Source: an uncultured Brachyspira sp.
Lineage (GTDB): Bacteria > Spirochaetota > Brachyspiria > Brachyspirales > Brachyspiraceae
DNA length: 63,853 nt
Direction of reading: 5' to 3'
NCBI RefSeq assembly: GCF_944388875.1
Contig: NZ_CALXKQ010000017.1
Location: forward strand, 1 to 63,853
The translations under genes and the position numbers were made by a program. The notes beneath the pieces are model-generated. The model was not told the origin of the DNA. It did no database searches and was given only the letters and a program-made list of their open reading frames with translations. Each line of letters opens with the position of its first letter. The first letter of the stretch is position 1. Below are positions 1-63,853 of the stretch, piece by piece.

Positions 1-194
1 ACATCAAGAACAGATTCTTTTAAATTAATATTTTCAGGCAGATTATGAGGATTAATAATCTCCAAATCATGAACTTCATCAAATTTTGAATCTCTAAGTA
101 CACAGTTTACTATATTTTCTAATATATCTTCATTACCAAGAGAGCCTAAAAGATAACGCACAAAATAATCGTTCATTCTGTTAATATTTCTCAT
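1..194 (-). CDS. Rpn-family PD-(D/E)XK nuclease / putative transposase, N-terminal fragment (runs off window)
   Basis: The reverse strand opens with ATG at 194 and stays open to the window edge (64 codons seen). The start, MRNINRMNDYFVRYLLGS, followed by a segment ending in NPHNLPEN, is the usual opening of Rpn (recombination-promoting nuclease, PDDEXK_2) proteins, which are multicopy in Brachyspira. The catalytic D-ExK region lies outside the window, so neither activity nor intactness can be judged. The assignment rests on N-terminal similarity recalled from the family. Confidence 0.6.
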   Translation of the reverse strand, partial: MRNINRMNDYFVRYLLGSLGNEDILENIVNCVLRDSKFDEVHDLEIINPHNLPENINLKESVLD

Positions 195-272
195 ACAAAA
201 ATTATAACAAAAAGAAAATAAAAGTAAATGTTTTCTTAAATTGCATGTATCATACTCTATAAAATAAAATTA

Positions 273-857
273 TTACTTATTTTTTTTATTATCATTATCC
301 CTAAGGTATTTACTAATTCTCAATGCTATAAATGATATTATACCGCCAGAAAAGAAAGCTAATAATTCTAGTACGCTCTCTATACTTCCACCCATATTAA
401 AAATAGCCATGTTTCCATGTATTTTATAAATAATAGCCAAACTCATTATAAGAATTACAGCAAATGTAATAATATAAAATTTATAAGAGTAATTTTTAAA
501 AAAAAGCATATCCGCCAAAATGCCTATGACAGCACATCCTATAAAAAATATTATTACCAATCTAATAAATAAATCTTCTGAATCCTTTTTAAAATCTACA
601 TTAGGATGCTCCCTATAATCTCTCCATCGGTGGCTTCGGCGAATTTCTTTAGTTTCTATATCACTATCAAAATCATAACTATTTTCTAAAATAATATTAT
701 TATCACTTAGTATATAGTTTCCATTATAAATGTTGTTTTCTTCATCATTACTTTCTTCTATTATTATATTTGTTATATTAGAATAATATTTTGTCATTTC
801 ATTATAAAATATAATAGAAAGAGTAATTAATATAACTGCTAATACACTAATTTTCAT
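273..857 (-). CDS. Small membrane protein of unknown function, 194 aa
   Basis: Not recognised as a family. A hydrophobic N-terminus (residues about 1-19) acts as signal anchor. It is followed by an acidic Asn-rich stretch of roughly 70 residues that should be extracytoplasmic, then three membrane segments at about 92-116, 125-147 and 160-182, and a short charged C-terminus. An AAGG ribosome binding site sits 9 nt before the ATG. It is transcribed alone, towards the Rpn fragment. Nothing in the sequence points to an enzyme activity. Confidence 0.6.
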   Translation of the reverse strand: MKISVLAVILITLSIIFYNEMTKYYSNITNIIIEESNDEENNIYNGNYILSDNNIILENSYDFDSDIETKEIRRSHRWRDYREHPNVDFKKDSEDLFIRLVIIFFIGCAVIGILADMLFFKNYSYKFYIITFAVILIMSLAIIYKIHGNMAIFNMGGSIESVLELLAFFSGGIISFIALRISKYLRDNDNKKNK

Positions 858-1008
858 AATCCAACCTTCTTAATAATTATTAACTTATAATAAATTTAAA
901 TAATTTTTATTTCAAGCAAATTTACTATACCCACACCCTCTATCTTTTTTACCTTATTCTAAATTGTTACTTTCCTATTTTTTAATGCTTAATTAACATC
1001 TATTAGTA

Positions 1009-1165
1009 CCCACCCAAAGTGTTATTTAAATTTTCAGTCTAATTTACGCACGCAGAACAAAGCTAAAAAATAAAACTATTTTAATAATTCTAATTTAATT
1101 ATTTTTTTATTAATCAGTTTACCGTGCGTTGAATAAATTGCAGGCTTAATAAACACTTGGGTGGG
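1009..1165. repeat. Nested imperfect palindrome, candidate MITE-like or dispersed hairpin element
   Basis: The 456-bp gap between 857 and 1314 has no convincing gene. It contains outer arms CCCACCCAAAGTGTTATT (1009-1026) and the inverse AATAAACACTTGGGTGGG (1148-1165), which pair except for one extra A. Inner arms ACGCACG (1046-1052) and CGTGCGT (1123-1129) are placed symmetrically, with 19 and 18 nt between outer and inner arms. The C- and G-rich arms contrast with the AT-rich surroundings. It could be a mobile miniature element, a terminator-like structure or a protein-binding site; mobility is inferred only. Confidence 0.5.
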
Positions 1166-1313
1166 CGTTAAAAAATATAAGTTAAACTTGTAAAATAAGT
1201 ACAATATTTATACCCAAGATAAATGGTAATAAAATATCAATTTTTTACAAAGAATATTGCAAAAAAAACGTAATTATAGCATACTATCAGCAATATTTTA
1301 AAGGATTTTATTT

Positions 1314-1979
1314 ATGAATAATATAAATAATATAATAATAGAAGAGTTAAAATTTGATGATAAAGGCTTAATACCTGCTGTGATTATCGATTATTACACT
1401 AAAGAAGTTTTAACATTAGCATATATGAACAAAGAAAGTTTAAAAATAAGTATAGAAGAAGGGAAAACCTGTTTCTACAGCAGAAGCAGACAGAAACTTT
1501 GGAGAAAAGGTGAAACTTCAGAAAATTATCAGTATATACAATGTATAAAAAGCGACTGCGATAATGATGCCTTAGTTGTAGAGGTAATTAAGGATGGACC
1601 TGCATGTCATACAGGATCAGAATCATGCTTTATGAATGAAGTTTATTCTAAAGAAGATTATAAAGACTTTTCTATAGATAAACTCTATGAACTTATAAAA
1701 GGAAGAAAAATTAATCAAACAGAAGGCTCTTATACAACATATCTGTTTAAAAGCGGCATAGATAAAATACTGAAAAAAGTAGGAGAAGAATGCACCGAAG
1801 TTATAATAGGTGCAAAAAATGACAGCAAAAAAGAAACGATATATGAACTATCTGATCTGCTTTATCATAGTTTAGTGCTTATGGTTGAAAAAGGAATAAG
1901 CATTAATGATATAAAAAATGAACTTGCTGGCAGGGCTGTAATAGACAAAAAAGAAAAACAAAAAAGCATGAAAGAGTAA
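1314..1979 (+). CDS. hisIE: Bifunctional phosphoribosyl-AMP cyclohydrolase / phosphoribosyl-ATP pyrophosphatase
   Basis: This carries steps 2 and 3 of histidine biosynthesis in the cytosol. The N-terminal HisI domain (about residues 8-108) shows the Zn/Mg-binding pattern SDCDNDALVVEV followed by GPACHTGSESCF. The C-terminal HisE domain (about 120-205) shows KKVGEECTEVIIGAK and ELSDLLYHSLVLM. The length of 221 aa is normal for the fused enzyme. AAAGGA lies 8 nt before the ATG. No other intact his gene is adjacent; the only his-like gene in the window is the degenerate HisC homologue at 53421. A possible promoter is TTGCAA at 1258, N17, CATACT. Confidence 0.93.
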   Translation: MNNINNIIIEELKFDDKGLIPAVIIDYYTKEVLTLAYMNKESLKISIEEGKTCFYSRSRQKLWRKGETSENYQYIQCIKSDCDNDALVVEVIKDGPACHTGSESCFMNEVYSKEDYKDFSIDKLYELIKGRKINQTEGSYTTYLFKSGIDKILKKVGEECTEVIIGAKNDSKKETIYELSDLLYHSLVLMVEKGISINDIKNELAGRAVIDKKEKQKSMKE

Positions 1980-2129
1980 TGTTTAAGGATTTTAGCCTAA
2001 AAACATATAATAGCATACAGATGCATAACATTTTTTTTACAAAAAAGTAAAATTTTTATATAAAAAATATTGCAATATTTTCATAATGATTTATTATATA
2101 AATAATAAGTTATTTTATGGAAATATCAC

Positions 2130-2666
2130 ATGAAAAAAATATCTATCATACTAATTATATCATTCTTATTATTAATTTCATGCACTAAAGATTTCGGTGT
2201 AAAAGTAACGAAACCTGGTGCTGATTTAATACTTTCTAAAATGCAAAGCGGTAAATGGTCTGGAGCTACAGCAAGCGGCAATAATCTTAATATCTCTTCA
2301 GGTGGTCTAGTTGGAAATTATACTTTTGATGAACCTGTACTAGGTATAGGAGCGGTATATAAAGACAGCAATGGAAATTATATAATGGCTACCCCAGTAG
2401 GGGATACTCTCTATGCTATAAAAATGAATGCAGAGGCAAAAGCTGCTGTTGATACTATATTGGATATACTTGATGATGCAGGCGGAGAAGCAGTTGTTGG
2501 AAACTTAATAAGTGCTGTTATAGATAATGGTGCTGACAAAATAGATTTAAGCAATTCAGATAAAATACTTGCAGGTACTAATTTAACTCCTGATAAAGCA
2601 GCAGAAGTTGAAGCTATATTAAAAGCTTCTGCTAATGGTTTTAGCAGCGGTGAAGCTATAAAATAA
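2130..2666 (+). CDS. Small lipoprotein of unknown function, first gene of envelope cluster
   Basis: The N-terminus is a lipoprotein signal: charged MKK, a hydrophobic core, and lipobox LLISC with Cys at residue 18. The mature part is small, Gly/Ala/Asp-rich and has no recognised domain. It contains a possible beta-rich segment (residues 40-85) and an Ala-rich helical C-terminus. It begins a run of seven co-directional genes with gaps of only 6-22 nt, all with export signals, so it is probably co-transcribed with the barrel proteins that follow. A role as an accessory or assembly partner of those proteins is inferred from position only. Confidence 0.65.
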   Translation: MKKISIILIISFLLLISCTKDFGVKVTKPGADLILSKMQSGKWSGATASGNNLNISSGGLVGNYTFDEPVLGIGAVYKDSNGNYIMATPVGDTLYAIKMNAEAKAAVDTILDILDDAGGEAVVGNLISAVIDNGADKIDLSNSDKILAGTNLTPDKAAEVEAILKASANGFSSGEAIK

Positions 2667-2683
2667 TAATCAGAGTTCTCATT

Positions 2684-3592
2684 ATGAAAAAATATTTAAT
2701 ATTATTAATCATTCTATTCAATAGTTTTTCTTTATTTGCTAAAGGACTTCCTTTATCTACTGAGGTAACAGGAGAGGATTACAGCTGGATAAAGGGAAGA
2801 CAAATGATAAGTGTTAATCTTAATCCGGGCGGAGCAATATATTTCCCATTATTGTTCAATACTGCAGCAAACAATGCTGTAAATATAGCAGGATTAATTG
2901 GAACAGATTTCGGCGATGTGGCTAAATATTTTGATTATGCAGATGTAAAAGGTTCTGCTTGGTATATACCTGCCATTTCTTATTCTATATTTGTACATAA
3001 TCAAATAGCTATGGAGGCTGGAATAGGGGTTTACTCAAGCACTTATGATTTGAATATATCAAAAGAAAATGCAGGAAAATTATTAGAAGCATTAGGACAG
3101 GGAAATTATTCCAGTGTAGTAGGAACCGATACAAAGTTTAATGCCTCATTTGTATTTATGCCTGTTACATTCGGCGTAAAATTCTACGGACCTAAAAGAC
3201 AATTCTATAATGCATTCCGTTTCGGCTTAGATGCTTTCTTTTATACAGTTTCTACAGAAAATGGATTAACTGGTATAAAAACAGAACATACAGTTTATGA
3301 TGCCGCTTTATATGTTTCTTATGAAATAGGATGGAATATAGAATTATTCCCTACAAGAGAATGGAGAGTAAAACCTACTATAGATATAGCATTACTTGAA
3401 ATAGGGTATTATGTAAGACCTTGGGCTGAAAATGTATATAATACTGTAACTGGAGGAACTACTTCATTAACTGCTGGTTTCTCAGCATTTAATATTCCTG
3501 CTTGGAACAGTTTTCCTAGTTGGGTGAGAAACTTCGCTGTAAATGTAAGATTTGCCTTATTCCCAAGAATAGGATTTAGTTTAAGATTTTAA
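2684..3592 (+). CDS. Predicted outer-membrane beta-barrel protein, 302 aa
   Basis: It starts with a cleavable signal peptide (about residues 1-19, ending SLFAKG). The mature protein alternates polar and aromatic residues as in beta strands and ends in RIGFSLRF; a terminal Phe preceded by alternating hydrophobics is the usual barrel-assembly signal. There are no long hydrophobic helices. It follows the lipoprotein by 17 nt and precedes a second barrel by 12 nt. Motifs of the form WNIELFPTREWRVKP...DIALLEIGY recur in the next gene (WNVRP...DISLLDIGY), so the two are paralogues. Confidence 0.7.
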   Translation: MKKYLILLIILFNSFSLFAKGLPLSTEVTGEDYSWIKGRQMISVNLNPGGAIYFPLLFNTAANNAVNIAGLIGTDFGDVAKYFDYADVKGSAWYIPAISYSIFVHNQIAMEAGIGVYSSTYDLNISKENAGKLLEALGQGNYSSVVGTDTKFNASFVFMPVTFGVKFYGPKRQFYNAFRFGLDAFFYTVSTENGLTGIKTEHTVYDAALYVSYEIGWNIELFPTREWRVKPTIDIALLEIGYYVRPWAENVYNTVTGGTTSLTAGFSAFNIPAWNSFPSWVRNFAVNVRFALFPRIGFSLRF

Positions 3593-3604
3593 TGGATTTG
3601 AAAT

Positions 3605-4306
3605 ATGAATACTAAAAAAATAATAATTTTTATATATTTGCTAGTTTTTACTTCTGCTTCTGCAGTACATGCTCAGGATTACTTAAAACATCATATAGCT
3701 GTAGACTTTGGTACTACTTTATTTTCTATGGGAACTATACCTATTATTACAGACTTAGTATTTAAACCTCAGGAAGGAGCAGGCGGAAAAGTTTATGACG
3801 GTAAATTCGGCATAAGATTATCATATAATTATACCTATCTTCCAAAACAGTCAATAGATGTAACATTAGGTTTCTATGCTTTTGATACACATTATGGTGA
3901 TTACGGCGATCCTAGTGTTGATAGTGCTACAGGAAATATTATAAGTTCTGCCTTTTTAGGAAGATTTTATAACGGCAGCACAATAGCAATACCAGCATCT
4001 ATAGGTGTTAGATTTTACTTTAATAAGAATGATAAAGCTAATGGATTTTTCTTATTGCCAAAAGTAGGTATGACTACATTTATAGTTAATGGTAAAGAAG
4101 TAAGAGATGACGGCAGTATTAAATATAAAAGAACTACTGTGTATGATTTTTATATTTCAGGAGAAATGGGTTTTAAAATAGATTTAGGCGGAGATTGGAA
4201 TGTACGCCCTTTCATAGATATATCATTGCTTGATATAGGTTATTCTTTTACTCCGGGCATAAGACTAATACCGCTTCCAAGATTGGCTATAGGTATATCT
4301 TTTTAA
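3605..4306 (+). CDS. Predicted outer-membrane beta-barrel protein, 233 aa, paralogue of the preceding gene
   Basis: A signal peptide (about 1-23, cleavage after VHA) precedes a beta-rich mature chain ending LPRLAIGISF, again with a terminal Phe. The sequence shares the C-terminal block GDWNVRPFIDISLLDIGYSF with the upstream 302-aa protein, showing common descent and probably tandem duplication with divergence. No enzymatic motif is visible. Location in the outer membrane is predicted from the signal peptide and C-terminal residue; the function is unknown. Confidence 0.7.
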   Translation: MNTKKIIIFIYLLVFTSASAVHAQDYLKHHIAVDFGTTLFSMGTIPIITDLVFKPQEGAGGKVYDGKFGIRLSYNYTYLPKQSIDVTLGFYAFDTHYGDYGDPSVDSATGNIISSAFLGRFYNGSTIAIPASIGVRFYFNKNDKANGFFLLPKVGMTTFIVNGKEVRDDGSIKYKRTTVYDFYISGEMGFKIDLGGDWNVRPFIDISLLDIGYSFTPGIRLIPLPRLAIGISF

Positions 4307-4327
4307 TAATTGTAGAAGGTTTTTGTC

Positions 4328-4993
4328 ATGAAAAGAATTTTATTGATATTAATAATAACTTGCTTTATGAGTTCATCTCTATTTCCATTGATTGAATCAT
4401 TTTATATAGCTCCTAAAATAATTTATAATTTTAATGATTCTGGTATATATAATTCTAAAAATCAAAGAGTTATGAATAATTATCTTGGTGCAGGAATTTC
4501 TGGAGGATTTGATTTTTATAGATATCAGAAGTCTGTACCTGTAAGAGTGGAATTAGAATATGCTTTCAAAGATGGTATGACTGGAAATTATCATCAAAAT
4601 AATATACTAAAGCAATCACAGCATACTATACTTGCTGCTGCTTATTACAGCTTTCATATTTATCATATAAAAAAGAGTGAATTAAAAGTATTGACAGCTG
4701 ATGAAATATACAGAAGAACGCCATTGATGTCATTATATTTAGGCATGCTTATAGGAGCTAAAATAAATGCTAATACTTATGACAGATGGTTTGAAGACGG
4801 AGGAAAGGTTAAAGCTACTGTAACTAAACCTGAAGCTACATTTACAATAGGTGCAGGCTTTGGACTTGATTTTTATGTTGCCAGCTTTCTTAATATAGAT
4901 GTAGGATACAGACTATTATATAGTTTAGACAAAGTTTTAGCACATGAATTTGTATTAGCAGCCAGATTCCCATTACCAGACCTTAGGAAATAA
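4328..4993 (+). CDS. Predicted outer-membrane barrel protein of a second paralogous pair, 221 aa
   Basis: The signal peptide (about 1-21) is followed by IESFYIAPKIIYNF and later by YRRTPLMSLYLGMLIGAK, a central Tyr-rich region and VDVGYRLLYS near the end. The same blocks occur in the 216-aa gene at 5291 (FSGVYIAPKF, YQRTPLMNIYIGLSIG, VDLGYRYIIG), so these are paralogues resembling OmpW/OprF-type small barrels. The C-terminus is charged (DLRK) rather than Phe. AGAAGG precedes the start. The function is unknown. Confidence 0.65.
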   Translation: MKRILLILIITCFMSSSLFPLIESFYIAPKIIYNFNDSGIYNSKNQRVMNNYLGAGISGGFDFYRYQKSVPVRVELEYAFKDGMTGNYHQNNILKQSQHTILAAAYYSFHIYHIKKSELKVLTADEIYRRTPLMSLYLGMLIGAKINANTYDRWFEDGGKVKATVTKPEATFTIGAGFGLDFYVASFLNIDVGYRLLYSLDKVLAHEFVLAARFPLPDLRK

Positions 4994-4999
4994 AATATT

Positions 5000-5278
5000 A
5001 TGAAAAGAAGAATTATTTTACTACTAATTATTTCTATATTTATTTTTACATCCTGTAAAACTGGTACTTTAGTTATAGTCCCTATACCTAATATAGAAAT
5101 ACCTATATATCCGCCTCAGACTAATTTAAGTTTGAATACTAACATATTTAATAATTATTATTTAGGATTAGGCGGCTTTAGCAGTTTTAATAGAAGTTTA
5201 TTTAATAATAGTACTGTTTTTTTTAATGGTACTACTAATAATAATTTATTTAAAAAGAATTTTGTTTACTTAAAATAA
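5000..5278 (+). CDS. Short lipoprotein, 92 aa
   Basis: The lipoprotein signal has lipobox FTSC with Cys at about residue 19. The mature part is only about 73 residues, Asn/Phe/Leu-rich, with a Pro/Ile stretch (VIVPIPNIEIPIYPP) just after the lipid anchor. There is no recognised domain. It lies 6 nt after one barrel gene and 12 nt before its paralogue, which suggests a partner to that pair. Its composition does not look like a fragment of a larger gene. Confidence 0.55.
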   Translation: MKRRIILLLIISIFIFTSCKTGTLVIVPIPNIEIPIYPPQTNLSLNTNIFNNYYLGLGGFSSFNRSLFNNSTVFFNGTTNNNLFKKNFVYLK

Positions 5279-5290
5279 AAGGGTTGTTAT

Positions 5291-5941
5291 ATGAAACGAT
5301 TAGTGATTGTATTATTATTTTTTATAGCTGCTTTTTCAAATAAAACTTTATTGTCAGCAACATTTTCAGGTGTTTATATAGCCCCTAAATTTAATTTTAA
5401 GCATGAAGCTTTAAAATCTACAAATATAGAAGAAACTATGAAAAAAGGTTCTGTTGTTTTTGATAAAAATAATTATTTAGGACTTGGTTTTGCCGTAGGT
5501 TATGATTTATTTAGAAAAACAAGATTGATTCCTCTTAGAATAGATTTAGAATATATGTTTCAGGGTATGGTTGCTGGGAAGGATAAAGGCTATTTTATGC
5601 AGGACATAATGGCAAGCATTTATTATGATATTAATGTATTTTTCCTAAAAAACAGCGAACTGGATACTGTTACATCAAAAGTGCTTTATCAAAGAACACC
5701 GCTTATGAATATATATATAGGGTTATCAATAGGAAACAGATTATTTCAAACTAGATATAATTATTCAGATATAGGAGATGCACTTATTACTAGAAGCTCC
5801 TTTGTATTTGGAATTAATGCTGGTTTGGTATATAATATTTTTGATTGGTTTGCTGTAGATTTGGGATACAGATATATAATAGGCTTTGGATTTAATAATG
5901 CCCATGAAGTTTTAATAGGAACTAGATTTACTATAAGATAA
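5291..5941 (+). CDS. Predicted outer-membrane barrel protein, paralogue of the gene at 4328
   Basis: The signal peptide covers about residues 1-22. The mature protein repeats the block order of the gene at 4328: VYIAPKF, NNYLGLGFAVGYDLF, RIDLEYMF, YQRTPLMNIYIGLSIG, VDLGYRYIIG, HEVLIGTRF. The length (216 versus 221 aa) and order of blocks indicate a duplication separated by the 92-aa lipoprotein gene. The C-terminus is TRFTIR. It is probably in the outer membrane, with unknown ligand or role. Confidence 0.65.
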   Translation: MKRLVIVLLFFIAAFSNKTLLSATFSGVYIAPKFNFKHEALKSTNIEETMKKGSVVFDKNNYLGLGFAVGYDLFRKTRLIPLRIDLEYMFQGMVAGKDKGYFMQDIMASIYYDINVFFLKNSELDTVTSKVLYQRTPLMNIYIGLSIGNRLFQTRYNYSDIGDALITRSSFVFGINAGLVYNIFDWFAVDLGYRYIIGFGFNNAHEVLIGTRFTIR

Positions 5942-5963
5942 TTAATTTAGAAGAAGTATAATT

Positions 5964-6545
5964 ATGAAAAATAATATATTAATATTGATTTCTATGCTAT
6001 TTTTTGCTGTATCATGTTCTACTGCAAGCCAGAATGTTATTATTGTGGCTTTCAGCAAACAGCAGCATGCAGTTATTTATAATGATAATAGCGAATACAA
6101 AGATATTCCTGAAAAAAACAACAACACTGCTGCAGTTAAAAAAACAGATAGCGGAAATACTATATTAATTACAGATAATGTAATAAATTTTGATTTCGAT
6201 TCATACGAATTAAAAGATGAATATAATGATGGAATAAACGAAATCTATTCATATTTAAATAATAATAAAAATGCCATACTAATAATAGAAGGTCATGCAG
6301 ACAGCATAGGAGACAGTAATTACAATATATACCTTTCTGAAAACAGAGCAAGAGCAATATTTGATGAATTAAGAGAAAAAGGAATAGAAAGAAGAAGACT
6401 TAGATACATAGGATACGGTTCTACACGTTCAGACCAAAACTATGATAAAAATAGAAAATGCCAATTTGTAGTAATCAATAGTGCTGATGAAGAGAAAGCA
6501 TACAAAGAAAAAAATGAAACTGATACTATTAAATTAAAAAAATAA
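5964..6545 (+). CDS. OmpA-family lipoprotein (peptidoglycan-binding C-terminal domain)
   Basis: The lipobox AVSC places the lipidated Cys at about residue 18. After a linker of about 50 residues there is an OmpA C-terminal domain (about 65-170). It shows NFDFDSYELKD at its start, IIEGHADSIGDSNYNIYLS in the middle, and LSENRARAIFDEL, where the Asp and Arg are the usual diaminopimelate contacts. This would tether the outer membrane to the cell wall. It closes the envelope cluster and fits as its structural anchor. Confidence 0.82.
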   Translation: MKNNILILISMLFFAVSCSTASQNVIIVAFSKQQHAVIYNDNSEYKDIPEKNNNTAAVKKTDSGNTILITDNVINFDFDSYELKDEYNDGINEIYSYLNNNKNAILIIEGHADSIGDSNYNIYLSENRARAIFDELREKGIERRRLRYIGYGSTRSDQNYDKNRKCQFVVINSADEEKAYKEKNETDTIKLKK

Positions 6546-6592
6546 AAATATATATTTTTTATAAGCTGTCAAACTTTATAAATAAATAATTT
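6540..6592. terminator. Weak AT-rich convergent terminator region
   Basis: Between the two converging stop codons there is an A5-TATATA-T-run palindrome (about 6543-6560). It may terminate transcription in either direction, but it lacks G/C pairs, so the call is weak. Confidence 0.3.
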
Positions 6593-8884
6593 TTAACAAT
6601 GAGTAAAAATTATATAATTTAATATATCTTCTATATTTCTTTGAAAATATTTTGTGCATATTAAATTATTTTCTTTATAAACTTCCATTTTATATCTATT
6701 TTCAGAAGATAATTGCTCTCCGTAAATTTTAATAGTTTTATCATCTACAGATATATGCACATATGGCTCTTCATAAGAGTATTGCCAAATATAATCCATT
6801 TTAATATTACTATTCAAATTTTGATTTTGAAAAAATAACAGCAGCAAATAAGATAAAAATTCAACATGATAAGAAGACATTTTTGAACGAGTTATAAGAT
6901 ACAATTTATCATTTTTATTTAAAATCCTTCTAAAATCATTCAAATTATAGTAATCATTTATTAATAATTCTCTCCAGTCTTCTACATTACTATTATTTAT
7001 TATTTTCAATAAAGAATTTTTTATATCGTTTAAAGATATATTATTTCCATTATAATATTTATATATTTCATCAAAGATATACTTTATTATAGGAATAAAA
7101 TCATCCTTTTTTAACATCCCTTTCCAATATCCCTTGCTCTTATTATAAAAATTATTTTCCCATTCTAACAATAAATAACATTTCCCTTTATATGTTAATA
7201 ATGCCCTTTCAAATAATCTTTCTTCTTCAATATCTTTATTAATACATTTATTATCATCCTTAGCATCGAAAATACATTCAGCTATATTTTTATATTTATC
7301 AAATAATTCAGTATCGTATTCTCTGCTGTCATTAACAGACTTAACAGACATATCAAGCAAAAATTTTATCTGATATTTACAAAATTCATTTTTTTCCATT
7401 TCTATTATTCTATTTTTCCATAATTCTTCATTTTCAGTAATAAGATATGCCTTAATTTTTTCTTCTTCTCTTTGATAAACATCAAAATATTTAATATCTG
7501 TATTTTTTATAAACTCTAAAATATTATCTGAATTTTTAATAAACTCATCAATAACCTTTATATCTCTAATATAATTATCTTTAGTACTATCTGTATTTTC
7601 TGTATAATTTACTATAACTCTCATAAACTCATTAAAGTTATATATAATAGTATTATCATCATCTAAAATTTTATCGCTATACTTTATTATATATCTGTAT
7701 AAAGCAGCAAAATTAATTCTATCCATAAAAGTAACATTGTTATTTAATATTTTACCAAGATTTTGAGAAATATCATATCGTCCATATTTATTATACTTAT
7801 CAAAAAAATCTTTCATCTTTACTAAGCAGTCTAAAAATACAGTTATTTCTTTTATACTTTCTTCGTTTATGACTTTTGAACAGTAATAATCTTCAAAATA
7901 TAGAACTTGTTCTTCTTTATTATTAAAATAGTCTTCTTTATTATCTTTATTATCCTTTGAATATATTTTCTCATAATATTCATTATAAAAAATGTTATGA
8001 AAAATATTCATTACTTTTTCATCAAATAGCTTCTCATCATCTTTACAATATGATAGAAAAAAATCAGACCAATCTGTGTCTATTTTCCTTGAAAAATACT
8101 CACGCAAATTAAAACATTTATCAACTATTTTATACTGTAATTGTACTCCATTTAGATATTGTTCCAATTTTGCCTTAAAATTTTCAAAAGCAGTTAATGG
8201 TATTCCTGTAGAATTCATCTTTATATAAATATCATCAGATAAACTCATACTCTTATCTTCTAAATCCAAAAATTGAAAAGATATAAGTTTGTCTTCATTT
8301 TTAATTAAATCATCAAAAATACATCCAATATCCTTAAAATCTTTAAATTGACTATGAATAACATCCATTGTATTAAGCATAGCTTTTATAGTAGGATCAT
8401 AATACCATAAATACATAAACCAATTTTTATTTTTTATAATATTAGAAATATTTTCACCATTATTAAAATCACTATATAAATCTTTATTTACTATAGCATT
8501 GCAAAAATCTAAAGAACTTGCTCTAACTTCATACTGAAGTTTAGACTTTAATATATCATTTTCTTTTAATGTAAATTTTTCTCTAAACTTTTCCATTTTA
8601 TCGCTTTTCTGTGCCAAATACCAATATAGTAAAAATAATGTAGTTATTCTCTGCTGTCCGTCTAATATAATATACTTATTATCTTTTTTTACTCCGTATA
8701 TAAAATCAAGCTCGCATTGTTTTTTATTTAATAATGCTTCTTTTAAATAACTAATAAAATTCTTTATTACATTTTCTTCTTTATCACCGCACATTCTTCC
8801 CTGAACATAATCTCTCTGCATCGCTGGTATTAAAATAATGAATTCATTTTCAATAATATCAATTAAACTTTTTAATTTACTCAT
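6593..8884 (-). CDS. DUF262 (GmrSD/ParB-like) protein, large partner lacking the HNH domain
   Basis: The DUF262 domain is at the N-terminus: IPAMQRDYVQGR (about residues 19-30) and ILDGQQRITTLFLLY (about 73-87), the DGQQR loop being the nucleotide-binding signature of the family. The remaining roughly 650 residues are helical and Asn/Lys-rich, with a C-terminal part containing DWRELLINDYYNL and RSKMSSYHVEFLSYLLL; no HNH (DUF1524) motif is visible. The ATG at 8884 is preferred over an upstream TTG at 8899 because GAGG lies 9 nt before it. That start is 1 nt after the partner's stop codon, implying coupled translation. DUF262 proteins are known in restriction of modified DNA (GmrSD, SspE, BrxU); activity here is inferred. 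Confidence 0.8.
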   Translation of the reverse strand: MSKLKSLIDIIENEFIILIPAMQRDYVQGRMCGDKEENVIKNFISYLKEALLNKKQCELDFIYGVKKDNKYIILDGQQRITTLFLLYWYLAQKSDKMEKFREKFTLKENDILKSKLQYEVRASSLDFCNAIVNKDLYSDFNNGENISNIIKNKNWFMYLWYYDPTIKAMLNTMDVIHSQFKDFKDIGCIFDDLIKNEDKLISFQFLDLEDKSMSLSDDIYIKMNSTGIPLTAFENFKAKLEQYLNGVQLQYKIVDKCFNLREYFSRKIDTDWSDFFLSYCKDDEKLFDEKVMNIFHNIFYNEYYEKIYSKDNKDNKEDYFNNKEEQVLYFEDYYCSKVINEESIKEITVFLDCLVKMKDFFDKYNKYGRYDISQNLGKILNNNVTFMDRINFAALYRYIIKYSDKILDDDNTIIYNFNEFMRVIVNYTENTDSTKDNYIRDIKVIDEFIKNSDNILEFIKNTDIKYFDVYQREEEKIKAYLITENEELWKNRIIEMEKNEFCKYQIKFLLDMSVKSVNDSREYDTELFDKYKNIAECIFDAKDDNKCINKDIEEERLFERALLTYKGKCYLLLEWENNFYNKSKGYWKGMLKKDDFIPIIKYIFDEIYKYYNGNNISLNDIKNSLLKIINNSNVEDWRELLINDYYNLNDFRRILNKNDKLYLITRSKMSSYHVEFLSYLLLLFFQNQNLNSNIKMDYIWQYSYEEPYVHISVDDKTIKIYGEQLSSENRYKMEVYKENNLICTKYFQRNIEDILNYIIFTHC

Positions 8885-8885
8885 A

Positions 8886-10637
8886 TTATATTTCCTCAAA
8901 ATATTCTTTTATAGTTTTCTCTATCTCTTTTTGATATGCATCTGCATCTTCATCACTCCAATGAAAAAGATTAGTTAAAGCAGAGCTGTAAACTTTAGTA
9001 AAAACATTTTTTGTAGCTATAGGTATAAAATAACCTTTAGAATCTTTTTCCAAAATAGTTTTTCTTTTAAAAGGAAACCAAGCATTTTTATATGATCTGT
9101 TAGTCTCATAATCTAATAAAGCTAAATTACCGATAGAATTGATATTCTCAAAATTATCATCAAAATTAAAATAATCTTTTACCAAGCTAAATAATTCATT
9201 AAAATCATCATTACTTTTTGACTGCTCATATTTTTTTATATATTCATCTATTTCGTATATTTTTTTATAATCATCATTTTCTGTATCATCATCATTATTA
9301 ATATCAATATTAAAAAAATTTTTTATCATTTTGAACCAATTATCTTTACTTGTAATATCTTCTTCTGTAGCTTGAGAATGTATATGTTCTATATCCCAGC
9401 TATTTTTTTTGAACTCATCAAATGGAAATTTTATTACTGACTTATTCTTAATAATGATTATTAAATTAAATAAAAGCAATATTTTTTTTATAATATATTT
9501 ATCTTTATACTCTATATAATCTAAGGTTAGTTTATGATTATTATCATGTATTTTATTTTTTATATTTTTGTATATAATTTTTTTTATTGATTTTTTAAAA
9601 TCATATTTAGTTTCAGCTCTATTATATTCATCTATAATATATTTTATTGACTTAATATTAAAACACATAATAAAACCTATTAAATGAAATAGTTCTAAAT
9701 CATTATAAAAATAATCAAAAATATACATTATATCTTTTACTTCCTGCCATTTAATATCAATGATAAATTTAATATTATTTTCACTATTTTCAAAAAAATC
9801 ATTATAATATTCATTGAATGTATATCTTATTTCTTTTTTATTATCTAAATTATTCTTTATTATATCAAATATATATTCAATTCTATTTATATAATTTTTT
9901 TTATCATCATTTATGAAATACCAAAAAGAATCATTTTGCAAAGTATTTTCTATACTATCCCATTCATTTGATATTTGTATATGTTTTACCTTAAGAAGCT
10001 GCTGATCGCTTTCATCAGGCCAAGTTTTTAGAAATAAAGCTTTTATTAATTCAGCATTTGTAAGCTCTATTTTTCCTATATTTAATCTTGAAAATATTTC
10101 ATACTCTTTATCAGAATTTTGAGTATCATTATCATCTATTTCATACCAAATAAACCCTACATTTTTATTATTTTTATCACTTTCTCCTTTAAGCAATTCT
10201 TTTATATTTTCAAATGCATTTTTATTATCTTCAAAATATTTTTTTATAGTATTATATGCCTTTACCATATAATGGAAATCTATATTATCTATATTTTCAG
10301 AATTTATCTTTTCATCTATTTTTTCTAAAAACTCTTTACTTTTTTCTCTGCTTTCATACGATAATTCATAAGATATAGAACTTTCTAAATATTTAAGTAT
10401 CATATAAATAGTAGTAAGTCTTTGCTGACCATCTATAACTTTATAATAATCATTATCTTTTTTTACTACTAAAGGCTGCAGACAGTAAAAAGTATTATTA
10501 GATTGATAATGCTCATATAAATCTTTCAAAAGCTGTTCAACTTGTGCTTTTCTCCATTTATATCCTCTTTGATAGCTTGGTATTTTAAATTTATATCCTG
10601 ATATACCATTTATATACTTAATAGTTAAATCACTCAT
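8886..10637 (-). CDS. DUF262 + DUF1524 (HNH nuclease) protein, GmrSD-like
   Basis: N-terminal DUF262: IPSYQRGYKWRK (about residues 18-29) and VIDGQQRLTTIY (about 67-78). The C-terminal DUF1524/HNH region has WDIEHIHSQ (about residue 415) and NLALLDYETNRSYKN with FPFKRK (about 500-525), the His-rich nuclease core of GmrD. The length of 583 aa is usual for single-chain GmrSD-type enzymes. It is the first gene of a two-gene operon with the larger DUF262 protein. The expected role is nucleotide-driven cleavage of modified or foreign DNA, by analogy with type IV restriction. AT content matches the neighbours, so there is no compositional sign of recent transfer. Confidence 0.85.
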   Translation of the reverse strand: MSDLTIKYINGISGYKFKIPSYQRGYKWRKAQVEQLLKDLYEHYQSNNTFYCLQPLVVKKDNDYYKVIDGQQRLTTIYMILKYLESSISYELSYESREKSKEFLEKIDEKINSENIDNIDFHYMVKAYNTIKKYFEDNKNAFENIKELLKGESDKNNKNVGFIWYEIDDNDTQNSDKEYEIFSRLNIGKIELTNAELIKALFLKTWPDESDQQLLKVKHIQISNEWDSIENTLQNDSFWYFINDDKKNYINRIEYIFDIIKNNLDNKKEIRYTFNEYYNDFFENSENNIKFIIDIKWQEVKDIMYIFDYFYNDLELFHLIGFIMCFNIKSIKYIIDEYNRAETKYDFKKSIKKIIYKNIKNKIHDNNHKLTLDYIEYKDKYIIKKILLLFNLIIIIKNKSVIKFPFDEFKKNSWDIEHIHSQATEEDITSKDNWFKMIKNFFNIDINNDDDTENDDYKKIYEIDEYIKKYEQSKSNDDFNELFSLVKDYFNFDDNFENINSIGNLALLDYETNRSYKNAWFPFKRKTILEKDSKGYFIPIATKNVFTKVYSSALTNLFHWSDEDADAYQKEIEKTIKEYFEEI

Positions 10638-10816
10638 ATCATACCCTCAAAATACAAAAAAAAATATATATTACTGTTTATAACATAAAATATATAATAA
10701 TGTATTTTTATCAAATATCAATATTTTTTAAGAATTTATACAAATTATAGGCTTAAAATCATAAAAAAATTTGTTTAACTATATGCATATAAAAATTAAT
10801 TGTAACGGAGTTTTAT

Positions 10817-12340
10817 ATGCATACAAAAATATATTCAGAAGCTCTATATGGAATAGAAGGCATACCTATTATAATAGAAGTAAATATATCGGAAGGACTG
10901 CCTAAATTCGATGTTGTAGGTCTTCCAGATCAGGCAGTTAATGAAGCAAAAGAGAGAGTAATTGCTGCAATAAACAACAGCGACAGATTTTTTCCTCCCA
11001 AAAGAATAACTATAAATCTAGCCCCAGCAGATTTGAAAAAAACGGGAAGCATGTATGATTTAGCATTTGCTTTGGGAATATTATCTTCAAGTGCTCAGAT
11101 ATTTTTCTCTGACTTTATGGATAAAACTATTATACTTGGGGAATTAGCATTGGACGGAAGCGTGAGAGAGGTAAAAGGTATATTTTCAATGCTTCTTAAT
11201 GCTAAAGAATTAGGGATAAAAAACGCCATTATTCCATTTAATAATATGGAAGAGGCTAATATAATTGACGGCTTGAATCTATATCCTGTAAAAACTCTGA
11301 AAGATGCAATTGACTCCATTGAAGGAAAAAAAACTCCAATAATTTCTGATGGTAAATTTAATTTTAATAATGATTATGAAGAAAATATAGATTTCTCAGA
11401 TGTTAAAGGTCAGGAATATGCCAAGCGTGCGGCAATGATAGCAGCAGCAGGAGGACATAACTTTATAATGATAGGCTCACCAGGATGCGGGAAAACTTTG
11501 ATAGCAAAAAGAATACCTACTATACTTCCCCCATTAACATTTGAGGAAGCTATTGAAGTTACAAAGATATATTCTTCTTACGGACTTTTATCAAAAGATA
11601 TGCCTATAGTAAAAAAACGCCCGTTGAGAATACCTCATCATACATCTTCTTATGTAAGTTTAGTAGGAGGCGGAAGAAATATAAAAGCTGGGGAAATTAC
11701 TTTAGCTCATAACGGAGTATTATTTCTTGATGAGTTTGTGGAGTTTCAAAGCTCAGCACTTCAAACTTTGAGAGAGCCTATGGAAGAGAAAGTTGTAACT
11801 ATAAGCAGAGCAAACGGCAGTATTTCTTTTCCTGCAAATTTTACGTTAATTGCAGCTATGAATCCATGTCCATGCGGATATTACGGCGATGAAAAGCATA
11901 TATGCAGATGTTCAGAAATAGCTAGAAAAAGATATATAGCAAAACTTTCAGGTCCTATACTTGACAGAATAGATATTTCAATAGAGGTCCGTGCCGTTGA
12001 TTATAATAAAATGATTTCTAAAGCCGATGGAGAAAGTTCTTCAGCTATGCGTAATACGGTTATTGCTGCTCGTAAAAAACAGGAAAAACGATTCAAAGAA
12101 AATGGAATTAAAATATTTTCAAACTCTTCTATGGGTATAAAAGATATAGAAAAATTCTGCATAATGGATGATAAGGCTAGAAATATACTTAATATTGCCA
12201 TGGAAAAATTTTCAATGAGTGCAAGAAGCTATAATAAAGTATTAAAAGTATCAAGAACAATAGCCGATTTGGAGGATAAAGATATAATAGGTATAGATCA
12301 TATAACAGAGGCTTTACAATACAGATTCAATATAAATTGA
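10817..12340 (+). CDS. comM: YifB/ComM family Mg-chelatase-like AAA+ ATPase
   Basis: A ComM-like hexameric helicase that promotes branch migration during recombination of incoming DNA. The N-terminal ChlI-type domain (about 20-145) contains VVGLPDQAVNEAKERV. The AAA+ core has Walker A GSPGCGKT (about 218-225), Walker B GVLFLDEF (about 300) and a C-terminal Mg-chelatase domain. A zinc-like CPCGYYGDEKHICRC cluster lies about residue 352. The length of 507 aa is normal. GGAG is 7 nt before the ATG. It is divergent from the DUF262 operon. Natural competence has not been shown from this sequence, so the in vivo role is inferred. Confidence 0.9.
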   Translation: MHTKIYSEALYGIEGIPIIIEVNISEGLPKFDVVGLPDQAVNEAKERVIAAINNSDRFFPPKRITINLAPADLKKTGSMYDLAFALGILSSSAQIFFSDFMDKTIILGELALDGSVREVKGIFSMLLNAKELGIKNAIIPFNNMEEANIIDGLNLYPVKTLKDAIDSIEGKKTPIISDGKFNFNNDYEENIDFSDVKGQEYAKRAAMIAAAGGHNFIMIGSPGCGKTLIAKRIPTILPPLTFEEAIEVTKIYSSYGLLSKDMPIVKKRPLRIPHHTSSYVSLVGGGRNIKAGEITLAHNGVLFLDEFVEFQSSALQTLREPMEEKVVTISRANGSISFPANFTLIAAMNPCPCGYYGDEKHICRCSEIARKRYIAKLSGPILDRIDISIEVRAVDYNKMISKADGESSSAMRNTVIAARKKQEKRFKENGIKIFSNSSMGIKDIEKFCIMDDKARNILNIAMEKFSMSARSYNKVLKVSRTIADLEDKDIIGIDHITEALQYRFNIN

Positions 12341-12472
12341 TAATGCTATATATTTATACATTAAAAATATAATATATAATTTTCACTATTTTTATTAAGC
12401 TAGGTTGATAATATATAATATATATGTTATTATTAGAATACACAATATAGGTATAAAAAAAGTGGATATGGT

Positions 12473-13939
12473 ATGAAAATTGTATCTGGGAGATTCTTAT
12501 CAAAATCGGAACTCAAAAATAGAATATTAAGAGATGTAGTTATAGCAATAATGTTCGTTTCTATAGTATTTTTAGTTTATGTCCAAATGAGAAGTCCTGT
12601 ACCTATAAAATTTATATTTAAATCACTGTTTCAGGATGTGAAAACTTCAATAGTAGAAGAGTATTCAAAAATATTCTACCCTACATACTACTTTTCCATG
12701 CAAATGACGCCTATATTTGATATAGTAAATCAAGCACCTGAAGCATATAAGATTCTTATAACTAACTTCTTTCCAAAACATACATTTATAGAAAAAGCAG
12801 CCATGCAGGTTGGAAATAATTATATGTCTATAACCAAAGAAGGAAACGGATATAAAGTAGTCGGGCATATTGTAACAAACAGCAATAATAATCAATATTC
12901 TTCCGTACCTTTTGAACAGCTTAGTATAGATTCATTTTATATAAAAGACGGAAAGCCTTATATACATCTAATATATATAGCAAATGAGAACATAGCCTTT
13001 GAATATATATCTCAATTCAATGTTAACTTTAATGAAGTTGAACTTAAAGATATTGATAATATATATGCATATCTTGTTACAGGCAATAGTAAAATAACAT
13101 TCCCAATTTCATTTTCTTCAAATACGAATAATAAAATAAATGATTTGGATTATATTGCAATAGCTGATATTATGACAAAAGAGTTTAACGGCACCAATGA
13201 AGATATGATGAAAGTTTCATATAAGGATAATAATTATTGGGGATATAAAGGCACTTTTTCTGTTGCTGATAATAATATTGAGATAGGAATTATTATACCA
13301 GAAAAAGCATTAATAAATAAAATTCAAATACCTATAGTTTTATTTTTAGTGATATTTGTAGTTGTTACGATTGTATTAATAGTAGTGCTTGCTATACATT
13401 ATATAAGAATAATTGAAGATTTAAGAAGAAATCACATGGATATAAAGAAGATTATTGAAGAGGGAGAAAACACCAATGTAGAGTTTAAATCTTCTTTACG
13501 GTATGACAGCAGTACAGAAAAAATTAATAAGGCTTTGGAAGAAGTTATTATGAAATCTATTGCGGCATTCAGCAATACGGAAGGCGGAAGATTATTCATA
13601 GGTATTTCAAATGACGGTGAAATTTTAGGGCTTGAACATGATTATTCTACATTAAAGCATGCCAATCAGGATTTCTTTGAACTGCATTTAAGAACTCTTA
13701 TAGAAACATACTATGGAAATGCATTCTCTGCTGAAGGTATCAGAATAGATTTTATTGTTGAAGACGGAAAAGACATTTGTATAGTATATATAAGTAAGGG
13801 AAGAGAGCCTGTATACACTAAGATTACAAACAAGCAGGGTGCTAAAGAGGAAAAATTCTATATTCGTGTTGGAAACTCATCGAGAGAATTGGCTAATGCA
13901 AGTGAAATAATAGCCTATGTTAAAAAACATTTCAAATAA
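12473..13939 (+). CDS. Membrane-anchored protein with C-terminal AlbA_2 (Schlafen-like) domain
   Basis: Domain order: a transmembrane helix at about 23-42, an extracytoplasmic region of roughly 240 residues, a second helix at about 285-310, then a cytoplasmic AlbA_2 domain (about 325-485). The latter shows EEGENTNVEFKSSLR, KSIAAFSNTEGGRLFIGI, DGEILGL, and a final FYIRVGNSSRELA. AlbA_2 domains are usually in soluble transcription factors or Schlafen-type proteins; here the architecture resembles a one-component membrane sensor coupled to a nucleic-acid-binding domain. Signal and target are unknown. It stands between comM and trxB with its own 130-nt leader. Confidence 0.75.
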   Translation: MKIVSGRFLSKSELKNRILRDVVIAIMFVSIVFLVYVQMRSPVPIKFIFKSLFQDVKTSIVEEYSKIFYPTYYFSMQMTPIFDIVNQAPEAYKILITNFFPKHTFIEKAAMQVGNNYMSITKEGNGYKVVGHIVTNSNNNQYSSVPFEQLSIDSFYIKDGKPYIHLIYIANENIAFEYISQFNVNFNEVELKDIDNIYAYLVTGNSKITFPISFSSNTNNKINDLDYIAIADIMTKEFNGTNEDMMKVSYKDNNYWGYKGTFSVADNNIEIGIIIPEKALINKIQIPIVLFLVIFVVVTIVLIVVLAIHYIRIIEDLRRNHMDIKKIIEEGENTNVEFKSSLRYDSSTEKINKALEEVIMKSIAAFSNTEGGRLFIGISNDGEILGLEHDYSTLKHANQDFFELHLRTLIETYYGNAFSAEGIRIDFIVEDGKDICIVYISKGREPVYTKITNKQGAKEEKFYIRVGNSSRELANASEIIAYVKKHFK

Positions 13940-14021
13940 TAAAATGTTTGAGGCATCTAATTTGACTATTTATAGTCAATATTATATAATAATTATTACT
14001 AATAATTAAAGGAGTGTTTCT

Positions 14022-14960
14022 ATGTCTGAAAATGTATATGACAGCATTATAATAGGCGGAGGACCTGCTGGTTTATCTGCTATGTTATATTTGGGAAGAG
14101 CTTTAACTAATTCTCTTCTAATAGAGAAAAAAGGGGCTGGCGGACAGATGATGAGTACGGATACTGTTGAAAATTATCTAGGTTTTCCTGAAGAGATGAG
14201 TTCTTTCGAGCTTGTTGCTAGAATGCAGCAGCATGCTGAAAAATTTTCTAAAAATGAAATAGTTTATGATGAAGTTACAAAAATAGAAAATATAAAAGAA
14301 AAGATAAAAAAGGTTATTACAGCTGACGGCAAGACTTATGAAACAAAAACAATAATACTTGCTATGGGCGGTTTTGCTAAGAAATTGGGTGCTAACGGAG
14401 AAGAAACTTTTTCTGCTAAGGGTGTTTCTTACTGTGCTACATGCGATGGGGCTTTTTACAGAAATAAAACTGTTGCTGTAGTAGGAGGCGGAAACAGTGC
14501 TTTTGATGAGGCTTACTTCCTTACAAGATTCGTTAATAAAATATATTTAGTTCATAGAAGAAAAGAATTCAGAGCTGAGCCTATAAACGTAAAACATTTA
14601 ACAGACACTGGAAAAGTAGAATATGTACTTGATTCTGTAATAGATGAGATTTGCGGAGATGGTAAAGTTAATAGCATAAAAATAAAAAATGTTGTAGATG
14701 GTTCTATACACGATCAAGCTGTAGACGGAGTATTTGTATTCGTAGGTCAGGAGCCTGCAACACATTTCTTAAAATACACTGGACTAGAATTAAAAGAAAC
14801 TGGACATATAGTAACAAACATGTCTACAATGGAAACTAACATTGAAGGCGTATTTGCATGCGGAGATTCTATATTAAAACCAGTTCGTCAGGTTGCTAAT
14901 GCTGTGGGAGAAGGTGCTGTTGCAGCTGTCAGTGTAACTCATTATTTGAATAAAGCTTGA
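14022..14960 (+). CDS. trxB: Thioredoxin reductase
   Basis: An FAD-dependent enzyme that passes NADPH electrons to thioredoxin. FAD-binding GGGPAGLSA is at about 12-20, the redox-active CATC at 138-141, NADPH-binding VGGGNSAFDEA at about 154-164, and the C-terminal FAD motif FACGDSI at about 278. Its length of 312 aa is typical. AAAGGAG lies 8 nt before the ATG. It is followed by a clear hairpin terminator. It would supply reducing power for oxygen tolerance in an anaerobe. Confidence 0.95.
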   Translation: MSENVYDSIIIGGGPAGLSAMLYLGRALTNSLLIEKKGAGGQMMSTDTVENYLGFPEEMSSFELVARMQQHAEKFSKNEIVYDEVTKIENIKEKIKKVITADGKTYETKTIILAMGGFAKKLGANGEETFSAKGVSYCATCDGAFYRNKTVAVVGGGNSAFDEAYFLTRFVNKIYLVHRRKEFRAEPINVKHLTDTGKVEYVLDSVIDEICGDGKVNSIKIKNVVDGSIHDQAVDGVFVFVGQEPATHFLKYTGLELKETGHIVTNMSTMETNIEGVFACGDSILKPVRQVANAVGEGAVAAVSVTHYLNKA

Positions 14961-14974
14961 TTTTAAATTTCTAA

Positions 14975-15015
14975 TAAAAAAGAGTTTAGCTTTTAATAAG
15001 TTAAGCTCTTTTTAT
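14975..15015 (+). terminator. Rho-independent terminator after trxB
   Basis: AAAAAGAGTTTAGCTT pairs with AAGTTAAGCTCTTTTT around a short AT loop and is followed by T-rich sequence. The inverse also ends in a T-run, so it could work for the TPR operon arriving from the other side. Confidence 0.8.
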
Positions 15016-15227
15016 TAGATAATTTTGTATATTTTTTATTATGATTGTTTCAAAGCCTATTTAAAAATAATTTCTTCAAGTTTTCTATTTTATATTAAAA
15101 TTATACAATACTAATTATTTCATAAAGCAAGTATATAAGTTAGCACTGCAATATGATGCTTACCTGATAAATAGAGTTAAATAATTTTTGTTATACTTAT
15201 AATTTTAAAAGTTTTTATATTACTAAA

Positions 15228-16667
15228 TCAAATTCTCATCATGGCATATTTCATATTATTACGTGCCTTATTATTATTTGGATTTAATTTTATAGCTATA
15301 TTACAATCCTCTATAGCTTCTTTATATAATCGAAGTCTAGTTTTTACATATCCTCTATCGGCATATAGATTTGAATTATTAGGGTTTAATTCTATCGCTA
15401 TATCATAATCTTTAATAGCTTCTTTATATAATTGAACTCTAGCTTTAGCAAATCCTCTATTATTATAGATGCTATAATCATTTGGATTTAATTCTATAGC
15501 TTTATCATAATCTTTAATAGCTTCTTTATATAATTGAACTCTAGCCTTAGCAAATCCTCTATTATTATAGATACTATAATCATTTGGGTTTAATTCTATA
15601 GCTTTATCATAATCTTTAGTAGCTTCTTTATATAATTGAACTCTAGCCTTAGCAAATCCTCTATTATTATAGATGCTATAATCATTTGGATTTAATTCTA
15701 TAGCTTTATCATAATCTTCAATAGCTTCTTCATATAATTGAAATCTAGTTTTTACATATCCTCTATTATTATATACATAATAATCATTTTTATTCAATTC
15801 TATGGATTTATTATAATCTTCAATAGCTTCTTTATATAATTGAACTCTAGCCTTAGCATCCCCTCTATTATTATAGATATTATAATCATTTGGATTTAAT
15901 TCTATAGCTTTATCATAATCTTCAATTGCATCTTTATACAATTTAAGATCCTCTTTAGTATATCCTCTATTATTATAGATAATATAATTATTTGGGTTTA
16001 ATTCTATAGCTTTATCATAATCTTCAATGGCTTCTTTATACAATTTAAGTCCAGCCTTGGCATCCCCTCTATTATTATAGATATTATAATCATTTGGATT
16101 TAATTCTATAGCTTTATCATAATCTTCAATGGCTTCTTTATACAATTTAAGTCCGGTCTTGGCATCCCCTCTATTATTATAAAAATCTGCATTATTTGAA
16201 TTTAATTTGATTGCTGTATTAATATCATTTATTGCTTCGCTATACTGATTTAAAATATTTTTTATCCTGCATCTGTAAAAATAAGCATCAGCATAAGTAG
16301 GATATAATTCTATTATAGTATTTAAAATAATAAGTGCTTTATCATACTCTTTATCATCAATTAATTTATCAATATTGTAGGAATTATTTTTTAATAGATT
16401 ATTTTTATCATAAGAAAGTGCATTATTTTTTAAACTATTAATGAGTATATCAATTCTGCAATTATTATATGCAAGTTCTTTCTTGATATTTTCTATGCTG
16501 TCAAATAAATCTCCTTTATTTTCTAATATACATTCTTTTATGCTGTGAATTTCATCTGCATCTTCACGCATTATATCAAGATACTCTAATTTATCATAAA
16601 AAGAGTCTATTTTTTCTACTAATATTTGTATTTTGTTATAAATATCATTTAAATTTTTATTATTCAT
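15228..16667 (-). CDS. Tetratricopeptide repeat protein, 479 aa, third gene of the dynamin operon
   Basis: About 130 N-terminal residues with coiled-coil character precede roughly ten 34-residue TPR units (about 130-470). Units 7-9 are almost identical (YSIYNNRGFAKARVQLYKEA and so on), and the DNA forms 102-bp tandem repeats. There is no signal peptide or membrane helix, so it is cytosolic. The start overlaps the stop of the upstream gene by 8 nt, showing translational coupling with the coiled-coil protein and the dynamin-like GTPase. TPR proteins are protein-binding scaffolds; here it probably binds one of those two partners. Confidence 0.88.
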   Translation of the reverse strand: MNNKNLNDIYNKIQILVEKIDSFYDKLEYLDIMREDADEIHSIKECILENKGDLFDSIENIKKELAYNNCRIDILINSLKNNALSYDKNNLLKNNSYNIDKLIDDKEYDKALIILNTIIELYPTYADAYFYRCRIKNILNQYSEAINDINTAIKLNSNNADFYNNRGDAKTGLKLYKEAIEDYDKAIELNPNDYNIYNNRGDAKAGLKLYKEAIEDYDKAIELNPNNYIIYNNRGYTKEDLKLYKDAIEDYDKAIELNPNDYNIYNNRGDAKARVQLYKEAIEDYNKSIELNKNDYYVYNNRGYVKTRFQLYEEAIEDYDKAIELNPNDYSIYNNRGFAKARVQLYKEATKDYDKAIELNPNDYSIYNNRGFAKARVQLYKEAIKDYDKAIELNPNDYSIYNNRGFAKARVQLYKEAIKDYDIAIELNPNNSNLYADRGYVKTRLRLYKEAIEDCNIAIKLNPNNNKARNNMKYAMMRI

Positions 16668-17415
16668 TGTCTAATATAGTATAAAAGTATTCTAATAATT
16701 GCTCTTTTTCTTCGTATTCTTTTCTTTTTGGTTCTATTTCTGCTTCTTTTAATTTTCTATTTTCTTCTATCTCATTTTTAATATTCTCTATACTTTTTTC
16801 TATACTGCTTATATTATTATTAATTGCTGCACTTATAGATTTTAAAGAATCATTTGTTATTTTATCTATGTTTTTGTAGTATTCTTCTTTGGCATCATTA
16901 ATTAATTCTTCAATATATGAAGATATTTTTCTTCCTCTTTCAGATGAATTTGAAATAGAAAGAAAAGATGAAAATTTTCTATCTGATAATGCTATATGTC
17001 TGGTTATATCATCAGAAAAAGTATTTTTAAACCTTTTTATAATATTTTCAAAATCATACTCCACAGACTTAACATTGAAGTCTATTTTATTTTTATCAAC
17101 AATATTTTTTATTTCTTCTATCATAGTATCAAATGTTTTTCTGCTGCAATCTATAGTTGCTTTTTCTATATTGTTTAATTTATCATAATATTTATTTCTA
17201 GTATCTGAAACAACTCTGTCCATTTCAACAGTTTCATCAACGGTTGCTGTATGTTGATTATAGCTTCTTTCTCTTTCAAATGTCTGAGCTGTTTCGTTAT
17301 AATCGACTCTGCTTGGTTTATTTCCTGCGATAACATTTGCAAATGATTTAACCGCTGATTTAATAGCTCTGCCTACAGTAGATGCAAAACTTTTTATTGC
17401 TCCCCAAAGTCCCAT
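16660..17415 (-). CDS. Coiled-coil protein with amphipathic N-terminus, between dynamin and TPR genes
   Basis: Not a family I recognise. The first 31 residues (MGLWGAIKSFASTVGRA and following) form one or two amphipathic, basic helices of the kind that insert into membranes or interact with them. After a polar linker (32-75) the rest is largely helical and charged, with a strong C-terminal coiled coil (about 195-245). A strong AAGGAGG site precedes the ATG. It is 18 nt downstream of the dynamin gene and overlaps the TPR gene. A membrane-recruitment or adaptor role for the GTPase is inferred from sequence and position. Confidence 0.65.
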   Translation of the reverse strand: MGLWGAIKSFASTVGRAIKSAVKSFANVIAGNKPSRVDYNETAQTFERERSYNQHTATVDETVEMDRVVSDTRNKYYDKLNNIEKATIDCSRKTFDTMIEEIKNIVDKNKIDFNVKSVEYDFENIIKRFKNTFSDDITRHIALSDRKFSSFLSISNSSERGRKISSYIEELINDAKEEYYKNIDKITNDSLKSISAAINNNISSIEKSIENIKNEIEENRKLKEAEIEPKRKEYEEKEQLLEYFYTILDNE

Positions 17416-17433
17416 AATTAACCTCCTTATTAA

Positions 17434-18876
17434 TTATTTTAAAGTTTCTTTTAATTCATTATTTGCTTCAAGCCATTTTTGCTTTAATTCATTAAATGCA
17501 TTATTAACTTCTATCTTGCTTTCTTTTAAACTTTCCATCTCTTCATTTTTTGATAGAATATAGGCTTCTTTTTCATTCTCGCTCATATCTAAAGTGCTTT
17601 TCATATCGGCAGTTTCATTTTTAAGCTCATCTATTTTTATTTTTGTATCTTTTATAAGATTAGAGAATTTTTTATTTAGATCTTTTAAAACTATATCGCT
17701 TGAATGAACTAAGATGCTGTTTTTTAATAATTTGTTTATATTATTAATATTAGTACTTTCTTTTATTTGCTGTATATTTTTTTTAATAGCATTTAATTTC
17801 ATCATTTTATATGCTTCTTCTGGATTTAAACTCTTATCTATATTAGAATTATCTAGTTTTAAATTAATATCAAAACTTTTTGCAAATTTATCTATAATGA
17901 ATATAGCATCTTCATCTATATCTTTTCCTTTTTCTATATCTGACAAATGTTTATCCACATAAGAAGAAACACCTAATATATTGCTATTCATTATATTTTC
18001 ATCTTTATACTTATCAATTAAATAATTAAACCATTCTTTTTTCTGCTTTAACCAATCAGATTTAGGGCTGTTTAATATATCCAATTTAGTACCTAATACT
18101 ATAACTTTATAAATATCTTTTCCCACATTTTCAAAAACTTTTAGTATAGTTAATAATTCATCATTTGTTAAATTAGATGACTGAACACATACTATAACAG
18201 CATTAGCTCTTTTTATATAATTATTTGTTATATCCGAACGGTAGCTTACAACATCATTTAATCCGGGAGTATCTACAAACATAACTTCTTTAGGAATATT
18301 TTCATTATTAATACCTACAATGATTTCTTTTACAAAATAATGCTTAGCACTTCTTTTTGAAGTATATTCTCTTACTTTTTCTACTAAAGAGTCCATATCG
18401 GCACAATTAATAGTTAAATCAGACTTATTTAGATAATCATTTTTTATTGAATCAGCATTAACAGATTCATATTCTCTTTTAAACACATTGCTTCTAAACT
18501 GCTTATCAGAATCTTCAACGCTATCCCAAAGCTCTTTCCATTCTTCACTTGTATAAAATCTTATAACAAGATGATTTTTATCTGAATATTTAAATTTTGT
18601 TAGAGATGCCGTTTCAGGTGTAACTTCTGTTGAAGCTATATTTTCTTTTAAAAAAGCATTTATAAAAGTTGATTTTCCTGCTTTTATGCTTCCTACTATA
18701 GCAACTTGTAAATCAGGTTCTTTTATAAAATCTTTATGATCTTTTATCTGATTTTCTACATTAGAAAAATCAGAATTGCTAAATACTTTTTTAAGATTAT
18801 TTATATACTCTTCTAATACATTTAATTTCCTGATCTGTCTTTTTGTTTCTGTAGTTATATTATCCAAACTAGACAT
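17434..18876 (-). CDS. Dynamin-like GTPase, 480 aa
   Basis: GTPase motifs are complete: P-loop GSIKAGKST (62-70), switch region EVTPETASLT (about 84-94), DTPGLND (202-208) and TKLD (263-266). The extended GTPase domain of about 320 residues and a C-terminal helical stalk with coiled coils (about 390-480) match bacterial dynamin-like proteins rather than Era/EngA. It lacks an obvious membrane paddle, which may be supplied by the amphipathic protein encoded next. It is first in a three-gene operon. Family members remodel membranes or protect them under stress or phage attack (DynA, LeoA); the role here is inferred. Confidence 0.87.
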   Translation of the reverse strand: MSSLDNITTETKRQIRKLNVLEEYINNLKKVFSNSDFSNVENQIKDHKDFIKEPDLQVAIVGSIKAGKSTFINAFLKENIASTEVTPETASLTKFKYSDKNHLVIRFYTSEEWKELWDSVEDSDKQFRSNVFKREYESVNADSIKNDYLNKSDLTINCADMDSLVEKVREYTSKRSAKHYFVKEIIVGINNENIPKEVMFVDTPGLNDVVSYRSDITNNYIKRANAVIVCVQSSNLTNDELLTILKVFENVGKDIYKVIVLGTKLDILNSPKSDWLKQKKEWFNYLIDKYKDENIMNSNILGVSSYVDKHLSDIEKGKDIDEDAIFIIDKFAKSFDINLKLDNSNIDKSLNPEEAYKMMKLNAIKKNIQQIKESTNINNINKLLKNSILVHSSDIVLKDLNKKFSNLIKDTKIKIDELKNETADMKSTLDMSENEKEAYILSKNEEMESLKESKIEVNNAFNELKQKWLEANNELKETLK

Positions 18877-19013
18877 ATTAGATCTCCAAAAATATTATTT
18901 TAATTTATTTAATACCATATTAATATATTTTATAACATATTTTATTATAAATCAATATAAAATATATAAAAAAATTATTGACTTAAAATATATAATACTG
19001 TATAATAAAAGAT

Positions 19014-19058
19014 GTGGGGGTAATGGTTTTTTAGGGTTCGATTCCCTTAACTCCCACT
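19014..19058 (+). other. tRNA-like minihelix: acceptor stem plus T-arm without D and anticodon arms
   Basis: GTGGGGG (19014-19020) pairs with CTCCCAC (19051-19057) as a 7-bp acceptor stem with one G-T pair. It is followed by TA, as at tRNA positions 8-9. A T-arm of AGGG, TTCGATT loop and CCCT lies at 19033-19047; the loop carries the invariant TTC. About nine nt replace the D, anticodon and variable regions. No CCA follows. It is best read as an internally deleted tRNA gene copy or an old integration-site remnant. Confidence 0.5.
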
Positions 19059-19172
19059 GGTTATAAATTAATATAATATTTTTGATTTTATTACTTATTC
19101 AATATATCAATCTTCAATTAAATCAAACAAAAATTTTTTTATTTGCAGGCATACACTAGTACATTTAAAAAT

Positions 19173-20780
19173 TTAATACAAATAAGCATTAAAAAATCTA
19201 TATAAACCCTGCGAGTCATATTCCACGCCCTTTAATGTTGGTGATACTAATAATGCCTCAGAGTAAAAATATATTGGTATTACAGCATTATCTTTTATAA
19301 AAATATCCTCTGCCAAATGAAGTGCATGCATTCTTATATTATTATTTTTGTTTGTGGAGGCTATGTCAATGTAATCATCAAATGCCTTATTAGAATAAGA
19401 GCCGTAATTATTAGGAGCATCGCTTTTAAAAATATTCAAAAAATTAATAGGATCATTATAATCAGCATACCATAAATAAACAGCTAAATCAAAATCTCTA
19501 TTATACATATTCTGAAGATAAGAAGCCCATTCATGTTTTACTATCCTAACATCAATATTAAGTGCATCTTTAATCATGTTCTGCACGGCATCTGCTATAT
19601 TTACATCAAACTCTCTTGTCGCTATAAGCAAATCAATAACAGGAAAGTTTCTGCCGTTTTCATATCCAGCTTCTGCTAATAATTTTCTTGCCTCTTCAAT
19701 ATTTTTTTTATAATCATCAATATTGATATTATCTCCGCCTTTTTCTCTGAAATCTCCATTAACATCATTAATACCATAAGGAACCAAACTTCCAGCAGGA
19801 CGCTCACCGCATTTTGTTATTGATTTTACTATATAATCTCTGTCTATAGCTAAAGATAATGCTCTTCTTACTCTATTATCTTTTAAAGCTTCTTTATTGT
19901 TTAGATTAAATCTATAGTAGTATGAGGCAGCTACTGGTACTATATGAACTACTTTCTTTTTCTTTAGAGTTTCTATATCATTTCTAGGAAAAGGCTTTGC
20001 AAAATGAATAGAACCATTAAGAACTCCGGCAAGAGAAGTGTTAGGCTCTTCCATCAAAAGAAAAGTCAATTTGTTTGGCTTTATATTTTCATTGTTCCAA
20101 TAATTGGTATTTCTTTCTAGTATTATACTTTTATCAAAATTTATCTCTGTCATTTTAAAAGCACCGTTTCCGATATAGCTTTCAGGCTTTAATGTCCATT
20201 CATCGCCGTATTTATTTATTATATCCTCACGCACTGGATAAAATGGAGGATAAGCAGCAAGCTCTAAAAAGTACGCTGTAGGACTGTTTAATTCTACTTC
20301 AAAGGTATAATCATCTATTGCTTTAACTCCAAGCTCCTCTATAGATTTTTTACCGCTTATTACTTCTTTTGCATTTTTTATCACTTCAAAATAATAGCTG
20401 TATTTATTAGCAGTTTTAGGATCAACCGCACGCCTCCAAGTATATACAAAATCATTAGCTGTAACACTTTTTCCGTCGCTCCATTTTGCATTAGTTCTTA
20501 TATGAAAAGTATAAATATTTCCTTCATTATTAATATCCCAGCTTTCTGCTGCTCCGCCTATTATTTTATTATCTGCATCTTTTTTTGTAAGCCCTTCAAA
20601 AGCATGAAGAATATATATCATAGTAAGATTATCAGTATTCAAAGTTGGATCAATAGTTAAAGGCTCAGGTGCAAGATTTATCACTATATCATTATTTGTA
20701 TTAATTTCTTTTTTTGAAACTTTTGAACATGATATTATTGAAAGTATTAGTAAATTGAAAGTAATTATTTTTTTTATCAT
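19173..20780 (-). CDS. oppA: Oligopeptide ABC transporter substrate-binding lipoprotein (OppA/SBP family 5)
   Basis: The lipobox IISC gives a lipidated Cys at about residue 18. The mature chain has family-5 solute-binding features: LAPEPLTIDPTLNTDN, GGAAESWDINNEGNIYTFHI, AKWSDGKSVTANDFVYTWRR, then the core and the SDAPNNYGSYSN region near the end. The length of 535 aa is typical. It is lipid-anchored and would deliver peptides to an Opp permease whose genes are not in this window. It is a monocistronic orphan receptor; Brachyspira genomes usually carry several such paralogues. AAAGGA precedes the ATG. Confidence 0.92.
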   Translation of the reverse strand: MIKKIITFNLLILSIISCSKVSKKEINTNNDIVINLAPEPLTIDPTLNTDNLTMIYILHAFEGLTKKDADNKIIGGAAESWDINNEGNIYTFHIRTNAKWSDGKSVTANDFVYTWRRAVDPKTANKYSYYFEVIKNAKEVISGKKSIEELGVKAIDDYTFEVELNSPTAYFLELAAYPPFYPVREDIINKYGDEWTLKPESYIGNGAFKMTEINFDKSIILERNTNYWNNENIKPNKLTFLLMEEPNTSLAGVLNGSIHFAKPFPRNDIETLKKKKVVHIVPVAASYYYRFNLNNKEALKDNRVRRALSLAIDRDYIVKSITKCGERPAGSLVPYGINDVNGDFREKGGDNINIDDYKKNIEEARKLLAEAGYENGRNFPVIDLLIATREFDVNIADAVQNMIKDALNIDVRIVKHEWASYLQNMYNRDFDLAVYLWYADYNDPINFLNIFKSDAPNNYGSYSNKAFDDYIDIASTNKNNNIRMHALHLAEDIFIKDNAVIPIYFYSEALLVSPTLKGVEYDSQGLYRFFNAYLY

Positions 20781-21134
20781 ATATTTTCCTTTTAAAGTTT
20801 TAAAGTTAAAATTTTTTTATAAGAAGCATACTTATTATTTTTATTGATATATTGAAAATTTTTAAGTTTGTCAATTTTTTATTGTTCTTTTTCCCGCCGC
20901 AAAAAGAACCAAAAAGTGCAAGTATTAAAATTATTATTAAATCATACTAATTATGTTTTATATGTAGGGTAAATTACTAAATTCAGTGTAAAATGTAGCC
21001 TTTTTGCTTCTCGCCGAAGGGGGTCTGTGCCTGTGGCAACAAAAGAAGTGGGGGGGTGCGGAGGCTAGTCCCAACAAATACTAAAATTTAAAAATTTTCA
21101 GTACATACTACGAGGTTAAACAAAATTGTATTTT
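20781..21134. repeat. 354-bp intergenic region with GC-rich patches of dispersed-repeat type
   Basis: There is no ORF of note. Two segments stand out against the AT-rich background: TCCCGCCGCAAAAAGAACC (about 20892-20910), and a stretch at 21000-21085 with CTCGCCGAAGGGGG and a G7 run near 21050. Their composition is unlike the neighbours, and they look like a dispersed extragenic element. Shorter relatives with an ACACTTCGC core occur at about 26313 and 54450. The G7 run could be length-variable. Confidence 0.45.
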
Positions 21135-22475
21135 TTAACCTAAAATATCACTTATAGACTTTACACACAAATCAACAGCCTTATCTATCTCTTCTTCATT
21201 AATTATCAAAGGAGGATTAAAATATATAACATTACCCAAAGGTCTTAATAATAATCCTCTCTGAAGTGCTTTTTTATATATTTGATAACCCATTCTGAGT
21301 TTAGCGTCAAAACCTTCTTTTGTATTTTTATCAGCAACTAATTCCATTGCATTAATAAGTCCTATATTTCTAATCTCTCCTATATTTGTATGATTTAATA
21401 ATTTTTCTTTTAATTTATTATTTAAATATTTTGCCCTTATTTGTGCCTTATTTATAATATCATCTTCTCTTAAAACTTTTTGTACAGCCAAAGCAGCAGA
21501 GCATCCCAGAGGATTACCGCTGTAGGTATGACTATGCATAAAAGCCTTGCCTTCATTATAGTCAGCATAAAAGGCATTGTATATTTTATCTGTTGTGATT
21601 GTTATAGCCATTGGCATGTAGCCTCCAGTTAAACCTTTTGAAACACACATTATATCAGGGCTTATGTCGGCATGATCGCATGCAAACATTTTTCCTGTTC
21701 TTCCGAAATTTGTAGCTATTTCATCAGCAATAAAAACTACATTATATTTATCACAAAGCTCTCTTAACTTTTTTAAGTATAGAGGAGGATATATTCTCAT
21801 TCCAGCAGAAGCCTGAAGCAAAGGCTCTATTATAACAGCACAAGTTTCATCAGCATATTTTTCAAACTTTTTCTCTGCATCTAAAAAGCATTCGCATTTG
21901 CAGGTTTCTCTGTTTTGATTATATTTGCATCTATAACAGTCTGGAGCTTCTATATGAATAGTTTCCATAAGCATAGGCTTGTATATTTTTGCATACAAGT
22001 CCAAACTTCCAACGGATAATGCACCTATAGTTTCGCCATGATAACCGTCAGTAAAGCACATAAACTTTATTTTTTTAGTATTGCCTATTTGATGCTGATA
22101 CTGAAAAGCCATTTTTAAAGCAGCCTCAACAGATGATGAACCGTTATCTGAAAAATTAAATTTAGTGAGTCCTTTAGGAAGTATTTTTACAAGCTCTTCG
22201 CATAATTCAATAGCTCCTTCATGTGAGAAGTTTGCAAATATTACATGCTCTAATCTGTCAAGCTGTGATTTTATAGAAGCATTTATTTTGTCATTGCAAT
22301 GCCCAAGAAGATTGCACCACCAAGAACTTACAATATCAATATATTCTTTTCCGTTTTTATCATAAAGATATATTCCTTTTGCTTTATCTATTATTATAGG
22401 AGGAAGCTCTTCATAGTCTTTCATCTGTGAGCAGGGATGCCAAATATATTTTAAGTCTTTCTCTTCTAATGTCAT
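21135..22475 (-). CDS. bioA: Adenosylmethionine-8-amino-7-oxononanoate aminotransferase
   Basis: A PLP enzyme that converts KAPA to DAPA in biotin synthesis. Class-III aminotransferase features: IWHPCSQMKDY at the start, SWWCNLLGHC (about 50-60), GYHGETIGALSVG (about 145-157), IADEIATNFGRTG (about 250) and the PLP lysine in VSKGLTGGYMP (about 278-288). There is a Cys-rich insert, CYRCKYNQNRETCKCEC, near 185. It is the last gene of birA-bioB-bioD-bioA, 12 nt after bioD. Confidence 0.95.
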   Translation of the reverse strand: MTLEEKDLKYIWHPCSQMKDYEELPPIIIDKAKGIYLYDKNGKEYIDIVSSWWCNLLGHCNDKINASIKSQLDRLEHVIFANFSHEGAIELCEELVKILPKGLTKFNFSDNGSSSVEAALKMAFQYQHQIGNTKKIKFMCFTDGYHGETIGALSVGSLDLYAKIYKPMLMETIHIEAPDCYRCKYNQNRETCKCECFLDAEKKFEKYADETCAVIIEPLLQASAGMRIYPPLYLKKLRELCDKYNVVFIADEIATNFGRTGKMFACDHADISPDIMCVSKGLTGGYMPMAITITTDKIYNAFYADYNEGKAFMHSHTYSGNPLGCSAALAVQKVLREDDIINKAQIRAKYLNNKLKEKLLNHTNIGEIRNIGLINAMELVADKNTKEGFDAKLRMGYQIYKKALQRGLLLRPLGNVIYFNPPLIINEEEIDKAVDLCVKSISDILG

Positions 22476-22487
22476 AATAAAACCTTG

Positions 22488-23165
22488 TTATTCAAAAAGA
22501 GATGATAAATTATCAGCATGAAATTTGTTTTCTTTCTTTAAAGTATTTTGTATAACAAGCCCTGCTGTATTTATTCCAGTTATCTCTTCTATCATTTTTT
22601 TATTGTCTTCATGCATTACATTTCCTATTTCAAATCTATTTAATATAATGCCTTTAATCTTAATTTTTTTACTTCTCATATATTCTACGGTAAGTACAGC
22701 AGAATTAATTGTACCAAGTCCTGCATCAGCTACTATTAAACAAGGCAAGTCAAGCTCTTTTATAATATCTTCTAAAAATATTTTTTTATCATTATCATAT
22801 CTTATAGGACATATTATACCGCCGCTTCCTTCCACTATCATATAATCATGCTTTTTAGATATATCTTTATAAGCCTTTTTTATTACTTTCATATCTGTGG
22901 GATTGCCCTCAATTTGTGCTGCCAAATGAGGAGAATATGCATGCTTATAAGTATAAGAAACCATTTCATTATACTCATCTTCAAGATTTGCCTTTCTTTT
23001 TACATACCAAGCATCGCTGTCTTTTATATCACTGCTTCCGCTTAAAGCTGCCTTATAATAGCCTATATTAAATCCTTCATCTTTCATACGTTTGCAAATA
23101 AGTGCAGACACATAAGTTTTTCCTACATCAGTACCAGTTGCAGTTATAAAAAGAGCTTTAGCCAT
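22488..23165 (-). CDS. bioD: ATP-dependent dethiobiotin synthetase
   Basis: It closes the ureido ring on DAPA using CO2 and ATP. The P-loop GTDVGKT is at residues 11-17, the substrate Lys region YYKAALSGS at about 37-45, and VEGSGGIICP at about 113-122 is the switch-II-like motif. Its length of 225 aa is normal. It lies 21 nt after bioB and 12 nt before bioA in the biotin operon. Confidence 0.94.
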   Translation of the reverse strand: MAKALFITATGTDVGKTYVSALICKRMKDEGFNIGYYKAALSGSSDIKDSDAWYVKRKANLEDEYNEMVSYTYKHAYSPHLAAQIEGNPTDMKVIKKAYKDISKKHDYMIVEGSGGIICPIRYDNDKKIFLEDIIKELDLPCLIVADAGLGTINSAVLTVEYMRSKKIKIKGIILNRFEIGNVMHEDNKKMIEEITGINTAGLVIQNTLKKENKFHADNLSSLFE

Positions 23166-23186
23166 TAAAAATATCCTAATAAAATA

Positions 23187-24188
23187 TTAATCTTCTGTTA
23201 ATTCTATTTTATATCCTAACTCTTCAGCCATTTTTTTGTCTGTTTCTATTGAAATACCCGCGGTAGTAAGCATATCTCCTGTTATAGCAGCATTTGCCCC
23301 AGACAAAAAACATGATCTTCCTTTATCTTCTAAAAGTCCCCTTCCTCCTGCAAGTCTTATAAATGCCTTAGGATTAATAAATCTGTATACAGCTACTATT
23401 CTTCTCATATCATCTAAAGTTAAAGGAGTAATGTTTTCAAAAGGAGTGCTTGCTATAGGATTAAGCATATTAACAGGAATAGACATTATACCAAGCTCTC
23501 TTAATTCTAATGCCATATCAATTCTGTCTTCCCAACTCTCCCCCATTCCCATAATGCCTCCGCTGCACACAACCATTCCAGCTTTTTGAGCAGATTTTAT
23601 AGCATTTATTTTTTCATCATAAGTATGAGTAGTACAAACATTAGGAAAGAAATTTCTTGAAGCTTCCAAATTATTATGCACTCTTCTAAGTCCTGCCTCT
23701 TTCATTTTTTTAAATCCTTCCTCATCAAGAAGCCCCAAAGATGCACATACATATCCGTCAGTTTCTTTATTTATAGTTTCTATTGCATCATATACTTTAT
23801 CTGCTTCTTCTCCATATAATGCCCTACCTGATGTTACTATAGAGTATCTTAAAACACCTCTATCAAAATCACTTTTACCCTGCTCCAATATTTTATCTTT
23901 ATCTAAAATATCATACTCCTCGCATTTGGTATCATAATGAGCCGACTGAGCACAGAACTTGCAGTTTTCAGAACATTTTCCGCTTTTGGCATTTATTATT
24001 GAGCACATATCAAATACATTAGAACAAAAATGCTTTCTTATAGTATTAGCAGAAATGCATAATCTTTCTAAAGGAGCTTCAACTAATTTTAATGCCTCTT
24101 CTTTAGTTATATTATATCCATTAAGTACTTTATCTTTTAATTCCTCTAAATTTATTTCTGTTTTTATTAAACTTTCAATATTACTCAT
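23187..24188 (-). CDS. bioB: Biotin synthase (radical SAM)
   Basis: It inserts sulfur into dethiobiotin. The radical-SAM cluster CSENCKFC (C72, C76, C79) is intact, and the motifs YSIVTSGRAL, VHNNLEASRNFFPNVCTTH, CSGGIMGMGE and NMLNPIASTPFE are those of BioB. The C-terminal IRLAGGRG carries the Arg that binds the [2Fe-2S] cluster. Its length of 333 aa is normal. AAGGAG lies 10 nt before the ATG, and birA is 19 nt upstream in the same operon. Confidence 0.96.
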   Translation of the reverse strand: MSNIESLIKTEINLEELKDKVLNGYNITKEEALKLVEAPLERLCISANTIRKHFCSNVFDMCSIINAKSGKCSENCKFCAQSAHYDTKCEEYDILDKDKILEQGKSDFDRGVLRYSIVTSGRALYGEEADKVYDAIETINKETDGYVCASLGLLDEEGFKKMKEAGLRRVHNNLEASRNFFPNVCTTHTYDEKINAIKSAQKAGMVVCSGGIMGMGESWEDRIDMALELRELGIMSIPVNMLNPIASTPFENITPLTLDDMRRIVAVYRFINPKAFIRLAGGRGLLEDKGRSCFLSGANAAITGDMLTTAGISIETDKKMAEELGYKIELTED

Positions 24189-24207
24189 TTTTTATGAACT
24201 CCTTAAT

Positions 24208-25191
24208 TTATGATAATCTATAGTTAACACTGCCAGATGTAAGCCTATCAACTTTACCATTTTGCAATTCTATTATAAGGGCAAAAGTTTTATCTATATC
24301 CAAAACTTTAACTATATTCTCTGCACCATCTATATTAACTGCAACCTTCTTACCTATTAAAAAAGAACGCTTTTTATATTCTTCATAAAAATTAATATCA
24401 TTAAAATAATATTCGTACAGATTTTCTAATATCCTTGCTATTAAAATATTTCTTATATCAGAATTTGAATTATCAGAATTAATAGATGATGCTATATTGT
24501 GAAGTTCCTTAGGAAAACCATTCTTAGGAAAATTAACATTTATACCAATACCTATAACAGCATAATCAAGTCTTCCGTCCTCAAAACTAAAAGCACCCTC
24601 TGTAAGTATGCCGCATACTTTTTTCTCATTGATAAATATATCATTAACCCATTTTATCTGTGTGTTTTCATTCGTTATCTCTTCTATAGATTTTGAAACT
24701 GCCATAGCTGCTGCCGTAGTTATGAATGAATTATTAAAATACTTATTCTCATTTCTTAAATTTAGTATTATGCTCATATATATACCTGTACCGTAAGGAG
24801 AGAAAAAAGATTTTCCATTTCTTCCGTATCCGCTTGTCTGCTCTTCTGCAATCACTACAGTACCGCTGTCAGCTCCGTTAATTGCAAGTCCTCTAGCTAT
24901 TATATTAGTTGATTCTACAGTTTTATATATGAGAAAATCAAACTTATCCCTGTATTTAATCATATTATCTTTTATAATTTTTGATGAGAGAATATCCGTT
25001 TCCTTTGACATTGCATAGCCTTTATTGGATACTGCATGAATATCATAACCTTCATTTTTAAGAGATTTTATTGCTTTCCATACAGCTGCTCTGCTTACAT
25101 TAAGCTCATTTGCTAATTTTTCACCTGATATAAAAAGTCCTTTATTTGACTCTAATATAGATATTATATTTTCTTTTATGTTTCTGCTCAT
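24208..25191 (-). CDS. birA: Bifunctional biotin operon repressor / biotin-[acetyl-CoA-carboxylase] ligase
   Basis: An N-terminal winged helix (about 1-65, with NVSRAAVWKAIKSLKNEG) precedes the ligase domain: biotinyl-AMP loop GYGRNG (121-126), KWVNDIF and GILTEG, and the SH3-like C-terminal domain ending VDRLTSGSVNYRLS. Having the DNA-binding domain makes it a group-II BirA that can repress. It is first in the birA-bioBDA operon, with a BirA-type operator 27 nt upstream, so autoregulation is likely. No Shine-Dalgarno is visible before the ATG, and the predicted -10 lies almost against it, so the message may be leaderless. Confidence 0.94.
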   Translation of the reverse strand: MSRNIKENIISILESNKGLFISGEKLANELNVSRAAVWKAIKSLKNEGYDIHAVSNKGYAMSKETDILSSKIIKDNMIKYRDKFDFLIYKTVESTNIIARGLAINGADSGTVVIAEEQTSGYGRNGKSFFSPYGTGIYMSIILNLRNENKYFNNSFITTAAAMAVSKSIEEITNENTQIKWVNDIFINEKKVCGILTEGAFSFEDGRLDYAVIGIGINVNFPKNGFPKELHNIASSINSDNSNSDIRNILIARILENLYEYYFNDINFYEEYKKRSFLIGKKVAVNIDGAENIVKVLDIDKTFALIIELQNGKVDRLTSGSVNYRLS

Positions 25192-25217
25192 AGAAATAGA
25201 ATAACATACATAAAAAT

Positions 25218-25253
25218 AATTGTCAACTTTAAAAAATAAAAAGGTTTACAATT
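25218..25253 (-). promoter_or_regulatory. BirA operator overlapping the birA-bioBDA promoter
   Basis: TTGTCAACT (25220-25228) and GGTTTACAA (25243-25251) are inverted half-sites 14 nt apart, matching the known bacterial BirA consensus TTGTAAACC-N14/16-GGTTTACAA. On the minus strand the near half-site contains TTGACA, which acts as a -35, with TATTCT 17 nt downstream as -10. Biotin-bound BirA would therefore block polymerase directly. Confidence 0.82.
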
Positions 25254-25323
25254 TAAATAGATTTACAAAAACAATATTATAGTTACATATATTATAAATT
25301 TATTAATACAGGATAGTAATAAC

Positions 25324-25353
25324 TTGACAATACTAAAAAATTAAATATATTAT
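25324..25353 (+). promoter_or_regulatory. Sigma-70-type promoter of the 249-aa TPR gene
   Basis: TTGACA (25324-25329) is followed by 18 nt and TATTAT (25348-25353), or by TATATT at a 16-nt spacing. The start codon at 25374 is about 14 nt after the predicted transcription start and has no Shine-Dalgarno. Confidence 0.55.
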
Positions 25354-25373
25354 TTTTATAATAAATAAATATT

Positions 25374-26123
25374 ATGAGTACTAATATGTCATCATCAGAA
25401 AAATATTATGAAGAAGGTATTAATTATTATAAAAATGGAAAATACGAAAAGGCTTTAGAATATTTTGATAAAGCAATAGAACTTGATAATACAAAGTCAA
25501 AATATTATAGTAATAGAGGCGGAGTAAAAAATGAATTAGAACAATATAAAGAAGCCGTAAAGGACTATGATAAAGCTATAGAATTAGACCCTAATAATAA
25601 TGCCATTTATAATAACAGAGGAAATGCTAAAGCAAATTTAAAACTATATGAAGAAGCTGTAAAAGACTATGATAAAGCTATAGAGTTAGACAATAATGAC
25701 AGCACTGCATATTATAACAGAGGAAATACTAAATCAGATTTAAAACTATATGAAGAAGCTGTAAAAGATTATGACAAAGCTATAGAATTAGACCCTAATT
25801 ATGCCGATGCTTATAATAATAGAGGAAATGCTAAATCAGATTTAAAACTATATGAAGAAGCTATAAAAGACTATGATAAAGCTATAGGGTTAGACAATAA
25901 TGACAGCACTGCATATTATAACAGAGGAAGTACTAAATCAGATTTAAAACTATATGAAGAAGCTGTAAAAGATTACGACAAAGCTATAGAATTAGACCCT
26001 AATTATGCCGATGCTTATAATAATAGAAGTGTTGCTAAATTTAATTTATTTCAATATGAAGAAGCTATTAAAGATTATAAAAAGTCTTTAGAATTAGATT
26101 CTAAGAATAATATTTCTATATAA
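25374..26123 (+). CDS. Tetratricopeptide repeat protein, 249 aa
   Basis: It consists almost entirely of seven 34-residue TPR units, from SEKYYEEGINYYKNGKYEKA to the end. Units alternate in a two-unit (204-bp) higher-order repeat: STAYYNRG...DLKLYEEA then ADAYNNRG...DLKLYEEA, present twice nearly unchanged. There is no signal peptide, so it is cytosolic. It resembles the TPR region of the protein at 15228 but lacks that protein's N-terminal extension. It has its own promoter and stands alone. A scaffold function is inferred. Confidence 0.85.
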   Translation: MSTNMSSSEKYYEEGINYYKNGKYEKALEYFDKAIELDNTKSKYYSNRGGVKNELEQYKEAVKDYDKAIELDPNNNAIYNNRGNAKANLKLYEEAVKDYDKAIELDNNDSTAYYNRGNTKSDLKLYEEAVKDYDKAIELDPNYADAYNNRGNAKSDLKLYEEAIKDYDKAIGLDNNDSTAYYNRGSTKSDLKLYEEAVKDYDKAIELDPNYADAYNNRSVAKFNLFQYEEAIKDYKKSLELDSKNNISI

Positions 26124-26626
26124 AATATTCAAAAATATATATTGTTTGAAATAAAATATAATTATTTGTAATTTAAGGTATTATTTAGAATTGTTTAAAA
26201 AGTACTTTATAATATTTTAATAATTTACAAATTATTAAAATAATGTTTTATATGTTGTATAATTTATTATTTAATATATCAATATGCAGTATTTCATCTA
26301 CTGTAGGCACACTTCGCGGGGTGTACTTCGTCGGTATGCAGAACACAATTATAATTAAAAAAATATTCAATCAAAAACTATAAGTATTAATAAATTGAGT
26401 TTTAAAACAAGTATAGCTTTTGAAAAATAAAAATATATAAGTACAAAGTATATACATGTTTTTATTATGATTAATTTATAAGTATAATTAATATACAAAA
26501 TAGATTTTTAAAGCGTATATAAATAATACATATTTTTATTATTATAAATATAAAAATTAAAAAACAACAAAAAAACGTATAATTAATAAACATGTTTTAA
26601 AATTTAATTGGTACAATTATTGCATA
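26124..26626. other. Gene-free intergenic region with a small GC-rich patch
   Basis: About 500 bp with no ORF that looks real. The only compositional feature is GGCACACTTCGCGGGGTGT followed by ACTTCGTCGG (26307-26335), which can fold (ACAC with GTGT) and resembles the patches at about 21010 and 54450. The rest is AT-rich without clear repeats. Confidence 0.4.
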
Positions 26627-26735
26627 TATAATAGTGTAAGCGATGATGAAAAGCTAAAAGGCTTAAATAAATTAATAATCGCTTAAAATAATAAAATTAA
26701 GAAATATAAAAAAGTTAATATAAAAAAGGAGTTTT
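26627..26735 (+). promoter_or_regulatory. hsp20 promoter and structured 5' leader
   Basis: TATAAT (26627-26632) places the transcript start near 26638. The leader then forms a stem of TAAGCGAT (26637-26644) with ATCGCTTA (26678-26685), with an inner AAGC/GCTT hairpin, ahead of AAAAAGGAG at about 26726. No CIRCE element is seen. The structure could be an RNA thermometer or a repressor site; neither is proven. Confidence 0.5.
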
Positions 26736-26739
26736 AACT

Positions 26740-27162
26740 ATGACTAAAAATGTATTTTTACCAGCTTTACATACTATATTAGATGATTTTAGAGGTTTTG
26801 ATGAGGCATTTAACAGCTTATATAATAGCAATGAAATAAGAAAAGTATCCCGCTGCAATGTGGAAGAAGATGATAAAAACTATTTAATAGAAATGGATAT
26901 GCCTGGTGTTAAAAAAGAGGATTTAGAAATAGGCATAAAAGAAAATATATTGTCTGTATCAGCAAAACGCAAAAAAATGATGAAATCAGAAAACGGTGAA
27001 TCTAAAGAAGAAGTTATATCAAGCTATGAACAAAGCTTTAATATTAGTACAAAAGGTATTGATGTAGAAAATATAGAGGCTAATTTAAATAATGGAGTTT
27101 TGACTATTACTCTTCCAAAGAAAGAAGAAGTTAAATATGAGAAAAAAATTAATATAGCTTAA
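26740..27162 (+). CDS. Small heat-shock protein Hsp20 (alpha-crystallin), copy 1
   Basis: An ATP-independent holdase chaperone. The alpha-crystallin domain (about residues 42-135) has the motifs IEMDMPGVKKEDLEI and NNGVLTITLPKKEE. The N-terminal 40 residues begin MTKNVFLPALHTI. Its length of 140 aa is normal. It is first of a tandem pair; from DMPGVKK to LPKKEE the two proteins are almost identical. A ribosome binding site AAAGGAG lies about 9 nt upstream. Heat or stress induction is expected from the family. Confidence 0.93.
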   Translation: MTKNVFLPALHTILDDFRGFDEAFNSLYNSNEIRKVSRCNVEEDDKNYLIEMDMPGVKKEDLEIGIKENILSVSAKRKKMMKSENGESKEEVISSYEQSFNISTKGIDVENIEANLNNGVLTITLPKKEEVKYEKKINIA

Positions 27163-27232
27163 TTGCTTAAATCAGAGGTTTGTGAAAAATACTTAATGAT
27201 GATAAGAATTAATAAAATAAGGAGATTTTAAT

Positions 27233-27652
27233 ATGTCAAAAAGAATATTTGTACCAACTTTGCATTCAATATTTTCAAATACTAATAGATATAATAATCC
27301 AATGCATTACAGAGATTATGAGCATAGAATGCTTGACTACAGAATAGATGAGGATGAAAAGAGCTACTGCTTGGAAATAGATATGCCTGGTGTTAAAAAA
27401 GAGGATTTAGAAATAGGCATAAAAGAAAATATATTGTCTGTATCAGCAAAACGCAAAAAAATGATGAAATCAGAAAATGGTGAATCTAAAGAAGAAGTTA
27501 TATCAAGCTATGAACAAAGCTTTAATATCAGTACAAAAGGTATTGATGTAGAAAATATAGAAGCTAATTTAAACAACGGAGTTTTGATTATAACTCTTCC
27601 AAAAAAAGAAGAATTTAAATATGAGAAAAAGATTGAAATTAAAGGAGAATAA
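27233..27652 (+). CDS. Small heat-shock protein Hsp20 (alpha-crystallin), copy 2
   Basis: 139 aa, with a diverged N-terminus (MSKRIFVPTLHSIF, then an Asn/Tyr/Arg-rich stretch) but an alpha-crystallin domain that differs from copy 1 at only a few positions after DMPGVKK. The corresponding DNA (about 27380-27630 versus 26893-27140) is nearly identical including silent sites. This suggests recent duplication or gene conversion restricted to the domain. AAGGAG precedes the start. It shares the upstream promoter and the terminator at 27713. The two may form hetero-oligomers. Confidence 0.93.
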   Translation: MSKRIFVPTLHSIFSNTNRYNNPMHYRDYEHRMLDYRIDEDEKSYCLEIDMPGVKKEDLEIGIKENILSVSAKRKKMMKSENGESKEEVISSYEQSFNISTKGIDVENIEANLNNGVLIITLPKKEEFKYEKKIEIKGE

Positions 27653-27712
27653 AAAACTTAATATAAATACATAATTATTTCAAATTCATAATAATAATCC
27701 ATAATAAGAAAG

Positions 27713-27746
27713 GAGGCGTATGCATTAAAACATACGCCTTTTTTAT
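27713..27746 (+). terminator. Rho-independent terminator of the hsp20 pair
   Basis: AGGCGTATG (27714-27722) pairs with CATACGCCT (27731-27739) over an 8-nt loop and is followed by a T-run. It is one of the strongest hairpins in the window. Confidence 0.9.
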
Positions 27747-28061
27747 TTTATAATAAAAACATTTAATTCAAAAGTTTTATATATTATACAGATTATCATT
27801 TGATATAGTGGAGGAATAAGAATAACTTTCTCTGCCAATATTAAAGTAAAAGATTAAAACTTTAATAAAAAGTTACAGAGTATCTTACTTATCATTTATA
27901 TTTTATATAGGCGTATCATTTGGAAGAAATAATAAAAATTATAAACAGCATATTGACTTTATTTTTTGTAGATATAAGATTTTCATATTATAAAAAATAA
28001 ATGCGTTTCAAAACTATCATTAACAAAATATTAATTAATTATTTATTATTGAAGGATTTTT
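27747..28061. other. Intergenic region, nothing recognised
   Basis: About 315 bp of AT-rich sequence between the hsp20 terminator and the MATE gene. A GTGGAGGAATAAG string (about 27807) looks like a ribosome binding site but no ORF follows. No repeats or convincing riboswitch were seen. Confidence 0.4.
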
Positions 28062-29429
28062 ATGGAAAAAAATAATATACAGGAATTGACAGAAGGCAGT
28101 GTCAGCAAAGGACTTATTAAATTAGTTATACCTATGATATTGGGCAATCTGCTAAACATAGCATACAATATAGTTGATACAATTTGGATTGGACAGATGA
28201 TAGGTCCTAAAGGACTTGGGGCAATAGCCGTAAGTTTTCCTATTATATTAATATTAATGGCTATTGCATCAGGCATAACTGTTGCAAGCAATATTTTAAT
28301 AGGGCAGTATTTCGGTGCTAAAGATTACGATTCGGTTCTTCATGCTTCCAAAGTTTCAACTACTATAAGTTTGATAACAGCTTTAACTTTGGCGGCACTT
28401 GGATATATATTTGCTCCTCCTATAATGAAATTCTTAAATACTGCAGACAGCATAATGGAATATTCTGTGAGTTATTTTAGGATAAGCATGATAGGTTTTC
28501 CTTTTATGTTTTATTATTTTTTAGTTTCTGCTTTGCTTAGGGGAATAGGAGATACTGTAAGACCTTTAATATTTTTAGCCATATCTTCAGTACTAAATTT
28601 AATATTAGACCCTCTTATGATAAAAGGCATAGGACCTATTCCTGCTATGGGACTTAATGGGGCTGCTTATGCTACGGCTTTTTCTCAGTTTGTATCCGTT
28701 TTGGTAAGCATGATATATTTAAAAATGAAAAACAGTATAGTTAAAGCTAATCCTTTTAATATTACTTTTGATGTTAATATAACAAAATTGATGTTTAAAA
28801 TAGGCATGCCTTTTGCTGCTATGCAGTTAATAATATCAATAAGCTGGATATTTTTAAATAGACTTATAAACACTTACGGAGAATCAGCTTCAGCTTCTGT
28901 TGCCGTATCAATGAGAGTGGATTCATTATCCTTTCTTCCTCTTTTTGCATTATCTGCAGGAATTGCAACTATGGTAGCTCAGAATATAGGGGCTGATAAA
29001 ATGGAAAGAGTTAAAGAAATATATAAAGTAGGCACTATTCTGTCAGTGGCTATATCATCATTTATGGCTATTTTTGCCGTATTATTCCCAGAAATTATAG
29101 TAAGAATGTTTACTGATGATATGAGCGTTTTAAAATATACTAGAAGCTATATTTATGTAGTAATGCCTTCTATAATAATGCTTTCAGTGATGTTTGCTAC
29201 TAATGGTGTAATAAATGGAGCTGGAAAAACTTTTACGCTGATGATATTTGCTTTTATGGCACATATTTTAATAAGAGTTCCTCTTGCATACATAATATCT
29301 CCTAAAATGGAGCTATGGGGAATATGGACTGCTATGGCAATAAGCAATTTATTCAGCATGACTTTCAGCCTTCTTTATTATTTCTCTAACAGATGGAAAA
29401 AAGGAGCTAATATAGTATCGCAAAATTAA
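28062..29429 (+). CDS. MATE-family multidrug/Na+ efflux transporter
   Basis: 455 aa with about twelve membrane helices arranged in two halves. Family motifs: KLVIPMILGNLLNIAYNIVDTIWIG (first helix region), FPIILILMAIASG, and a mirrored second half starting LMFKIGMPFAAMQ. Charged Asp in the first helix (NIVDT) is the typical cation-coupling position. GAAGGA is 6 nt before the ATG. It is monocistronic. It would export drugs or organic cations by Na+ or H+ antiport; the substrate cannot be read from sequence. Confidence 0.9.
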   Translation: MEKNNIQELTEGSVSKGLIKLVIPMILGNLLNIAYNIVDTIWIGQMIGPKGLGAIAVSFPIILILMAIASGITVASNILIGQYFGAKDYDSVLHASKVSTTISLITALTLAALGYIFAPPIMKFLNTADSIMEYSVSYFRISMIGFPFMFYYFLVSALLRGIGDTVRPLIFLAISSVLNLILDPLMIKGIGPIPAMGLNGAAYATAFSQFVSVLVSMIYLKMKNSIVKANPFNITFDVNITKLMFKIGMPFAAMQLIISISWIFLNRLINTYGESASASVAVSMRVDSLSFLPLFALSAGIATMVAQNIGADKMERVKEIYKVGTILSVAISSFMAIFAVLFPEIIVRMFTDDMSVLKYTRSYIYVVMPSIIMLSVMFATNGVINGAGKTFTLMIFAFMAHILIRVPLAYIISPKMELWGIWTAMAISNLFSMTFSLLYYFSNRWKKGANIVSQN

Positions 29430-29523
29430 TGATTAAAAGATTGCTTTTTTTCATAAAAGTATTATAATTAAAAATTGTGTGATTGTTTACATAATTATTT
29501 TAATTAAAATAATGAGGTGTTAT

Positions 29524-30036
29524 ATGGAGTTAAAAGATTATATAAGAAATATCCCCGATTATCCTAAAAAAGGAATACTTTTTAGAGATATAACAACATT
29601 GCTTCAAAATAAGGATGTTTTTAAGTTCGCAATAGATAAAATGTCAGAACAGGTAAGCAATGAAAAAATAGACTTTATAGTAGGAGCAGAAAGCAGAGGT
29701 TTTTTAATAGGTGCTGCTTTAGCTTATAAGATGAACTGCGGATTTATACCTGTTAGAAAAAAAGGCAAACTTCCTTATAAAACTATCTCAGAAGAGTATG
29801 CTTTGGAATATGGTACGGATACATTATTTATGCATGAGGATGCTATTAAAAAAGGAGAAAGAGTTTTGATAGTTGATGATTTAATAGCTACTGGCGGTAC
29901 TGCTTTAGCTATGATAAAAATGGTGGAAAAACTGGGCGGTATTGTGGTTGGTTCTTCTTTTCTAATAGAATTAAAAGAATTAGACGGAAGAAAAGAAATA
30001 TCAAAATATCCTGTTAATGTTTTGATACAATATTGA
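29524..30036 (+). CDS. apt: Adenine phosphoribosyltransferase
   Basis: A purine-salvage enzyme making AMP from adenine and PRPP. The PRPP-binding motif VLIVDDLIATGGTALA (about residues 117-132) and GAESRGFLIGAAL (about 58-70) are intact. The start at 29524 (MELKDYIRNIPDYPKKG) is chosen over an upstream in-frame ATG at 29479, because GAGGTG lies 4-5 nt before it and known Apt proteins begin with this segment. Its length of 170 aa is normal. Confidence 0.95.
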   Translation: MELKDYIRNIPDYPKKGILFRDITTLLQNKDVFKFAIDKMSEQVSNEKIDFIVGAESRGFLIGAALAYKMNCGFIPVRKKGKLPYKTISEEYALEYGTDTLFMHEDAIKKGERVLIVDDLIATGGTALAMIKMVEKLGGIVVGSSFLIELKELDGRKEISKYPVNVLIQY

Positions 30037-30136
30037 TATTATTTCTTATTGACTTTTAATTATTTTTATTATAGAATTATCCAAAAATTATAAAGAAAAA
30101 TTTATTTAAATAAATATATTTTAAGGAGAGAGTTAT

Positions 30137-30403
30137 ATGGCATCTATTAAACCATTGGCAGACAGAGTGCTTTTAAAAGTATTAGGACAAGAAGAAAAAA
30201 CTTCAAGCGGAATATTTATTCCAGATACATCTAAAGAAAAAACTCAAAAGGCTGAAGTTGTAGAAGTAGGCGACAGCGAAGATATAAAAGTAAAAAAAGG
30301 CGATACAGTTATATACGATAAATATGCTGGAATACAAATAAAAGAAGGCGATACAGAATATTTAATAGTAAAAAATGAAGAAATAGTTGCTCTTATAAAA
30401 TAA
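30137..30403 (+). CDS. groES: Co-chaperonin GroES
   Basis: An 88-aa Cpn10 that caps the GroEL cavity. It opens with [13 protein letters not shown], has the mobile loop [17 protein letters not shown] (about 18-34), and ends [15 protein letters not shown] sits about 9 nt before the ATG. It is followed at once by a strong terminator, so groEL is not in this operon. No CIRCE repeat precedes it. Confidence 0.95.
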
Positions 30404-30426
30404 TAAATAGCTATAACTAATATATA

Positions 30427-30470
30427 AAAAAGAACACTAGCTTTAAAAAAAAAGCTGTGTTCTTTTTTTA
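30427..30470 (+). terminator. Rho-independent terminator after groES
   Basis: AAAGAACACTAGCTTT pairs with AAAAGCTGTGTTCTTTTTTT (one mismatch) and ends in a T7 run, isolating groES as a single-gene transcript. Confidence 0.85.
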
Positions 30471-30619
30471 CTTATCGGTAATTATTATAGTTATATAATT
30501 GTTAATAAAACTTTTTCGTATCATAAAGAATTAATAAGGTTAAATAATATATAAATTATATTATTTAATTTTATTAATTTGTTTCATAATAATGCAGCTG
30601 TCTGGGAGTTTATTTATAA

Positions 30620-31792
30620 ATGCTAAAATATTTTGTAATATTTCTTGCAGTATTAAATGTTATATATGCTCAGGAATCTACAAATCAAATTAAAACATCA
30701 GAATATACTTTTATCTATGAAAAAGAAAACAGCTTCAATATATCCGATACTAATGCCTCAAATGAAGTTTCAATAATGATAGAAAGAAGAGGACTTCCTC
30801 TTGTTAATAGATTAGTGAGATTTACATCATTAAAACCTGAAGTATTTACATTTGAAATACCTAGTAATGATGATATATCATTAAAAGACATAGATGAAGA
30901 AGAATTAAATACCAATGATGCAAATCTATATACAAATATTTATATTGTTCCTACTGATGAAAACGGCGTAGCAAAAGCTAAACTTAATTTAAGCAATACT
31001 GGAGAGGGTGTTGTGCTTATGCATATACTTTATGTAGGATCAACTGGAAATACCAATATATCTTATGAAGAATTTGCTTATGTAAATGTTGAAGATAATG
31101 ATAATGATTTATCTTTTAAGTTTTTAAATGGCGACGGAGAAAGTTTAAATGTTAAAGGTTCTATGATAATGACATTAACCCTTTTTCCTGCATTATTTTT
31201 AGTTGCTATGGCATTGATATTAATAAGCTATTTCAAACATATTTATGATGAATACAGAACAGCAAAATCAAAAATAATAATGTATACCTTCTTCGGATTC
31301 AGCTCTATAAAAAAGAATTTTATACTTATGATAGTAATTATATTAATAGAACTTATTATAGCAGCAAGTTTCTTATTATTAAACAGCTATATTTTCTCAG
31401 TATTATTAATAACATTCTTTATAGCTGGATTTATAGTAAAGAGGGAAAAAATATACTCAATAGCATTTTTTATATTGGGATGTATTTCAATGATATATTT
31501 ATACCTTCAGACATTTATGAATTATTTGGGTATAGAATGCTTATTTCACTATAATATAATGGGAAATCCTGTATTTATATTTTTATTATTCACAATATTA
31601 ACATCATTATCTGGAGGAATATATATACCATTATCTATATTAATTTTATATAAAACTATATTTAGTATAAATGATTTATCTTTAGTGACGGCATTAATAG
31701 GAATATTTATATCATCTGCTTTATATATTGTTAAAGTAAAAAAAGATATACCATTTTTATACTCTTTAAATCTATTAAAAATAAAAGATTGA
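30620..31792 (+). CDS. Exported/membrane protein of unknown function, 390 aa
   Basis: A signal peptide (about 1-18, ending IYAQ) leads into an extracytoplasmic domain of about 165 residues rich in beta-forming and acidic segments (for example ERRGLPLVNRLVRFTSLKPE, like an Ig-type fold). The second half has six or seven membrane helices from about residue 187 to 375 and a short charged tail. No family is recognised. GGGAG precedes the start. The small gene at 31797 follows after 4 nt and is probably co-translated. Confidence 0.65.
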   Translation: MLKYFVIFLAVLNVIYAQESTNQIKTSEYTFIYEKENSFNISDTNASNEVSIMIERRGLPLVNRLVRFTSLKPEVFTFEIPSNDDISLKDIDEEELNTNDANLYTNIYIVPTDENGVAKAKLNLSNTGEGVVLMHILYVGSTGNTNISYEEFAYVNVEDNDNDLSFKFLNGDGESLNVKGSMIMTLTLFPALFLVAMALILISYFKHIYDEYRTAKSKIIMYTFFGFSSIKKNFILMIVIILIELIIAASFLLLNSYIFSVLLITFFIAGFIVKREKIYSIAFFILGCISMIYLYLQTFMNYLGIECLFHYNIMGNPVFIFLLFTILTSLSGGIYIPLSILILYKTIFSINDLSLVTALIGIFISSALYIVKVKKDIPFLYSLNLLKIKD

Positions 31793-31796
31793 TATT

Positions 31797-32075
31797 ATGT
31801 TTTTTGATTTAATCAGAGATTTGGAACTGCTTTTATCAGATATTACCTTTACTGGTATTAATAATATAGATGCTAATATAATAGATAAAATATATTCCAT
31901 ATCAAAACAATTTGAAAAAATAGGTATGAATCATTTAAAAGATTTATTGATAGATTTGTCAGATTCTATAAGAGTTTATAAAACTGATGAAAATAAAAAA
32001 GAAAATATAAAATCCGTTGTAAATAATATATCTAAAATAGAGTTTTATATAAAAAATACTTTATCTTATGAATAA
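31797..32075 (+). CDS. Small alpha-helical protein, 92 aa, unknown
   Basis: It has no signal peptide or membrane helix. The sequence is acidic and predicted all-helical (LIRDLELLLSDITFTGIN at the start, later LKDLLIDLSDSIRVYK), reminiscent of histidine-phosphotransfer-like or tethering bundles, but no conserved His is placed clearly. It begins 4 nt after the membrane protein stop, so translation is probably coupled. A cytoplasmic partner role is inferred only from position. Confidence 0.5.
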   Translation: MFFDLIRDLELLLSDITFTGINNIDANIIDKIYSISKQFEKIGMNHLKDLLIDLSDSIRVYKTDENKKENIKSVVNNISKIEFYIKNTLSYE

Positions 32076-32085
32076 AATAAAAAAA

Positions 32086-32568
32086 CTATCTCTTAATATA
32101 TCTTTCCATTTCTCTGTCTAAAGTTTTTCTTTTTAGTGTTTCTCTCTTATCATGCAGCTTTTTACCCTTAGCAAGTGCAAGCTCTACTTTAACTTTACCG
32201 CGTGAAAAATAAAGTTTTATAGGTATAAGAGTAAGACCTTGTTCTTTAATTTTTCCATTTAAACGTTTTAATTCGCGTTTCTTCATTAAGAGTTTTCTCT
32301 CACGCAAAGGCTCATGATTATTTCTATTGCCGAAATGATAAGGTGATATATGCATATTAACTATAAAAAGCTCACCTTTCTTGTTAAAAGAAGCATAAGA
32401 ATCAGACATATTAACACTGCGTTCTCTCAATGATTTTACTTCTGTACCAAGGAGAACAATACCTGCCTCAAATTTCTCTATAAGCTCATAATTAAAAAGG
32501 GCTTTTTTATTCCTTACTATTTCTCCAGATGAAATACTATTGTTAGATTTTTTATCTTTTTTAGCCAT
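32086..32568 (-). CDS. smpB: SsrA-binding protein SmpB
   Basis: It binds tmRNA and brings it to stalled ribosomes. The motifs IVRNKKALFNYELIEKFEAG, LLGTEVKSLRERSVNMSDSY and LYFSRGKVKVELALAKGKK followed by LHDKRETLKRK are diagnostic. Its length of 160 aa is usual, with a basic C-terminal tail that enters the mRNA channel. It converges with the 92-aa gene over a 10-nt gap. Confidence 0.96.
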   Translation of the reverse strand: MAKKDKKSNNSISSGEIVRNKKALFNYELIEKFEAGIVLLGTEVKSLRERSVNMSDSYASFNKKGELFIVNMHISPYHFGNRNNHEPLRERKLLMKKRELKRLNGKIKEQGLTLIPIKLYFSRGKVKVELALAKGKKLHDKRETLKRKTLDREMERYIKR

Positions 32569-32633
32569 CTCTTATTTACCAAAGTATTAAAGTATATAAG
32601 ATTATACAAAAATAAATTAATTTGTCAATTATA

Positions 32634-32667
32634 ATAAAAAAGGCTAGAATAGAAATTCTAACCCTTT
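32634..32667 (-). terminator. Terminator after the DUF305 lipoprotein gene
   Basis: Read on the minus strand, AAAGGGTTAGAAT and ATTCTAGCCTTT pair around a 4-nt loop and are followed by a T-run. It sits between the DUF305 stop and smpB, so smpB has its own promoter. Confidence 0.75.
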
Positions 32668-32679
32668 ATATAATTATTA

Positions 32680-33324
32680 TTAATTATTAGTCAATGTGCT
32701 TAGTAAATTATTCATATCAGATATTTCTTTTTCCTGAGCAGATATTATTCTATTAGCTATCTCTTTTATTTTTTCATCTTTTGTATATTCCAATATCTTT
32801 TTAGATACATCAACAGCTCCCTGATGATGAGGTATCATTCCTTTTAAAAAATCAATATCATTATCAGCAGCAGCTTCTATAGAAGACATATCAGCCATCA
32901 TCTTATTCATAATGTTTTCCATATCATTTCCTATAGAAACAGTATCTATATCTTCATAGCTTGTATTTTTTGCTTCTAATTCTTTAATTAAATCTGTAAA
33001 TTCAGCAACCTCAGCCTCCTGAGATGTTATTATATTATTAGCCAAATTAATTAATGTTTGATTTGAAGTTGTTTCCAATAATTTCTGAGAAGATAAAATA
33101 GCTCCTTTATGATGCGGTATCATATTAGCTAAAAAGTCTATATCTATATTGGCAGTTTTTTCAAAAGGCTGTTCCATCATTGGGGCATGCATTAGGCTAA
33201 TTATATCAGAACCTTCCATATTATGATGATTAGCATGAGTATTAGTTTCTGATGAAGTTTTGCTTGAGCATGATACAGCGAATATAAAAGATAATATCAT
33301 AAATATAAAAATTATTTTTTTCAT
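32680..33324 (-). CDS. DUF305-domain lipoprotein with two tandem DUF305 units
   Basis: The lipobox AVSC gives a lipidated Cys at about residue 19. Two ferritin-like helical units follow: IDFLANMIPHHKGAILSS (about 48-65) and IDFLKGMIPHHQGAVDVS (about 147-164), each with MIPHH and a downstream SQEAE/AQEKE motif. Paired His and Glu suggest metal binding (copper or iron), as proposed for this family. An HHNMEGSDI segment adds His near the N-terminus. It is divergent from the rhodanese lipoprotein with 130 bp between the starts. AAGGATGG precedes the ATG. Confidence 0.85.
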   Translation of the reverse strand: MKKIIFIFMILSFIFAVSCSSKTSSETNTHANHHNMEGSDIISLMHAPMMEQPFEKTANIDIDFLANMIPHHKGAILSSQKLLETTSNQTLINLANNIITSQEAEVAEFTDLIKELEAKNTSYEDIDTVSIGNDMENIMNKMMADMSSIEAAADNDIDFLKGMIPHHQGAVDVSKKILEYTKDEKIKEIANRIISAQEKEISDMNNLLSTLTNN

Positions 33325-33454
33325 TTTTCCATCCTTAAAAATTTTATTTTCTTTAATAACTATTTATTTTATTAATTGTAAAAATATTATAATTGACTTT
33401 ATAAATGCATATATTATAATTTTTAAAAAAATATTAACGGAAGGACTAATCATT

Positions 33455-34882
33455 ATGAAAAAGTTACTATTTATAATTTCTTTATCTTTTTTCATCAGCA
33501 TAATTTCATGCTCGAAAAAATCAGAAAGCACATCTTCTTTTCCTAAAGGAACTGTAACAAATATATCAGTAGAGGATGCTGAAAAACTTTTGGGAGATAC
33601 TAATTACATATTTATAGATGTAAGACAGGAATCAGAATATATAGGCTGGAAAGTTAATTCAATAGAAGGCGGACATATAGAAGGAGCTTACGATTTTACT
33701 GCTGATTGGTTTGATATGCTTGCTTCAGATAAGGATGCTTTAATAGAATTAGGAAGAAAAAAAATATACCCTCCAATGAACTTAATTATATATGATACTA
33801 AAGATACTGATACTAATGTTGCCAATAAATTTGCTAATTTAGGTTTTAATGTAATGACTCTTGACGGAGGAATAGATGCTTGGATAGAAAAAACTAAAAG
33901 ACCTTTAAATAAGATGCCTAATTATGAAATTTTAGTTTATCCTAAATGGGTTTATGATTTAACACAAGGAAATAATGCAGATATACCTAAAGATAAAAAA
34001 TTTGTTATAGTTGAGCTTAGCTATGGGGATATGGAAGCGGATTATGAAAAAGGTCATATACCTGGTGCTGTTCATGTTGATAGTAAAGTTATAGATGTAT
34101 CAGGACCTCAAAATTTGGAGGAGTATGAATTTCTAACTTTAGAAGAAAAAGCTAAATTTTTCAGAAGACCTGATGATGCCAGCATAGAAAAAACTTTATT
34201 AAGTCTTGGAATAGATAAAGATACTTTAGTTATAGTATACGGTCCTAAACCTTATGCTAATACAAGATATGCACTAATTATGAAATATGCAGGTGTAGAA
34301 GATGTGAGAGTATTAAACGGCGGAATTAAAAGATATAAAGCGGATAATCTGCCTTTAGAATCAGGAAAAGTAACTCCTACTCCAGCAGCAAGTTTCGGAG
34401 TAAAAATACCTGCAAATCCTCATTATATAATAGACTTGGAAGAAGAAAAACAGCTTATTAATGATACAAATGCAGTTATAGCATCAGTAAGAAGCTGGCC
34501 TGAATATTTAGGAGAAGTAAGCGGATATACATTCATAGGCGAAGCTAATGATATACCTAATTCAAGATTCGCTTATGCTGGTTCTAATCCTTACAACCTA
34601 TTGGACTACAGAAACCCAGATGAAACTATGTTTAATTATCAAATAATAGAAGACAGATGGATATTATGGGGAATTACTCCTGATAAAAGAATATCATTCC
34701 ATTGCGGTACTGGATGGAGAGCAAGCGAAACATTATTCTATGCTTTAGCTTTAGGATGGACTAATGTAACATTGTATGACGGCGGATGGTATGAATGGCA
34801 TTTATATGAGGAGCTTCCTAGAAAAGAAAAAGGAGTTCCTAAAGATGCACCTGAAACTCCTGTATTCCATTATACTTGGTAA
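33455..34882 (+). CDS. Lipoprotein with three rhodanese-like domains
   Basis: The start at 33455 is chosen because it gives a proper lipoprotein signal (MKKLLFIISLSFFISIISC). The ORF extends 65 codons upstream without meaning. Domain 1 (about 30-145) begins YIFIDVRQESEY but has no catalytic Cys. Domain 2 (about 160-300) has GHIPGAVHVD and VIVYGPKPYANT where the Cys loop should be. Domain 3 (about 320-470) has the active loop FHCGTGWRAS and LYDGGWYEWH. So only the last domain appears able to transfer sulfur. It would act outside the inner membrane, with the 172-aa membrane protein encoded 8 nt downstream. Confidence 0.88.
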   Translation: MKKLLFIISLSFFISIISCSKKSESTSSFPKGTVTNISVEDAEKLLGDTNYIFIDVRQESEYIGWKVNSIEGGHIEGAYDFTADWFDMLASDKDALIELGRKKIYPPMNLIIYDTKDTDTNVANKFANLGFNVMTLDGGIDAWIEKTKRPLNKMPNYEILVYPKWVYDLTQGNNADIPKDKKFVIVELSYGDMEADYEKGHIPGAVHVDSKVIDVSGPQNLEEYEFLTLEEKAKFFRRPDDASIEKTLLSLGIDKDTLVIVYGPKPYANTRYALIMKYAGVEDVRVLNGGIKRYKADNLPLESGKVTPTPAASFGVKIPANPHYIIDLEEEKQLINDTNAVIASVRSWPEYLGEVSGYTFIGEANDIPNSRFAYAGSNPYNLLDYRNPDETMFNYQIIEDRWILWGITPDKRISFHCGTGWRASETLFYALALGWTNVTLYDGGWYEWHLYEELPRKEKGVPKDAPETPVFHYTW

Positions 34883-34890
34883 AATATTTA

Positions 34891-35409
34891 ATGAAAAAAA
34901 TAATATTTGTTTTATTATCTATATTATTTTTAATTTTAACGCAGTCAGCAAAAATCTATATACCAAATGCAGGATTTTTATATATCAACATTGTATATAT
35001 ATTTCTGCTGACTATAGGTTTGGGATTATGGCAAAGTATATTATTTAGTTTTATATATTTTGCCGTAATGCAATATTTAACATTAAGAGCAGGCGGAAGT
35101 ATTAATATTTCATCATTTTTAGTTGCGGCATTTCAATCTTTAATAATATATTTATGCTGCGGAAAAACTTTTGATATAAAAAAGGCTGTAATTACTCCGA
35201 TAGTATTGTCTATTACAGCATCTCTATTTGGTATAATTTTAAACTCGGCTTTAAGCGGTAATATATACAATATTCCTAAAAAATATATTGATTATATGAT
35301 ATATTCTTTAAAAAATGGCTCTCTATTTTTTAAATATTTTTTATCAAGTATAATAGCTTATATTTTATATAAAATAATTTATTTTAATAATAAAAAGAGG
35401 GTATCATAA
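34891..35409 (+). CDS. Polytopic membrane protein, possibly ECF-transporter S-component-like, 172 aa
   Basis: Five or six membrane helices (about 4-22, 27-45, 47-67, 75-95, 105-127, 150-165) with short loops, size and layout like ECF S components, but no substrate signature is recognised. I prefer ATG at 34891 (MKKIIFVLLSI) to the upstream TTG at 34876, which overlaps the rhodanese gene. It is probably co-transcribed with that gene, so a sulfur-compound link is possible but unproven. Confidence 0.55.
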   Translation: MKKIIFVLLSILFLILTQSAKIYIPNAGFLYINIVYIFLLTIGLGLWQSILFSFIYFAVMQYLTLRAGGSINISSFLVAAFQSLIIYLCCGKTFDIKKAVITPIVLSITASLFGIILNSALSGNIYNIPKKYIDYMIYSLKNGSLFFKYFLSSIIAYILYKIIYFNNKKRVS

Positions 35410-35426
35410 ATTATTATAATACCCTC
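35392..35426 (-). terminator. Terminator of fabH overlapping the end of the opposing gene
   Basis: GAGGGTAT (35397-35404) pairs with ATACCCTC (35419-35426). On the minus strand it is followed by TTTTTA, giving a good terminator for fabH. It overlaps the last codons of the converging membrane-protein gene. Confidence 0.65.
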
Positions 35427-35482
35427 AAAAATATATATTAGTCGATTTTTACCATATATGCAAATTTATTAAAATATAGAAT

Positions 35483-36451
35483 TTACCATATCATTAGTGT
35501 AGAGCCCCAAGTAAATCCTCCGCCAAAACCTGTAAGAAGAACTAAATCTCCTTCATTAATTTTATTATTTTCTAGAGCATCAGTTAAAGCTAATCCTATG
35601 CTTGCAGAAGAACAGTTGCCGAATTTATTTAATACCACGCTTACCTTTTCCATAGGAAGACCTATTCTCTTAGCAACAGCCTGCGTTATTCTTAAATTAG
35701 CCTGATGAGGAACAAAGAAACTAACATCGGATAATTTCTTTCCAGTGCTTTCTAATACTTTATCTATGCTGTTTGAAAACTCAGTTACAGCTCTTTTAAA
35801 TGTTTCAGAACCTTCCATATATATTTTAAACTCAGGAGCTTCCAAATCATCTGCTCTTATAGGACATACGCTTCCGCCGTTAAGTACGATACTCATATCA
35901 GGTTCGCTTTGCATGTGCATTCCTATAATTCCTTTTCCATCATCTCTAGTTGTTATCAATGAAGCAGTAGCAGCATCACCAAAAAGAATAGCAGTGCCTC
36001 TGTCCTTCCAATTTATATCCTTTGTTAATTTTTCAGAAGAAACTATAAGTACATTTTTACATTGTCCGCTCTCTATCAAAGCAGTAGCTGTATTTAATGA
36101 ATATATATATCCAGAACAAGCAGCAGATAAATCTAAAGCAAAACAATGCTTAAGTCCAAGCATTTTCTGAAGCTGACCTGCCATAGAAGGGAATATATAA
36201 TCTTTAGTTACAGTAGGAACTAAAATAGCATCAACCTCTTTTAAATCCACTCCCTTTTTCTCTAAATTTTTAACAGCATTCATACCCATTTCAAATATAG
36301 TTTCATCAGGTCTTGCCATGTGTCTAGTTTCTATTCCAGTACGTGTTATTATCCATTCATTATTAGTATCCAATATGCTTTCAAAATATTTATTGTCCAA
36401 TATCTTTTCTGGTACATAATATGCTATATTTTTTATATATGCTTTACTCAT
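35483..36451 (-). CDS. fabH: 3-oxoacyl-[acyl-carrier-protein] synthase III
   Basis: It starts fatty-acid synthesis by condensing acetyl-CoA with malonyl-ACP. The motifs are DNKYFESILDTNNEWIITRTGIETRH, active-site Cys in DLSAACSGYIYSL (about residue 110), His in VPHQANLRI (about 245) and Asn in NKFGNCSSASIG (about 275-286), plus the C-terminal GFGGGFTWG. The ATG at 36451 (MSKAYIKN) is preferred to 36463 since GGAG lies 6 nt before it. Its length of 322 aa is normal. The other fab genes are elsewhere. Confidence 0.95.
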   Translation of the reverse strand: MSKAYIKNIAYYVPEKILDNKYFESILDTNNEWIITRTGIETRHMARPDETIFEMGMNAVKNLEKKGVDLKEVDAILVPTVTKDYIFPSMAGQLQKMLGLKHCFALDLSAACSGYIYSLNTATALIESGQCKNVLIVSSEKLTKDINWKDRGTAILFGDAATASLITTRDDGKGIIGMHMQSEPDMSIVLNGGSVCPIRADDLEAPEFKIYMEGSETFKRAVTEFSNSIDKVLESTGKKLSDVSFFVPHQANLRITQAVAKRIGLPMEKVSVVLNKFGNCSSASIGLALTDALENNKINEGDLVLLTGFGGGFTWGSTLMIW

Positions 36452-36686
36452 ACAACACTCCATATTTTTAATGTACTTAAATACAAGTTTTCATTATAAA
36501 AGTGTAGCTAAAAATATAAAAAAATCTATAGCTAATAATAACTATTTTGTTTAAATTCTATAGCTATATCATAATTTTTTTAACAAAATATATTAATACT
36601 ATAATAAAAAATAATAAATAAATTAATTGCATAATAAATGATATCCATTATAATTATTGAATATAATAAAAAAGAGAGTTATTTTT

Positions 36687-37448
36687 ATGAAACTATTTGT
36701 CAGCGATTATGATATGACTATATATATACATGAGAAGATAGATGCCAGTGTATTTGATGCTATTAAAAAATGGAGGCGGGAAGGAAATATATTTGCCATT
36801 GCTACAGGAAGAAATAAGTTTTCTATATTTGAACATATTGACAGGCATGGATTAGAGTTTGATTATTTGATAGCTAATAACGGAGCTTTAATTTTTAATA
36901 ATAAGAGAGAAGCTATATTTAAAGATACTATTGATAATGATGTTTCTTATGAGGTTATAAAATTTTTACATGATACTTTCGGCGGAACAGTAGAAATAGT
37001 AGATGATAAGCATATAATATCTGTAAAATCAAAAGACGGAAACGATATACTACCTTTCAGAGTTGATGAAAAAATAAATATTGATGATATATACAATATA
37101 AAAAATATTATACAGATAAATAAAATGACTGCTGATTCAAAATCTACAGAAAATGTAGCAAATACAATAAATGATAAATTTGATAAGGTTATTGCTTATG
37201 CCAATATACGTACAGTTGATATAGTAAAAAATAATGTAAATAAGGTTAATGGAATCATGTTCATAGAAAATTTAATACAGAGCAATAAAAAAATCGAAAA
37301 AATATTAGTAACAGGAGATTCCAATAATGATATAGAGATGATAAAAAAATATGACGGTTATGTTCAAATAAATGCAAGAGAAAATGTAAAATCTATAACA
37401 AATAAATATTTTAATATTATATCTGATATTATTTATAAAGAATTATAG
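36687..37448 (+). CDS. HAD-superfamily (Cof-type) phosphatase
   Basis: Cof-like haloacid dehalogenase hydrolase of 253 aa. Motif I is SDYDMTIY with the nucleophile Asp at about residue 6, motif II ATGRN at about 40, and motif IV VTGDSNNDIEMIK at about 208, with a type-IIB cap domain between. It is expected to hydrolyse sugar phosphates or cofactor phosphates; the substrate cannot be inferred. The ATG at 36687 is preferred to 36657 because GAGAG precedes it and motif I then falls near the N-terminus as usual. Confidence 0.88.
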   Translation: MKLFVSDYDMTIYIHEKIDASVFDAIKKWRREGNIFAIATGRNKFSIFEHIDRHGLEFDYLIANNGALIFNNKREAIFKDTIDNDVSYEVIKFLHDTFGGTVEIVDDKHIISVKSKDGNDILPFRVDEKINIDDIYNIKNIIQINKMTADSKSTENVANTINDKFDKVIAYANIRTVDIVKNNVNKVNGIMFIENLIQSNKKIEKILVTGDSNNDIEMIKKYDGYVQINARENVKSITNKYFNIISDIIYKEL

Positions 37449-37581
37449 GACAAGTATTGATTTAAATACATATATAGGGTATTATGCAAAATAAAAAATG
37501 GAGTACTATATGTGAGTAATCGGTCTGATTATAGCTGGTATTGTAAGTTTATTTGATAAATTTAAAGGCAATAAAGAATAA

Positions 37582-37615
37582 CCCTGTATTATTAAAATCT
37601 AATAATACAGGGCAT
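37582..37615. terminator. Bidirectional terminator between HAD and amidohydrolase genes
   Basis: CCCTGTATTATT (37582-37593) pairs perfectly with AATAATACAGGG (37601-37612) over a 7-nt loop. T-rich sequence follows in both directions, so it could serve both converging units. Confidence 0.8.
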
Positions 37616-37631
37616 TTTATAAATAAATTAA

Positions 37632-39341
37632 TTATGCTGCTTGATAAACTAATTTTCCGTCTATATATGTTTTTAATACTTTAGTTTTAGTAATATCTGT
37701 AGGAGCTATTTCAAGTATATTCTTATCCAATATTATAAAATCAGCTTTTTTTCCTACTTTTATAGAACCTAAAGTATCTTCAGCAAAGTTCTGATAAGCA
37801 CCATTTATTGTAGCACAGTCCATCATCTGTTCAACGCTAACTATTTGATCCGCTCCAAGAAGAGAATCAGCTTCTCCTTCTAAATTCATTCTAGTAGCAC
37901 CAATCTGTATTCCGTCTAAAGGTCTAGGAGGCACTGTTACAGGATAATCGCTTGCAAGAGAAACAACACATCCAGCATCAAATAAATCTTTCATAGGATA
38001 TTCTTTACTAGCTCTTTCTTCTCCCAAATAAGGAAGCTCTAATTCATAATAGTATCCGTCTTCTTTAAAAAACCAATAAGGATTAGCAACAGCAACAATA
38101 TTTAATTCTCCCATTCTCTTTATATCATCTTTATTAACAACTTGCAAATGTGTTATAGCATGTCTTTTATTAGTAGCACCTGTATTTTTTTGTACATGTT
38201 CAAGTGCATTAACAGATAATCTTGCAGCAGCATCCCCTATTGAATGTATATGTATTTGAAGACCTAATTCTTCAGCTTTTAAACATACTTCATTCATGGC
38301 ATCCTGCTCCCAAAGTCCTACGCTTCTAAATCCAGGATCGGAAGCATAATCATCAAGCAAATAAGCAGTTTTTCCTTCTACTACACCATCAGCAAATAAT
38401 TTTACAGTTGTTAATTTGAATTTATTTCCATTAGCCTGCTTTTTTAAGTCAGCTATCACATTTAAATTTGATATAGGATCATTTTCTGCAAGCACCTGAT
38501 AACCAGAAAAATAAGTTAATTTTAAATCTCCGCTTTTATCAAGTTCATTTAAAGCAGAAAATAAATTTTTTCCGTCTGTATTCATATTTAATAAAGGATT
38601 GAATATAGATGTAACTCCATAAGATAAAGCCTCATCCTGATACGCTAATATACCATTTTTATATTCTTCAATGCTGTAATCAGGCAATTTAGTTAATATC
38701 AAGTCCTGAGCTTTTTCTCTGAATGTTCCTGTAGGCTCTTTTGTAACTGGATCTCTTTCTATTACTCCGCCTTCAACATCCGGAGTATTGGCATCAACTC
38801 CTGCAATTTCCATAGCTTTAGAATTTACCCATATAGAATGATAATCCTGAGATGTTAATACTATAGGAATCTCTGTAGAAATTCTATCCAATACATCTTT
38901 AGTAGGACCGTTTTTAGGCGTATATCCATTGCCCCATCCTGAACCTCTCAATATTTTCAAACCCTCATGCTCAGCAACAAAGTTTGAAACTATTTCCTCA
39001 TAATCTTTCATAGACTTTCCGTCATATAATTCTACTTGGTATAATTTACCTATACCGCCTAACTCAGCATGTGCATGAGCTTCAAAAAAACTAGGCATTG
39101 CCATACCGCTTTCTAAATTAATAACCTCGGTATTATCACCTATAAACTCTTTTACTCCTTCTTCATCTCCAACATATTTATACACACCGTCTTTTATAGC
39201 AACAGCAGACACCATTTTTTGATCTGCTTCTGAAGTGTATATTGTGCCTATTATAACAGTATCAGCGGCACTATTACCGCAGCCAATAATAATAAAAGAG
39301 AAAATTAGTAAAATGATTGGTAATAATGTTTTTTTGTTCAC
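37632..39341 (-). CDS. Exported amidohydrolase (YtcJ-like, amidohydrolase_3) lipoprotein
   Basis: The lipobox IIGC is at about residue 21. The metal-dependent TIM-barrel hydrolase shows EAHAHAELGG (about 86-95; HxH), IHIHSIGDAA (about 354-363), HAITHLQVV (about 382-390) and ASDYPV (about 450), with the C-terminal GSIKVGKKADFIILD of the composite beta-sandwich. Family members hydrolyse N-acyl or amide bonds. The lipid anchor, placing it outside the cytoplasm, is uncommon for YtcJ-type proteins. The start is GTG, with AAAGGAG 12 nt upstream. It is monocistronic. Confidence 0.87.
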   Translation of the reverse strand: MNKKTLLPIILLIFSFIIIGCGNSAADTVIIGTIYTSEADQKMVSAVAIKDGVYKYVGDEEGVKEFIGDNTEVINLESGMAMPSFFEAHAHAELGGIGKLYQVELYDGKSMKDYEEIVSNFVAEHEGLKILRGSGWGNGYTPKNGPTKDVLDRISTEIPIVLTSQDYHSIWVNSKAMEIAGVDANTPDVEGGVIERDPVTKEPTGTFREKAQDLILTKLPDYSIEEYKNGILAYQDEALSYGVTSIFNPLLNMNTDGKNLFSALNELDKSGDLKLTYFSGYQVLAENDPISNLNVIADLKKQANGNKFKLTTVKLFADGVVEGKTAYLLDDYASDPGFRSVGLWEQDAMNEVCLKAEELGLQIHIHSIGDAAARLSVNALEHVQKNTGATNKRHAITHLQVVNKDDIKRMGELNIVAVANPYWFFKEDGYYYELELPYLGEERASKEYPMKDLFDAGCVVSLASDYPVTVPPRPLDGIQIGATRMNLEGEADSLLGADQIVSVEQMMDCATINGAYQNFAEDTLGSIKVGKKADFIILDKNILEIAPTDITKTKVLKTYIDGKLVYQAA

Positions 39342-39504
39342 TTTTTGTAAACTCCTTTAAATTAAATTTTTTTAAAATAGAAATACAATTTTATATTAAT
39401 TTTATACTATATACAATAACATATATATACTTTTTTTAATTATTATTAAAATAAATTTAATTTTTTATATAGTTTTGTATCAGATGAATAATAATTAAAC
39501 AAAT

Positions 39505-40380
39505 TTAGAATTGCTTTGTAAATGCATCGCAAATTAAAAATCTGTCTTTAGTACTTAAATCTTTTTTTACTTGAACATTTTTTATATTTAAAGAACTGCA
39601 TATATCAATCAAAGCATCTCCTTGATTATAACCTATCTCAAAAAAGAAAGCTCCATTATCTTTTAAATATCTATCAATAATACTTAAAAAACTTTTATAA
39701 AAATCAAGACCATCCTCACCAGAATATAAAGCATTAAAAGGTTCAAACTCTAAATCCTTTTGAAGAGAATCTTTATCTTTTAATGGAACATAAGGAGCAT
39801 TTGAAACTATTATATCAAATTTTTTATTTGGTAAATATTTTAAAGCATCAGTATTTATTATATTTATCAATTTTTCATTACCTAATATAGTTAAAGCATT
39901 TTTATTTATAACTTCAAAAGCTCCATTACTAATTTCAATCGCTGTAATATCAATATTTTTATTTTCTTCTAAAAATAATTGTTTTAATGTTATAGAAATA
40001 TTTCCGCTTCCTGCTCCTATATCGCATATAGAAATATTATTTTTATTTTTTGTATAATCAAGTAATAAATCAATAAGCTCTTCAGTTTCAGGTCTTGGTA
40101 TAAGCACATTACTATCAACATAAAAATCAAAGCCGTAAAACTCTTTTCTATTTATTATATATGATAAAGGCTCATAATTAAGGCGTCTATTTATAAGGCT
40201 TTCTATTATATTTATTTCTTCTTCAGTTAATTCTCTTAAACCTTCAGATATTAATTTGGTTTTACTAATATTCAAAGAATGCATTATAATAGTCTGAGCT
40301 TCAATATAAGACACTTTATAATCGCTATTAATTTTTTCTAATTGTTTAGAATAATATATTACAGCCTGATTAATATTCAT
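39505..40380 (-). CDS. prmC: Peptide chain release factor N5-glutamine methyltransferase
   Basis: It methylates the GGQ motif of RF1/RF2. The N-terminal helical domain (about 1-75) is followed by a SAM-binding Rossmann domain with CDIGAGSGNISITL (about 118-131) and the catalytic loop VSNAPYVPL (about 190-198). That loop is NAPY in place of the common NPPY, a variant also seen in other phyla. FEIGYNQG lies near the C-terminus. It lies 7 nt after the cupin gene, in the three-gene set GNAT-cupin-prmC. Confidence 0.9.
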   Translation of the reverse strand: MNINQAVIYYSKQLEKINSDYKVSYIEAQTIIMHSLNISKTKLISEGLRELTEEEINIIESLINRRLNYEPLSYIINRKEFYGFDFYVDSNVLIPRPETEELIDLLLDYTKNKNNISICDIGAGSGNISITLKQLFLEENKNIDITAIEISNGAFEVINKNALTILGNEKLINIINTDALKYLPNKKFDIIVSNAPYVPLKDKDSLQKDLEFEPFNALYSGEDGLDFYKSFLSIIDRYLKDNGAFFFEIGYNQGDALIDICSSLNIKNVQVKKDLSTKDRFLICDAFTKQF

Positions 40381-40387
40381 AAATAAA

Positions 40388-40717
40388 TTAATTATTTAAA
40401 AAATCTTCTCTATGAGGAGTAAAAGTATCTAATAGTCTGCCTTTTTTAATACATCTACATCCATGAGTCATATTTTTAGCAAAATGAAGACTATCTCCAG
40501 ATTTGCATGAATATTTTTCACCATTTACCGTAAACTCAAACTCTCCGTCTATAATATATGTAATTTGTTCATGATTATCATGGAAATGTTCATCAGCTAA
40601 AGCACCCTCATCAAATTCCATATAAACAGTCATAAGGTTTTCAGAATGAGCTAATATTCTTCTTTTAAGTCCATTTCCTAAATTTTTTAATTCAGTTTTA
40701 TTAAAATCTTGATACAT
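40388..40717 (-). CDS. Single-domain cupin protein, 109 aa
   Basis: A small beta-barrel cupin with the metal-binding signature DEHFHDNHEQITYIIDGEFEF (motif 1, His/His/Glu at about 42-50) and SGDSLHFAKNMTHGCR (motif 2, His at about 84). AGGAAATAATT precedes the ATG. Such proteins bind sugars or small ligands or act as isomerases or dioxygenases; this sequence gives no hint of the substrate. It is likely co-transcribed with prmC, 7 nt away. Confidence 0.85.
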   Translation of the reverse strand: MYQDFNKTELKNLGNGLKRRILAHSENLMTVYMEFDEGALADEHFHDNHEQITYIIDGEFEFTVNGEKYSCKSGDSLHFAKNMTHGCRCIKKGRLLDTFTPHREDFLNN

Positions 40718-40803
40718 AATTATTTCCTAAATATATAATATTATTAGTTTAACAACTTTAATTTAGAAATGCAATAATATTTTATCAATATAAAAGAAAT
40801 TAA

Positions 40804-41316
40804 TTATTTATTTTTAAGATCATCTTCCCATATCTTTGGAACTATAGAAGCATTAGAATATGTATGAAAAAATAATTGGAACTCTCTTTTCTTAAAATCA
40901 CCATTATATATGAATATCTCTTGTATTTTTTCTCCAGATTTCATCAAATATCCAGAATTTATAATATTAGATTCTCTGCTGTTATTATTTTCTTTAGTAA
41001 CTGAAATTATTATTTTATCATTTGGATATTTTTGCTTAATAAGATTTAATATTTTAGAACCATATCCTTTACAACGCGTATTCTCATCAACAGCCAAAAA
41101 CATAATAAATAGTATATTATTAACTTCAGCCATATAAGTAAAACCAATCAAAGTATCATCATCATAAAAAGCAAAAAAGTCTGTAGTATTGGTAAATGAT
41201 GTGAAAAACATCATCCAAAAAGGTATTCTCTCTTCTTTAGGAAATGAAGAATTATAAATTTCTTTAACTTTCTTACGAATATTACCTTTTCTAACTTTTT
41301 TAATTATAAGTTCCAT
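40804..41316 (-). CDS. GNAT-family N-acetyltransferase
   Basis: 170 aa, with the acetyl-CoA-binding pattern FLAVDENTRCKGYGSKILNLI (about 73-93; R-x-K-G-x-G) and FAFYDDDTLIGFTYMAEVNN as strands 2-4. The C-terminus NAS...KNK is basic. The gene lies directly after the 16S rRNA terminator with no Shine-Dalgarno visible, so expression may depend on read-through. The substrate is unknown. Confidence 0.82.
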   Translation of the reverse strand: MELIIKKVRKGNIRKKVKEIYNSSFPKEERIPFWMMFFTSFTNTTDFFAFYDDDTLIGFTYMAEVNNILFIMFLAVDENTRCKGYGSKILNLIKQKYPNDKIIISVTKENNNSRESNIINSGYLMKSGEKIQEIFIYNGDFKKREFQLFFHTYSNASIVPKIWEDDLKNK

Positions 41317-41328
41317 TTATAAAACAAA

Positions 41329-41352
41329 AAAACCAGCCCATAAGGCTAGTTT
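41329..41352 (-). terminator. Terminator of the 16S rRNA unit
   Basis: Read on the minus strand, AAACTAGCC-TTATG-GGCTGGTTT is followed by a T7 run. It lies about 85 nt beyond the 16S 3' end and just before the GNAT start codon. Confidence 0.85.
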
Positions 41353-41436
41353 ATTAACGAGGTATAAAAAATATAATATGGAAAAATTCTTTCAAATATG
41401 AATAGCAGTAAGATTTAAGTCGGACAATCTCCGAAT

Positions 41437-42953
<1,517 letters not shown>

Positions 42954-43169
42954 CTTTTGTGAATCAAGTTGATTCTTTTATATTATCATTCTGCTGAATG
43001 ATGATTTACTTACTTAAAGAAATGTTACAAATTGTAACTGTTGGGTCATAGAACTTAATCTAAGTTCATTTACACCAGTTGTGTTTTGTTTTTCTTAAAT
43101 TGCTTCTGCTATCCATATTTCAAAGAACTTTGTTGTTTCAAGCGATGTTTTTTATTTCTTATCGTTTGT
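42954..43169 (-). other. 16S rRNA leader with four hairpins and a boxA-like site
   Basis: The 215-nt leader holds perfect hairpins GAATCA/TGATTC (42961-42975), ATCATTC/GAATGAT (42985-43002), GTTACAA/TTGTAAC (43024-43038) and GAACTTA/TAAGTTC (43051-43067). AGTTCTTTGAAA (43128-43139, minus strand) is a boxA-like antitermination site. These would support processing and antitermination of pre-16S. Confidence 0.6.
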
Positions 43170-43175
43170 TTTATT

Positions 43176-43203
43176 ATTATAGCACGAGGCTAAAAAAACA
43201 CAA
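43176..43203 (-). promoter_or_regulatory. 16S rRNA promoter
   Basis: On the minus strand TTGTGT (43203-43198) is followed by 16 nt and TATAAT (43181-43176), with a GC-bearing GCCTCGTGC just before the -10. The start would fall near 43169. Confidence 0.65.
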
Positions 43204-43583
43204 TAGTTAAAACAATTATTTTTTATATTTTTTTATTCAAAAATATAAAATGCTATATTATATTATACATATAATACATATTTTTACTCGTTTAATATAA
43301 AACAACAAAAAAATGCTCAGAAGAATACAGAAAAACAGCCTAAAAATACAGAAAAAACAAGAAAAAATACCAGAAAATACAAAATTTTAATATGATTAAT
43401 AAGAAATTTATAAAGATTTTCTTTTTTCTAATAATAAATATTAAAAACTATTAAAAAAAACAGCTGAATAAATTTAATAAAAACAAATCCGATAAAAATC
43501 CACCGAAACAAATAAAAAATAGAACTTGATTTTATATTGATTTAGATATATTATATAAGGGCATATAATTTGGAGAGTATATT
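43204..43583. other. AT-rich intergenic region, nothing recognised
   Basis: About 380 bp between the rRNA promoter and the divergent winged-helix gene. It is A-rich on the plus strand with repeated AAAAAACAG/ACAGAAAAAACA-type strings (43300-43380) but no clear tandem unit or ORF. GGAGAG at 43572 is the ribosome binding site of the next gene. Confidence 0.4.
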
Positions 43584-44324
43584 TTGGAAAACATGATAGA
43601 TATCATTAATATAGCACAGCTTAAGAACATAGATGAGGATACTTTCTTGTCTATAGCTTCAATATGTTCTTTTATTCCGAAATCTATCACTGAAAACAAT
43701 ACTTGGAAAAAACTGCCTTTATCGGCAAAAGAAGTGTACAGAACTTTAGTAGCCAATTATGATTATAAACTAGGCATATCTCAAATAACTCATTCTCAAA
43801 TACTTAATGAGGCAGGCATAGGCGGAAATGCTACCATAGTAAAATCATTGGATACTTTAGAGGAAAAAGGTTTTATTACAAGAGTAGAATCAAAAGTAAA
43901 AAGTCATCATTATTTGATGCCTTATCAGGAAAAATTTTTTGCTGCTGTATGCAATGCAGAAGTTAGAGATTTTTCATCTCTCTATACTATAAATAAAAAA
44001 GAAAAAAAAGATGCACAAATAAAGCAGTCTATTGATAAACTTTTTTTCAAAGTTTGTTATAATTTAAGCTGGTTAGAAATAGATAATCCGCAGAAACTGA
44101 TAGATAAGTATTCTTCTGACGGCAATCAGCTTAGAATAATACTTTCTATGTGTAATTCTATTTATATAGCAAAAAAATACGGATTAAGTAAAGATATAAA
44201 TTTAAATGATTATCTTATAGACTCATTAAAAAAAGGAAATATAACTGAGAATCTATTTGATAATGAAACTATGAATACTATTAAAAACATTCTAATAAAG
44301 AACAAACAAAATATAACAGAGTAA
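43584..44324 (+). CDS. Winged-helix DNA-binding domain protein, 246 aa
   Basis: The middle part (about 55-115) reads as a winged helix: LPLSAKEVYRTLVANYDYKLG, then HSQILNEAGIGGNATIVKSLDTLEEKGFITRVESK, like the HTH of replication-initiator or MarR-type proteins. The C-terminal 100 residues are helical with no recognised domain. The start is TTG at 43584, 6 nt after GGAGAG; the next ATG (43593) would be too far from it. It is 5 nt upstream of the H1-like/LysM gene, so the two are co-transcribed and may be functionally linked. Confidence 0.6.
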   Translation: MENMIDIINIAQLKNIDEDTFLSIASICSFIPKSITENNTWKKLPLSAKEVYRTLVANYDYKLGISQITHSQILNEAGIGGNATIVKSLDTLEEKGFITRVESKVKSHHYLMPYQEKFFAAVCNAEVRDFSSLYTINKKEKKDAQIKQSIDKLFFKVCYNLSWLEIDNPQKLIDKYSSDGNQLRIILSMCNSIYIAKKYGLSKDINLNDYLIDSLKKGNITENLFDNETMNTIKNILIKNKQNITE

Positions 44325-44329
44325 AGATT

Positions 44330-46693
44330 ATGGCTACAAAAAAAACTACAACTAACAAAGAAACAACAACAAAAAAAACAGCTTCTAAAAAGACAGCAGA
44401 GGAAACTACTAAAAAAACAGCTGCTAAAAAAACTGCTAATGATACAGCTAAAAAAGAAGATACTGTAAAAAAAACAGCCGCTAAAAAGACGGCAGAAGAA
44501 ACTCCTAAAAAAACGGCTGCTAAAAAAACTGCTAATGATACGGCTAAAAAAGAAGATACTGTAAAAAAAACAGTTGCTAAAAAGACAGCAGAAAAAACTG
44601 ACTCTAAAAAAGAAGATATAGTTAAAAAAACTGCAGCTAAAAAAACTTCATCTGTAGTAAAAAAAGAAGAAACTAAAGCCATAGACAATACAGATAAAGC
44701 AGAAAAAACTGAAACTAGAACATTAGATTCTATAATAAAAAGAGATAAAGATGATGATAAAAAAGAAGAGAAAAAAGATTTAAAAGATTTATTAAAGAGT
44801 TCTCAGGATAGAAAAATATCATTAAAAACTTCATCACCTGTTAGAAAAATAGAGAATATAAAAACAGAAAATAATGATTCCAAACCAGAAAGAGAATCTA
44901 TAACTTTATTAAAAGAGGCAATAAAAGCAAAATCAAAAAATGTATCAAGACCTGTAAGCGTAAAAAAACGCATACTTATAGAAGATGATGATAATGATGT
45001 ATCTGCTAATGATATACCTATGAATATTTCAAAGCCTGTATCATCAGGATTATTAAATAACAGCATTAATGAAGATGCCAAAAAAGAAGATACAGCATAT
45101 ACATTCAATAGATTTGATGATGACAAAAGAGATAAAGATGATAATTACTCATCTGTTTATAATGCTCAGACATATAATTTTGAAAAACTTTCAGATGAAA
45201 AAGATGACAAGAAATATGAAGATAAAAATATAATAAATAATGATATAGATGATGCAAAAGAAGATATAAACGAAGCTGAGGAAAAAATAGAAGATGACAA
45301 AACTGAAGATATTAGAGATGAAGAAGATGAAAAAATAGAAGATAACAAATATAATGCGGAAGAAGATAATGAAAAAGATGATGCTGATGATGTAAATGAA
45401 GTAATAGAAGAAGTTAGAGAAATAGAAGAAATAAAGGACGAAGTTTTAGACAGTGAAGAAGAAAAAAGTAATAAGGATAAGATAGAAGAAAAAGTAACTT
45501 ACAGCAAAAGCGATATATTTAGAAGAGTTGTAATACCTAATTTGAATGATAATGAAGATATACAAAGATCTAAATTCAATCAGGAAGAAATAGATAAGGC
45601 CGTTGAAAATGCCCCTATAATAGATGAAAATGAAAAAGTAGAAAATTATCAAAATTACGCATCTGACAATAAAGAAAAAGAAGATGAAAAACTTCAGGAG
45701 CTTAGAGAAAAAGACATTAAAATTATAGAAACAGAAGATGAATTAAAAACATCCTCTTTGCCTGAAATAGAAAAAAAGCCTGTTGAACCTTATTCTCTTC
45801 CAGAACATTCAATTGATGATGATGATAATAAAAAGCAAAGTAAAATTGTTCCTATAATTGGTATTATTATTATTATTTTAGGTTTATCATTTTTGGGAAT
45901 ACAATTCTTCTCAGGAAGAAATAATAATAATACAGATGATGATTTCTATGAGATTGTAACAAATGAAACAATAAACAATAATAATACAAATAATAATTTA
46001 TCAGCAATACAGTCAAATAACAATGCAGTTAGACCTCAGACTAACAATACTGCTAATACTCAAACTAATGCAGCTAGACCTCAGACTAACAATGCTGCTA
46101 ATACTCAAACTAATGCAGTTAGACCTCAGACTAACAATGCTGTTAATACTCAAACTAATACAGTAAGACAGCAAACTAATAATGCTGTTAATACTCAAAC
46201 TAATACAGTTAGACCTCAGACTAACAATGCTGCTAATACAGCTACGCCTCCAACTCCTCCTAAAGAGCCAGAGATAACTCCTCCTACGCCTCCAACTCCT
46301 CCGCCTAATCCTCCAACAGCAAATAATACAAATGCATCAATATCTGGATTAAGACAAAATAATACATCAGCATACACATCTGATGTTAATACATATAAAA
46401 CTCAATGGAATGATACCCTATCATCAATAGCTACAAAAGAGCTTGGAGATGGAAGAAGATGGCCTTCAATATTTGTAATGAATCAGGATGTTATGAAAAG
46501 TCCTGATGATATAGTATTCAATATATATATAAAAATGCCTGAAGGCGGTAAAAAAAAAGTTGATGATATGACGGACAGTGAAAAAAAAAGTTTATATGAT
46601 GACTATATGAAAGTTGCTGAATTATATTCTAGAATCGGAAAAGAAAATCTTGCAAATACAATTAAATCTCAGGCGAATTCTCTATTAAAATAA
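44330..46693 (+). CDS. Histone-H1-like / acidic / transmembrane / LysM chimera, 787 aa
   Basis: Domain order: residues 1-110 are Lys/Ala/Thr repeats (KKTAAKKTA type) like the tails of bacterial H1 homologues. Residues 110-500 are a long Asp/Glu/Lys-rich, probably disordered stretch. Residues about 505-527 are one membrane helix (VPIIGIIIIILGLSFLG). Residues 560-640 are Asn/Thr/Gln repeats (RPQTNNAANTQTNA), then Pro-rich TPPTPPTPP. Residues 683-737 resemble LysM (WNDTLSSIATKELGDGRRWPSIFVMN). So it has a DNA-binding-like cytoplasmic tail and a wall-binding periplasmic end. I know no characterised protein with this order. Confidence 0.78.
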   Translation: MATKKTTTNKETTTKKTASKKTAEETTKKTAAKKTANDTAKKEDTVKKTAAKKTAEETPKKTAAKKTANDTAKKEDTVKKTVAKKTAEKTDSKKEDIVKKTAAKKTSSVVKKEETKAIDNTDKAEKTETRTLDSIIKRDKDDDKKEEKKDLKDLLKSSQDRKISLKTSSPVRKIENIKTENNDSKPERESITLLKEAIKAKSKNVSRPVSVKKRILIEDDDNDVSANDIPMNISKPVSSGLLNNSINEDAKKEDTAYTFNRFDDDKRDKDDNYSSVYNAQTYNFEKLSDEKDDKKYEDKNIINNDIDDAKEDINEAEEKIEDDKTEDIRDEEDEKIEDNKYNAEEDNEKDDADDVNEVIEEVREIEEIKDEVLDSEEEKSNKDKIEEKVTYSKSDIFRRVVIPNLNDNEDIQRSKFNQEEIDKAVENAPIIDENEKVENYQNYASDNKEKEDEKLQELREKDIKIIETEDELKTSSLPEIEKKPVEPYSLPEHSIDDDDNKKQSKIVPIIGIIIIILGLSFLGIQFFSGRNNNNTDDDFYEIVTNETINNNNTNNNLSAIQSNNNAVRPQTNNTANTQTNAARPQTNNAANTQTNAVRPQTNNAVNTQTNTVRQQTNNAVNTQTNTVRPQTNNAANTATPPTPPKEPEITPPTPPTPPPNPPTANNTNASISGLRQNNTSAYTSDVNTYKTQWNDTLSSIATKELGDGRRWPSIFVMNQDVMKSPDDIVFNIYIKMPEGGKKKVDDMTDSEKKSLYDDYMKVAELYSRIGKENLANTIKSQANSLLK

Positions 46694-46724
46694 ATTCAAT
46701 AAAAATCATATTAGCGATACAAAG

Positions 46725-47099
46725 ATGAAAAGATTTAGTAAAAATAAAAATGCGGTATTAGAGTTCTCATGTACAGGATGCGGTATATGCTGCAGAGAAA
46801 AAGGATATGTGTTTTTTAATGATAATGATATAATAAATGCTGCTGAATTTTTAAAAACATCCCCTATGGTATTCATTAATAAATATTTGGAATATGAAGA
46901 AAATTATGGATACTACATAAAAATATCTGAAGGAGAAAGCTGTACATTTCTTGACGAAAATAACAGATGCACTATAAACGCTGCTAAACCAAATCAATGT
47001 AAGACTTTTCCATATTGGAAAGAATATATGGATAAAAACGGCAATTTAATAGCTGGTAAATTCAATAGACCATGTCCCGGTGTAAAAATAAAAAAATAA
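46725..47099 (+). CDS. YkgJ-family cysteine cluster protein, 124 aa
   Basis: The signature CTGCGICC at about residues 16-23, followed by CTFLDENNRCTINAAKPNQCKTFPYW (about 74-99), gives the eight-Cys pattern of YkgJ/UPF0153 (CxxCxxCC...C...C...C). It is thought to bind zinc or an Fe-S cluster; the role is undefined. It is 31 nt after the LysM chimera, in the same direction. Confidence 0.88.
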   Translation: MKRFSKNKNAVLEFSCTGCGICCREKGYVFFNDNDIINAAEFLKTSPMVFINKYLEYEENYGYYIKISEGESCTFLDENNRCTINAAKPNQCKTFPYWKEYMDKNGNLIAGKFNRPCPGVKIKK

Positions 47100-47175
47100 T
47101 ATTTTACTTATTTCATTTTTTTTAAAATATTATATAATATATTGTTAATGTATAAAATTTTAGGAAAAATAAATA

Positions 47176-48627
47176 ATGAGTAATGACTTAATTAGTAAAT
47201 ATGATGCTTTATCCGTGAAAGAGATAAAAACCATTAAAGATCAATTAATAGCACATAATATACCTCTGTTTAGACTTGATAAAGAAAAAAATATGATAGC
47301 ATTTCCAACAGAACAATTAAGCATCATAATAGATAATGATAAATATACAAATTTAAAATTATATATCCCAAAGCATTTCTCAGTATTTATAGAAGAATTT
47401 AAATCCATAATTAATGCATCCTCCAATAATCAAAGCGAATCAGATGCTCCTTATGTGTTTAGAACACCAAAAGAATCTGAAAAAGAAATGGGTAAGAGAA
47501 TATCTGAAATCTCTAAAATGACATATAAGGAAAAAGTTGATACAATAGAAACTTATAATAAAGAACTTAGAGAAATAAAAATAGATGAGCAAATAGGATT
47601 AACAAAAAAAGCAGCTCAGCAAATAGTCAATGTAGGAAATGACGTAGGATTAATAGCCAAAGTTACAATGTTTGAAAGCATACAGAAAATTAAAGGCGAG
47701 GAAATTACTCAGGAACAGGCTAAGATAGAAAATCAGGAAATAACTGAAACTACTACAAATCTTGTTACTACAATAGTTGATATGCTGGCAAATAATACAG
47801 AAACTCAAAAGGTTTTTGATGAACTTAGAAATTATTCTGACGGCGGTGTAATGTCGCATTCAAACAGGGTTTTCATTTCTTATGTTAATTTCATGGCATT
47901 CTATAATAACCTTATAAACAGAAGGCATTTAGTTCATAAAATAAGAACTTCATATACTAATAAATATAAAAAATTCTATGAACAAGTTGAGGCTGTATTT
48001 AGTAAAGCTGATATAAGAAAAAATCTCTCTACAGTTGAAGATTGTATTGATAAGGGGATAAAGGTTATAGGAGAAAGAGAGATGAATCTTTATGCCGTAG
48101 GCTCTCTCCTTCATGACATAGGAAAAGTTAAAGATTTAGATTATTTTGAAGGAGCTACTGGAAGGGATTATGAAAGAATAAAAAAACATTTATTTAACAG
48201 CTATGCCCTAGTAAGCCAAACTTCAGAATATCCTTTAGAGGTTATATTGACTGTAGCACTTCATCATGAATATTATGGTTTAGGATATGGTCCTTATCAG
48301 CATTTATACGAATTAAAACTCGCTAAACATCCTAATTTTCAAATACAGAGAATAATGACTTATGATGCAAAGGCTATAGATGAATGTGATGCATTTGCTT
48401 ATTTCCCTGCTAAGATGCTTGAAGTTATAGATGTATACGATGCCTTAATAGACCCTGCACGTAAATACAGAGGCGGAAAAACATTCTCTCCTGAAGAAGC
48501 ATTAAATATAATGAGAGAAGACTTTATAGAAAAGCATGTTAAATTAGACCCTATATTGTATGATGTGTTTGTTGAGTTTTTAAGCAACTCTATAGAACAG
48601 GATTTAATGACATGCAAATTAATATAA
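47176..48627 (+). CDS. HD-domain phosphohydrolase (HD-GYP-related), 483 aa
   Basis: The C-terminal half carries an HD domain with intact metal motifs: SHSNRVF (about 228-234), LLHDIGKVKD (about 311-320), ALHHEYYGLGYGPY (about 363-376) and DVYDALIDPARKYRGG (about 424-440). The GYP signature is altered to GYGPY. The N-terminal 200 residues have no recognised domain. The likely activity is cyclic-dinucleotide or nucleotide phosphodiesterase, cytoplasmic. AGGAAAAATAAATA precedes the ATG. Confidence 0.82.
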   Translation: MSNDLISKYDALSVKEIKTIKDQLIAHNIPLFRLDKEKNMIAFPTEQLSIIIDNDKYTNLKLYIPKHFSVFIEEFKSIINASSNNQSESDAPYVFRTPKESEKEMGKRISEISKMTYKEKVDTIETYNKELREIKIDEQIGLTKKAAQQIVNVGNDVGLIAKVTMFESIQKIKGEEITQEQAKIENQEITETTTNLVTTIVDMLANNTETQKVFDELRNYSDGGVMSHSNRVFISYVNFMAFYNNLINRRHLVHKIRTSYTNKYKKFYEQVEAVFSKADIRKNLSTVEDCIDKGIKVIGEREMNLYAVGSLLHDIGKVKDLDYFEGATGRDYERIKKHLFNSYALVSQTSEYPLEVILTVALHHEYYGLGYGPYQHLYELKLAKHPNFQIQRIMTYDAKAIDECDAFAYFPAKMLEVIDVYDALIDPARKYRGGKTFSPEEALNIMREDFIEKHVKLDPILYDVFVEFLSNSIEQDLMTCKLI

Positions 48628-48644
48628 TTTAATCTAAAAAAATG

Positions 48645-48717
48645 AGCCAATCATGGGAATCGAACCCACGACCCACGCATTACGAATGCGTTGCTCTGCC
48701 AACTGAGCTAGATTGGC
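48645..48717 (-). tRNA. tRNA-Thr (anticodon CGT)
   Basis: A full cloverleaf on the minus strand: acceptor GCCAATC with GATTGGC, D-arm GCTCAGTTGGCAGAGC, anticodon stem ACGCA/TGCGT with loop TTCGTAA, T-arm GTGGGTTCGATTCCCAT. The anticodon CGT (48684-48682) reads ACG, threonine. CCA is not encoded, and a T7 run directly downstream may end transcription. Confidence 0.95.
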
Positions 48718-48729
48718 TTATAATAAACT

Positions 48730-49341
48730 TTAATTATTATTATTTGTTGATTGCAATTCTTCTAGTTTAGCCATACCTTCTTTATAAGCAGAAAATACAG
48801 TCTGCCAATTAGTAGTTGCTAAAGGAGAAATATATATATCATCATAAGTTTCTTCATTAAACTCGTTTATAAAATTGAATCTTATATTAGTAATTTGACT
48901 ATTAGCAAAACTATCAAATTCAGCATCATCATTAAATTTATATCTCACCTCTACATCATAAAATCTAACCTTACCCATCATAAAAGGATTATAAATAACT
49001 TTCTGTATATTAGATAATTGAACAGTGCTTCCATTATTAAAAGTAAATACTATAGGAGTACCTCTATTTACTGATATATGGGCAGGATACTTATATCTGA
49101 ACTCTAATGTTATTGTTCTTCCTGCTCTTTTATAGAATCTAAATTTATTATCTCTTAAATATTCGTATGTATCTTTCCATGATGTGTATATATTAATTTT
49201 TGAAGTTAATTTATCTCTTTCTGTAAAAAACAATCTGCTTTTTAAAATATCATTGGTTTCATTTGAATTATTCATCTGCTGCGAATACAAAGATGAAAAA
49301 TATATAAATATAATAAAAAATGAAATTAGTAATTTATTCAT
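48730..49341 (-). CDS. Exported protein of unknown function, 203 aa
   Basis: The signal peptide covers about 1-20 (MNKLLISFFIIFIYFSSLYSQ). The mature part has beta-rich stretches (ITLEFRYKYPAHISVNRGT, KVRFYDVEVRYKFND, NIRFNFINEF) and an Asn-rich end. There is no family I recognise; a periplasmic or surface location is likely. The ATG at 49341 is preferred because GGAG lies 9 nt upstream of it; the ORF could begin at 49356. It is directly downstream of nothing in its direction, and the tRNA-Thr gene follows it on the same strand. Confidence 0.6.
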   Translation of the reverse strand: MNKLLISFFIIFIYFSSLYSQQMNNSNETNDILKSRLFFTERDKLTSKINIYTSWKDTYEYLRDNKFRFYKRAGRTITLEFRYKYPAHISVNRGTPIVFTFNNGSTVQLSNIQKVIYNPFMMGKVRFYDVEVRYKFNDDAEFDSFANSQITNIRFNFINEFNEETYDDIYISPLATTNWQTVFSAYKEGMAKLEELQSTNNNN

Positions 49342-49448
49342 TTTATTATTCTCCATAAGTTAATAACATATATATCATTAAGAACGGAATATTAATACTT
49401 AAAATTGAAGATAAGTCAATATTTTTTTATAAAAATTATACAATAATA

Positions 49449-49492
49449 TTGACAGCATAGAAATATTTGTTAGAATACTATAACAAATATTT
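49449..49492 (+). promoter_or_regulatory. Promoter with perfect 11-bp inverted repeat before the HMA gene
   Basis: TTGACA (49449-49454), 16 nt, TAGAAT (49471-49476). AAATATTTGTT (49461-49471) and AACAAATATTT (49482-49492) are a perfect inverted repeat with a 10-nt centre that covers the -10 and probable start site. It is well placed for a metal-responsive repressor (CopY/ArsR class); the regulator is not in the window. Confidence 0.6.
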
Positions 49493-49532
49493 TATATATA
49501 AAACTTTAATAAATAAAGGATATTATAATTCA

Positions 49533-49898
49533 ATGGAAAGCATAATAATTATAACAGTAATAATAATAATAGGTGTTACAGCATCATTAAGCTATATAAA
49601 GAAAATGAAATCTGGAAGCTGCTGTTCAGGGGAAATAAACTGCCGTATAGAAAAAGTTAAAGTAAAAGATAAAAATAAAAATAATTATCCATACAAGAAA
49701 GTATTAAAAATAGGAGGAATGAGCTGTACAAACTGTGCTAGAACAATAGAAAATAATATTAATAAAATTGGAAATGTATATGCTAAAGTTGACTTTGATA
49801 AAGAAGAAGCTGAAATACTTATGAAAGAAGATATTGATAATAAAATATTTGAAAATATTATAAAAGAATCAGGATACAGATATTATATAAAAGATTAA
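49533..49898 (+). CDS. Membrane-anchored heavy-metal-associated (HMA) domain protein
   Basis: The N-terminal helix (about 2-22, ESIIIITVIIIIGVTASLSY) is followed by a Cys-rich patch GSCCSGEINC (about 29-38). An HMA fold then follows (about 55-118) with the copper-binding GGMSCTNCARTIENN motif. It resembles a membrane-tethered CopZ-like chaperone that would hand Cu+ or another soft metal to a transporter. ATG 49533 is used since it follows AAAGGA and gives the membrane anchor first; the ORF extends upstream without support. Confidence 0.8.
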   Translation: MESIIIITVIIIIGVTASLSYIKKMKSGSCCSGEINCRIEKVKVKDKNKNNYPYKKVLKIGGMSCTNCARTIENNINKIGNVYAKVDFDKEEAEILMKEDIDNKIFENIIKESGYRYYIKD

Positions 49899-49925
49899 AA
49901 AAGGAGGCTTTTTAAGCCCCCTTTA
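49899..49925. terminator. Bidirectional terminator between HMA and the 757-aa gene
   Basis: AAAGGAGGCTT pairs with AAGCCCCCTTT over a 3-nt loop (one mismatch). On the minus strand it ends in a T6 run, so it is best for the 757-aa gene and weaker for the HMA gene. Confidence 0.75.
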
Positions 49926-49931
49926 TAAAAA

Positions 49932-52205
49932 TTAATTATTTACTTTCTTTTCTTCTTCCTCTTTTTTATCTTCATCGCCTTTAGCAACTACAGAAGTTTC
50001 TTCCTTCTTAGGTCTTGCTCTCAAAGAGTTTAATAAAGTATAAGCAACAGCCACATTTTCTTCACCAGAAGAAGATGCTACTCTGAAAGCCATAAGAGAA
50101 GAATATCTGCTTCTTCCATAAGCATATCTAAATCCTATTTCAATAGTTTCACCAGGGTCAATATCCACTTTTTCACTGTCAAGTACTATTGTAGATAAAG
50201 CCTGCGACAAATCAGTTTTAATAGTTACATCATTTTGTCTTTTTGATGTTCTATTAACTATAGTAAGCACTCCTGTTCTATTGCCCTCATTAAGCTTAAC
50301 AGTAACATTAAATGGGTTTTCAGAATATTTCTCTTCTATTCTTGAAACTATAGAAGCATTAATATTAGCCCATTCTTTTATATTGTTTCCAGAACCTCTG
50401 AATTTAGACCATAGCATTCTTGATACATCATGGAAGAATACTCCTCTTATTCTGCTGCTTCTATTAAATTTAGCTTCAGATTCATATACTCTTCTCATAT
50501 ATTCAAGCTCTGGTCTTAAACTTCCATCCTGAAGTCTGTTGTCTATCATATTTCCAACCAATACATTGTACTCGCCTGATAAATACTGAGGCCAAGCAGC
50601 AAGCATTCCCACATGCTGAGCACGGTTAGCTTCATATATCATAACTGCATCATAATCTATACCAGCATCAAAGAACATATAAGGGTCTTGTCCATGTTCC
50701 TGTCCATGATTCCATCCCAAAGTAAATGCCCATAATTTTTTCTTTATACCAGAATCTTTTATAGCTTTTATTATCAAAGATTCTTTATGTGCTCTAAACC
50801 ATCTCCATTTCATACCTATTTCTTTTCTGCCTCTATTTACAGCAAGCCAACGCATACGTGCAGCTTTACTCATAGTAGACCAATTAGCTGGTACATAAAC
50901 ACCAGTAAGCTCAACCATCTCATCAACCATTTCATATCCGTCAACTTCGCCTGTACGTATAAAGTCAAGTCCTAAATAAGATATATTAGGGTTGGAATCA
51001 TATCTTTTTAATATATCTATAATATCCTGAACTCTCTTAGGATCAGCTAAAGATATATGTCTGCTTTCTACCAAACTTTGTGTAGCAGAACTATATCCCA
51101 CTGATACATCATAACCGCCTTTTCTAGCACCTCCGCCTGCAGCAAAATAACTCATAACATAAGCACCAAGCTCAACATTTCCTTTAGCTCTGCTGTCAGC
51201 TAAATTCTCAATATTTTTTATCATAGCTTTAGCCCAAGGCTCTTCAGGAGTTATTCCAGCAGTCCATCCTGTAGTCTGTCCCCCTATAGCCCAGAACATA
51301 TCGCATTTCATATATCTAATCCAATCGTATATAGCATCATAAGTTGTAAGCTCGCCTGTTTCTACACTAGGTATCTTTTTGGTAGTTAAATCTATAGCAT
51401 ACTCTAAAGTAGCTATTTTCTTAGTTTCTTTAGCAGGAGGGGACTGTCTTCCTTTAACTGTAAAATCTTTTGTATATCCATAAACTCCGTTTTTAGTTTG
51501 AACTAAAACTATAGCCTGATATTCACCTAAAACTCCGCCGAAAGGATGCAGATATGTTCCTTTGTACTGAGAGTTTTTAACTTTAAACACATTAATAGGA
51601 TATCTTTCATCCCCATTTTTTCTAACTATTCTGTCTTTTTTGTATCTTACATAAATACTTATATTTTTTACAACATCTTCAGTATATACTGAAGCATTTA
51701 TAACTACTGGCTCATACCTAAAAACTGATATTTTAGATAAATCTATTGATACCCTAGGAGCTTCCCTATTTCTAGAATTAAGTATTGCAGCATTGATTGC
51801 TTCGCTAAGTTTATCAGCAGCTTTATCTGTGGTATTAGCATTAAATACCATAGCTGGAAGTATATTAGGATTAGGCATTCCAGAACTGAACTCATCATCG
51901 CTTAAAAGCAAATCCTGACTTAAATACTGTATATCCTCATCAGCACTTATCTCTTCATCTGTGTAAATATCTTCTAAATCTACAGATAAATCATAATCAT
52001 ATATAGGCTTAGCTGTAACAAGAGAAAGAGAATCAGGATTATACATATCTATCCTATGATTCTTAGGATCATCATTATCAATCTCATAAGTATTATCATT
52101 ATTATAACTAAGTATGGTCATTCTCTCGCCTATTCCGAAAGTGAGAGAAACGAGTGCTACAGATACGAGCAGTAATATAGTAGTGGCTATTATGCTTTTT
52201 TTCAT
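49932..52205 (-). CDS. Large exported protein with Ig-like and putative TIM-barrel glycosidase-like regions
   Basis: A single N-terminal helix (about 5-25) acts as signal anchor. An acidic linker (40-110) is followed by a beta-sandwich (about 150-250; FRYEPVVINASVYTEDV). A long alpha/beta region (about 265-640) has barrel-like features: YDWIRYMKCDMFWAIGGQ, LGAYVMSYFAAGGG, YLGLDFIRTGEVDGYEM, LWAFTLGWNHGQEHGQDP and AVMIYEANRAQH. A C-terminal beta domain and a Lys/Glu tail follow. Acidic residues at strand ends (LDF, YEA) are compatible with a glycoside hydrolase, but no family is certain. It is monocistronic. Confidence 0.6.
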   Translation of the reverse strand: MKKSIIATTILLLVSVALVSLTFGIGERMTILSYNNDNTYEIDNDDPKNHRIDMYNPDSLSLVTAKPIYDYDLSVDLEDIYTDEEISADEDIQYLSQDLLLSDDEFSSGMPNPNILPAMVFNANTTDKAADKLSEAINAAILNSRNREAPRVSIDLSKISVFRYEPVVINASVYTEDVVKNISIYVRYKKDRIVRKNGDERYPINVFKVKNSQYKGTYLHPFGGVLGEYQAIVLVQTKNGVYGYTKDFTVKGRQSPPAKETKKIATLEYAIDLTTKKIPSVETGELTTYDAIYDWIRYMKCDMFWAIGGQTTGWTAGITPEEPWAKAMIKNIENLADSRAKGNVELGAYVMSYFAAGGGARKGGYDVSVGYSSATQSLVESRHISLADPKRVQDIIDILKRYDSNPNISYLGLDFIRTGEVDGYEMVDEMVELTGVYVPANWSTMSKAARMRWLAVNRGRKEIGMKWRWFRAHKESLIIKAIKDSGIKKKLWAFTLGWNHGQEHGQDPYMFFDAGIDYDAVMIYEANRAQHVGMLAAWPQYLSGEYNVLVGNMIDNRLQDGSLRPELEYMRRVYESEAKFNRSSRIRGVFFHDVSRMLWSKFRGSGNNIKEWANINASIVSRIEEKYSENPFNVTVKLNEGNRTGVLTIVNRTSKRQNDVTIKTDLSQALSTIVLDSEKVDIDPGETIEIGFRYAYGRSRYSSLMAFRVASSSGEENVAVAYTLLNSLRARPKKEETSVVAKGDEDKKEEEEKKVNN

Positions 52206-52254
52206 ATTGACTTATTTCCAATTTTTTATTTTTATTTTTTATATAAATATGTAA

Positions 52255-53181
52255 TTAAGTGTTTTGTCTAGTATGCTTTGAATGTTTAGGATGCTTGGCT
52301 ATTTGCTTTTTCAAATGCGAAGAATCCACATGCGTATATATTTCTGTAGTTGTTATATCAGAATGTCCCAGCATTCTTTGAACAGACCTTAAATCTGCAC
52401 CATGCTGTATAAGATGAGTGGCAAAACTATGTCTTAATGTATGAGGATAAATATTTTTTTCTATGCCGCTTTTTTTCATAGTTTCTTTTACTATTTTCCA
52501 AATGCCTACTCTTGAAATCTTATCGCCTCTAAAGTTTAAAAATAATTCACTTGTCTTTTTACCCTTAACCATTATTACCCTGCTGGTTTGTATATATCTT
52601 TGCAAAATGTCTAATGCTCTGTCATTAATAGGCACTATTCTCTCTCTTTTCCCCTTACCGCATATTCTCAAATACTTACCTTCAAAAAATATATCGTCAA
52701 TCTTCAAAGAACAAATTTCACTTACTCTTAAACCAGATGAATACATAAGTTCAAAAATAGCCTTATCTCTTAAACCCTTATCCGTTTTTTCATTATGCAC
52801 TGACAATAGATCATCCACCTCAGTTGTAGTAAGAGATTCAGGCAGTACTCTTTTTAAGCGTATAACCTCCAAATTATCTGTGGGGTTTTTAGAAAGATAA
52901 TTTTCCATTACCAAAAATTTATATAGATTAACTATACTAACTTTATTTCTAGCTACAGTTCTGGATTTTGAACCTTGCTCTTTTCTCTCGCTTAGAAATT
53001 TCTCAATATCTTTTCTTGTGGCTTTTAAAATTGTCTTTTTATTCCTACTTAAAAAATCAAGATATATAACAATATCTCTTTTATATGATTCCAAAGTATT
53101 TGATGATAAGCCTTTTTCTACAGCCTCATAGTTTAAATACATTGATAATATTTCTTGATCTGAAACCTGTTTAACTGACAT
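52255..53181 (-). CDS. xerD: XerC/XerD-type tyrosine recombinase
   Basis: 308 aa with an N-terminal SAM-like DNA-binding domain (about 8-95) and a catalytic domain with all residues present: R152 (SSGLRVSEI), K176 (CGKGKRERI), H247/R250 (HTLRHSFATH), H273 (LGHSDITTTEIYTH) and Y282. This layout is that of Xer recombinases resolving chromosome dimers. Assignment to XerC or XerD needs comparison with the second copy, if any. Nothing suggests an integrase of a mobile element. Confidence 0.88.
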   Translation of the reverse strand: MSVKQVSDQEILSMYLNYEAVEKGLSSNTLESYKRDIVIYLDFLSRNKKTILKATRKDIEKFLSERKEQGSKSRTVARNKVSIVNLYKFLVMENYLSKNPTDNLEVIRLKRVLPESLTTTEVDDLLSVHNEKTDKGLRDKAIFELMYSSGLRVSEICSLKIDDIFFEGKYLRICGKGKRERIVPINDRALDILQRYIQTSRVIMVKGKKTSELFLNFRGDKISRVGIWKIVKETMKKSGIEKNIYPHTLRHSFATHLIQHGADLRSVQRMLGHSDITTTEIYTHVDSSHLKKQIAKHPKHSKHTRQNT

Positions 53182-53420
53182 TGAAATCTGCCTCTTAATT
53201 TAAGATATAATATACAAATTAAAGCTGACATTAATATTTAAGGATATTGTCAACTTAAAATCATTATCGACAATATTTACTATTTATTTAAACATAATAC
53301 ATAGCTTGATAAAAATATTACATTAACTAAACATAAAATTTAAAAGTGTAAACTAATTTAAAAATAATCAGATAATAATAACAATAATAATAATTTTGAT
53401 AATTTATAATTTAATATAAA
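53182..53420. other. Divergent intergenic region, nothing specific
   Basis: 239 bp of AT-rich sequence between xerD and the HisC-like gene. Strings such as ATAATAATAACAATAATAATAA (53371-53392) form a short imperfect trinucleotide run. No Shine-Dalgarno is seen before the HisC-like ATG. Confidence 0.35.
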
Positions 53421-54407
53421 ATGAACAAAAAAATTTTTTTAGATAAAAATGAAAATCCATACAAGCCTTCAAAAAATATTATTAAAGAGCTTGAGAAATT
53501 TGATGTAGATTCATTAAAACTCTTTCCTGAATTTATACCAGAAAAATTAGATAAAGAAATGTCTAAATATCTTAATATAGAAAATGAAAATATAATATCT
53601 GTTAATGGAATGTATGAAGCATTTACATGTATAATAAGCTCTTATGATAAATATAAAATATTTCTTCAAGAACCTTATAGGGACTTATATACAAGAATAT
53701 TAGAATACTGCACAATTAATTATGATGTTATAGAAGCTAAAGAAGACTATAATATAAATCTAAAAAAAAATATAAGAAATAAAAGCTCAATCATAATAAC
53801 AAGCAATCCAAATGCAGAAACTGGAATGTTTATAAATATTAAAGAAATAGAAGAGTTCTTAAAACATTATGAAGGAATATATGTAATAGACGAATCATAT
53901 ATAAACTTTGCAGGAGAAAGTGCAATCAATTTGATTAACAGCTATGATAATTTGATTATAATAAGATCTATAGCACATTCTCATTCTATATCAGGGCTTA
54001 ATATTAATTTTATAGTTTCAAATAAACAAAATATAGAAAATATGTCAAAATTAAGACAAAAATATGGAATTAATAAAATATCAGAAACAATAGCAATAGC
54101 AGCTTTAAAAGATAAAGAAACATCATATAAAAACATATTTAATATAGTATTAGAGAGAAACAGATTAGATACTATATTAAGCAAGGAAGGGTTTATCGTA
54201 ATACCCTCTAGGGCTAATTTTCTTTTGATAAAGCATGTAAACAAAAATTCAGATTTTATATATGAAGAATTATTAAAGAGAAATATATTCGTAAAAAAAT
54301 ATAATAATGAAAGCATACTTGCAGACTTTCTAAGAGTTACAATATCATCGCCTAAAATAAATAATATTTTTATAAGCGAGTTAAAAGAAATAATAAATCT
54401 TCAATAA
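53421..54407 (+). CDS. HisC-like class I/II aminotransferase homologue lacking the PLP lysine
   Basis: 328 aa with the HisC fold: LDKNENPYKPS at the start, SNPNAETG (about 128-135; canonical NPNNPTG) and IDESYINF (about 156-163, pyridine Asp kept). The lysine motif, canonically RTxSKxxGLAGxR, here reads RSIAHSHSISGLN (182-194): Lys is His186 and the phosphate-binding Arg is Asn194. The upstream nGsDE motif is NGMYE. So it probably cannot form the internal aldimine and may not be an active histidinol-phosphate aminotransferase. It is divergent from xerD and monocistronic. Confidence 0.8.
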   Translation: MNKKIFLDKNENPYKPSKNIIKELEKFDVDSLKLFPEFIPEKLDKEMSKYLNIENENIISVNGMYEAFTCIISSYDKYKIFLQEPYRDLYTRILEYCTINYDVIEAKEDYNINLKKNIRNKSSIIITSNPNAETGMFINIKEIEEFLKHYEGIYVIDESYINFAGESAINLINSYDNLIIIRSIAHSHSISGLNINFIVSNKQNIENMSKLRQKYGINKISETIAIAALKDKETSYKNIFNIVLERNRLDTILSKEGFIVIPSRANFLLIKHVNKNSDFIYEELLKRNIFVKKYNNESILADFLRVTISSPKINNIFISELKEIINLQ

Positions 54408-54634
54408 CTTATGCTATACAAAAAACTGTTTTACTATATCTTACAGATACACTTCGCAGTAATATATAATATTAAGTCATAAGATTTATTACTATTCATT
54501 ACACAGTGAAATAAAACATTAAAAGATAAACCCAGAACTAAAAAGAAAACAAAAAGAAACTAAAGAAATCAAAAACTAAAAAGCTAACCCATACCCAAAG
54601 AGCTAACAAAAATAAATAATAAAAAGAAAAGAAC
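54408..54634. other. Intergenic region with an ACACTTCGC core element
   Basis: 227 bp. It holds TACAGATACACTTCGCAGT (about 54443-54461), which shares ACACTTCGC with the patch at 26313, and a purine-rich AAAAAGAAAACAAAAAGAAAC stretch. No gene is visible. Confidence 0.35.
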
Positions 54635-55822
54635 TTAAACCCTCACCTCACCCGTAAGAAGCCTCTGCATAATACCTTTCTTCTGAAGTTTGCGTAATTC
54701 TAACTGCTTTTTGAGATTATCAATTTCAGCGTCTATAGTAGAAATCAGTTCAGATATTCTTTTTTGTTCTTCTAGATTAGGAACTTTTATTTTAATAGAT
54801 AAAAAATTTTCAGGACTAACTGATTTTCTTTCATAAACAGTACCCTTTTCATATCTTCTGACATTATGAATAAAAGATTTAGATTTAAAAATATAAGTAA
54901 AAAAATCTGCATCAAATTCTTTATTTACTTCAAAAGTAACATATATAGGTGAAAATATACCTTCTCCATAATTATTCTTACATATAACGCCAAATTTTAA
55001 ATTAGCTGGATTATAACAAATATCATTTATTTTAGTAATTTTATATTGTTTATTTTTATCTTTCACTAAAAAATCTCTTTCATATCTTTCTGTTTTTGGT
55101 ATAATACCGTCTTTAGTTAAAGAAACATGCTCTAAACTTCCATCTTTAGATTGATAAATTTTTCTTTCTTTTAGAACTTCATATAAAAATATATCTTTCC
55201 ACTCATCAGTAAAACCGTTAAATCTAACCTTACCAGTTAAAACCCTTTGCATCACTCCTTTCTTGTAAAGTTCTTTTTTTTCTATAAGTTTAGCAAGGTT
55301 TTCTATTATGTCATCGCATAATGAAAGTATATCGGCTATGCGTTTTTGTTCATCTATTGGAGGTAATGTAACCATTAACTTTTCTAATGATGAAGCGTAT
55401 ACATGTACAACAGTATGTCCCTGTCCCATTATACTAATTTCTTTTCTGCATCTGCCAAAATTCAATATATAACATAAAAATAAACTATTTAAATCAATAT
55501 TTGGTCTAAAAATTATAATATCTCCTCCAGCTAATACTTTGTAATCATCTAAAAAAGCAGCAGACTTTCCTATCTCTTCCGCTGTTTCGCCAGAACCTGC
55601 AAATAATATATCTCCTCTTTTTAATTCTGTGCCTTTTGAATTTGTATAAGATGAAATATTTTTTATTATAAAATCATATTTTGTATATATATCTCCATAT
55701 CTTACAGCTGGTACCCCAGTATCAGATAAATCTTTTTTAGATATTCCAGAACCTCTTAAAAAATAACCTATATCCTTTAATTGAAATTCCCGCCAGCCGC
55801 TTGGTAATTTGACATCTTTCAT
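54635..55822 (-). CDS. hsdS: Type I restriction-modification specificity subunit HsdS (orphan)
   Basis: Two target-recognition domains (about 8-150 and 205-345) are separated by conserved helices: PPIDEQKRIADILSLCDDI...KKGVMQRVLTGKVRF in the centre, and NLEEQKRISELISTID...KKGIMQRLLTGEVRV at the end. This is complete HsdS architecture of 395 aa. It is alone: no hsdM or hsdR is adjacent. The ATG at 55822 (MKDVKLPSGW) is preferred since AAGG lies 6 nt before it; another ATG is at 55837. Confidence 0.87.
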   Translation of the reverse strand: MKDVKLPSGWREFQLKDIGYFLRGSGISKKDLSDTGVPAVRYGDIYTKYDFIIKNISSYTNSKGTELKRGDILFAGSGETAEEIGKSAAFLDDYKVLAGGDIIIFRPNIDLNSLFLCYILNFGRCRKEISIMGQGHTVVHVYASSLEKLMVTLPPIDEQKRIADILSLCDDIIENLAKLIEKKELYKKGVMQRVLTGKVRFNGFTDEWKDIFLYEVLKERKIYQSKDGSLEHVSLTKDGIIPKTERYERDFLVKDKNKQYKITKINDICYNPANLKFGVICKNNYGEGIFSPIYVTFEVNKEFDADFFTYIFKSKSFIHNVRRYEKGTVYERKSVSPENFLSIKIKVPNLEEQKRISELISTIDAEIDNLKKQLELRKLQKKGIMQRLLTGEVRV

Positions 55823-55915
55823 AAAAGACCTTGACATTAATTAATTACAAAATAAAAAACAGTATATTGCATTTTTAATATTTATTCAAGTTCAGAAAAA
55901 AATTATATAAAACTA

Positions 55916-55946
55916 TTGACATTGGAGTGTACTTCAATGTTATAAT
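55916..55946 (+). promoter_or_regulatory. MerR-family-type promoter with 19-bp spacer before the alcohol dehydrogenase gene
   Basis: TTGACA (55916-55921), a 19-nt spacer, TATAAT (55941-55946). The spacer is a dyad: ACATTGGAGTG (55919-55929) and TACTTCAATGT (55930-55940), with few mismatches. A long spacer filled by a dyad is the hallmark of MerR activators (NmlR/AdhR types control alcohol dehydrogenases). Aldehyde- or thiol-stress induction is expected. Confidence 0.75.
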
Positions 55947-55975
55947 ACTGTTATATTTTTTAAGGAGTTTTTATA

Positions 55976-57061
55976 ATGCTGCTAGATAATAATTTGGAAG
56001 AAGCTAATTCTGGAAAAAGAATCAATGCAAAAGGATACGCAGTTCACAGCAAAACAGATACATTCAAGCCATTTGAGTTTTCAAGACATTCTATGGGTGA
56101 TAATGATATACTTATAGAAATAATGTATGCTGGTATTTGTCATAGTGATATACACTCGGCAAGAAGTGAATGGCATGAAGGCATATATCCTATGGTGCCT
56201 GGACATGAAATTGCTGGAAAAGTTGTAGCTGTTGGTAAGAATGTTACTAAATTCAAAATAGGTGATTATGCAGGCGTAGGCTGTATGGTAAACTCATGCG
56301 GAGAATGTGAAGCATGTAAAAAAAGCCATGAACAATTCTGCGAAAGAGGACAAACTGTACTAACTTATGACTGTAAAGATCATTTTCATAATGATGAGCC
56401 TACTTACGGCGGATATTCAAACAACATAGTAGTAAGCGAGAAATTCGCTATTACTGTACCAAAAGATGCCCCAATGGAAAAAGTAGCCCCTCTTTTATGT
56501 GCTGGTATTACAACTTATTCGCCTTTAAAATTCTCTGAAGTTAAAAAAGGCGATATAGTAGGAGTTGCTGGCTTTGGAGGACTAGGCTCTATGGCAGTTA
56601 AATATGCTGTTAATATGGGAGCAGAAGTTTATGTATTTGCCCGCAATGACAAAAAGAAAAAAGAAGCATTAGAGATGGGAGCTAAAGATTTATTTACTTC
56701 CACAAAAGATGTTAAAATACGTTTTGATTTAATAATATCTACAATACCTACTGGATATGATGTTAATAATTATGTAGATTTGCTTAAATACGGCGGAGAG
56801 ATGGCTATTGTGGGACTTCCTCCTGCTGAACTTAAACAAAGTATAGATTTGGCAAGATTAATATTCTCAGGCGGAAAAAAAGTTTATGGTTCTATGATAG
56901 GAGGAATTAAAGAAACTCAGGAGATGCTTGACTTCTCTCTTAAGCATAAGATATACCCAGAAACAGAAATAATATCTGCAAACCAAATAGATGAAGCATA
57001 CAATAAACTTACTAATGGACAAGCAAAGTTCAGATATGTAATAGATATGAAAACATTATAA
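55976..57061 (+). CDS. Zinc-dependent NAD(P) alcohol dehydrogenase (MDR/CAD-like)
   Basis: 361 aa. Catalytic zinc ligands are in GICHSDIHSAR and GHEIAGKVVAVG, and the structural zinc cluster is CGECEACKKSHEQFC (about 103-117). The Rossmann motif GVAGFGGLGSMAVKYA (about 195-210) binds NAD(P). It resembles YahK/AdhA-like aldehyde reductases of the CAD group, which reduce aldehydes including formaldehyde and methylglyoxal-type compounds. AAGGAG lies before the ATG. A MerR-type promoter precedes it and a terminator follows, so it is monocistronic. Confidence 0.9.
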   Translation: MLLDNNLEEANSGKRINAKGYAVHSKTDTFKPFEFSRHSMGDNDILIEIMYAGICHSDIHSARSEWHEGIYPMVPGHEIAGKVVAVGKNVTKFKIGDYAGVGCMVNSCGECEACKKSHEQFCERGQTVLTYDCKDHFHNDEPTYGGYSNNIVVSEKFAITVPKDAPMEKVAPLLCAGITTYSPLKFSEVKKGDIVGVAGFGGLGSMAVKYAVNMGAEVYVFARNDKKKKEALEMGAKDLFTSTKDVKIRFDLIISTIPTGYDVNNYVDLLKYGGEMAIVGLPPAELKQSIDLARLIFSGGKKVYGSMIGGIKETQEMLDFSLKHKIYPETEIISANQIDEAYNKLTNGQAKFRYVIDMKTL

Positions 57062-57089
57062 TTTTTATTCATTAGTTTTTCTTAATAAA

Positions 57090-57128
57090 ATAAAGCAGTA
57101 GGCATTATACCCTATTGCTTTATATTTT
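57090..57128 (+). terminator. Terminator of the alcohol dehydrogenase gene
   Basis: ATAAAGCAGTAGG pairs with CCTATTGCTTTAT (one G/T-type mismatch) over a 6-nt loop and is followed by T-rich sequence. Confidence 0.8.
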
Positions 57129-57170
57129 ATAGTATTAACAAAATAATAAAAACATATATAATATAAATAT

Positions 57171-58259
57171 ATGATTAATGTAAATAATAAATATTTAAAT
57201 ATTCTTTCTAATAAGAATCAAACCCAAATAAAAGATGGAGATATAGTAAGATATTCTGTAATGCGTAAATTAGATTCTGATAAAGCATTAATAAATGTTA
57301 TGGGAAATAAGGTTATAGCATTATTTAAAAATGGAATCACAGAAAAAGGTTTTGCTTTGGTATCTAAAAAAAATGGAGAGATAACGCTTACTATATTAAA
57401 AGATGCCAAAAGCATTAAAGAAGCCAGAGAAAATATAAACAGTCAGAAAAATGCTGATTTAATAGTTAACATAAATACAGAAAAATCAGAAACGGCTTTA
57501 TTATTGTCCCAAAGAGGTATAAAGCCTAGCTATGAAAATATAAAATACTTTGAAACAATATTAAAATATATTCCAGACTTGGATATTAACAAAAAAAAGT
57601 TTATATTAAATGCAATGTCTAATGGAGTATATTTAACGGTAGAAGAAATAAACACTTTAGGAAATATTTTTAAAAAATTTGATGAGATTATAAGCGTTAT
57701 AAAAAACTCTAACAAAAATAGCGAAACAGCCGAAATATTACTAATGCTTGCTGATAAGGTTTTGCAGCAAAATAATAAAGAAAAATTGGACAACTATATA
57801 TCTACAAATGCTAATTTTGATGTATGGTTTATGCTCTTTGATATGCTTCATGGTGAATTATCTTCTGATAGTTCTAATATGCTGAAACTGCTTTTGAAAA
57901 TACTTTCTGCAAATAAGAGAAATAGAAGTTTAAAAGAGTCTTCATTCATGCTGCCTATACCATTTGTAATAGAAGGAGAAATAAAAGAGGTATTGCTTTA
58001 CATCAACAGAAACGAAGAGAAAAGAACAAATAAACAATTTACTTTTATAGCTTATGATAACGGCAAAGAGTTATGTCAAATATCAATATCTAAAAACGGC
58101 AATGATGATAAGTATTTGATAAGTATTCATTTTTTTGATAAAAAGCTATATAATAAATGCAATGATATAAAAGAACGTATAGAAAGCGATTTAAATAATT
58201 TTAAAGATATAAAATTGGAAATAAATTATATTAATGGTGTAAAGACAAATGAAGAATAG
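57171..58259 (+). CDS. FliK/YlqG-like protein, 362 aa
   Basis: Not strongly conserved. The N-terminal segment (about 1-105; IKDGDIVRYSVMRKLDSDKALI) looks like a small beta domain, and a helical middle follows. The C-terminal part (about 258-355; LPIPFVIEGEIKEVLLYINRNE, then ISIHFFDKKLYN) resembles the FliK/YlqG C-terminal domain. The stop overlaps the next gene (FlhB C-domain homologue) by 11 nt. The same order, ylqG-ylqH, occurs in Bacillus, which supports the call. A role in flagellar export is inferred. Confidence 0.6.
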   Translation: MINVNNKYLNILSNKNQTQIKDGDIVRYSVMRKLDSDKALINVMGNKVIALFKNGITEKGFALVSKKNGEITLTILKDAKSIKEARENINSQKNADLIVNINTEKSETALLLSQRGIKPSYENIKYFETILKYIPDLDINKKKFILNAMSNGVYLTVEEINTLGNIFKKFDEIISVIKNSNKNSETAEILLMLADKVLQQNNKEKLDNYISTNANFDVWFMLFDMLHGELSSDSSNMLKLLLKILSANKRNRSLKESSFMLPIPFVIEGEIKEVLLYINRNEEKRTNKQFTFIAYDNGKELCQISISKNGNDDKYLISIHFFDKKLYNKCNDIKERIESDLNNFKDIKLEINYINGVKTNEE

Positions 58260-58515
58260 TAAAAATATTGAAAATGCTGTGGCTCTTTTATATAATAGAG
58301 AAATACATCATGCCCCTGTTGTTATATCTAAAGGCAGTAATTTCTTAGCTAAAAGAATGGTTGATATAGCAAAAAAACATAAGGTGCCTGTTGTTTCAGA
58401 TGAGGAAACTGCTAATAGTTTAATGCATTTAGATATAGGAGAGGAGATACCTTATTCACTTTATGAGGCTGTGAGTATTATATTAAGACATATATATAAA
58501 TTAAAGGCAGAATAA
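58249..58515 (+). CDS. FlhB C-terminal-domain homologue (YlqH/FlhX type), 88 aa
   Basis: It matches the cytoplasmic domain of FlhB without the membrane part: AVALLYNREIHHAPVVISKGSNFLAKRMVDIAKKHKVPVVSDEE and LYEAVSIILRHIYKL. The autocleavage motif NPTH of FlhB is absent; the aligned residues are REIHHAP. Such stand-alone proteins can partly replace FlhB's domain in export-specificity switching. It overlaps the upstream FliK-like gene by 11 nt and precedes the HD-GYP gene by 4 nt. Confidence 0.85.
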   Translation: MKNSKNIENAVALLYNREIHHAPVVISKGSNFLAKRMVDIAKKHKVPVVSDEETANSLMHLDIGEEIPYSLYEAVSIILRHIYKLKAE

Positions 58516-58519
58516 AACG

Positions 58520-59758
58520 ATGGGAAATTTAAATACTATAAAAACACAGGATATAAAAACTAAAGCTGAAAAAAAAGATGTTTATTTAGATAATGATTTT
58601 CTTGCGATTACTGGATATATAGCAATCAAAGATGAAGATATTAAAAGACTTAATAAATGGAATATAGAAGAGGTATATGTTGAAGATACAGCTTCTATAA
58701 CTATTGATACCAAATCGGCTGCCGACTTTAATAAATTTATAAGAGAATATAAAGTATTTAAAAAAATATATTTAAACATAATCAAAAAAGTAAAAAATTC
58801 ACTAGGTAATTATAAAAATAATAACATAGTAAATATCAATGAACTTAATGAAATTATAGATGAAATATTAGATATTATGAACAGAAATTTAAATAGCGTA
58901 TTGCAGCTTTTTAATTTAGGCGGTTTGCCTAAAGCTGATGAATATTATGTAAGATCTTTAAATGTTTCTATGATATCAATGATTATCGGGCGTTCTATGA
59001 AATTTGCTGAAAGCAGAGTAAAAAGGCTTGGGGTTGGAGCTATGCTTTATGATATAGGATTAACTAAAGTGCCTGATAAAATTTTGGGAAAAATAGGAAA
59101 GTTCACAACAGATGAATATAATGAAATAAAAAAACATACCGTTTACGGCTATAAAATAATGAAAAACAGTTTCAGATTCGATGATGAGGTAGCTATGATA
59201 TCGCTTGCACATCATGAATATTTTAACGGCAAAGGATATCCTAGAGGACTTGCAGGAAATCAAATACACATGTATGCAAAAATTGTAGCCATTGCACATG
59301 CTGTAGAAAAAATGTTAAAAAATAACAGGCTGGAAACTCATAAGCAAAAAAATCATGAACATAAATCTACTTTCAATTTAATGCTTGAACAAAGTTCTGA
59401 AAATAAAAAGAAAGATGTATTTTTATCCGATGCAGTTAGAGAAATTATACATGGTGCTAATACAAAATATGATCCTAATATATCAAAAACTTTTGTAAGC
59501 ATATTCACAGTTTATCCTATAGGATGCGTTATAATTTTAAATGATAAAAGGAAAGGATTGGTTTTTGCAACAAATCCTAATTTCCCTATCAGACCTATAA
59601 TAAAAATAGTATCTAATGAAAATGGAGAGTTCATAGATGACGGAGAAACCATCAATTTATTAGAAACTAATAAATTATTTATAGTTGCTGTTGATAAAGA
59701 CCATAATTTTTTAGAGGAGGTAAAGACAAAAATATTCAGCACTGAAGAAAAAAAGTAA
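58520..59758 (+). CDS. Degenerate HD-GYP domain protein, 412 aa
   Basis: The HD-GYP region (about 140-270) keeps HHEYFNGKGYP (231-241) and the KHTVYGYKIMK helix (205-215). However, the HD pair is Tyr177-Asp178 (MLYDIGLTK instead of LHDIGK), the early HS motif is lost (VRSLNVS), and the late DAL motif is AIAHAVEKM. Metal binding is likely impaired, so it may be a c-di-GMP-binding or signalling remnant rather than an active phosphodiesterase. Residues 1-135 lack a recognised domain. The gene sits between flagellar-export homologues and YraN. Confidence 0.78.
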   Translation: MGNLNTIKTQDIKTKAEKKDVYLDNDFLAITGYIAIKDEDIKRLNKWNIEEVYVEDTASITIDTKSAADFNKFIREYKVFKKIYLNIIKKVKNSLGNYKNNNIVNINELNEIIDEILDIMNRNLNSVLQLFNLGGLPKADEYYVRSLNVSMISMIIGRSMKFAESRVKRLGVGAMLYDIGLTKVPDKILGKIGKFTTDEYNEIKKHTVYGYKIMKNSFRFDDEVAMISLAHHEYFNGKGYPRGLAGNQIHMYAKIVAIAHAVEKMLKNNRLETHKQKNHEHKSTFNLMLEQSSENKKKDVFLSDAVREIIHGANTKYDPNISKTFVSIFTVYPIGCVIILNDKRKGLVFATNPNFPIRPIIKIVSNENGEFIDDGETINLLETNKLFIVAVDKDHNFLEEVKTKIFSTEEKK

Positions 59759-59767
59759 TATTAAAAA

Positions 59768-60133
59768 ATGGCTAATAAAAAAACTATAGGCAATCTAGGA
59801 GAGGATATTGCCTTGAAATATCTCGAGGATATAGGTTTTACTCTATTAGAAAGAAATTATAGAGCTAAAAATACTAGAGGAGAGATAGATTTAATAATGA
59901 CAAAAGGAGTTGTTATTGTGTTTATAGAAGTAAAATATCGAAGACAGGGAAGTTTTGGATATGCAGCTTACTCAATATCTGAGCGAAAAAAGAAAAAGCT
60001 CTATAATACAGCTGAAGAATACTTAATTTCTAAAGGATTAGGTTTTAATCAAAAATGTTCCTTTGGGGCAGTTTTAATAGACGATACCCACTATAAAAGA
60101 GAAATATCATATATAGAAGATATATTTATTTAG
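59768..60133 (+). CDS. yraN: YraN (UPF0102) family endonuclease-like protein
   Basis: 121 aa in the RecB-like/Holliday-junction-resolvase-like fold: LGEDIALKYLEDIGFTLLERNYR at the start, then TRGEIDLIM and VVIVFIEVKYRRQGSFG, which carries the PD-(D/E)XK-type E/D/ExK residues. Its length is normal. In many genomes it lies next to rnhB/ylqGH, consistent with this cluster. The precise cellular role is unsettled. Confidence 0.9.
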   Translation: MANKKTIGNLGEDIALKYLEDIGFTLLERNYRAKNTRGEIDLIMTKGVVIVFIEVKYRRQGSFGYAAYSISERKKKKLYNTAEEYLISKGLGFNQKCSFGAVLIDDTHYKREISYIEDIFI

Positions 60134-60143
60134 GGGTATCATT

Positions 60144-60272
60144 ATGAAAACAGCAGTAAAAATTAATCCTGAAAAAATAGACCTATATAAAAAAAAGTTA
60201 AAAGATGAAAAATACATCAATAAGGCTATAGAAAGATTGGCAGAACACTTAATAAGTAAGGTTATAGATTAA
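60144..60272 (+). CDS. Small conserved-looking ORF, 42 aa
   Basis: ATG at 60144 with AGGGG 7 nt upstream. The product is MKTAVKINPEKIDLYKKKLK followed by a helical ...YINKAIERLAEHLISKVID tail. It is basic, lacks membrane segments and is 10 nt after yraN, so probably co-transcribed. The good ribosome binding site and amphipathic helix make it a likely real gene. The function is unknown. Confidence 0.5.
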   Translation: MKTAVKINPEKIDLYKKKLKDEKYINKAIERLAEHLISKVID

Positions 60273-60300
60273 AAATATAAAAGGTAAACAAAAAATTAGT

Positions 60301-61266
60301 ATGAATATAATAGAACGCGGAAAAACTACTCTTTTACTGGAAAGCGAAAATCTTAAAAAATTATCAGACAATTTAGACTGTAATTTTGAGAATGCTGTAA
60401 AAGAGTTATATCAAATAAGCGGCAGAGTAATAACTTCCGGAGTTGGCAAAAGCGGACATATTGCAAGAAAAGCAGCAGCCACTTTTGCCTCTACTGGAAC
60501 ACCGAGTTTTTTCGTTGATCCTAATGAATGTATGCATGGGGATTTTGGAATGATTACAAAATCAGACTGCTGCATATTATATTCTAAAGGCGGAGAATCA
60601 AGAGAAATTATAGAGCTTGTTAATTGGTTATGCAGACAGAATATACCATACATAGCAATCACAAATGAAATAAATTCTACTCTGTCAAAAAATGCAAAAA
60701 TTACATTGCTTACTTATGTAAAAGAAGAAGCCTGCCCTCTAAAACTTGCCCCTACAGTAAGTACTACAGCATCTTTAGCTTTATCAGATGCATTGGCTAC
60801 AGCTTTAATGGAATTAAGAGGCTTTAAAGCTGAAGACTTTGCTGTATTTCACCCTGGCGGAAGTTTGGGAAGACAGCTTGCAAGAGTTAAATCTATTATG
60901 CATACTGAAAATCTGCCTATAGTTAATCTTAAAACTACATTACAAGAAGCATTATTTAAAATAATAGAATGCAAATTGGGAATAGCTATAGTTGTAGATG
61001 ATAATAATATACTAAAAGGTGTAATTGTAGACGGAGATTTAAAAAGGCTGCTTGTTAAAGATAATAACATACAAAACATATTATCTGAAGAAGTTCAAAA
61101 TATTATGAATACTTCCCCTAAATTTATTTATGAAGATACTCTAATCGGAGAAGCCTTACATATGATGGAAGGAAAAATAACAAATCTTATAGTAGTTGAA
61201 GAAAATACTAATAAACCTATCGGAATAGTTCATATACATGATATATTAAAAATAAAGGCTTTTTAA
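60301..61266 (+). CDS. kdsD: D-arabinose-5-phosphate isomerase (KdsD/KpsF family)
   Basis: It interconverts ribulose-5-P and arabinose-5-P for Kdo-type sugar synthesis. The SIS domain (about 35-170) shows GVGKSGHIARKAAATFASTG and SKGGESREI, and AACPLKLAPTVSTTASLALSDALA-type helices. Two CBS domains follow (about 205-320; MHTENLPIVN and MNTSPKFIYEDT). His89 in ECMHGDFGM fits the catalytic region. Its length of 321 aa is normal. Confidence 0.93.
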   Translation: MNIIERGKTTLLLESENLKKLSDNLDCNFENAVKELYQISGRVITSGVGKSGHIARKAAATFASTGTPSFFVDPNECMHGDFGMITKSDCCILYSKGGESREIIELVNWLCRQNIPYIAITNEINSTLSKNAKITLLTYVKEEACPLKLAPTVSTTASLALSDALATALMELRGFKAEDFAVFHPGGSLGRQLARVKSIMHTENLPIVNLKTTLQEALFKIIECKLGIAIVVDDNNILKGVIVDGDLKRLLVKDNNIQNILSEEVQNIMNTSPKFIYEDTLIGEALHMMEGKITNLIVVEENTNKPIGIVHIHDILKIKAF

Positions 61267-61334
61267 TATATTATTACTTTAATTAAAAATACTTGTTATT
61301 ATAATAATAAACTTATAAAAATAAAAATAACAAG

Positions 61335-63719
61335 ATGAAGCAAAGAAAAAAAACATTTATATTATCATATTTGGCATTTATAATTATAATTTTCTTTATT
61401 ATTTCAATTTTAATTATACTTGGAAATATTCAAAGAATAGGATATTTATCTAATTTTAATCATATACTTGAAAATAAATACTATTTTAGACTTGAGTTTG
61501 AAAGCAATATATTTAAAAACAATAAAATATATACAGTTTGTCCAAATACTAATGAAATGCCTAAAAATGTTACTAATATAAGATGGGCTGGTACATATTA
61601 TGGTAATTTAGTTCTTGATGACAATAGCATACAGTTAAATAAAAATGATAAAATAGAAGACATAAAATATAAATTAAAAATAAAAAAGGATGTTATCTTT
61701 TTTGTACTATTTATTATAATACTTTTTCCAATACTTTATTTTTATATAATACCAAACATTTTTCACAATTATAAAATGTATATATTATTTTTTATAATCA
61801 ATTCTGTTCTTTATGTTTCTGTTATAAAGTTCATTATGCCTTCCTTTTCAATGATACATCTAAAATTTAATATATATGATTTTTTATATTCTTATATTTT
61901 TGTAATGACTGCATATAATCTGCTTGCATATAATCCATTAAATAAAAACTTTAAAAATATAAAAATATTATTGACTGCCCTATTTTGCATAATATCAATA
62001 TTTTCTTTTTTTGTAATAGAAATTATCAGCCTAACAGTTCTTAATATGGTTATATTATTTTCTGACATGCCTAATCTTTATGCTTCTCTTATTACAGTAC
62101 TTCCAATGTATTTGAAAATAATAACAATAACTGTAAGCATAATTTATTTTTCTTCTTTAATAATTTTTATATCATTATTTATTTTTAATATATACAAAAT
62201 GTTCAGAGAAAAAAGTAAAATATCATCATTAGTTATGACAGCTTCTATAATGTTTATAATATTCATTTTATTTTTTAAGCCTAAAAATATAGATATATGG
62301 AGTATAGATTTTCTGCGTAATGCTGAGAGAAATGGTATAATGAACACTATAAATTACAGAATAAATTATGACAGATTAAATAATATAAAGCCAAGCAAGG
62401 AATTAGTATTAGAATCAATTAATTTATTAAAAGAATATGAGGCAAAAAGAGATATAGAAACTCTATATTTAAAATCTACAAAGAATATTTTTAATAAAAT
62501 AAATAATTTGGAAAATAACATACATTCAATTTTAATTAATGCCTCAAACAAAAATACAAATTTTATTTATAATAACGAAAAAATAGATTATGATTATATT
62601 GAAAAATTAAAAAATAATTATTCAGATGTATACAGCAATATATCAAGTGATTTAGAAAAAATAGAAGATTTAAATAATAGTTTTAAAAGAGATGTATATT
62701 TAATATTTTTGGAATCATTTTATGATTATTCTCATTTCTCAAAATTATTTGAAAAAGACCCTTTCACAAAAGAATATAGAAAATGGGCTAATAATTCAAG
62801 AAAAATAGCTCCTAATGTAAACAATGGAAGTTTTTATGCAAGACTTTCGGGACTTACTGCATCCTCTCCGCTTTATCCTAAAACTCAGTCTGAAAAAATA
62901 GAAAATACTCTTCCAGACTTACTCTCAAAAAACGGATACTATACTATAGCTTTGGAAGAAGCATTAAATACATACAATTTAAAAACATTCTACCCTTCTA
63001 TAGGTTTTAAATCTCAAATATTCGGACTTGGAACTACAAATATAAATACTTATTTAAGTACAAATATTGACAATTTGGAAAGTCCTGTATTTGCTGCTGG
63101 ATTTACTATATTGGGACATACTGACTCACATTTATCAAATGATTTAAATATAGCAGAAAATAATAAAAAGTTTTTAGAATACTTTGAAGGAAATGATAAA
63201 CTTCATATAATGGAAACACTTGATAATTCAGCTATGACAGCCATTGAAATAATAAAGATAAGAGATACAATTTTAAAAACTTCTCCTAATGCCATTATAA
63301 TATTTAAGCATGATCATCTTTACCCTTATTTGAAAGCAATAATACAGCGTTCAAGTATAGATGAAAAAATAAAAACTAACTTTTTAAATGATTATAAACC
63401 TTCGCCTATACTTATTTGGGATGGTACTAATGGGGCATATAAAGCTCCTGATAATTTTGTACCAGAAAATATACCTATGTTTATAGCTTTAAATGCTGGC
63501 GTTACTAATTATAAAAATAGTATTATATCTTTGCTTTATAAAGAAGAGATAAACGGATTTATAAGTACTTATCATAAATATTATAAAGTTACAAATGATA
63601 CTCTAATATCGGAAAATAATATCAGTAAAGATTCTGAAATATTCAAATACGAAAATGCCCAGAGAATATTATCACAGGATATTTTTCAAGGCAAAAAGCA
63701 TTATTATGATATCAAATAA
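61335..63719 (+). CDS. Membrane-anchored alkaline-phosphatase/sulfatase superfamily protein (LtaS/EptA-like), 794 aa
   Basis: The N-terminal half has about seven membrane helices (about 10-30, 120-140, 145-165, 180-200, 210-240, 255-285, 295-315). The C-terminal part (about 450-790) is extracytoplasmic: VYLIFLESFYDYSHF (metal Glu), NNGSFYARLSGLTAS (possible nucleophile Ser/Thr), GHTDSH (about 594-599), and FKHDHLYP (about 650). The layout is of phosphoglycerol/phosphoethanolamine transferases. Spirochaete envelope sugars or lipids are plausible substrates, inferred. It is downstream of kdsD, consistent with an envelope pathway. Confidence 0.8.
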   Translation: MKQRKKTFILSYLAFIIIIFFIISILIILGNIQRIGYLSNFNHILENKYYFRLEFESNIFKNNKIYTVCPNTNEMPKNVTNIRWAGTYYGNLVLDDNSIQLNKNDKIEDIKYKLKIKKDVIFFVLFIIILFPILYFYIIPNIFHNYKMYILFFIINSVLYVSVIKFIMPSFSMIHLKFNIYDFLYSYIFVMTAYNLLAYNPLNKNFKNIKILLTALFCIISIFSFFVIEIISLTVLNMVILFSDMPNLYASLITVLPMYLKIITITVSIIYFSSLIIFISLFIFNIYKMFREKSKISSLVMTASIMFIIFILFFKPKNIDIWSIDFLRNAERNGIMNTINYRINYDRLNNIKPSKELVLESINLLKEYEAKRDIETLYLKSTKNIFNKINNLENNIHSILINASNKNTNFIYNNEKIDYDYIEKLKNNYSDVYSNISSDLEKIEDLNNSFKRDVYLIFLESFYDYSHFSKLFEKDPFTKEYRKWANNSRKIAPNVNNGSFYARLSGLTASSPLYPKTQSEKIENTLPDLLSKNGYYTIALEEALNTYNLKTFYPSIGFKSQIFGLGTTNINTYLSTNIDNLESPVFAAGFTILGHTDSHLSNDLNIAENNKKFLEYFEGNDKLHIMETLDNSAMTAIEIIKIRDTILKTSPNAIIIFKHDHLYPYLKAIIQRSSIDEKIKTNFLNDYKPSPILIWDGTNGAYKAPDNFVPENIPMFIALNAGVTNYKNSIISLLYKEEINGFISTYHKYYKVTNDTLISENNISKDSEIFKYENAQRILSQDIFQGKKHYYDIK

Positions 63720-63724
63720 ATAAT

Positions 63725-63752
63725 TTGACTATATATTTATTTATGGTATAAT
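63725..63752 (+). promoter_or_regulatory. Promoter of the heptanucleotide-repeat gene
   Basis: TTGACT (63725-63730), 16 nt, TATAAT (63747-63752). TAGG lies about 8 nt before the ATG at 63775. It is a strong sigma-70-type match. Confidence 0.65.
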
Positions 63753-63774
63753 GTAAGAATTGGTAGGTTTAATT

Positions 63775-63853
63775 ATGCAACAAGCAACAAGCAACAAGCA
63801 ACAAGCAACAAGCAACAAGCAACAAGCAACAAGCAACAAGCAACAAGCAACAA
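63775..63853 (+). CDS. Start of an ORF that opens with CAACAAG tandem repeats (runs off window)
   Basis: The ATG at 63775 follows the promoter and ribosome binding site and leads at once into the repeat. The visible protein is M then repeated QQATSNK. The repeat is open in all three frames, so the reading frame beyond it depends on copy number. The identity of the gene lies outside the window. Confidence 0.5.
   Translation, partial: MQQATSNKQQATSNKQQATSNKQQAT
63778..63853. repeat. CAACAAG heptanucleotide tandem repeat (10 copies plus CAACAA)
   Basis: A perfect 7-bp unit is repeated to the window edge (76 nt visible). The unit length is not a multiple of three, so gaining or losing one copy changes the downstream frame. 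This is the usual form of slipped-strand phase-variation loci. Confidence 0.95.

What the first reader, a model, noticed from the sequence alone, without database searches (positions are those of the whole stretch)
15228..18876. Three-gene operon: dynamin-like GTPase, amphipathic coiled-coil protein, TPR scaffold
The GTPase lacks an evident membrane-binding paddle, while the next gene encodes a protein beginning with an amphipathic basic helix. The third gene overlaps it by 8 nt and is a TPR scaffold. The set looks like a split membrane-remodelling or phage-defence machine, comparable in idea to DynA/LeoA (Eleos), but I know no described system with this composition.
Basis: partly seen in the sequence, partly recalled or inferred. 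Interest (0 to 1): 0.7.

Follow-up and report, generated by a model that had tools for sequence, protein, structure and literature searches.

The report
Split dynamin-like membrane cassette, probably defence
A gut spirochaete carries a small mobile gene set in which a membrane-shaping GTPase of the dynamin kind has no membrane-gripping part of its own and always travels with separate membrane-binding helper proteins; it sits where relatives keep known anti-virus genes, so it is probably a new form of bacterial antiviral machinery.

Summary
The three genes are real and correctly placed. The GTPase (480 aa) is a dynamin-family protein reduced to G domain plus neck; its model has no trunk or paddle. 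The second protein starts with an amphipathic helix on an all-helical core. The third is a TPR protein.

The conserved unit is GTPase plus helical partner. In sampled Spirochaetota, profiles for each hit the same 4 genomes, and the genes are adjacent at all 6 loci. A seventh pair sits on a Lachnospira eligens megaplasmid. Partners number one to four per locus and share a core but swap membrane modules: amphipathic helix, Gly/Ala-rich hydrophobic segment, DUF1232, zinc ribbon. The last gene is conserved only in its N-terminal domain, followed by TPRs or by coiled coil plus transmembrane helix.

The cassette is sporadic (3 of 26 Brachyspira). At the window's site the closest relative has a DUF262 pair instead; at the paralogue's site relatives carry AbiL genes or nothing; the L. 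eligens pair adjoins BnzB-like and AbiL-like genes. Defence is therefore likely but rests on context. The partner's fold resembles dynamin stalks more than any other natural protein, but below significance and without sequence support. "Split dynamin" is the best reading, unproven.

The parts
17434..18876 (-). Gene 1: dynamin-family GTPase, 480 aa, G domain plus neck only
18670..18693 (-). P-loop (residues 62-69, GSIKAGKS); other G motifs: TPET 86-89, DTPG 202-205, TKLD 263-266
   Evidence: invariant or near-invariant columns in A7
17440..17748 (-). C-terminal neck hairpin, residues 377-479; in canonical DLPs trunk and tip are inserted here
   Evidence: AlphaFold model
16660..17415 (-). Gene 2: helical partner, 251 aa
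17323..17415 (-). N-terminal amphipathic helix (residues 1-31), MG[LF][FW] start shared with L. eligens
   Evidence: hydrophobic moment test; low pLDDT (about 45-50) in model
16666..17241 (-). All-helical core of gene 2 (residues 59-250), shared by all paralogues
   Evidence: alignments; model
15228..16667 (-). Gene 3: N-terminal helical domain plus TPR array, 479 aa
16443..16667 (-). N-terminal domain of gene 3 (about residues 1-75), homologous to the start of the last gene of the other Brachyspira loci
   Evidence: local alignment scores 105 and 101, best of 5000 shuffles 66
15268..16181 (-). Nine 102-bp direct repeats encoding TPRs
18978..19006 (+). Divergent promoter-like site TTGACT-17-TATAAT, kept in the orthologous locus as TTGATT-17-TATAAT
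19014..19057 (+). tRNA-like minihelix (acceptor-like stem plus T-arm), present only at the two TPR-type loci; possible small RNA of the cassette

Best explanation
The operon is a horizontally moving cassette that encodes a two-part dynamin-like membrane machine, most likely used against phages. The GTPase is a CjDLP1-type dynamin stripped to G domain and neck. The membrane-binding and stalk-like part is supplied in trans by one or more helical partner proteins, most of which carry their own membrane module at the N terminus. Proposed action: the partner's helical core docks on the GTPase neck; GTP-driven pairing of G domains clusters the partners on the inner membrane; on phage-induced membrane stress or entry the assembly tethers, reinforces or breaches the membrane. 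The last gene (TPR, or coiled coil plus TM helix) positions or triggers the assembly. Shown: genes, domains, lack of trunk and paddle in the model, amphipathicity, strict linkage of GTPase and partner, module swapping, sporadic distribution, sharing of sites with defence genes. Inferred: physical interaction, membrane binding, GTP-driven assembly, defence outcome.
For: Linkage: partner profile and GTPase profile at E<=1e-45 hit the same 4 of 392 Spirochaetota genomes, adjacent at 6 of 6 loci; 7th pair in Lachnospira eligens, partner homology hhalign 94.6%, E=7e-8. GTPase: best sequence match to a solved structure is CjDLP1, E=4e-30; fold matches SynDLP Z 26.5, CjDLP pair Z 23, truncated mitofusin-1 Z 22; no trunk. 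Partner: VIA-align ranks 2-12 are all dynamin-superfamily stalks or trunks (MxB 11.8, MxA 10.8, dynamin 9.8, Drp1 9.5, CjDLP2 9.4), next natural fold Z 8.9. Membrane modules: amphipathic helices p about 1e-4; Gly/Ala segment KD 1.7-1.9; DUF1232 E=1e-13; terminal-gene TM KD 2.9. Defence context: same trxB/SBP junction in G016 holds a DUF262 pair (PADLOC HEC-06 E=4e-17); purE junction of the paralogous operon holds AbiLi (E=1e-74) or AbiLi/AbiLii in G020 and G013, and is empty in G016; L. eligens operon runs BnzB-like (E=4e-21), GTPase, partner, with WYL regulator upstream and AbiLi-like ATPase downstream.
Against: No experiment. Partner-to-stalk similarity is below significance in Foldseek (best dynamin hit E=0.12, prob 0.80), inside the Z range that unrelated helical bundles reach (tool note), and not supported by profile comparison with the trunks of the genome's own DLPs (probability 0.4-4%). 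Only 7 loci known, 5 of them in one genus. No matches in phage or viral-contig collections. Flanking genes in the window itself (trxB, peptide-binding protein) are housekeeping. Two partners lack an obvious membrane module (L021:5885-6514 basic tail; L048:4029-4859).
Confidence: 0.5

Rival explanations
1. GTPase-gated killer: the helical partners are membrane-permeabilising toxins (antimicrobial-peptide-like or Gly/Ala-rich hydrophobic N termini) and the small dynamin-type GTPase is a switch that holds or releases them on infection, giving abortive infection rather than mechanical remodelling.
For: Partner helix is amphipathic and, in two lineages, cationic; Gly/Ala-rich hydrophobic N termini in paralogues; several paralogous partners in one operon would suit redundant effectors; Foldseek top line is the ClyA pore (E=0.05, not significant); the GTPase lacks the trunk that canonical dynamins need for membrane work.
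Against: In the structural re-ranking alpha-pore formers fall far below dynamin stalks (AhlB Z 7.5 against 11.8). Acidic amphipathic helices in the Brachyspira paralogues are not typical of lytic peptides. No immunity gene apparent.
Confidence: 0.25
2. A mobile but non-defensive membrane-maintenance or vesiculation module, like the vesicle role reported for LeoABC.
For: LeoA/B deletions halve vesicle cargo in ETEC (PMC4159319); dynamin-type GTPases are general membrane remodellers; flanks in the window are housekeeping genes.
Against: Sporadic presence (3 of 26 Brachyspira), site sharing with DUF262 and AbiL genes and the BnzB-like/AbiLi/WYL neighbourhood in L. eligens fit defence better.
Confidence: 0.2
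3. Site sharing is coincidental: the junctions are simply insertion-tolerant, and the cassette is cargo of another kind, for example anti-plasmid or inter-bacterial defence.
For: Only one genome shares the exact window junction and three inform the purE junction; no recombinase was recognised next to the operon in the window.
Against: Three independent sites (trxB, purE, L. eligens) all show known phage-defence genes rather than random cargo.
Confidence: 0.05

Closest known systems
Canonical bacterial dynamin-like proteins (Nostoc BDLP1, C. jejuni Cj-DLP1/2, SynDLP, IniA)
   Same: Dynamin_N G domain, neck bundle of N- and C-terminal helices; closest by sequence to Cj-DLP1 (E=4e-30)
   Different: Trunk and lipid-binding tip missing from the GTPase chain; partner is not a second GTPase; one to four paralogous partners with swappable membrane modules
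Eleos / LeoA-LeoBC (ETEC)
   Same: Dynamin-type GTPase in an operon held in defence databases; LeoBC is also a DLP divided over two chains (PMC4159319)
   Different: The LeoB/LeoC split runs through the G domain, and both Leo partners are DLPs with a putative membrane-binding region; only partial LeoBC/LeoA profile hits here (E 1e-6 to 1e-14) and no adjacent LeoA
DynA of Bacillus subtilis (phage-lysis delay)
   Same: Single-locus dynamin system with anti-phage membrane action (PMC8844932)
   Different: DynA is one chain with two complete DLP units; here GTPase and membrane part are separate proteins
Bunzi (BnzA/BnzB)
   Same: The L. eligens operon starts with a BnzB-like membrane protein (E=4e-21); related genes on lactococcal plasmids pNP40 and p267C, the latter beside true BnzA/BnzB
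   Different: No BnzA hit among the proteins of these loci that were scanned, no BnzB detected in the four spirochaete genomes (no positive control)
Truncated mitofusin-1 constructs (mini-MFN1, G domain plus HD1)
   Same: Same domain content and fold as the predicted GTPase (Z 21-22)
   Different: Those are engineered truncations; here the short form is natural and conserved

Membership tests
Dynamin superfamily (G domain) | Dynamin_N domain with G1-G4 motifs | tested here: met
   Pfam PF00350 E=1e-19 above cut-off; motifs conserved
Canonical bacterial dynamin-like protein | Neck / bundle-signalling helices flanking the G domain | tested here: met
   Helices 3-31, 38-52, 377-429, 433-479 in the model; aligned with SynDLP, CjDLP and MFN1
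Canonical bacterial dynamin-like protein | Trunk/stalk bundle in the same chain | tested here: not met
   3-residue turn where the trunk would be inserted; same length class in the spirochaete homologues, 464-487 aa
Canonical bacterial dynamin-like protein | Lipid-binding paddle or TM segment in the same chain | tested here: not met
   Maximum KD19 hydropathy 1.17, no tip insertion
Canonical bacterial dynamin-like protein | GTP-driven oligomerisation on membranes | not testable with these tools
   needs protein biochemistry
Dynamin stalk (gene 2 core) | Stalk fold | tested here: inconclusive
   VIA-align ranks 2-12 are dynamin stalks or trunks, Z 9-12, but Foldseek E=0.12
Dynamin stalk (gene 2 core) | Sequence homology to DLP trunks | tested here: inconclusive
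   hhalign against trunks of the genome's own DLPs, probability 0.4-4%; weak LeoBC/Sey1 hits E 0.04-0.4
Eleos (LeoA + LeoBC) | Adjacent LeoA and LeoBC over most of their length | tested here: not met
   Only partial G-domain hits; neighbours are trxB and a peptide-binding protein
Bunzi | BnzA plus BnzB | tested here: not met
   No BnzA or BnzB hit among the three window proteins; BnzB not found in the four genomes, though that search lacked a positive control
Anti-phage defence system | Presence at sites that hold known defence genes in relatives | tested here: met
   DUF262 pair at the same junction; AbiL at the purE junction; AbiLi/BnzB-like/WYL in L. eligens
Anti-phage defence system | Demonstrated reduction of phage plaquing | not testable with these tools
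   needs a plaque assay

The most novel reading that the evidence does not exclude
A previously undescribed class of bacterial defence system: a dynamin divided into a GTPase-neck chain and interchangeable stalk proteins that carry different membrane modules, so that one motor drives several membrane-targeted arms; in the TPR subtype possibly with a divergently transcribed tRNA-like mini-RNA as sensor or trigger.
Probability: 0.3. Interest if true: 0.8.

Novelty: new variant of a known kind. Interest (0 to 1): 0.6.

Why it matters
Dynamins are normally single chains in which motor, stalk and membrane anchor are fused. A natural system with motor and membrane part on separate, interchangeable proteins would let the contribution of each be tested by mixing parts, and would show evolution swapping membrane anchors under one motor. 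It would also add a compact dynamin-based system to the few known or suspected in phage defence.

Tried and rejected
Phage origin: no hits in phage records or viral contigs, no informative PHROG hit for genes 1 and 2. Low-scoring partner hits in five other Spirochaetota genomes: G122 and G240 are Borrelia Vlp-type lipoproteins, G374 lies in a chemoreceptor-like gene, G232 was fetched but not read and G220 was not examined; those read are chance coiled-coil or low-complexity matches. tmRNA att-site idea: the weak Rfam tmRNA hit at 19033 does not match the genome's own ssrA. Direct homology of the partner to DLP trunks by profile comparison: not supported. Tape-measure and other Pfam hits of gene 2 (E >= 0.004, below cut-off): coiled-coil noise. 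No terminator predicted in the region.

Full report
Observation. The window lies in a Brachyspira genome (G000; the near-identical cassette of G006 is the contig named Brachyspira catarrhinii Z12). Gene 1 is a Dynamin_N GTPase (E=1e-19), gene 3 a TPR protein; gene 2 has no significant family in Pfam, NCBIfam or PADLOC or PHROGs.

What is conserved. A search with gene 2 found relatives in three of 26 Brachyspira species. The same genome carries a second operon at G000:C1 (L021): a GTPase 49-50% identical to the window's, then three partners in a row and a last gene. G006 carries both operon types. G022 carries one GTPase, three clear partners, a fourth divergent one and a last gene. A distant spirochaete (G355) has partner-GTPase-partner, then a 475-aa zinc-ribbon protein. 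In 392 Spirochaetota genomes, the partner profile (strong hits) and the GTPase profile at E<=1e-45 pick exactly the same four genomes, and the genes adjoin at all six loci. The GTPase cut-off was set in advance without inspecting the full score distribution. A seventh pair lies on the Lachnospira eligens megaplasmid, in another phylum: GTPase 37% identical over the G domain, immediately followed by a 251-aa protein that starts MGFF and aligns with the partner profile (probability 94.6%, E=7e-8). Its C terminus is cut by an IS256 element.

Variable parts. The partners share a helical core but differ at the N terminus: amphipathic helix (window, first partners of L021, L023, L024, and L. eligens; shuffle p 1e-4 to 4e-4, 0.02 for L024), Gly/Ala-rich hydrophobic segment (KD 1.7-1.9), DUF1232 (E=1e-13), zinc-ribbon-like, or basic tail. 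The last gene in all five Brachyspira loci begins with the same roughly 60-residue domain (alignment scores 105 and 101 against a shuffle maximum of 66; alignment). It continues as TPRs in the window and G006, and as coiled coil plus a C-terminal TM helix (KD 2.9) in L021 and G022. The copy in L023 is cut by the contig end.

Structure. The GTPase model (pLDDT 83.5) is G domain plus neck, with long C-terminal helices joined by a tight turn where other DLPs insert trunk and tip. Best folds are SynDLP, the Cj-DLP pair and truncated mitofusin-1. By sequence the nearest solved relative is CjDLP1 (E=4e-30), and the nearest relatives among the genome's full-size DLPs are the 736-743-aa type. The partner model (pLDDT 78; N-terminal helix poorly placed) is all helical. 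In the VIA re-ranking, after one designed bundle, the next eleven chains are all dynamin-superfamily stalks or trunks (Z 11.8 to 9.1); the first other natural fold has Z 8.9. These eleven share one fold, so this counts as one observation. Foldseek alone is not significant (E=0.12 for MxB stalk), helical bundles can reach such Z by chance, and profile comparison with trunks of the genome's own DLPs gives nothing. I treat 'separate stalk' as the leading structural hypothesis, not a result.

Context. In the closest relative (G016) the same trxB and peptide-binding-protein flanks (DNA 79-82% identical at both junctions) enclose a two-gene DUF262-type pair instead; the second of these matches PADLOC HEC-06, Orf5 and SspE profiles (E down to 4e-17), the first was named from its sequence motifs only. 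At the purE junction of the second operon, G016 is empty, while G020 has AbiLi (E=1e-74) and G013 AbiLi plus AbiLii. In L. eligens the pair follows a BnzB-like gene with 23- and 17-nt gaps, with a WYL regulator upstream and an AbiLi-like ATPase downstream. BnzB-like relatives occur on lactococcal plasmids pNP40 and p267C next to WYL regulators and zinc-ribbon proteins; p267C also carries true BnzA/BnzB. Taken together this is consistent contextual evidence for defence; no tool here can show protection.

Mechanism. I commit to a two-part dynamin: the GTPase acts as motor, the partners as membrane-anchored stalks, the last gene as tether or trigger. The chief rival is a GTPase-gated membrane-disrupting toxin. 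The two predict different outcomes in helix-deletion and membrane-potential tests. Comparison with known systems (Eleos/LeoABC, DynA, Cj-DLP1/2) rests on PMC4159319, PMC8844932 and PMC6104087. The paper I know as the source of Bunzi and Eleos was not held, and recent candidate-system catalogues could not be checked, so prior description cannot be fully excluded.

Extra feature. Immediately upstream and divergent is a conserved promoter-like site followed by a tRNA-like minihelix. A genus-wide DNA search finds it in full only at the orthologous operon of G006 (81% over 80 nt; other hits are short AT-rich fragments). It is absent upstream of the other Brachyspira GTPases (one of these, L023, has only 97 bases of upstream sequence) and from G016 at the same junction. 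Its folding energy is not exceptional against shuffles (z=-1.3).

Noticed in passing
window 18978-19060 (+); L022 2907-2989: Promoter-like TTGACT-17-TATAAT followed directly by a tRNA-like minihelix (acceptor-like stem plus T-arm, no D or anticodon arm), conserved only at the two TPR-type cassettes; tRNA remnant or small RNA of the system.
   Followed up: partly
L069, L070, L071 (own genome contigs C27, C3, C18): Three clusters of three full-size dynamin-like GTPases; the third type bears either C-terminal TPRs (518 aa) or an N-terminal TM plus coiled coil (610, 645 aa), the same alternation as the last gene of the split operon. The C3 copy has its first GTPase broken into two frames.
   Followed up: partly
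L026 10157-11341; L090 6989-8209; L091 7004-8122: A BnzB-like membrane protein family shared by the L. eligens megaplasmid and lactococcal plasmids pNP40 and p267C, each with a WYL regulator and zinc-ribbon proteins nearby. On pNP40 its neighbour ends in an EF-Tu domain 3 and shares its first roughly 40 residues with the L. eligens GTPase.
   Followed up: partly
L024 1139-2713: AAA ATPase (IetA-like, E=1e-24) downstream of the G022 cassette, together with small proteins that share an N-terminal domain with a divergent partner (L024 5397-6140).
   Followed up: no
L076 1870-6057: DUF262-type genes beside the YifB-like gene in G013, apparently broken into several frames.
   Followed up: no

What the first reader, a model, noticed from the sequence alone, without database searches (positions are those of the whole stretch)
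63725..63853. Probable phase-variable gene: promoter and start codon run straight into CAACAAG repeats
A good promoter and ribosome binding site lead to an ATG followed directly by perfect 7-bp repeats, which encode QQATSNK cycles and stay open in all frames. Changing the copy number would switch the downstream product on or off. A contingency locus of this form placed at codon 2 is not something I know to be described in Brachyspira.
Basis: partly seen in the sequence, partly recalled or inferred. Interest (0 to 1): 0.75.

Follow-up and report, generated by a model that had tools for sequence, protein, structure and literature searches.

The report
Repeat-length switch for surface-sugar genes
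A run of 7-base DNA repeats sits at the start of a tiny leader gene and, by changing length, probably decides whether ribosomes can reach and switch on the cell-surface enzyme gene behind it; the same layout, undescribed in the papers searched, sits in front of about half of one large gene family across the gut spirochaete genus Brachyspira.

Summary
A near-consensus promoter, an RBS-like site and an ATG run into 77 bp of perfect (GCAACAA)n. The window ends there because the assembly broke inside the array; contig C26 starts with the same 77 bp and is the only matching open end.

The interpretation needs correcting. The repeat is not codon 2 of the main gene. It is codon 2 of a short leader ORF; the main gene (722 aa, LtaS/GacH/EptA-like fold) follows with its own start and Shine-Dalgarno (SD) site. 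Depending on copy number mod 3, the leader stops at or over that start, or about 70 nt before it.

The layout recurs across the genus. Of 109 upstream regions examined for one membrane-enzyme family, 56 carry arrays of 4, 5 or 7 bp, never 3, 6 or 9. In 45 of 50 leader-type loci a frame reaches the main start (16.8 expected); the five exceptions are all GT-rich arrays. Main SDs lie in hairpins more often than in controls. Orthologues with 96% identical flanks differ in copy number and frame state.

Best reading: phase variation by frame-dependent translational coupling of surface-glycan genes. It resembles the S. gallolyticus pil1 leader switch but shows no general terminator. Switching itself was not observed.

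The parts
61335..63719 (+). Upstream paralogue (794 aa), homologue of the switched gene on C26; the array's promoter starts 6 bp after its stop codon
   Evidence: ORF; 73% identity over residues 449-793 and 45% over 2-380 with the C26 gene; DNA 80% identical over 1071 bp
63725..63752 (+). Sigma-70-type promoter TTGACT-16-TATAAT
   Evidence: 11/12 consensus; 40 of 45 sister loci with usable upstream sequence have >=10/12, spacer 16-17 in 39 of the 40, median 27 nt from the array
63762..63767 (+). RBS-like GGTAGG of the leader ORF
   Evidence: read from sequence; SD-like sites before the leader ATG in 31 of 42 sister loci
63775..63777 (+). Start codon of the leader ORF; its G is the first base of the array
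   Evidence: read from sequence; an ATG within 16 nt of the array and open through it in 38 of 42 sister loci
63777..63853 (+). (GCAACAA)n array, cut by the contig end; continues on contig C26 (L021:1-77), then leader tail L021:78-165, main SD GGAG and ATG L021:166-168, main gene to L021:2334

Best explanation
The site is a phase-variable 5' leader. Transcription starts just after the promoter. Ribosomes start at the leader ATG and read through the repeats. The unit is 7 bp, so gain or loss of one unit by replication slippage changes the frame in which they leave the array. In permissive frames the leader stops at or just over the start codon of the next gene; a ribosome there opens the hairpin that hides that gene's Shine-Dalgarno site and restarts: ON. 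In the other frame(s) it stops 50-90 nt earlier, the hairpin stays closed and initiation is poor: OFF or low. For the window locus, with array length 7m+6, m = 0 or 1 (mod 3) gives a coupled frame (stop abutting, or 17 nt past, the ATG) and m = 2 (mod 3) an uncoupled one; the present m is unresolved. The switched product is a polytopic membrane enzyme with an LtaS/GacH/EptA-type catalytic domain, most likely a phosphoglycerol- or phosphoethanolamine-type transferase modifying surface glycan. Shown: anatomy, frames, recurrence, hairpin enrichment, fold. Inferred: slippage rate, re-initiation, substrate, and that OFF means low protein.
For: Array, promoter, RBS and ATG verified. The only open contig ends with this unit in the genome are the C17 end and the C26 start; in two other genomes the array likewise follows the upstream paralogue. 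One N-terminal-domain family occurs in all 26 Brachyspira genomes; 56 of 109 regions examined upstream of its members have arrays of 4 (24), 5 (23) or 7 (10) bp and none of 3, 6, 8, 9 or 10. All (AAAC)4 arrays (2 loci) and all GCAACAA arrays (2 loci) of the own genome precede N-domain or LtaS-like genes. 45 of 50 leader loci have a frame reaching the main start against 16.8 expected from shuffles; the 5 failures are all the separate GT-rich class; the four further GCAACAA loci tested apart also pass. Main-start structure: mean z -1.6 for 45 array leaders, +0.4 for 26 control genes (p 4e-6), -0.1 for family members without arrays (p 5e-4). A stem with the ATG at its loop is register-specific: 15 of 50 loci reach >=11 of 14 pairs at offset 11, against 0-3 at 15 other offsets. 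At L063 the separate start is gone and the main gene is fused to the array, showing frame matters. Orthologues L150/L151 (96% identical flanks) differ in copies and state; 23 of 40 assembled leaders are coupled, 17 not.
Against: No reads, clones or strains were available, so copy-number change within a strain was not seen. No expression data: main genes have SDs of their own and might be translated uncoupled. The hairpin is strong at only about a third of loci (z < -2 in 33%) and some have none (L069, L070a). Array leaders share ancestry, so the p-values overstate independence. Main starts were assigned by SD rule. The C17-C26 join is inferred.
Confidence: 0.72

Rival explanations
1. Transcription attenuation as in S. 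gallolyticus pil1: leader translation in the long frame prevents a terminator hairpin between leader and gene.
For: The described precedent has the same leader-plus-repeat logic (PMC3894217). The C26 tail has an AT-rich stem (-6.9 kcal/mol) followed by nine T (L021).
Against: The terminator scan finds none at C26. Only 5 leader tails in the survey have a run of >=6 T behind a stem below -5 kcal/mol, while frame reach and SD hairpins are far more general.
Confidence: 0.12
2. Rho-dependent polarity: early leader termination leaves untranslated RNA and reduces downstream transcription, with no special role of the hairpin.
For: Uncoupled frames leave 50-90 nt untranslated before a gene whose SD is often masked. 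Can act together with coupling.
Against: Does not explain the register-specific stem around the start codon.
Confidence: 0.08
3. The array acts by length or spacing (promoter context, 5' UTR, RNA or protein binding), not by frame, as with uspA2- or nadA-type repeats.
For: The array lies close behind the promoter, and (CAA)-like RNA is unstructured. GT-rich arrays at 5 sister loci (L185, L186, L188, L189, L191) have no coupled frame.
Against: Units are never multiples of 3, a leader ATG opens into the array (38 of 42), one frame reaches the main start, and in-frame fusions exist.
Confidence: 0.06
4. Neutral microsatellite without regulatory role.
For: No within-strain variation data.
Against: Perfect arrays of several unrelated units in the same position before the same gene family in many species; unit type differs at related sites, e.g. 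L108 GCAACAA against L132 AAAC.
Confidence: 0.02

Closest known systems
Streptococcus gallolyticus pil1/pil3 leader-peptide phase variation (GCAGA repeats; Danne et al. 2014, PMC3894217)
   Same: SSR of a length not divisible by 3 inside a leader ORF; slippage changes where the leader ribosome stops; ribosome passage opens a hairpin and turns the downstream surface genes on.
   Different: There the hairpin is a transcription terminator 28-33 nt beyond the leader. Here no general terminator is seen; the leader stop overlaps the main start and the main SD is in the stem. Several unit sequences and more than 50 loci in one genus, before membrane glycan enzymes.
Translational phase variation by SSRs in the coding start of LOS genes (Haemophilus lic genes, Neisseria opa/lgt, mod genes)
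   Same: 4-, 5- and 7-bp arrays near a start codon; surface glycan targets. L063, L065, L066 and L068 are this type.
   Different: At the window locus and most sister loci the array is in a separate leader ORF, not in the main ORF.
Translational coupling with SD sequestration (re-initiation at overlapping stop/start codons)
   Same: Stop codons at +4 or +11 of the main start (for example ATGA), SD in a stem.
   Different: Known pairs are fixed; here the upstream frame is set by a variable repeat.
LtaS / GacH / EptA sulfatase-fold transferases
   Same: Predicted fold: best Foldseek match 2w5r (S. aureus LtaS) E 4e-8, then GacH, EptC and YejM.
   Different: 14-16% identity to the best matches; no LtaS/sulfatase-family Pfam or NCBIfam match; an extra N-terminal TM plus beta domain shared with GT-C-like proteins.

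Membership tests
SSR (slipped-strand) contingency locus | Perfect short tandem repeat, unit not a multiple of 3, at a position where frame or spacing matters | tested here: met
SSR (slipped-strand) contingency locus | Copy number varies | tested here: inconclusive
   Varies between orthologues and paralogues; within a strain not testable here
SSR (slipped-strand) contingency locus | Reversible change of expression with copy number | not testable with these tools
   needs experiment
pil1-type leader-peptide attenuation switch | SSR inside a leader ORF whose stop moves relative to a downstream hairpin | tested here: met
pil1-type leader-peptide attenuation switch | Intrinsic terminator between leader and gene | tested here: not met
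   No terminator found at C26; 5 surveyed tails with stem plus T-run. C26 has a weak AT stem with nine T, so it is not filed as a member but could work likewise
Translational coupling | Upstream stop close to or overlapping the downstream start | tested here: met
   45 of 50 loci, 16.8 expected; C26 stops at 0 and +17
Translational coupling | Downstream SD masked by structure | tested here: met
   Statistically; C26 itself z -2.6, SD unpaired 0.28; not at every locus
Translational coupling | Downstream translation depends on upstream translation | not testable with these tools
   needs reporter assay
LtaS/EptA-like transferase | Sulfatase-fold extracytoplasmic domain behind TM helices | tested here: met
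   model mean pLDDT 74
LtaS/EptA-like transferase | Catalytic Thr and metal ligands in place | tested here: inconclusive
   E382 and the H581-D582-H583 motif invariant in 21 homologues, not superposed

The most novel reading that the evidence does not exclude
Brachyspira carries a large undescribed set of phase-variable genes in which repeats of several unrelated units, placed in leader ORFs, switch a big family of modular surface-glycan membrane enzymes by frame-dependent translational coupling (leader stop over a hairpin-masked start). This would be a translational counterpart of the one described leader-attenuation switch, repeated at dozens of loci, so that a clonal population could hold very many surface-glycan combinations.
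Probability: 0.6. Interest if true: 0.85.

Novelty: new variant of a known kind. Interest (0 to 1): 0.74.

Why it matters
Brachyspira species colonise the guts of pigs, birds and people, and their lipo-oligosaccharide defines serotypes, yet no repeat-based phase variation was found described for the genus in the papers searched. If true, surface-glycan variability has a simple, sequence-readable basis that can be followed in existing isolates, and short-read assemblies (which break in these arrays) have hidden it. It also gives a second way for a repeat in a leader to control a gene, and predicts that annotation which looks only for repeats inside the main ORF misses such switches.

Tried and rejected
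In-frame fusion of the array with the main ORF at the window locus: rejected, a stop lies directly before the main ATG. Intrinsic terminator as the general mechanism: only 5 leader tails qualify, none found at C26. Strain comparison through plasmid records: no match. Conserved leader peptide: the open frame persists despite indels and frame changes between related tails (L059 and L102), so passage rather than the peptide seems conserved; not tested formally. Pfam/NCBIfam naming of the C26 protein: only a sub-threshold DUF1947 hit. Pfam on six array or control genes gave DUF2142 and DUF7657; L062 gave GT87. One family scan failed on wrong coordinates.

Full report
What is there. The last 129 bases of the window hold a near-consensus promoter (TTGACT-16-TATAAT, 63725-63752, 11/12), an RBS-like GGTAGG and an ATG (63775-63777) whose G is already the first base of a perfect 7-bp array running to the contig end (63777-63853; TRF 11.0 copies, 100%). 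The array stops at 77 bp because the assembly stops there. The window is contig C17 of a 48-contig genome, and contig C26 starts with exactly 77 bp of the same array, which looks like the k-mer limit of a short-read assembly (inference). The unit occurs in three places in the genome; one (C2) is internal, so C17-end and C26-start are the only open ends and must join unless a contig is missing. In two other genomes the array also follows the same upstream paralogue and promoter (L060/L105 and L063/L103).

What lies beyond. After the array C26 has an 88-nt tail, a GGAG and the ATG of a 722-aa gene (L021:166-2334). An in-frame TAA stands directly before this ATG, so the repeat cannot be its codon 2. 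The three frames leaving the array stop at 0, +17 and -71 nt from the main ATG. With array length 7m+6, m = 0 or 1 (mod 3) reaches the main start and m = 2 (mod 3) does not. The present m cannot be known from this assembly.

The product. The window's last gene (61335-63719) and the C26 gene are homologues (73% identity over the C-terminal half; DNA 80% over 1071 bp; the last part is nearly identical by eye). An AlphaFold2 model from 21 homologues (mean pLDDT 74) matches LtaS (2w5r, E 4e-8), GacH, EptC and YejM. E382 and the HDH motif at 581-583 are invariant. Function as a phosphoglycerol- or phosphoethanolamine-type transferase is inference. The gene just upstream of the window paralogue is KpsF/KdsD-like, which fits a surface-glycan setting.

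The same layout across the genus. The GCAACAA unit with at least 3 copies is in 10 of 26 Brachyspira genomes; the other 16 have not even two copies in a row. The C2 array of the own genome and most others precede genes that share an N-terminal TM plus beta domain (A2) but have different C-terminal parts, among them GT87 (L062), DUF2142 and DUF7657. A profile of this domain finds genes in all 26 genomes. I fetched 109 upstream regions (and the loci). Fifty-six carry arrays: 24 of 4 bp, 23 of 5 bp, 10 of 7 bp, none of 3, 6, 8, 9 or 10 bp, with more than ten different units. In the own genome both (AAAC)4 loci precede such genes. An untargeted 400-kb stretch of C1 holds four further arrays, all 5 or 7 bp; one (C1:261789) has the same leader layout before another gene.

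Tests of the mechanism. (a) Frame reach: in 45 of 50 leader loci at least one frame is open to the main start (stop at -12 or later); shuffled tails give 16.8. The five failures are exactly the GT-rich (TTTGG-type) arrays. The four GCAACAA loci tested apart (L021, L061, L070b, L071) also pass. (b) Leader signals: an ATG within 16 nt of the array and open through it in 38 of 42, promoters of at least 10/12 in 40 of 45 (shuffled 16%). (c) Main-start structure: folding energy z averages -1.6 for array leaders, -0.1 for family members without arrays and +0.4 for control genes of the window; p 5e-4 and 4e-6. In the clearest case (L142) a 20-bp uninterrupted stem holds the SD and the first two bases of the ATG, z -10. 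The stem is register-specific (15 of 50 loci with at least 11 of 14 pairs at one offset, 0-3 at 15 others). At C26 z is -2.6 and mean SD unpaired probability 0.28. (d) Natural experiment: at L063 the separate start is missing and the main frame runs into the array with no start codon in its first 80 codons; as assembled its ATG is out of frame. (e) Variation: L150 and L151, with 96% identical flanks in two species, have 10.2 and 11.4 copies and opposite frame states; overall 23 leaders are in a coupled frame and 17 not.

Limits. The loci are related, so p-values are too small. No reads, isolates or expression data were available. Hairpins are clear at a third of loci only. Some genes may be translated without coupling.

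Known or new. Repeat-based phase variation is well known, and one leader-ORF version has been shown experimentally: S. gallolyticus pil1/pil3, where leader length opens a transcription terminator (PMC3894217). The present set works alike up to the ribosome's stop, but in general lacks the terminator and has the stop over a structured start codon. I therefore call it a new variant of a known kind, not a member of the pil1 type. In the searched library nothing describes phase variation by repeats in Brachyspira: three genome papers do not mention phase variation or tandem repeats, the papers holding both words use them in passing as far as read, and a 2025 review does not mention the genus or leader peptides. 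Subscription papers are not in the library.

Noticed in passing
L066:3581-5200 (G018 C61, - strand): A (CAACAAG)17.7 array runs in frame, with two frames closing within 3 codons, into a DNA methyltransferase with an Mrr-like nuclease domain (N6_N4_Mtase 1.7e-47, Mrr_cat 7e-7): a candidate phase-variable methyltransferase in a Brachyspira MAG.
   Followed up: partly
L065:2945-4279 (G018 C60, - strand): The same array is fused in frame to a secreted protein that looks like an outer-membrane barrel (441-aa open frame, signal-peptide-like start; no informative Pfam match).
   Followed up: partly
L093-L096, L098 (Treponema-like family f19), L097, L099-L101: The same heptamer arrays (4-19 copies) in 8 of 367 non-Brachyspira Spirochaetota genomes. 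In L093-L096 and L098 they sit directly behind a TTGACA-type promoter without an obvious downstream ORF.
   Followed up: no
L185, L186, L188, L189, L191: A separate class: (TTTGG)n arrays upstream of N-domain genes with conserved AACTCCCAGAAAAAA before the array and no frame that reaches the gene start; perhaps another type of switch or decayed loci.
   Followed up: no
L075:3720-4010: At the site between the two LtaS-like paralogues G018 carries a (CAACA)n-type array instead of GCAACAA, while G015 (L076:3868-4000) has the promoter but no array: unit turnover at one site.
   Followed up: partly
window 63420-63708 and L021:2012-2304: The 3' ends of the two paralogues flanking the array are nearly identical while the rest has diverged, as after gene conversion.
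   Followed up: partly
L217 (C1:22068), L225 (C1:179610), L229 (C1:261789), L216:1-84: Four more perfect 5- and 7-bp arrays in 400 kb of the own genome; C1:261789 (CAAGC x15.6) has a leader and a downstream 270-aa open frame.
   Followed up: partly
window 54635-55837 (-): Type I restriction specificity subunit (Methylase_S 4.5e-26).
   Followed up: no
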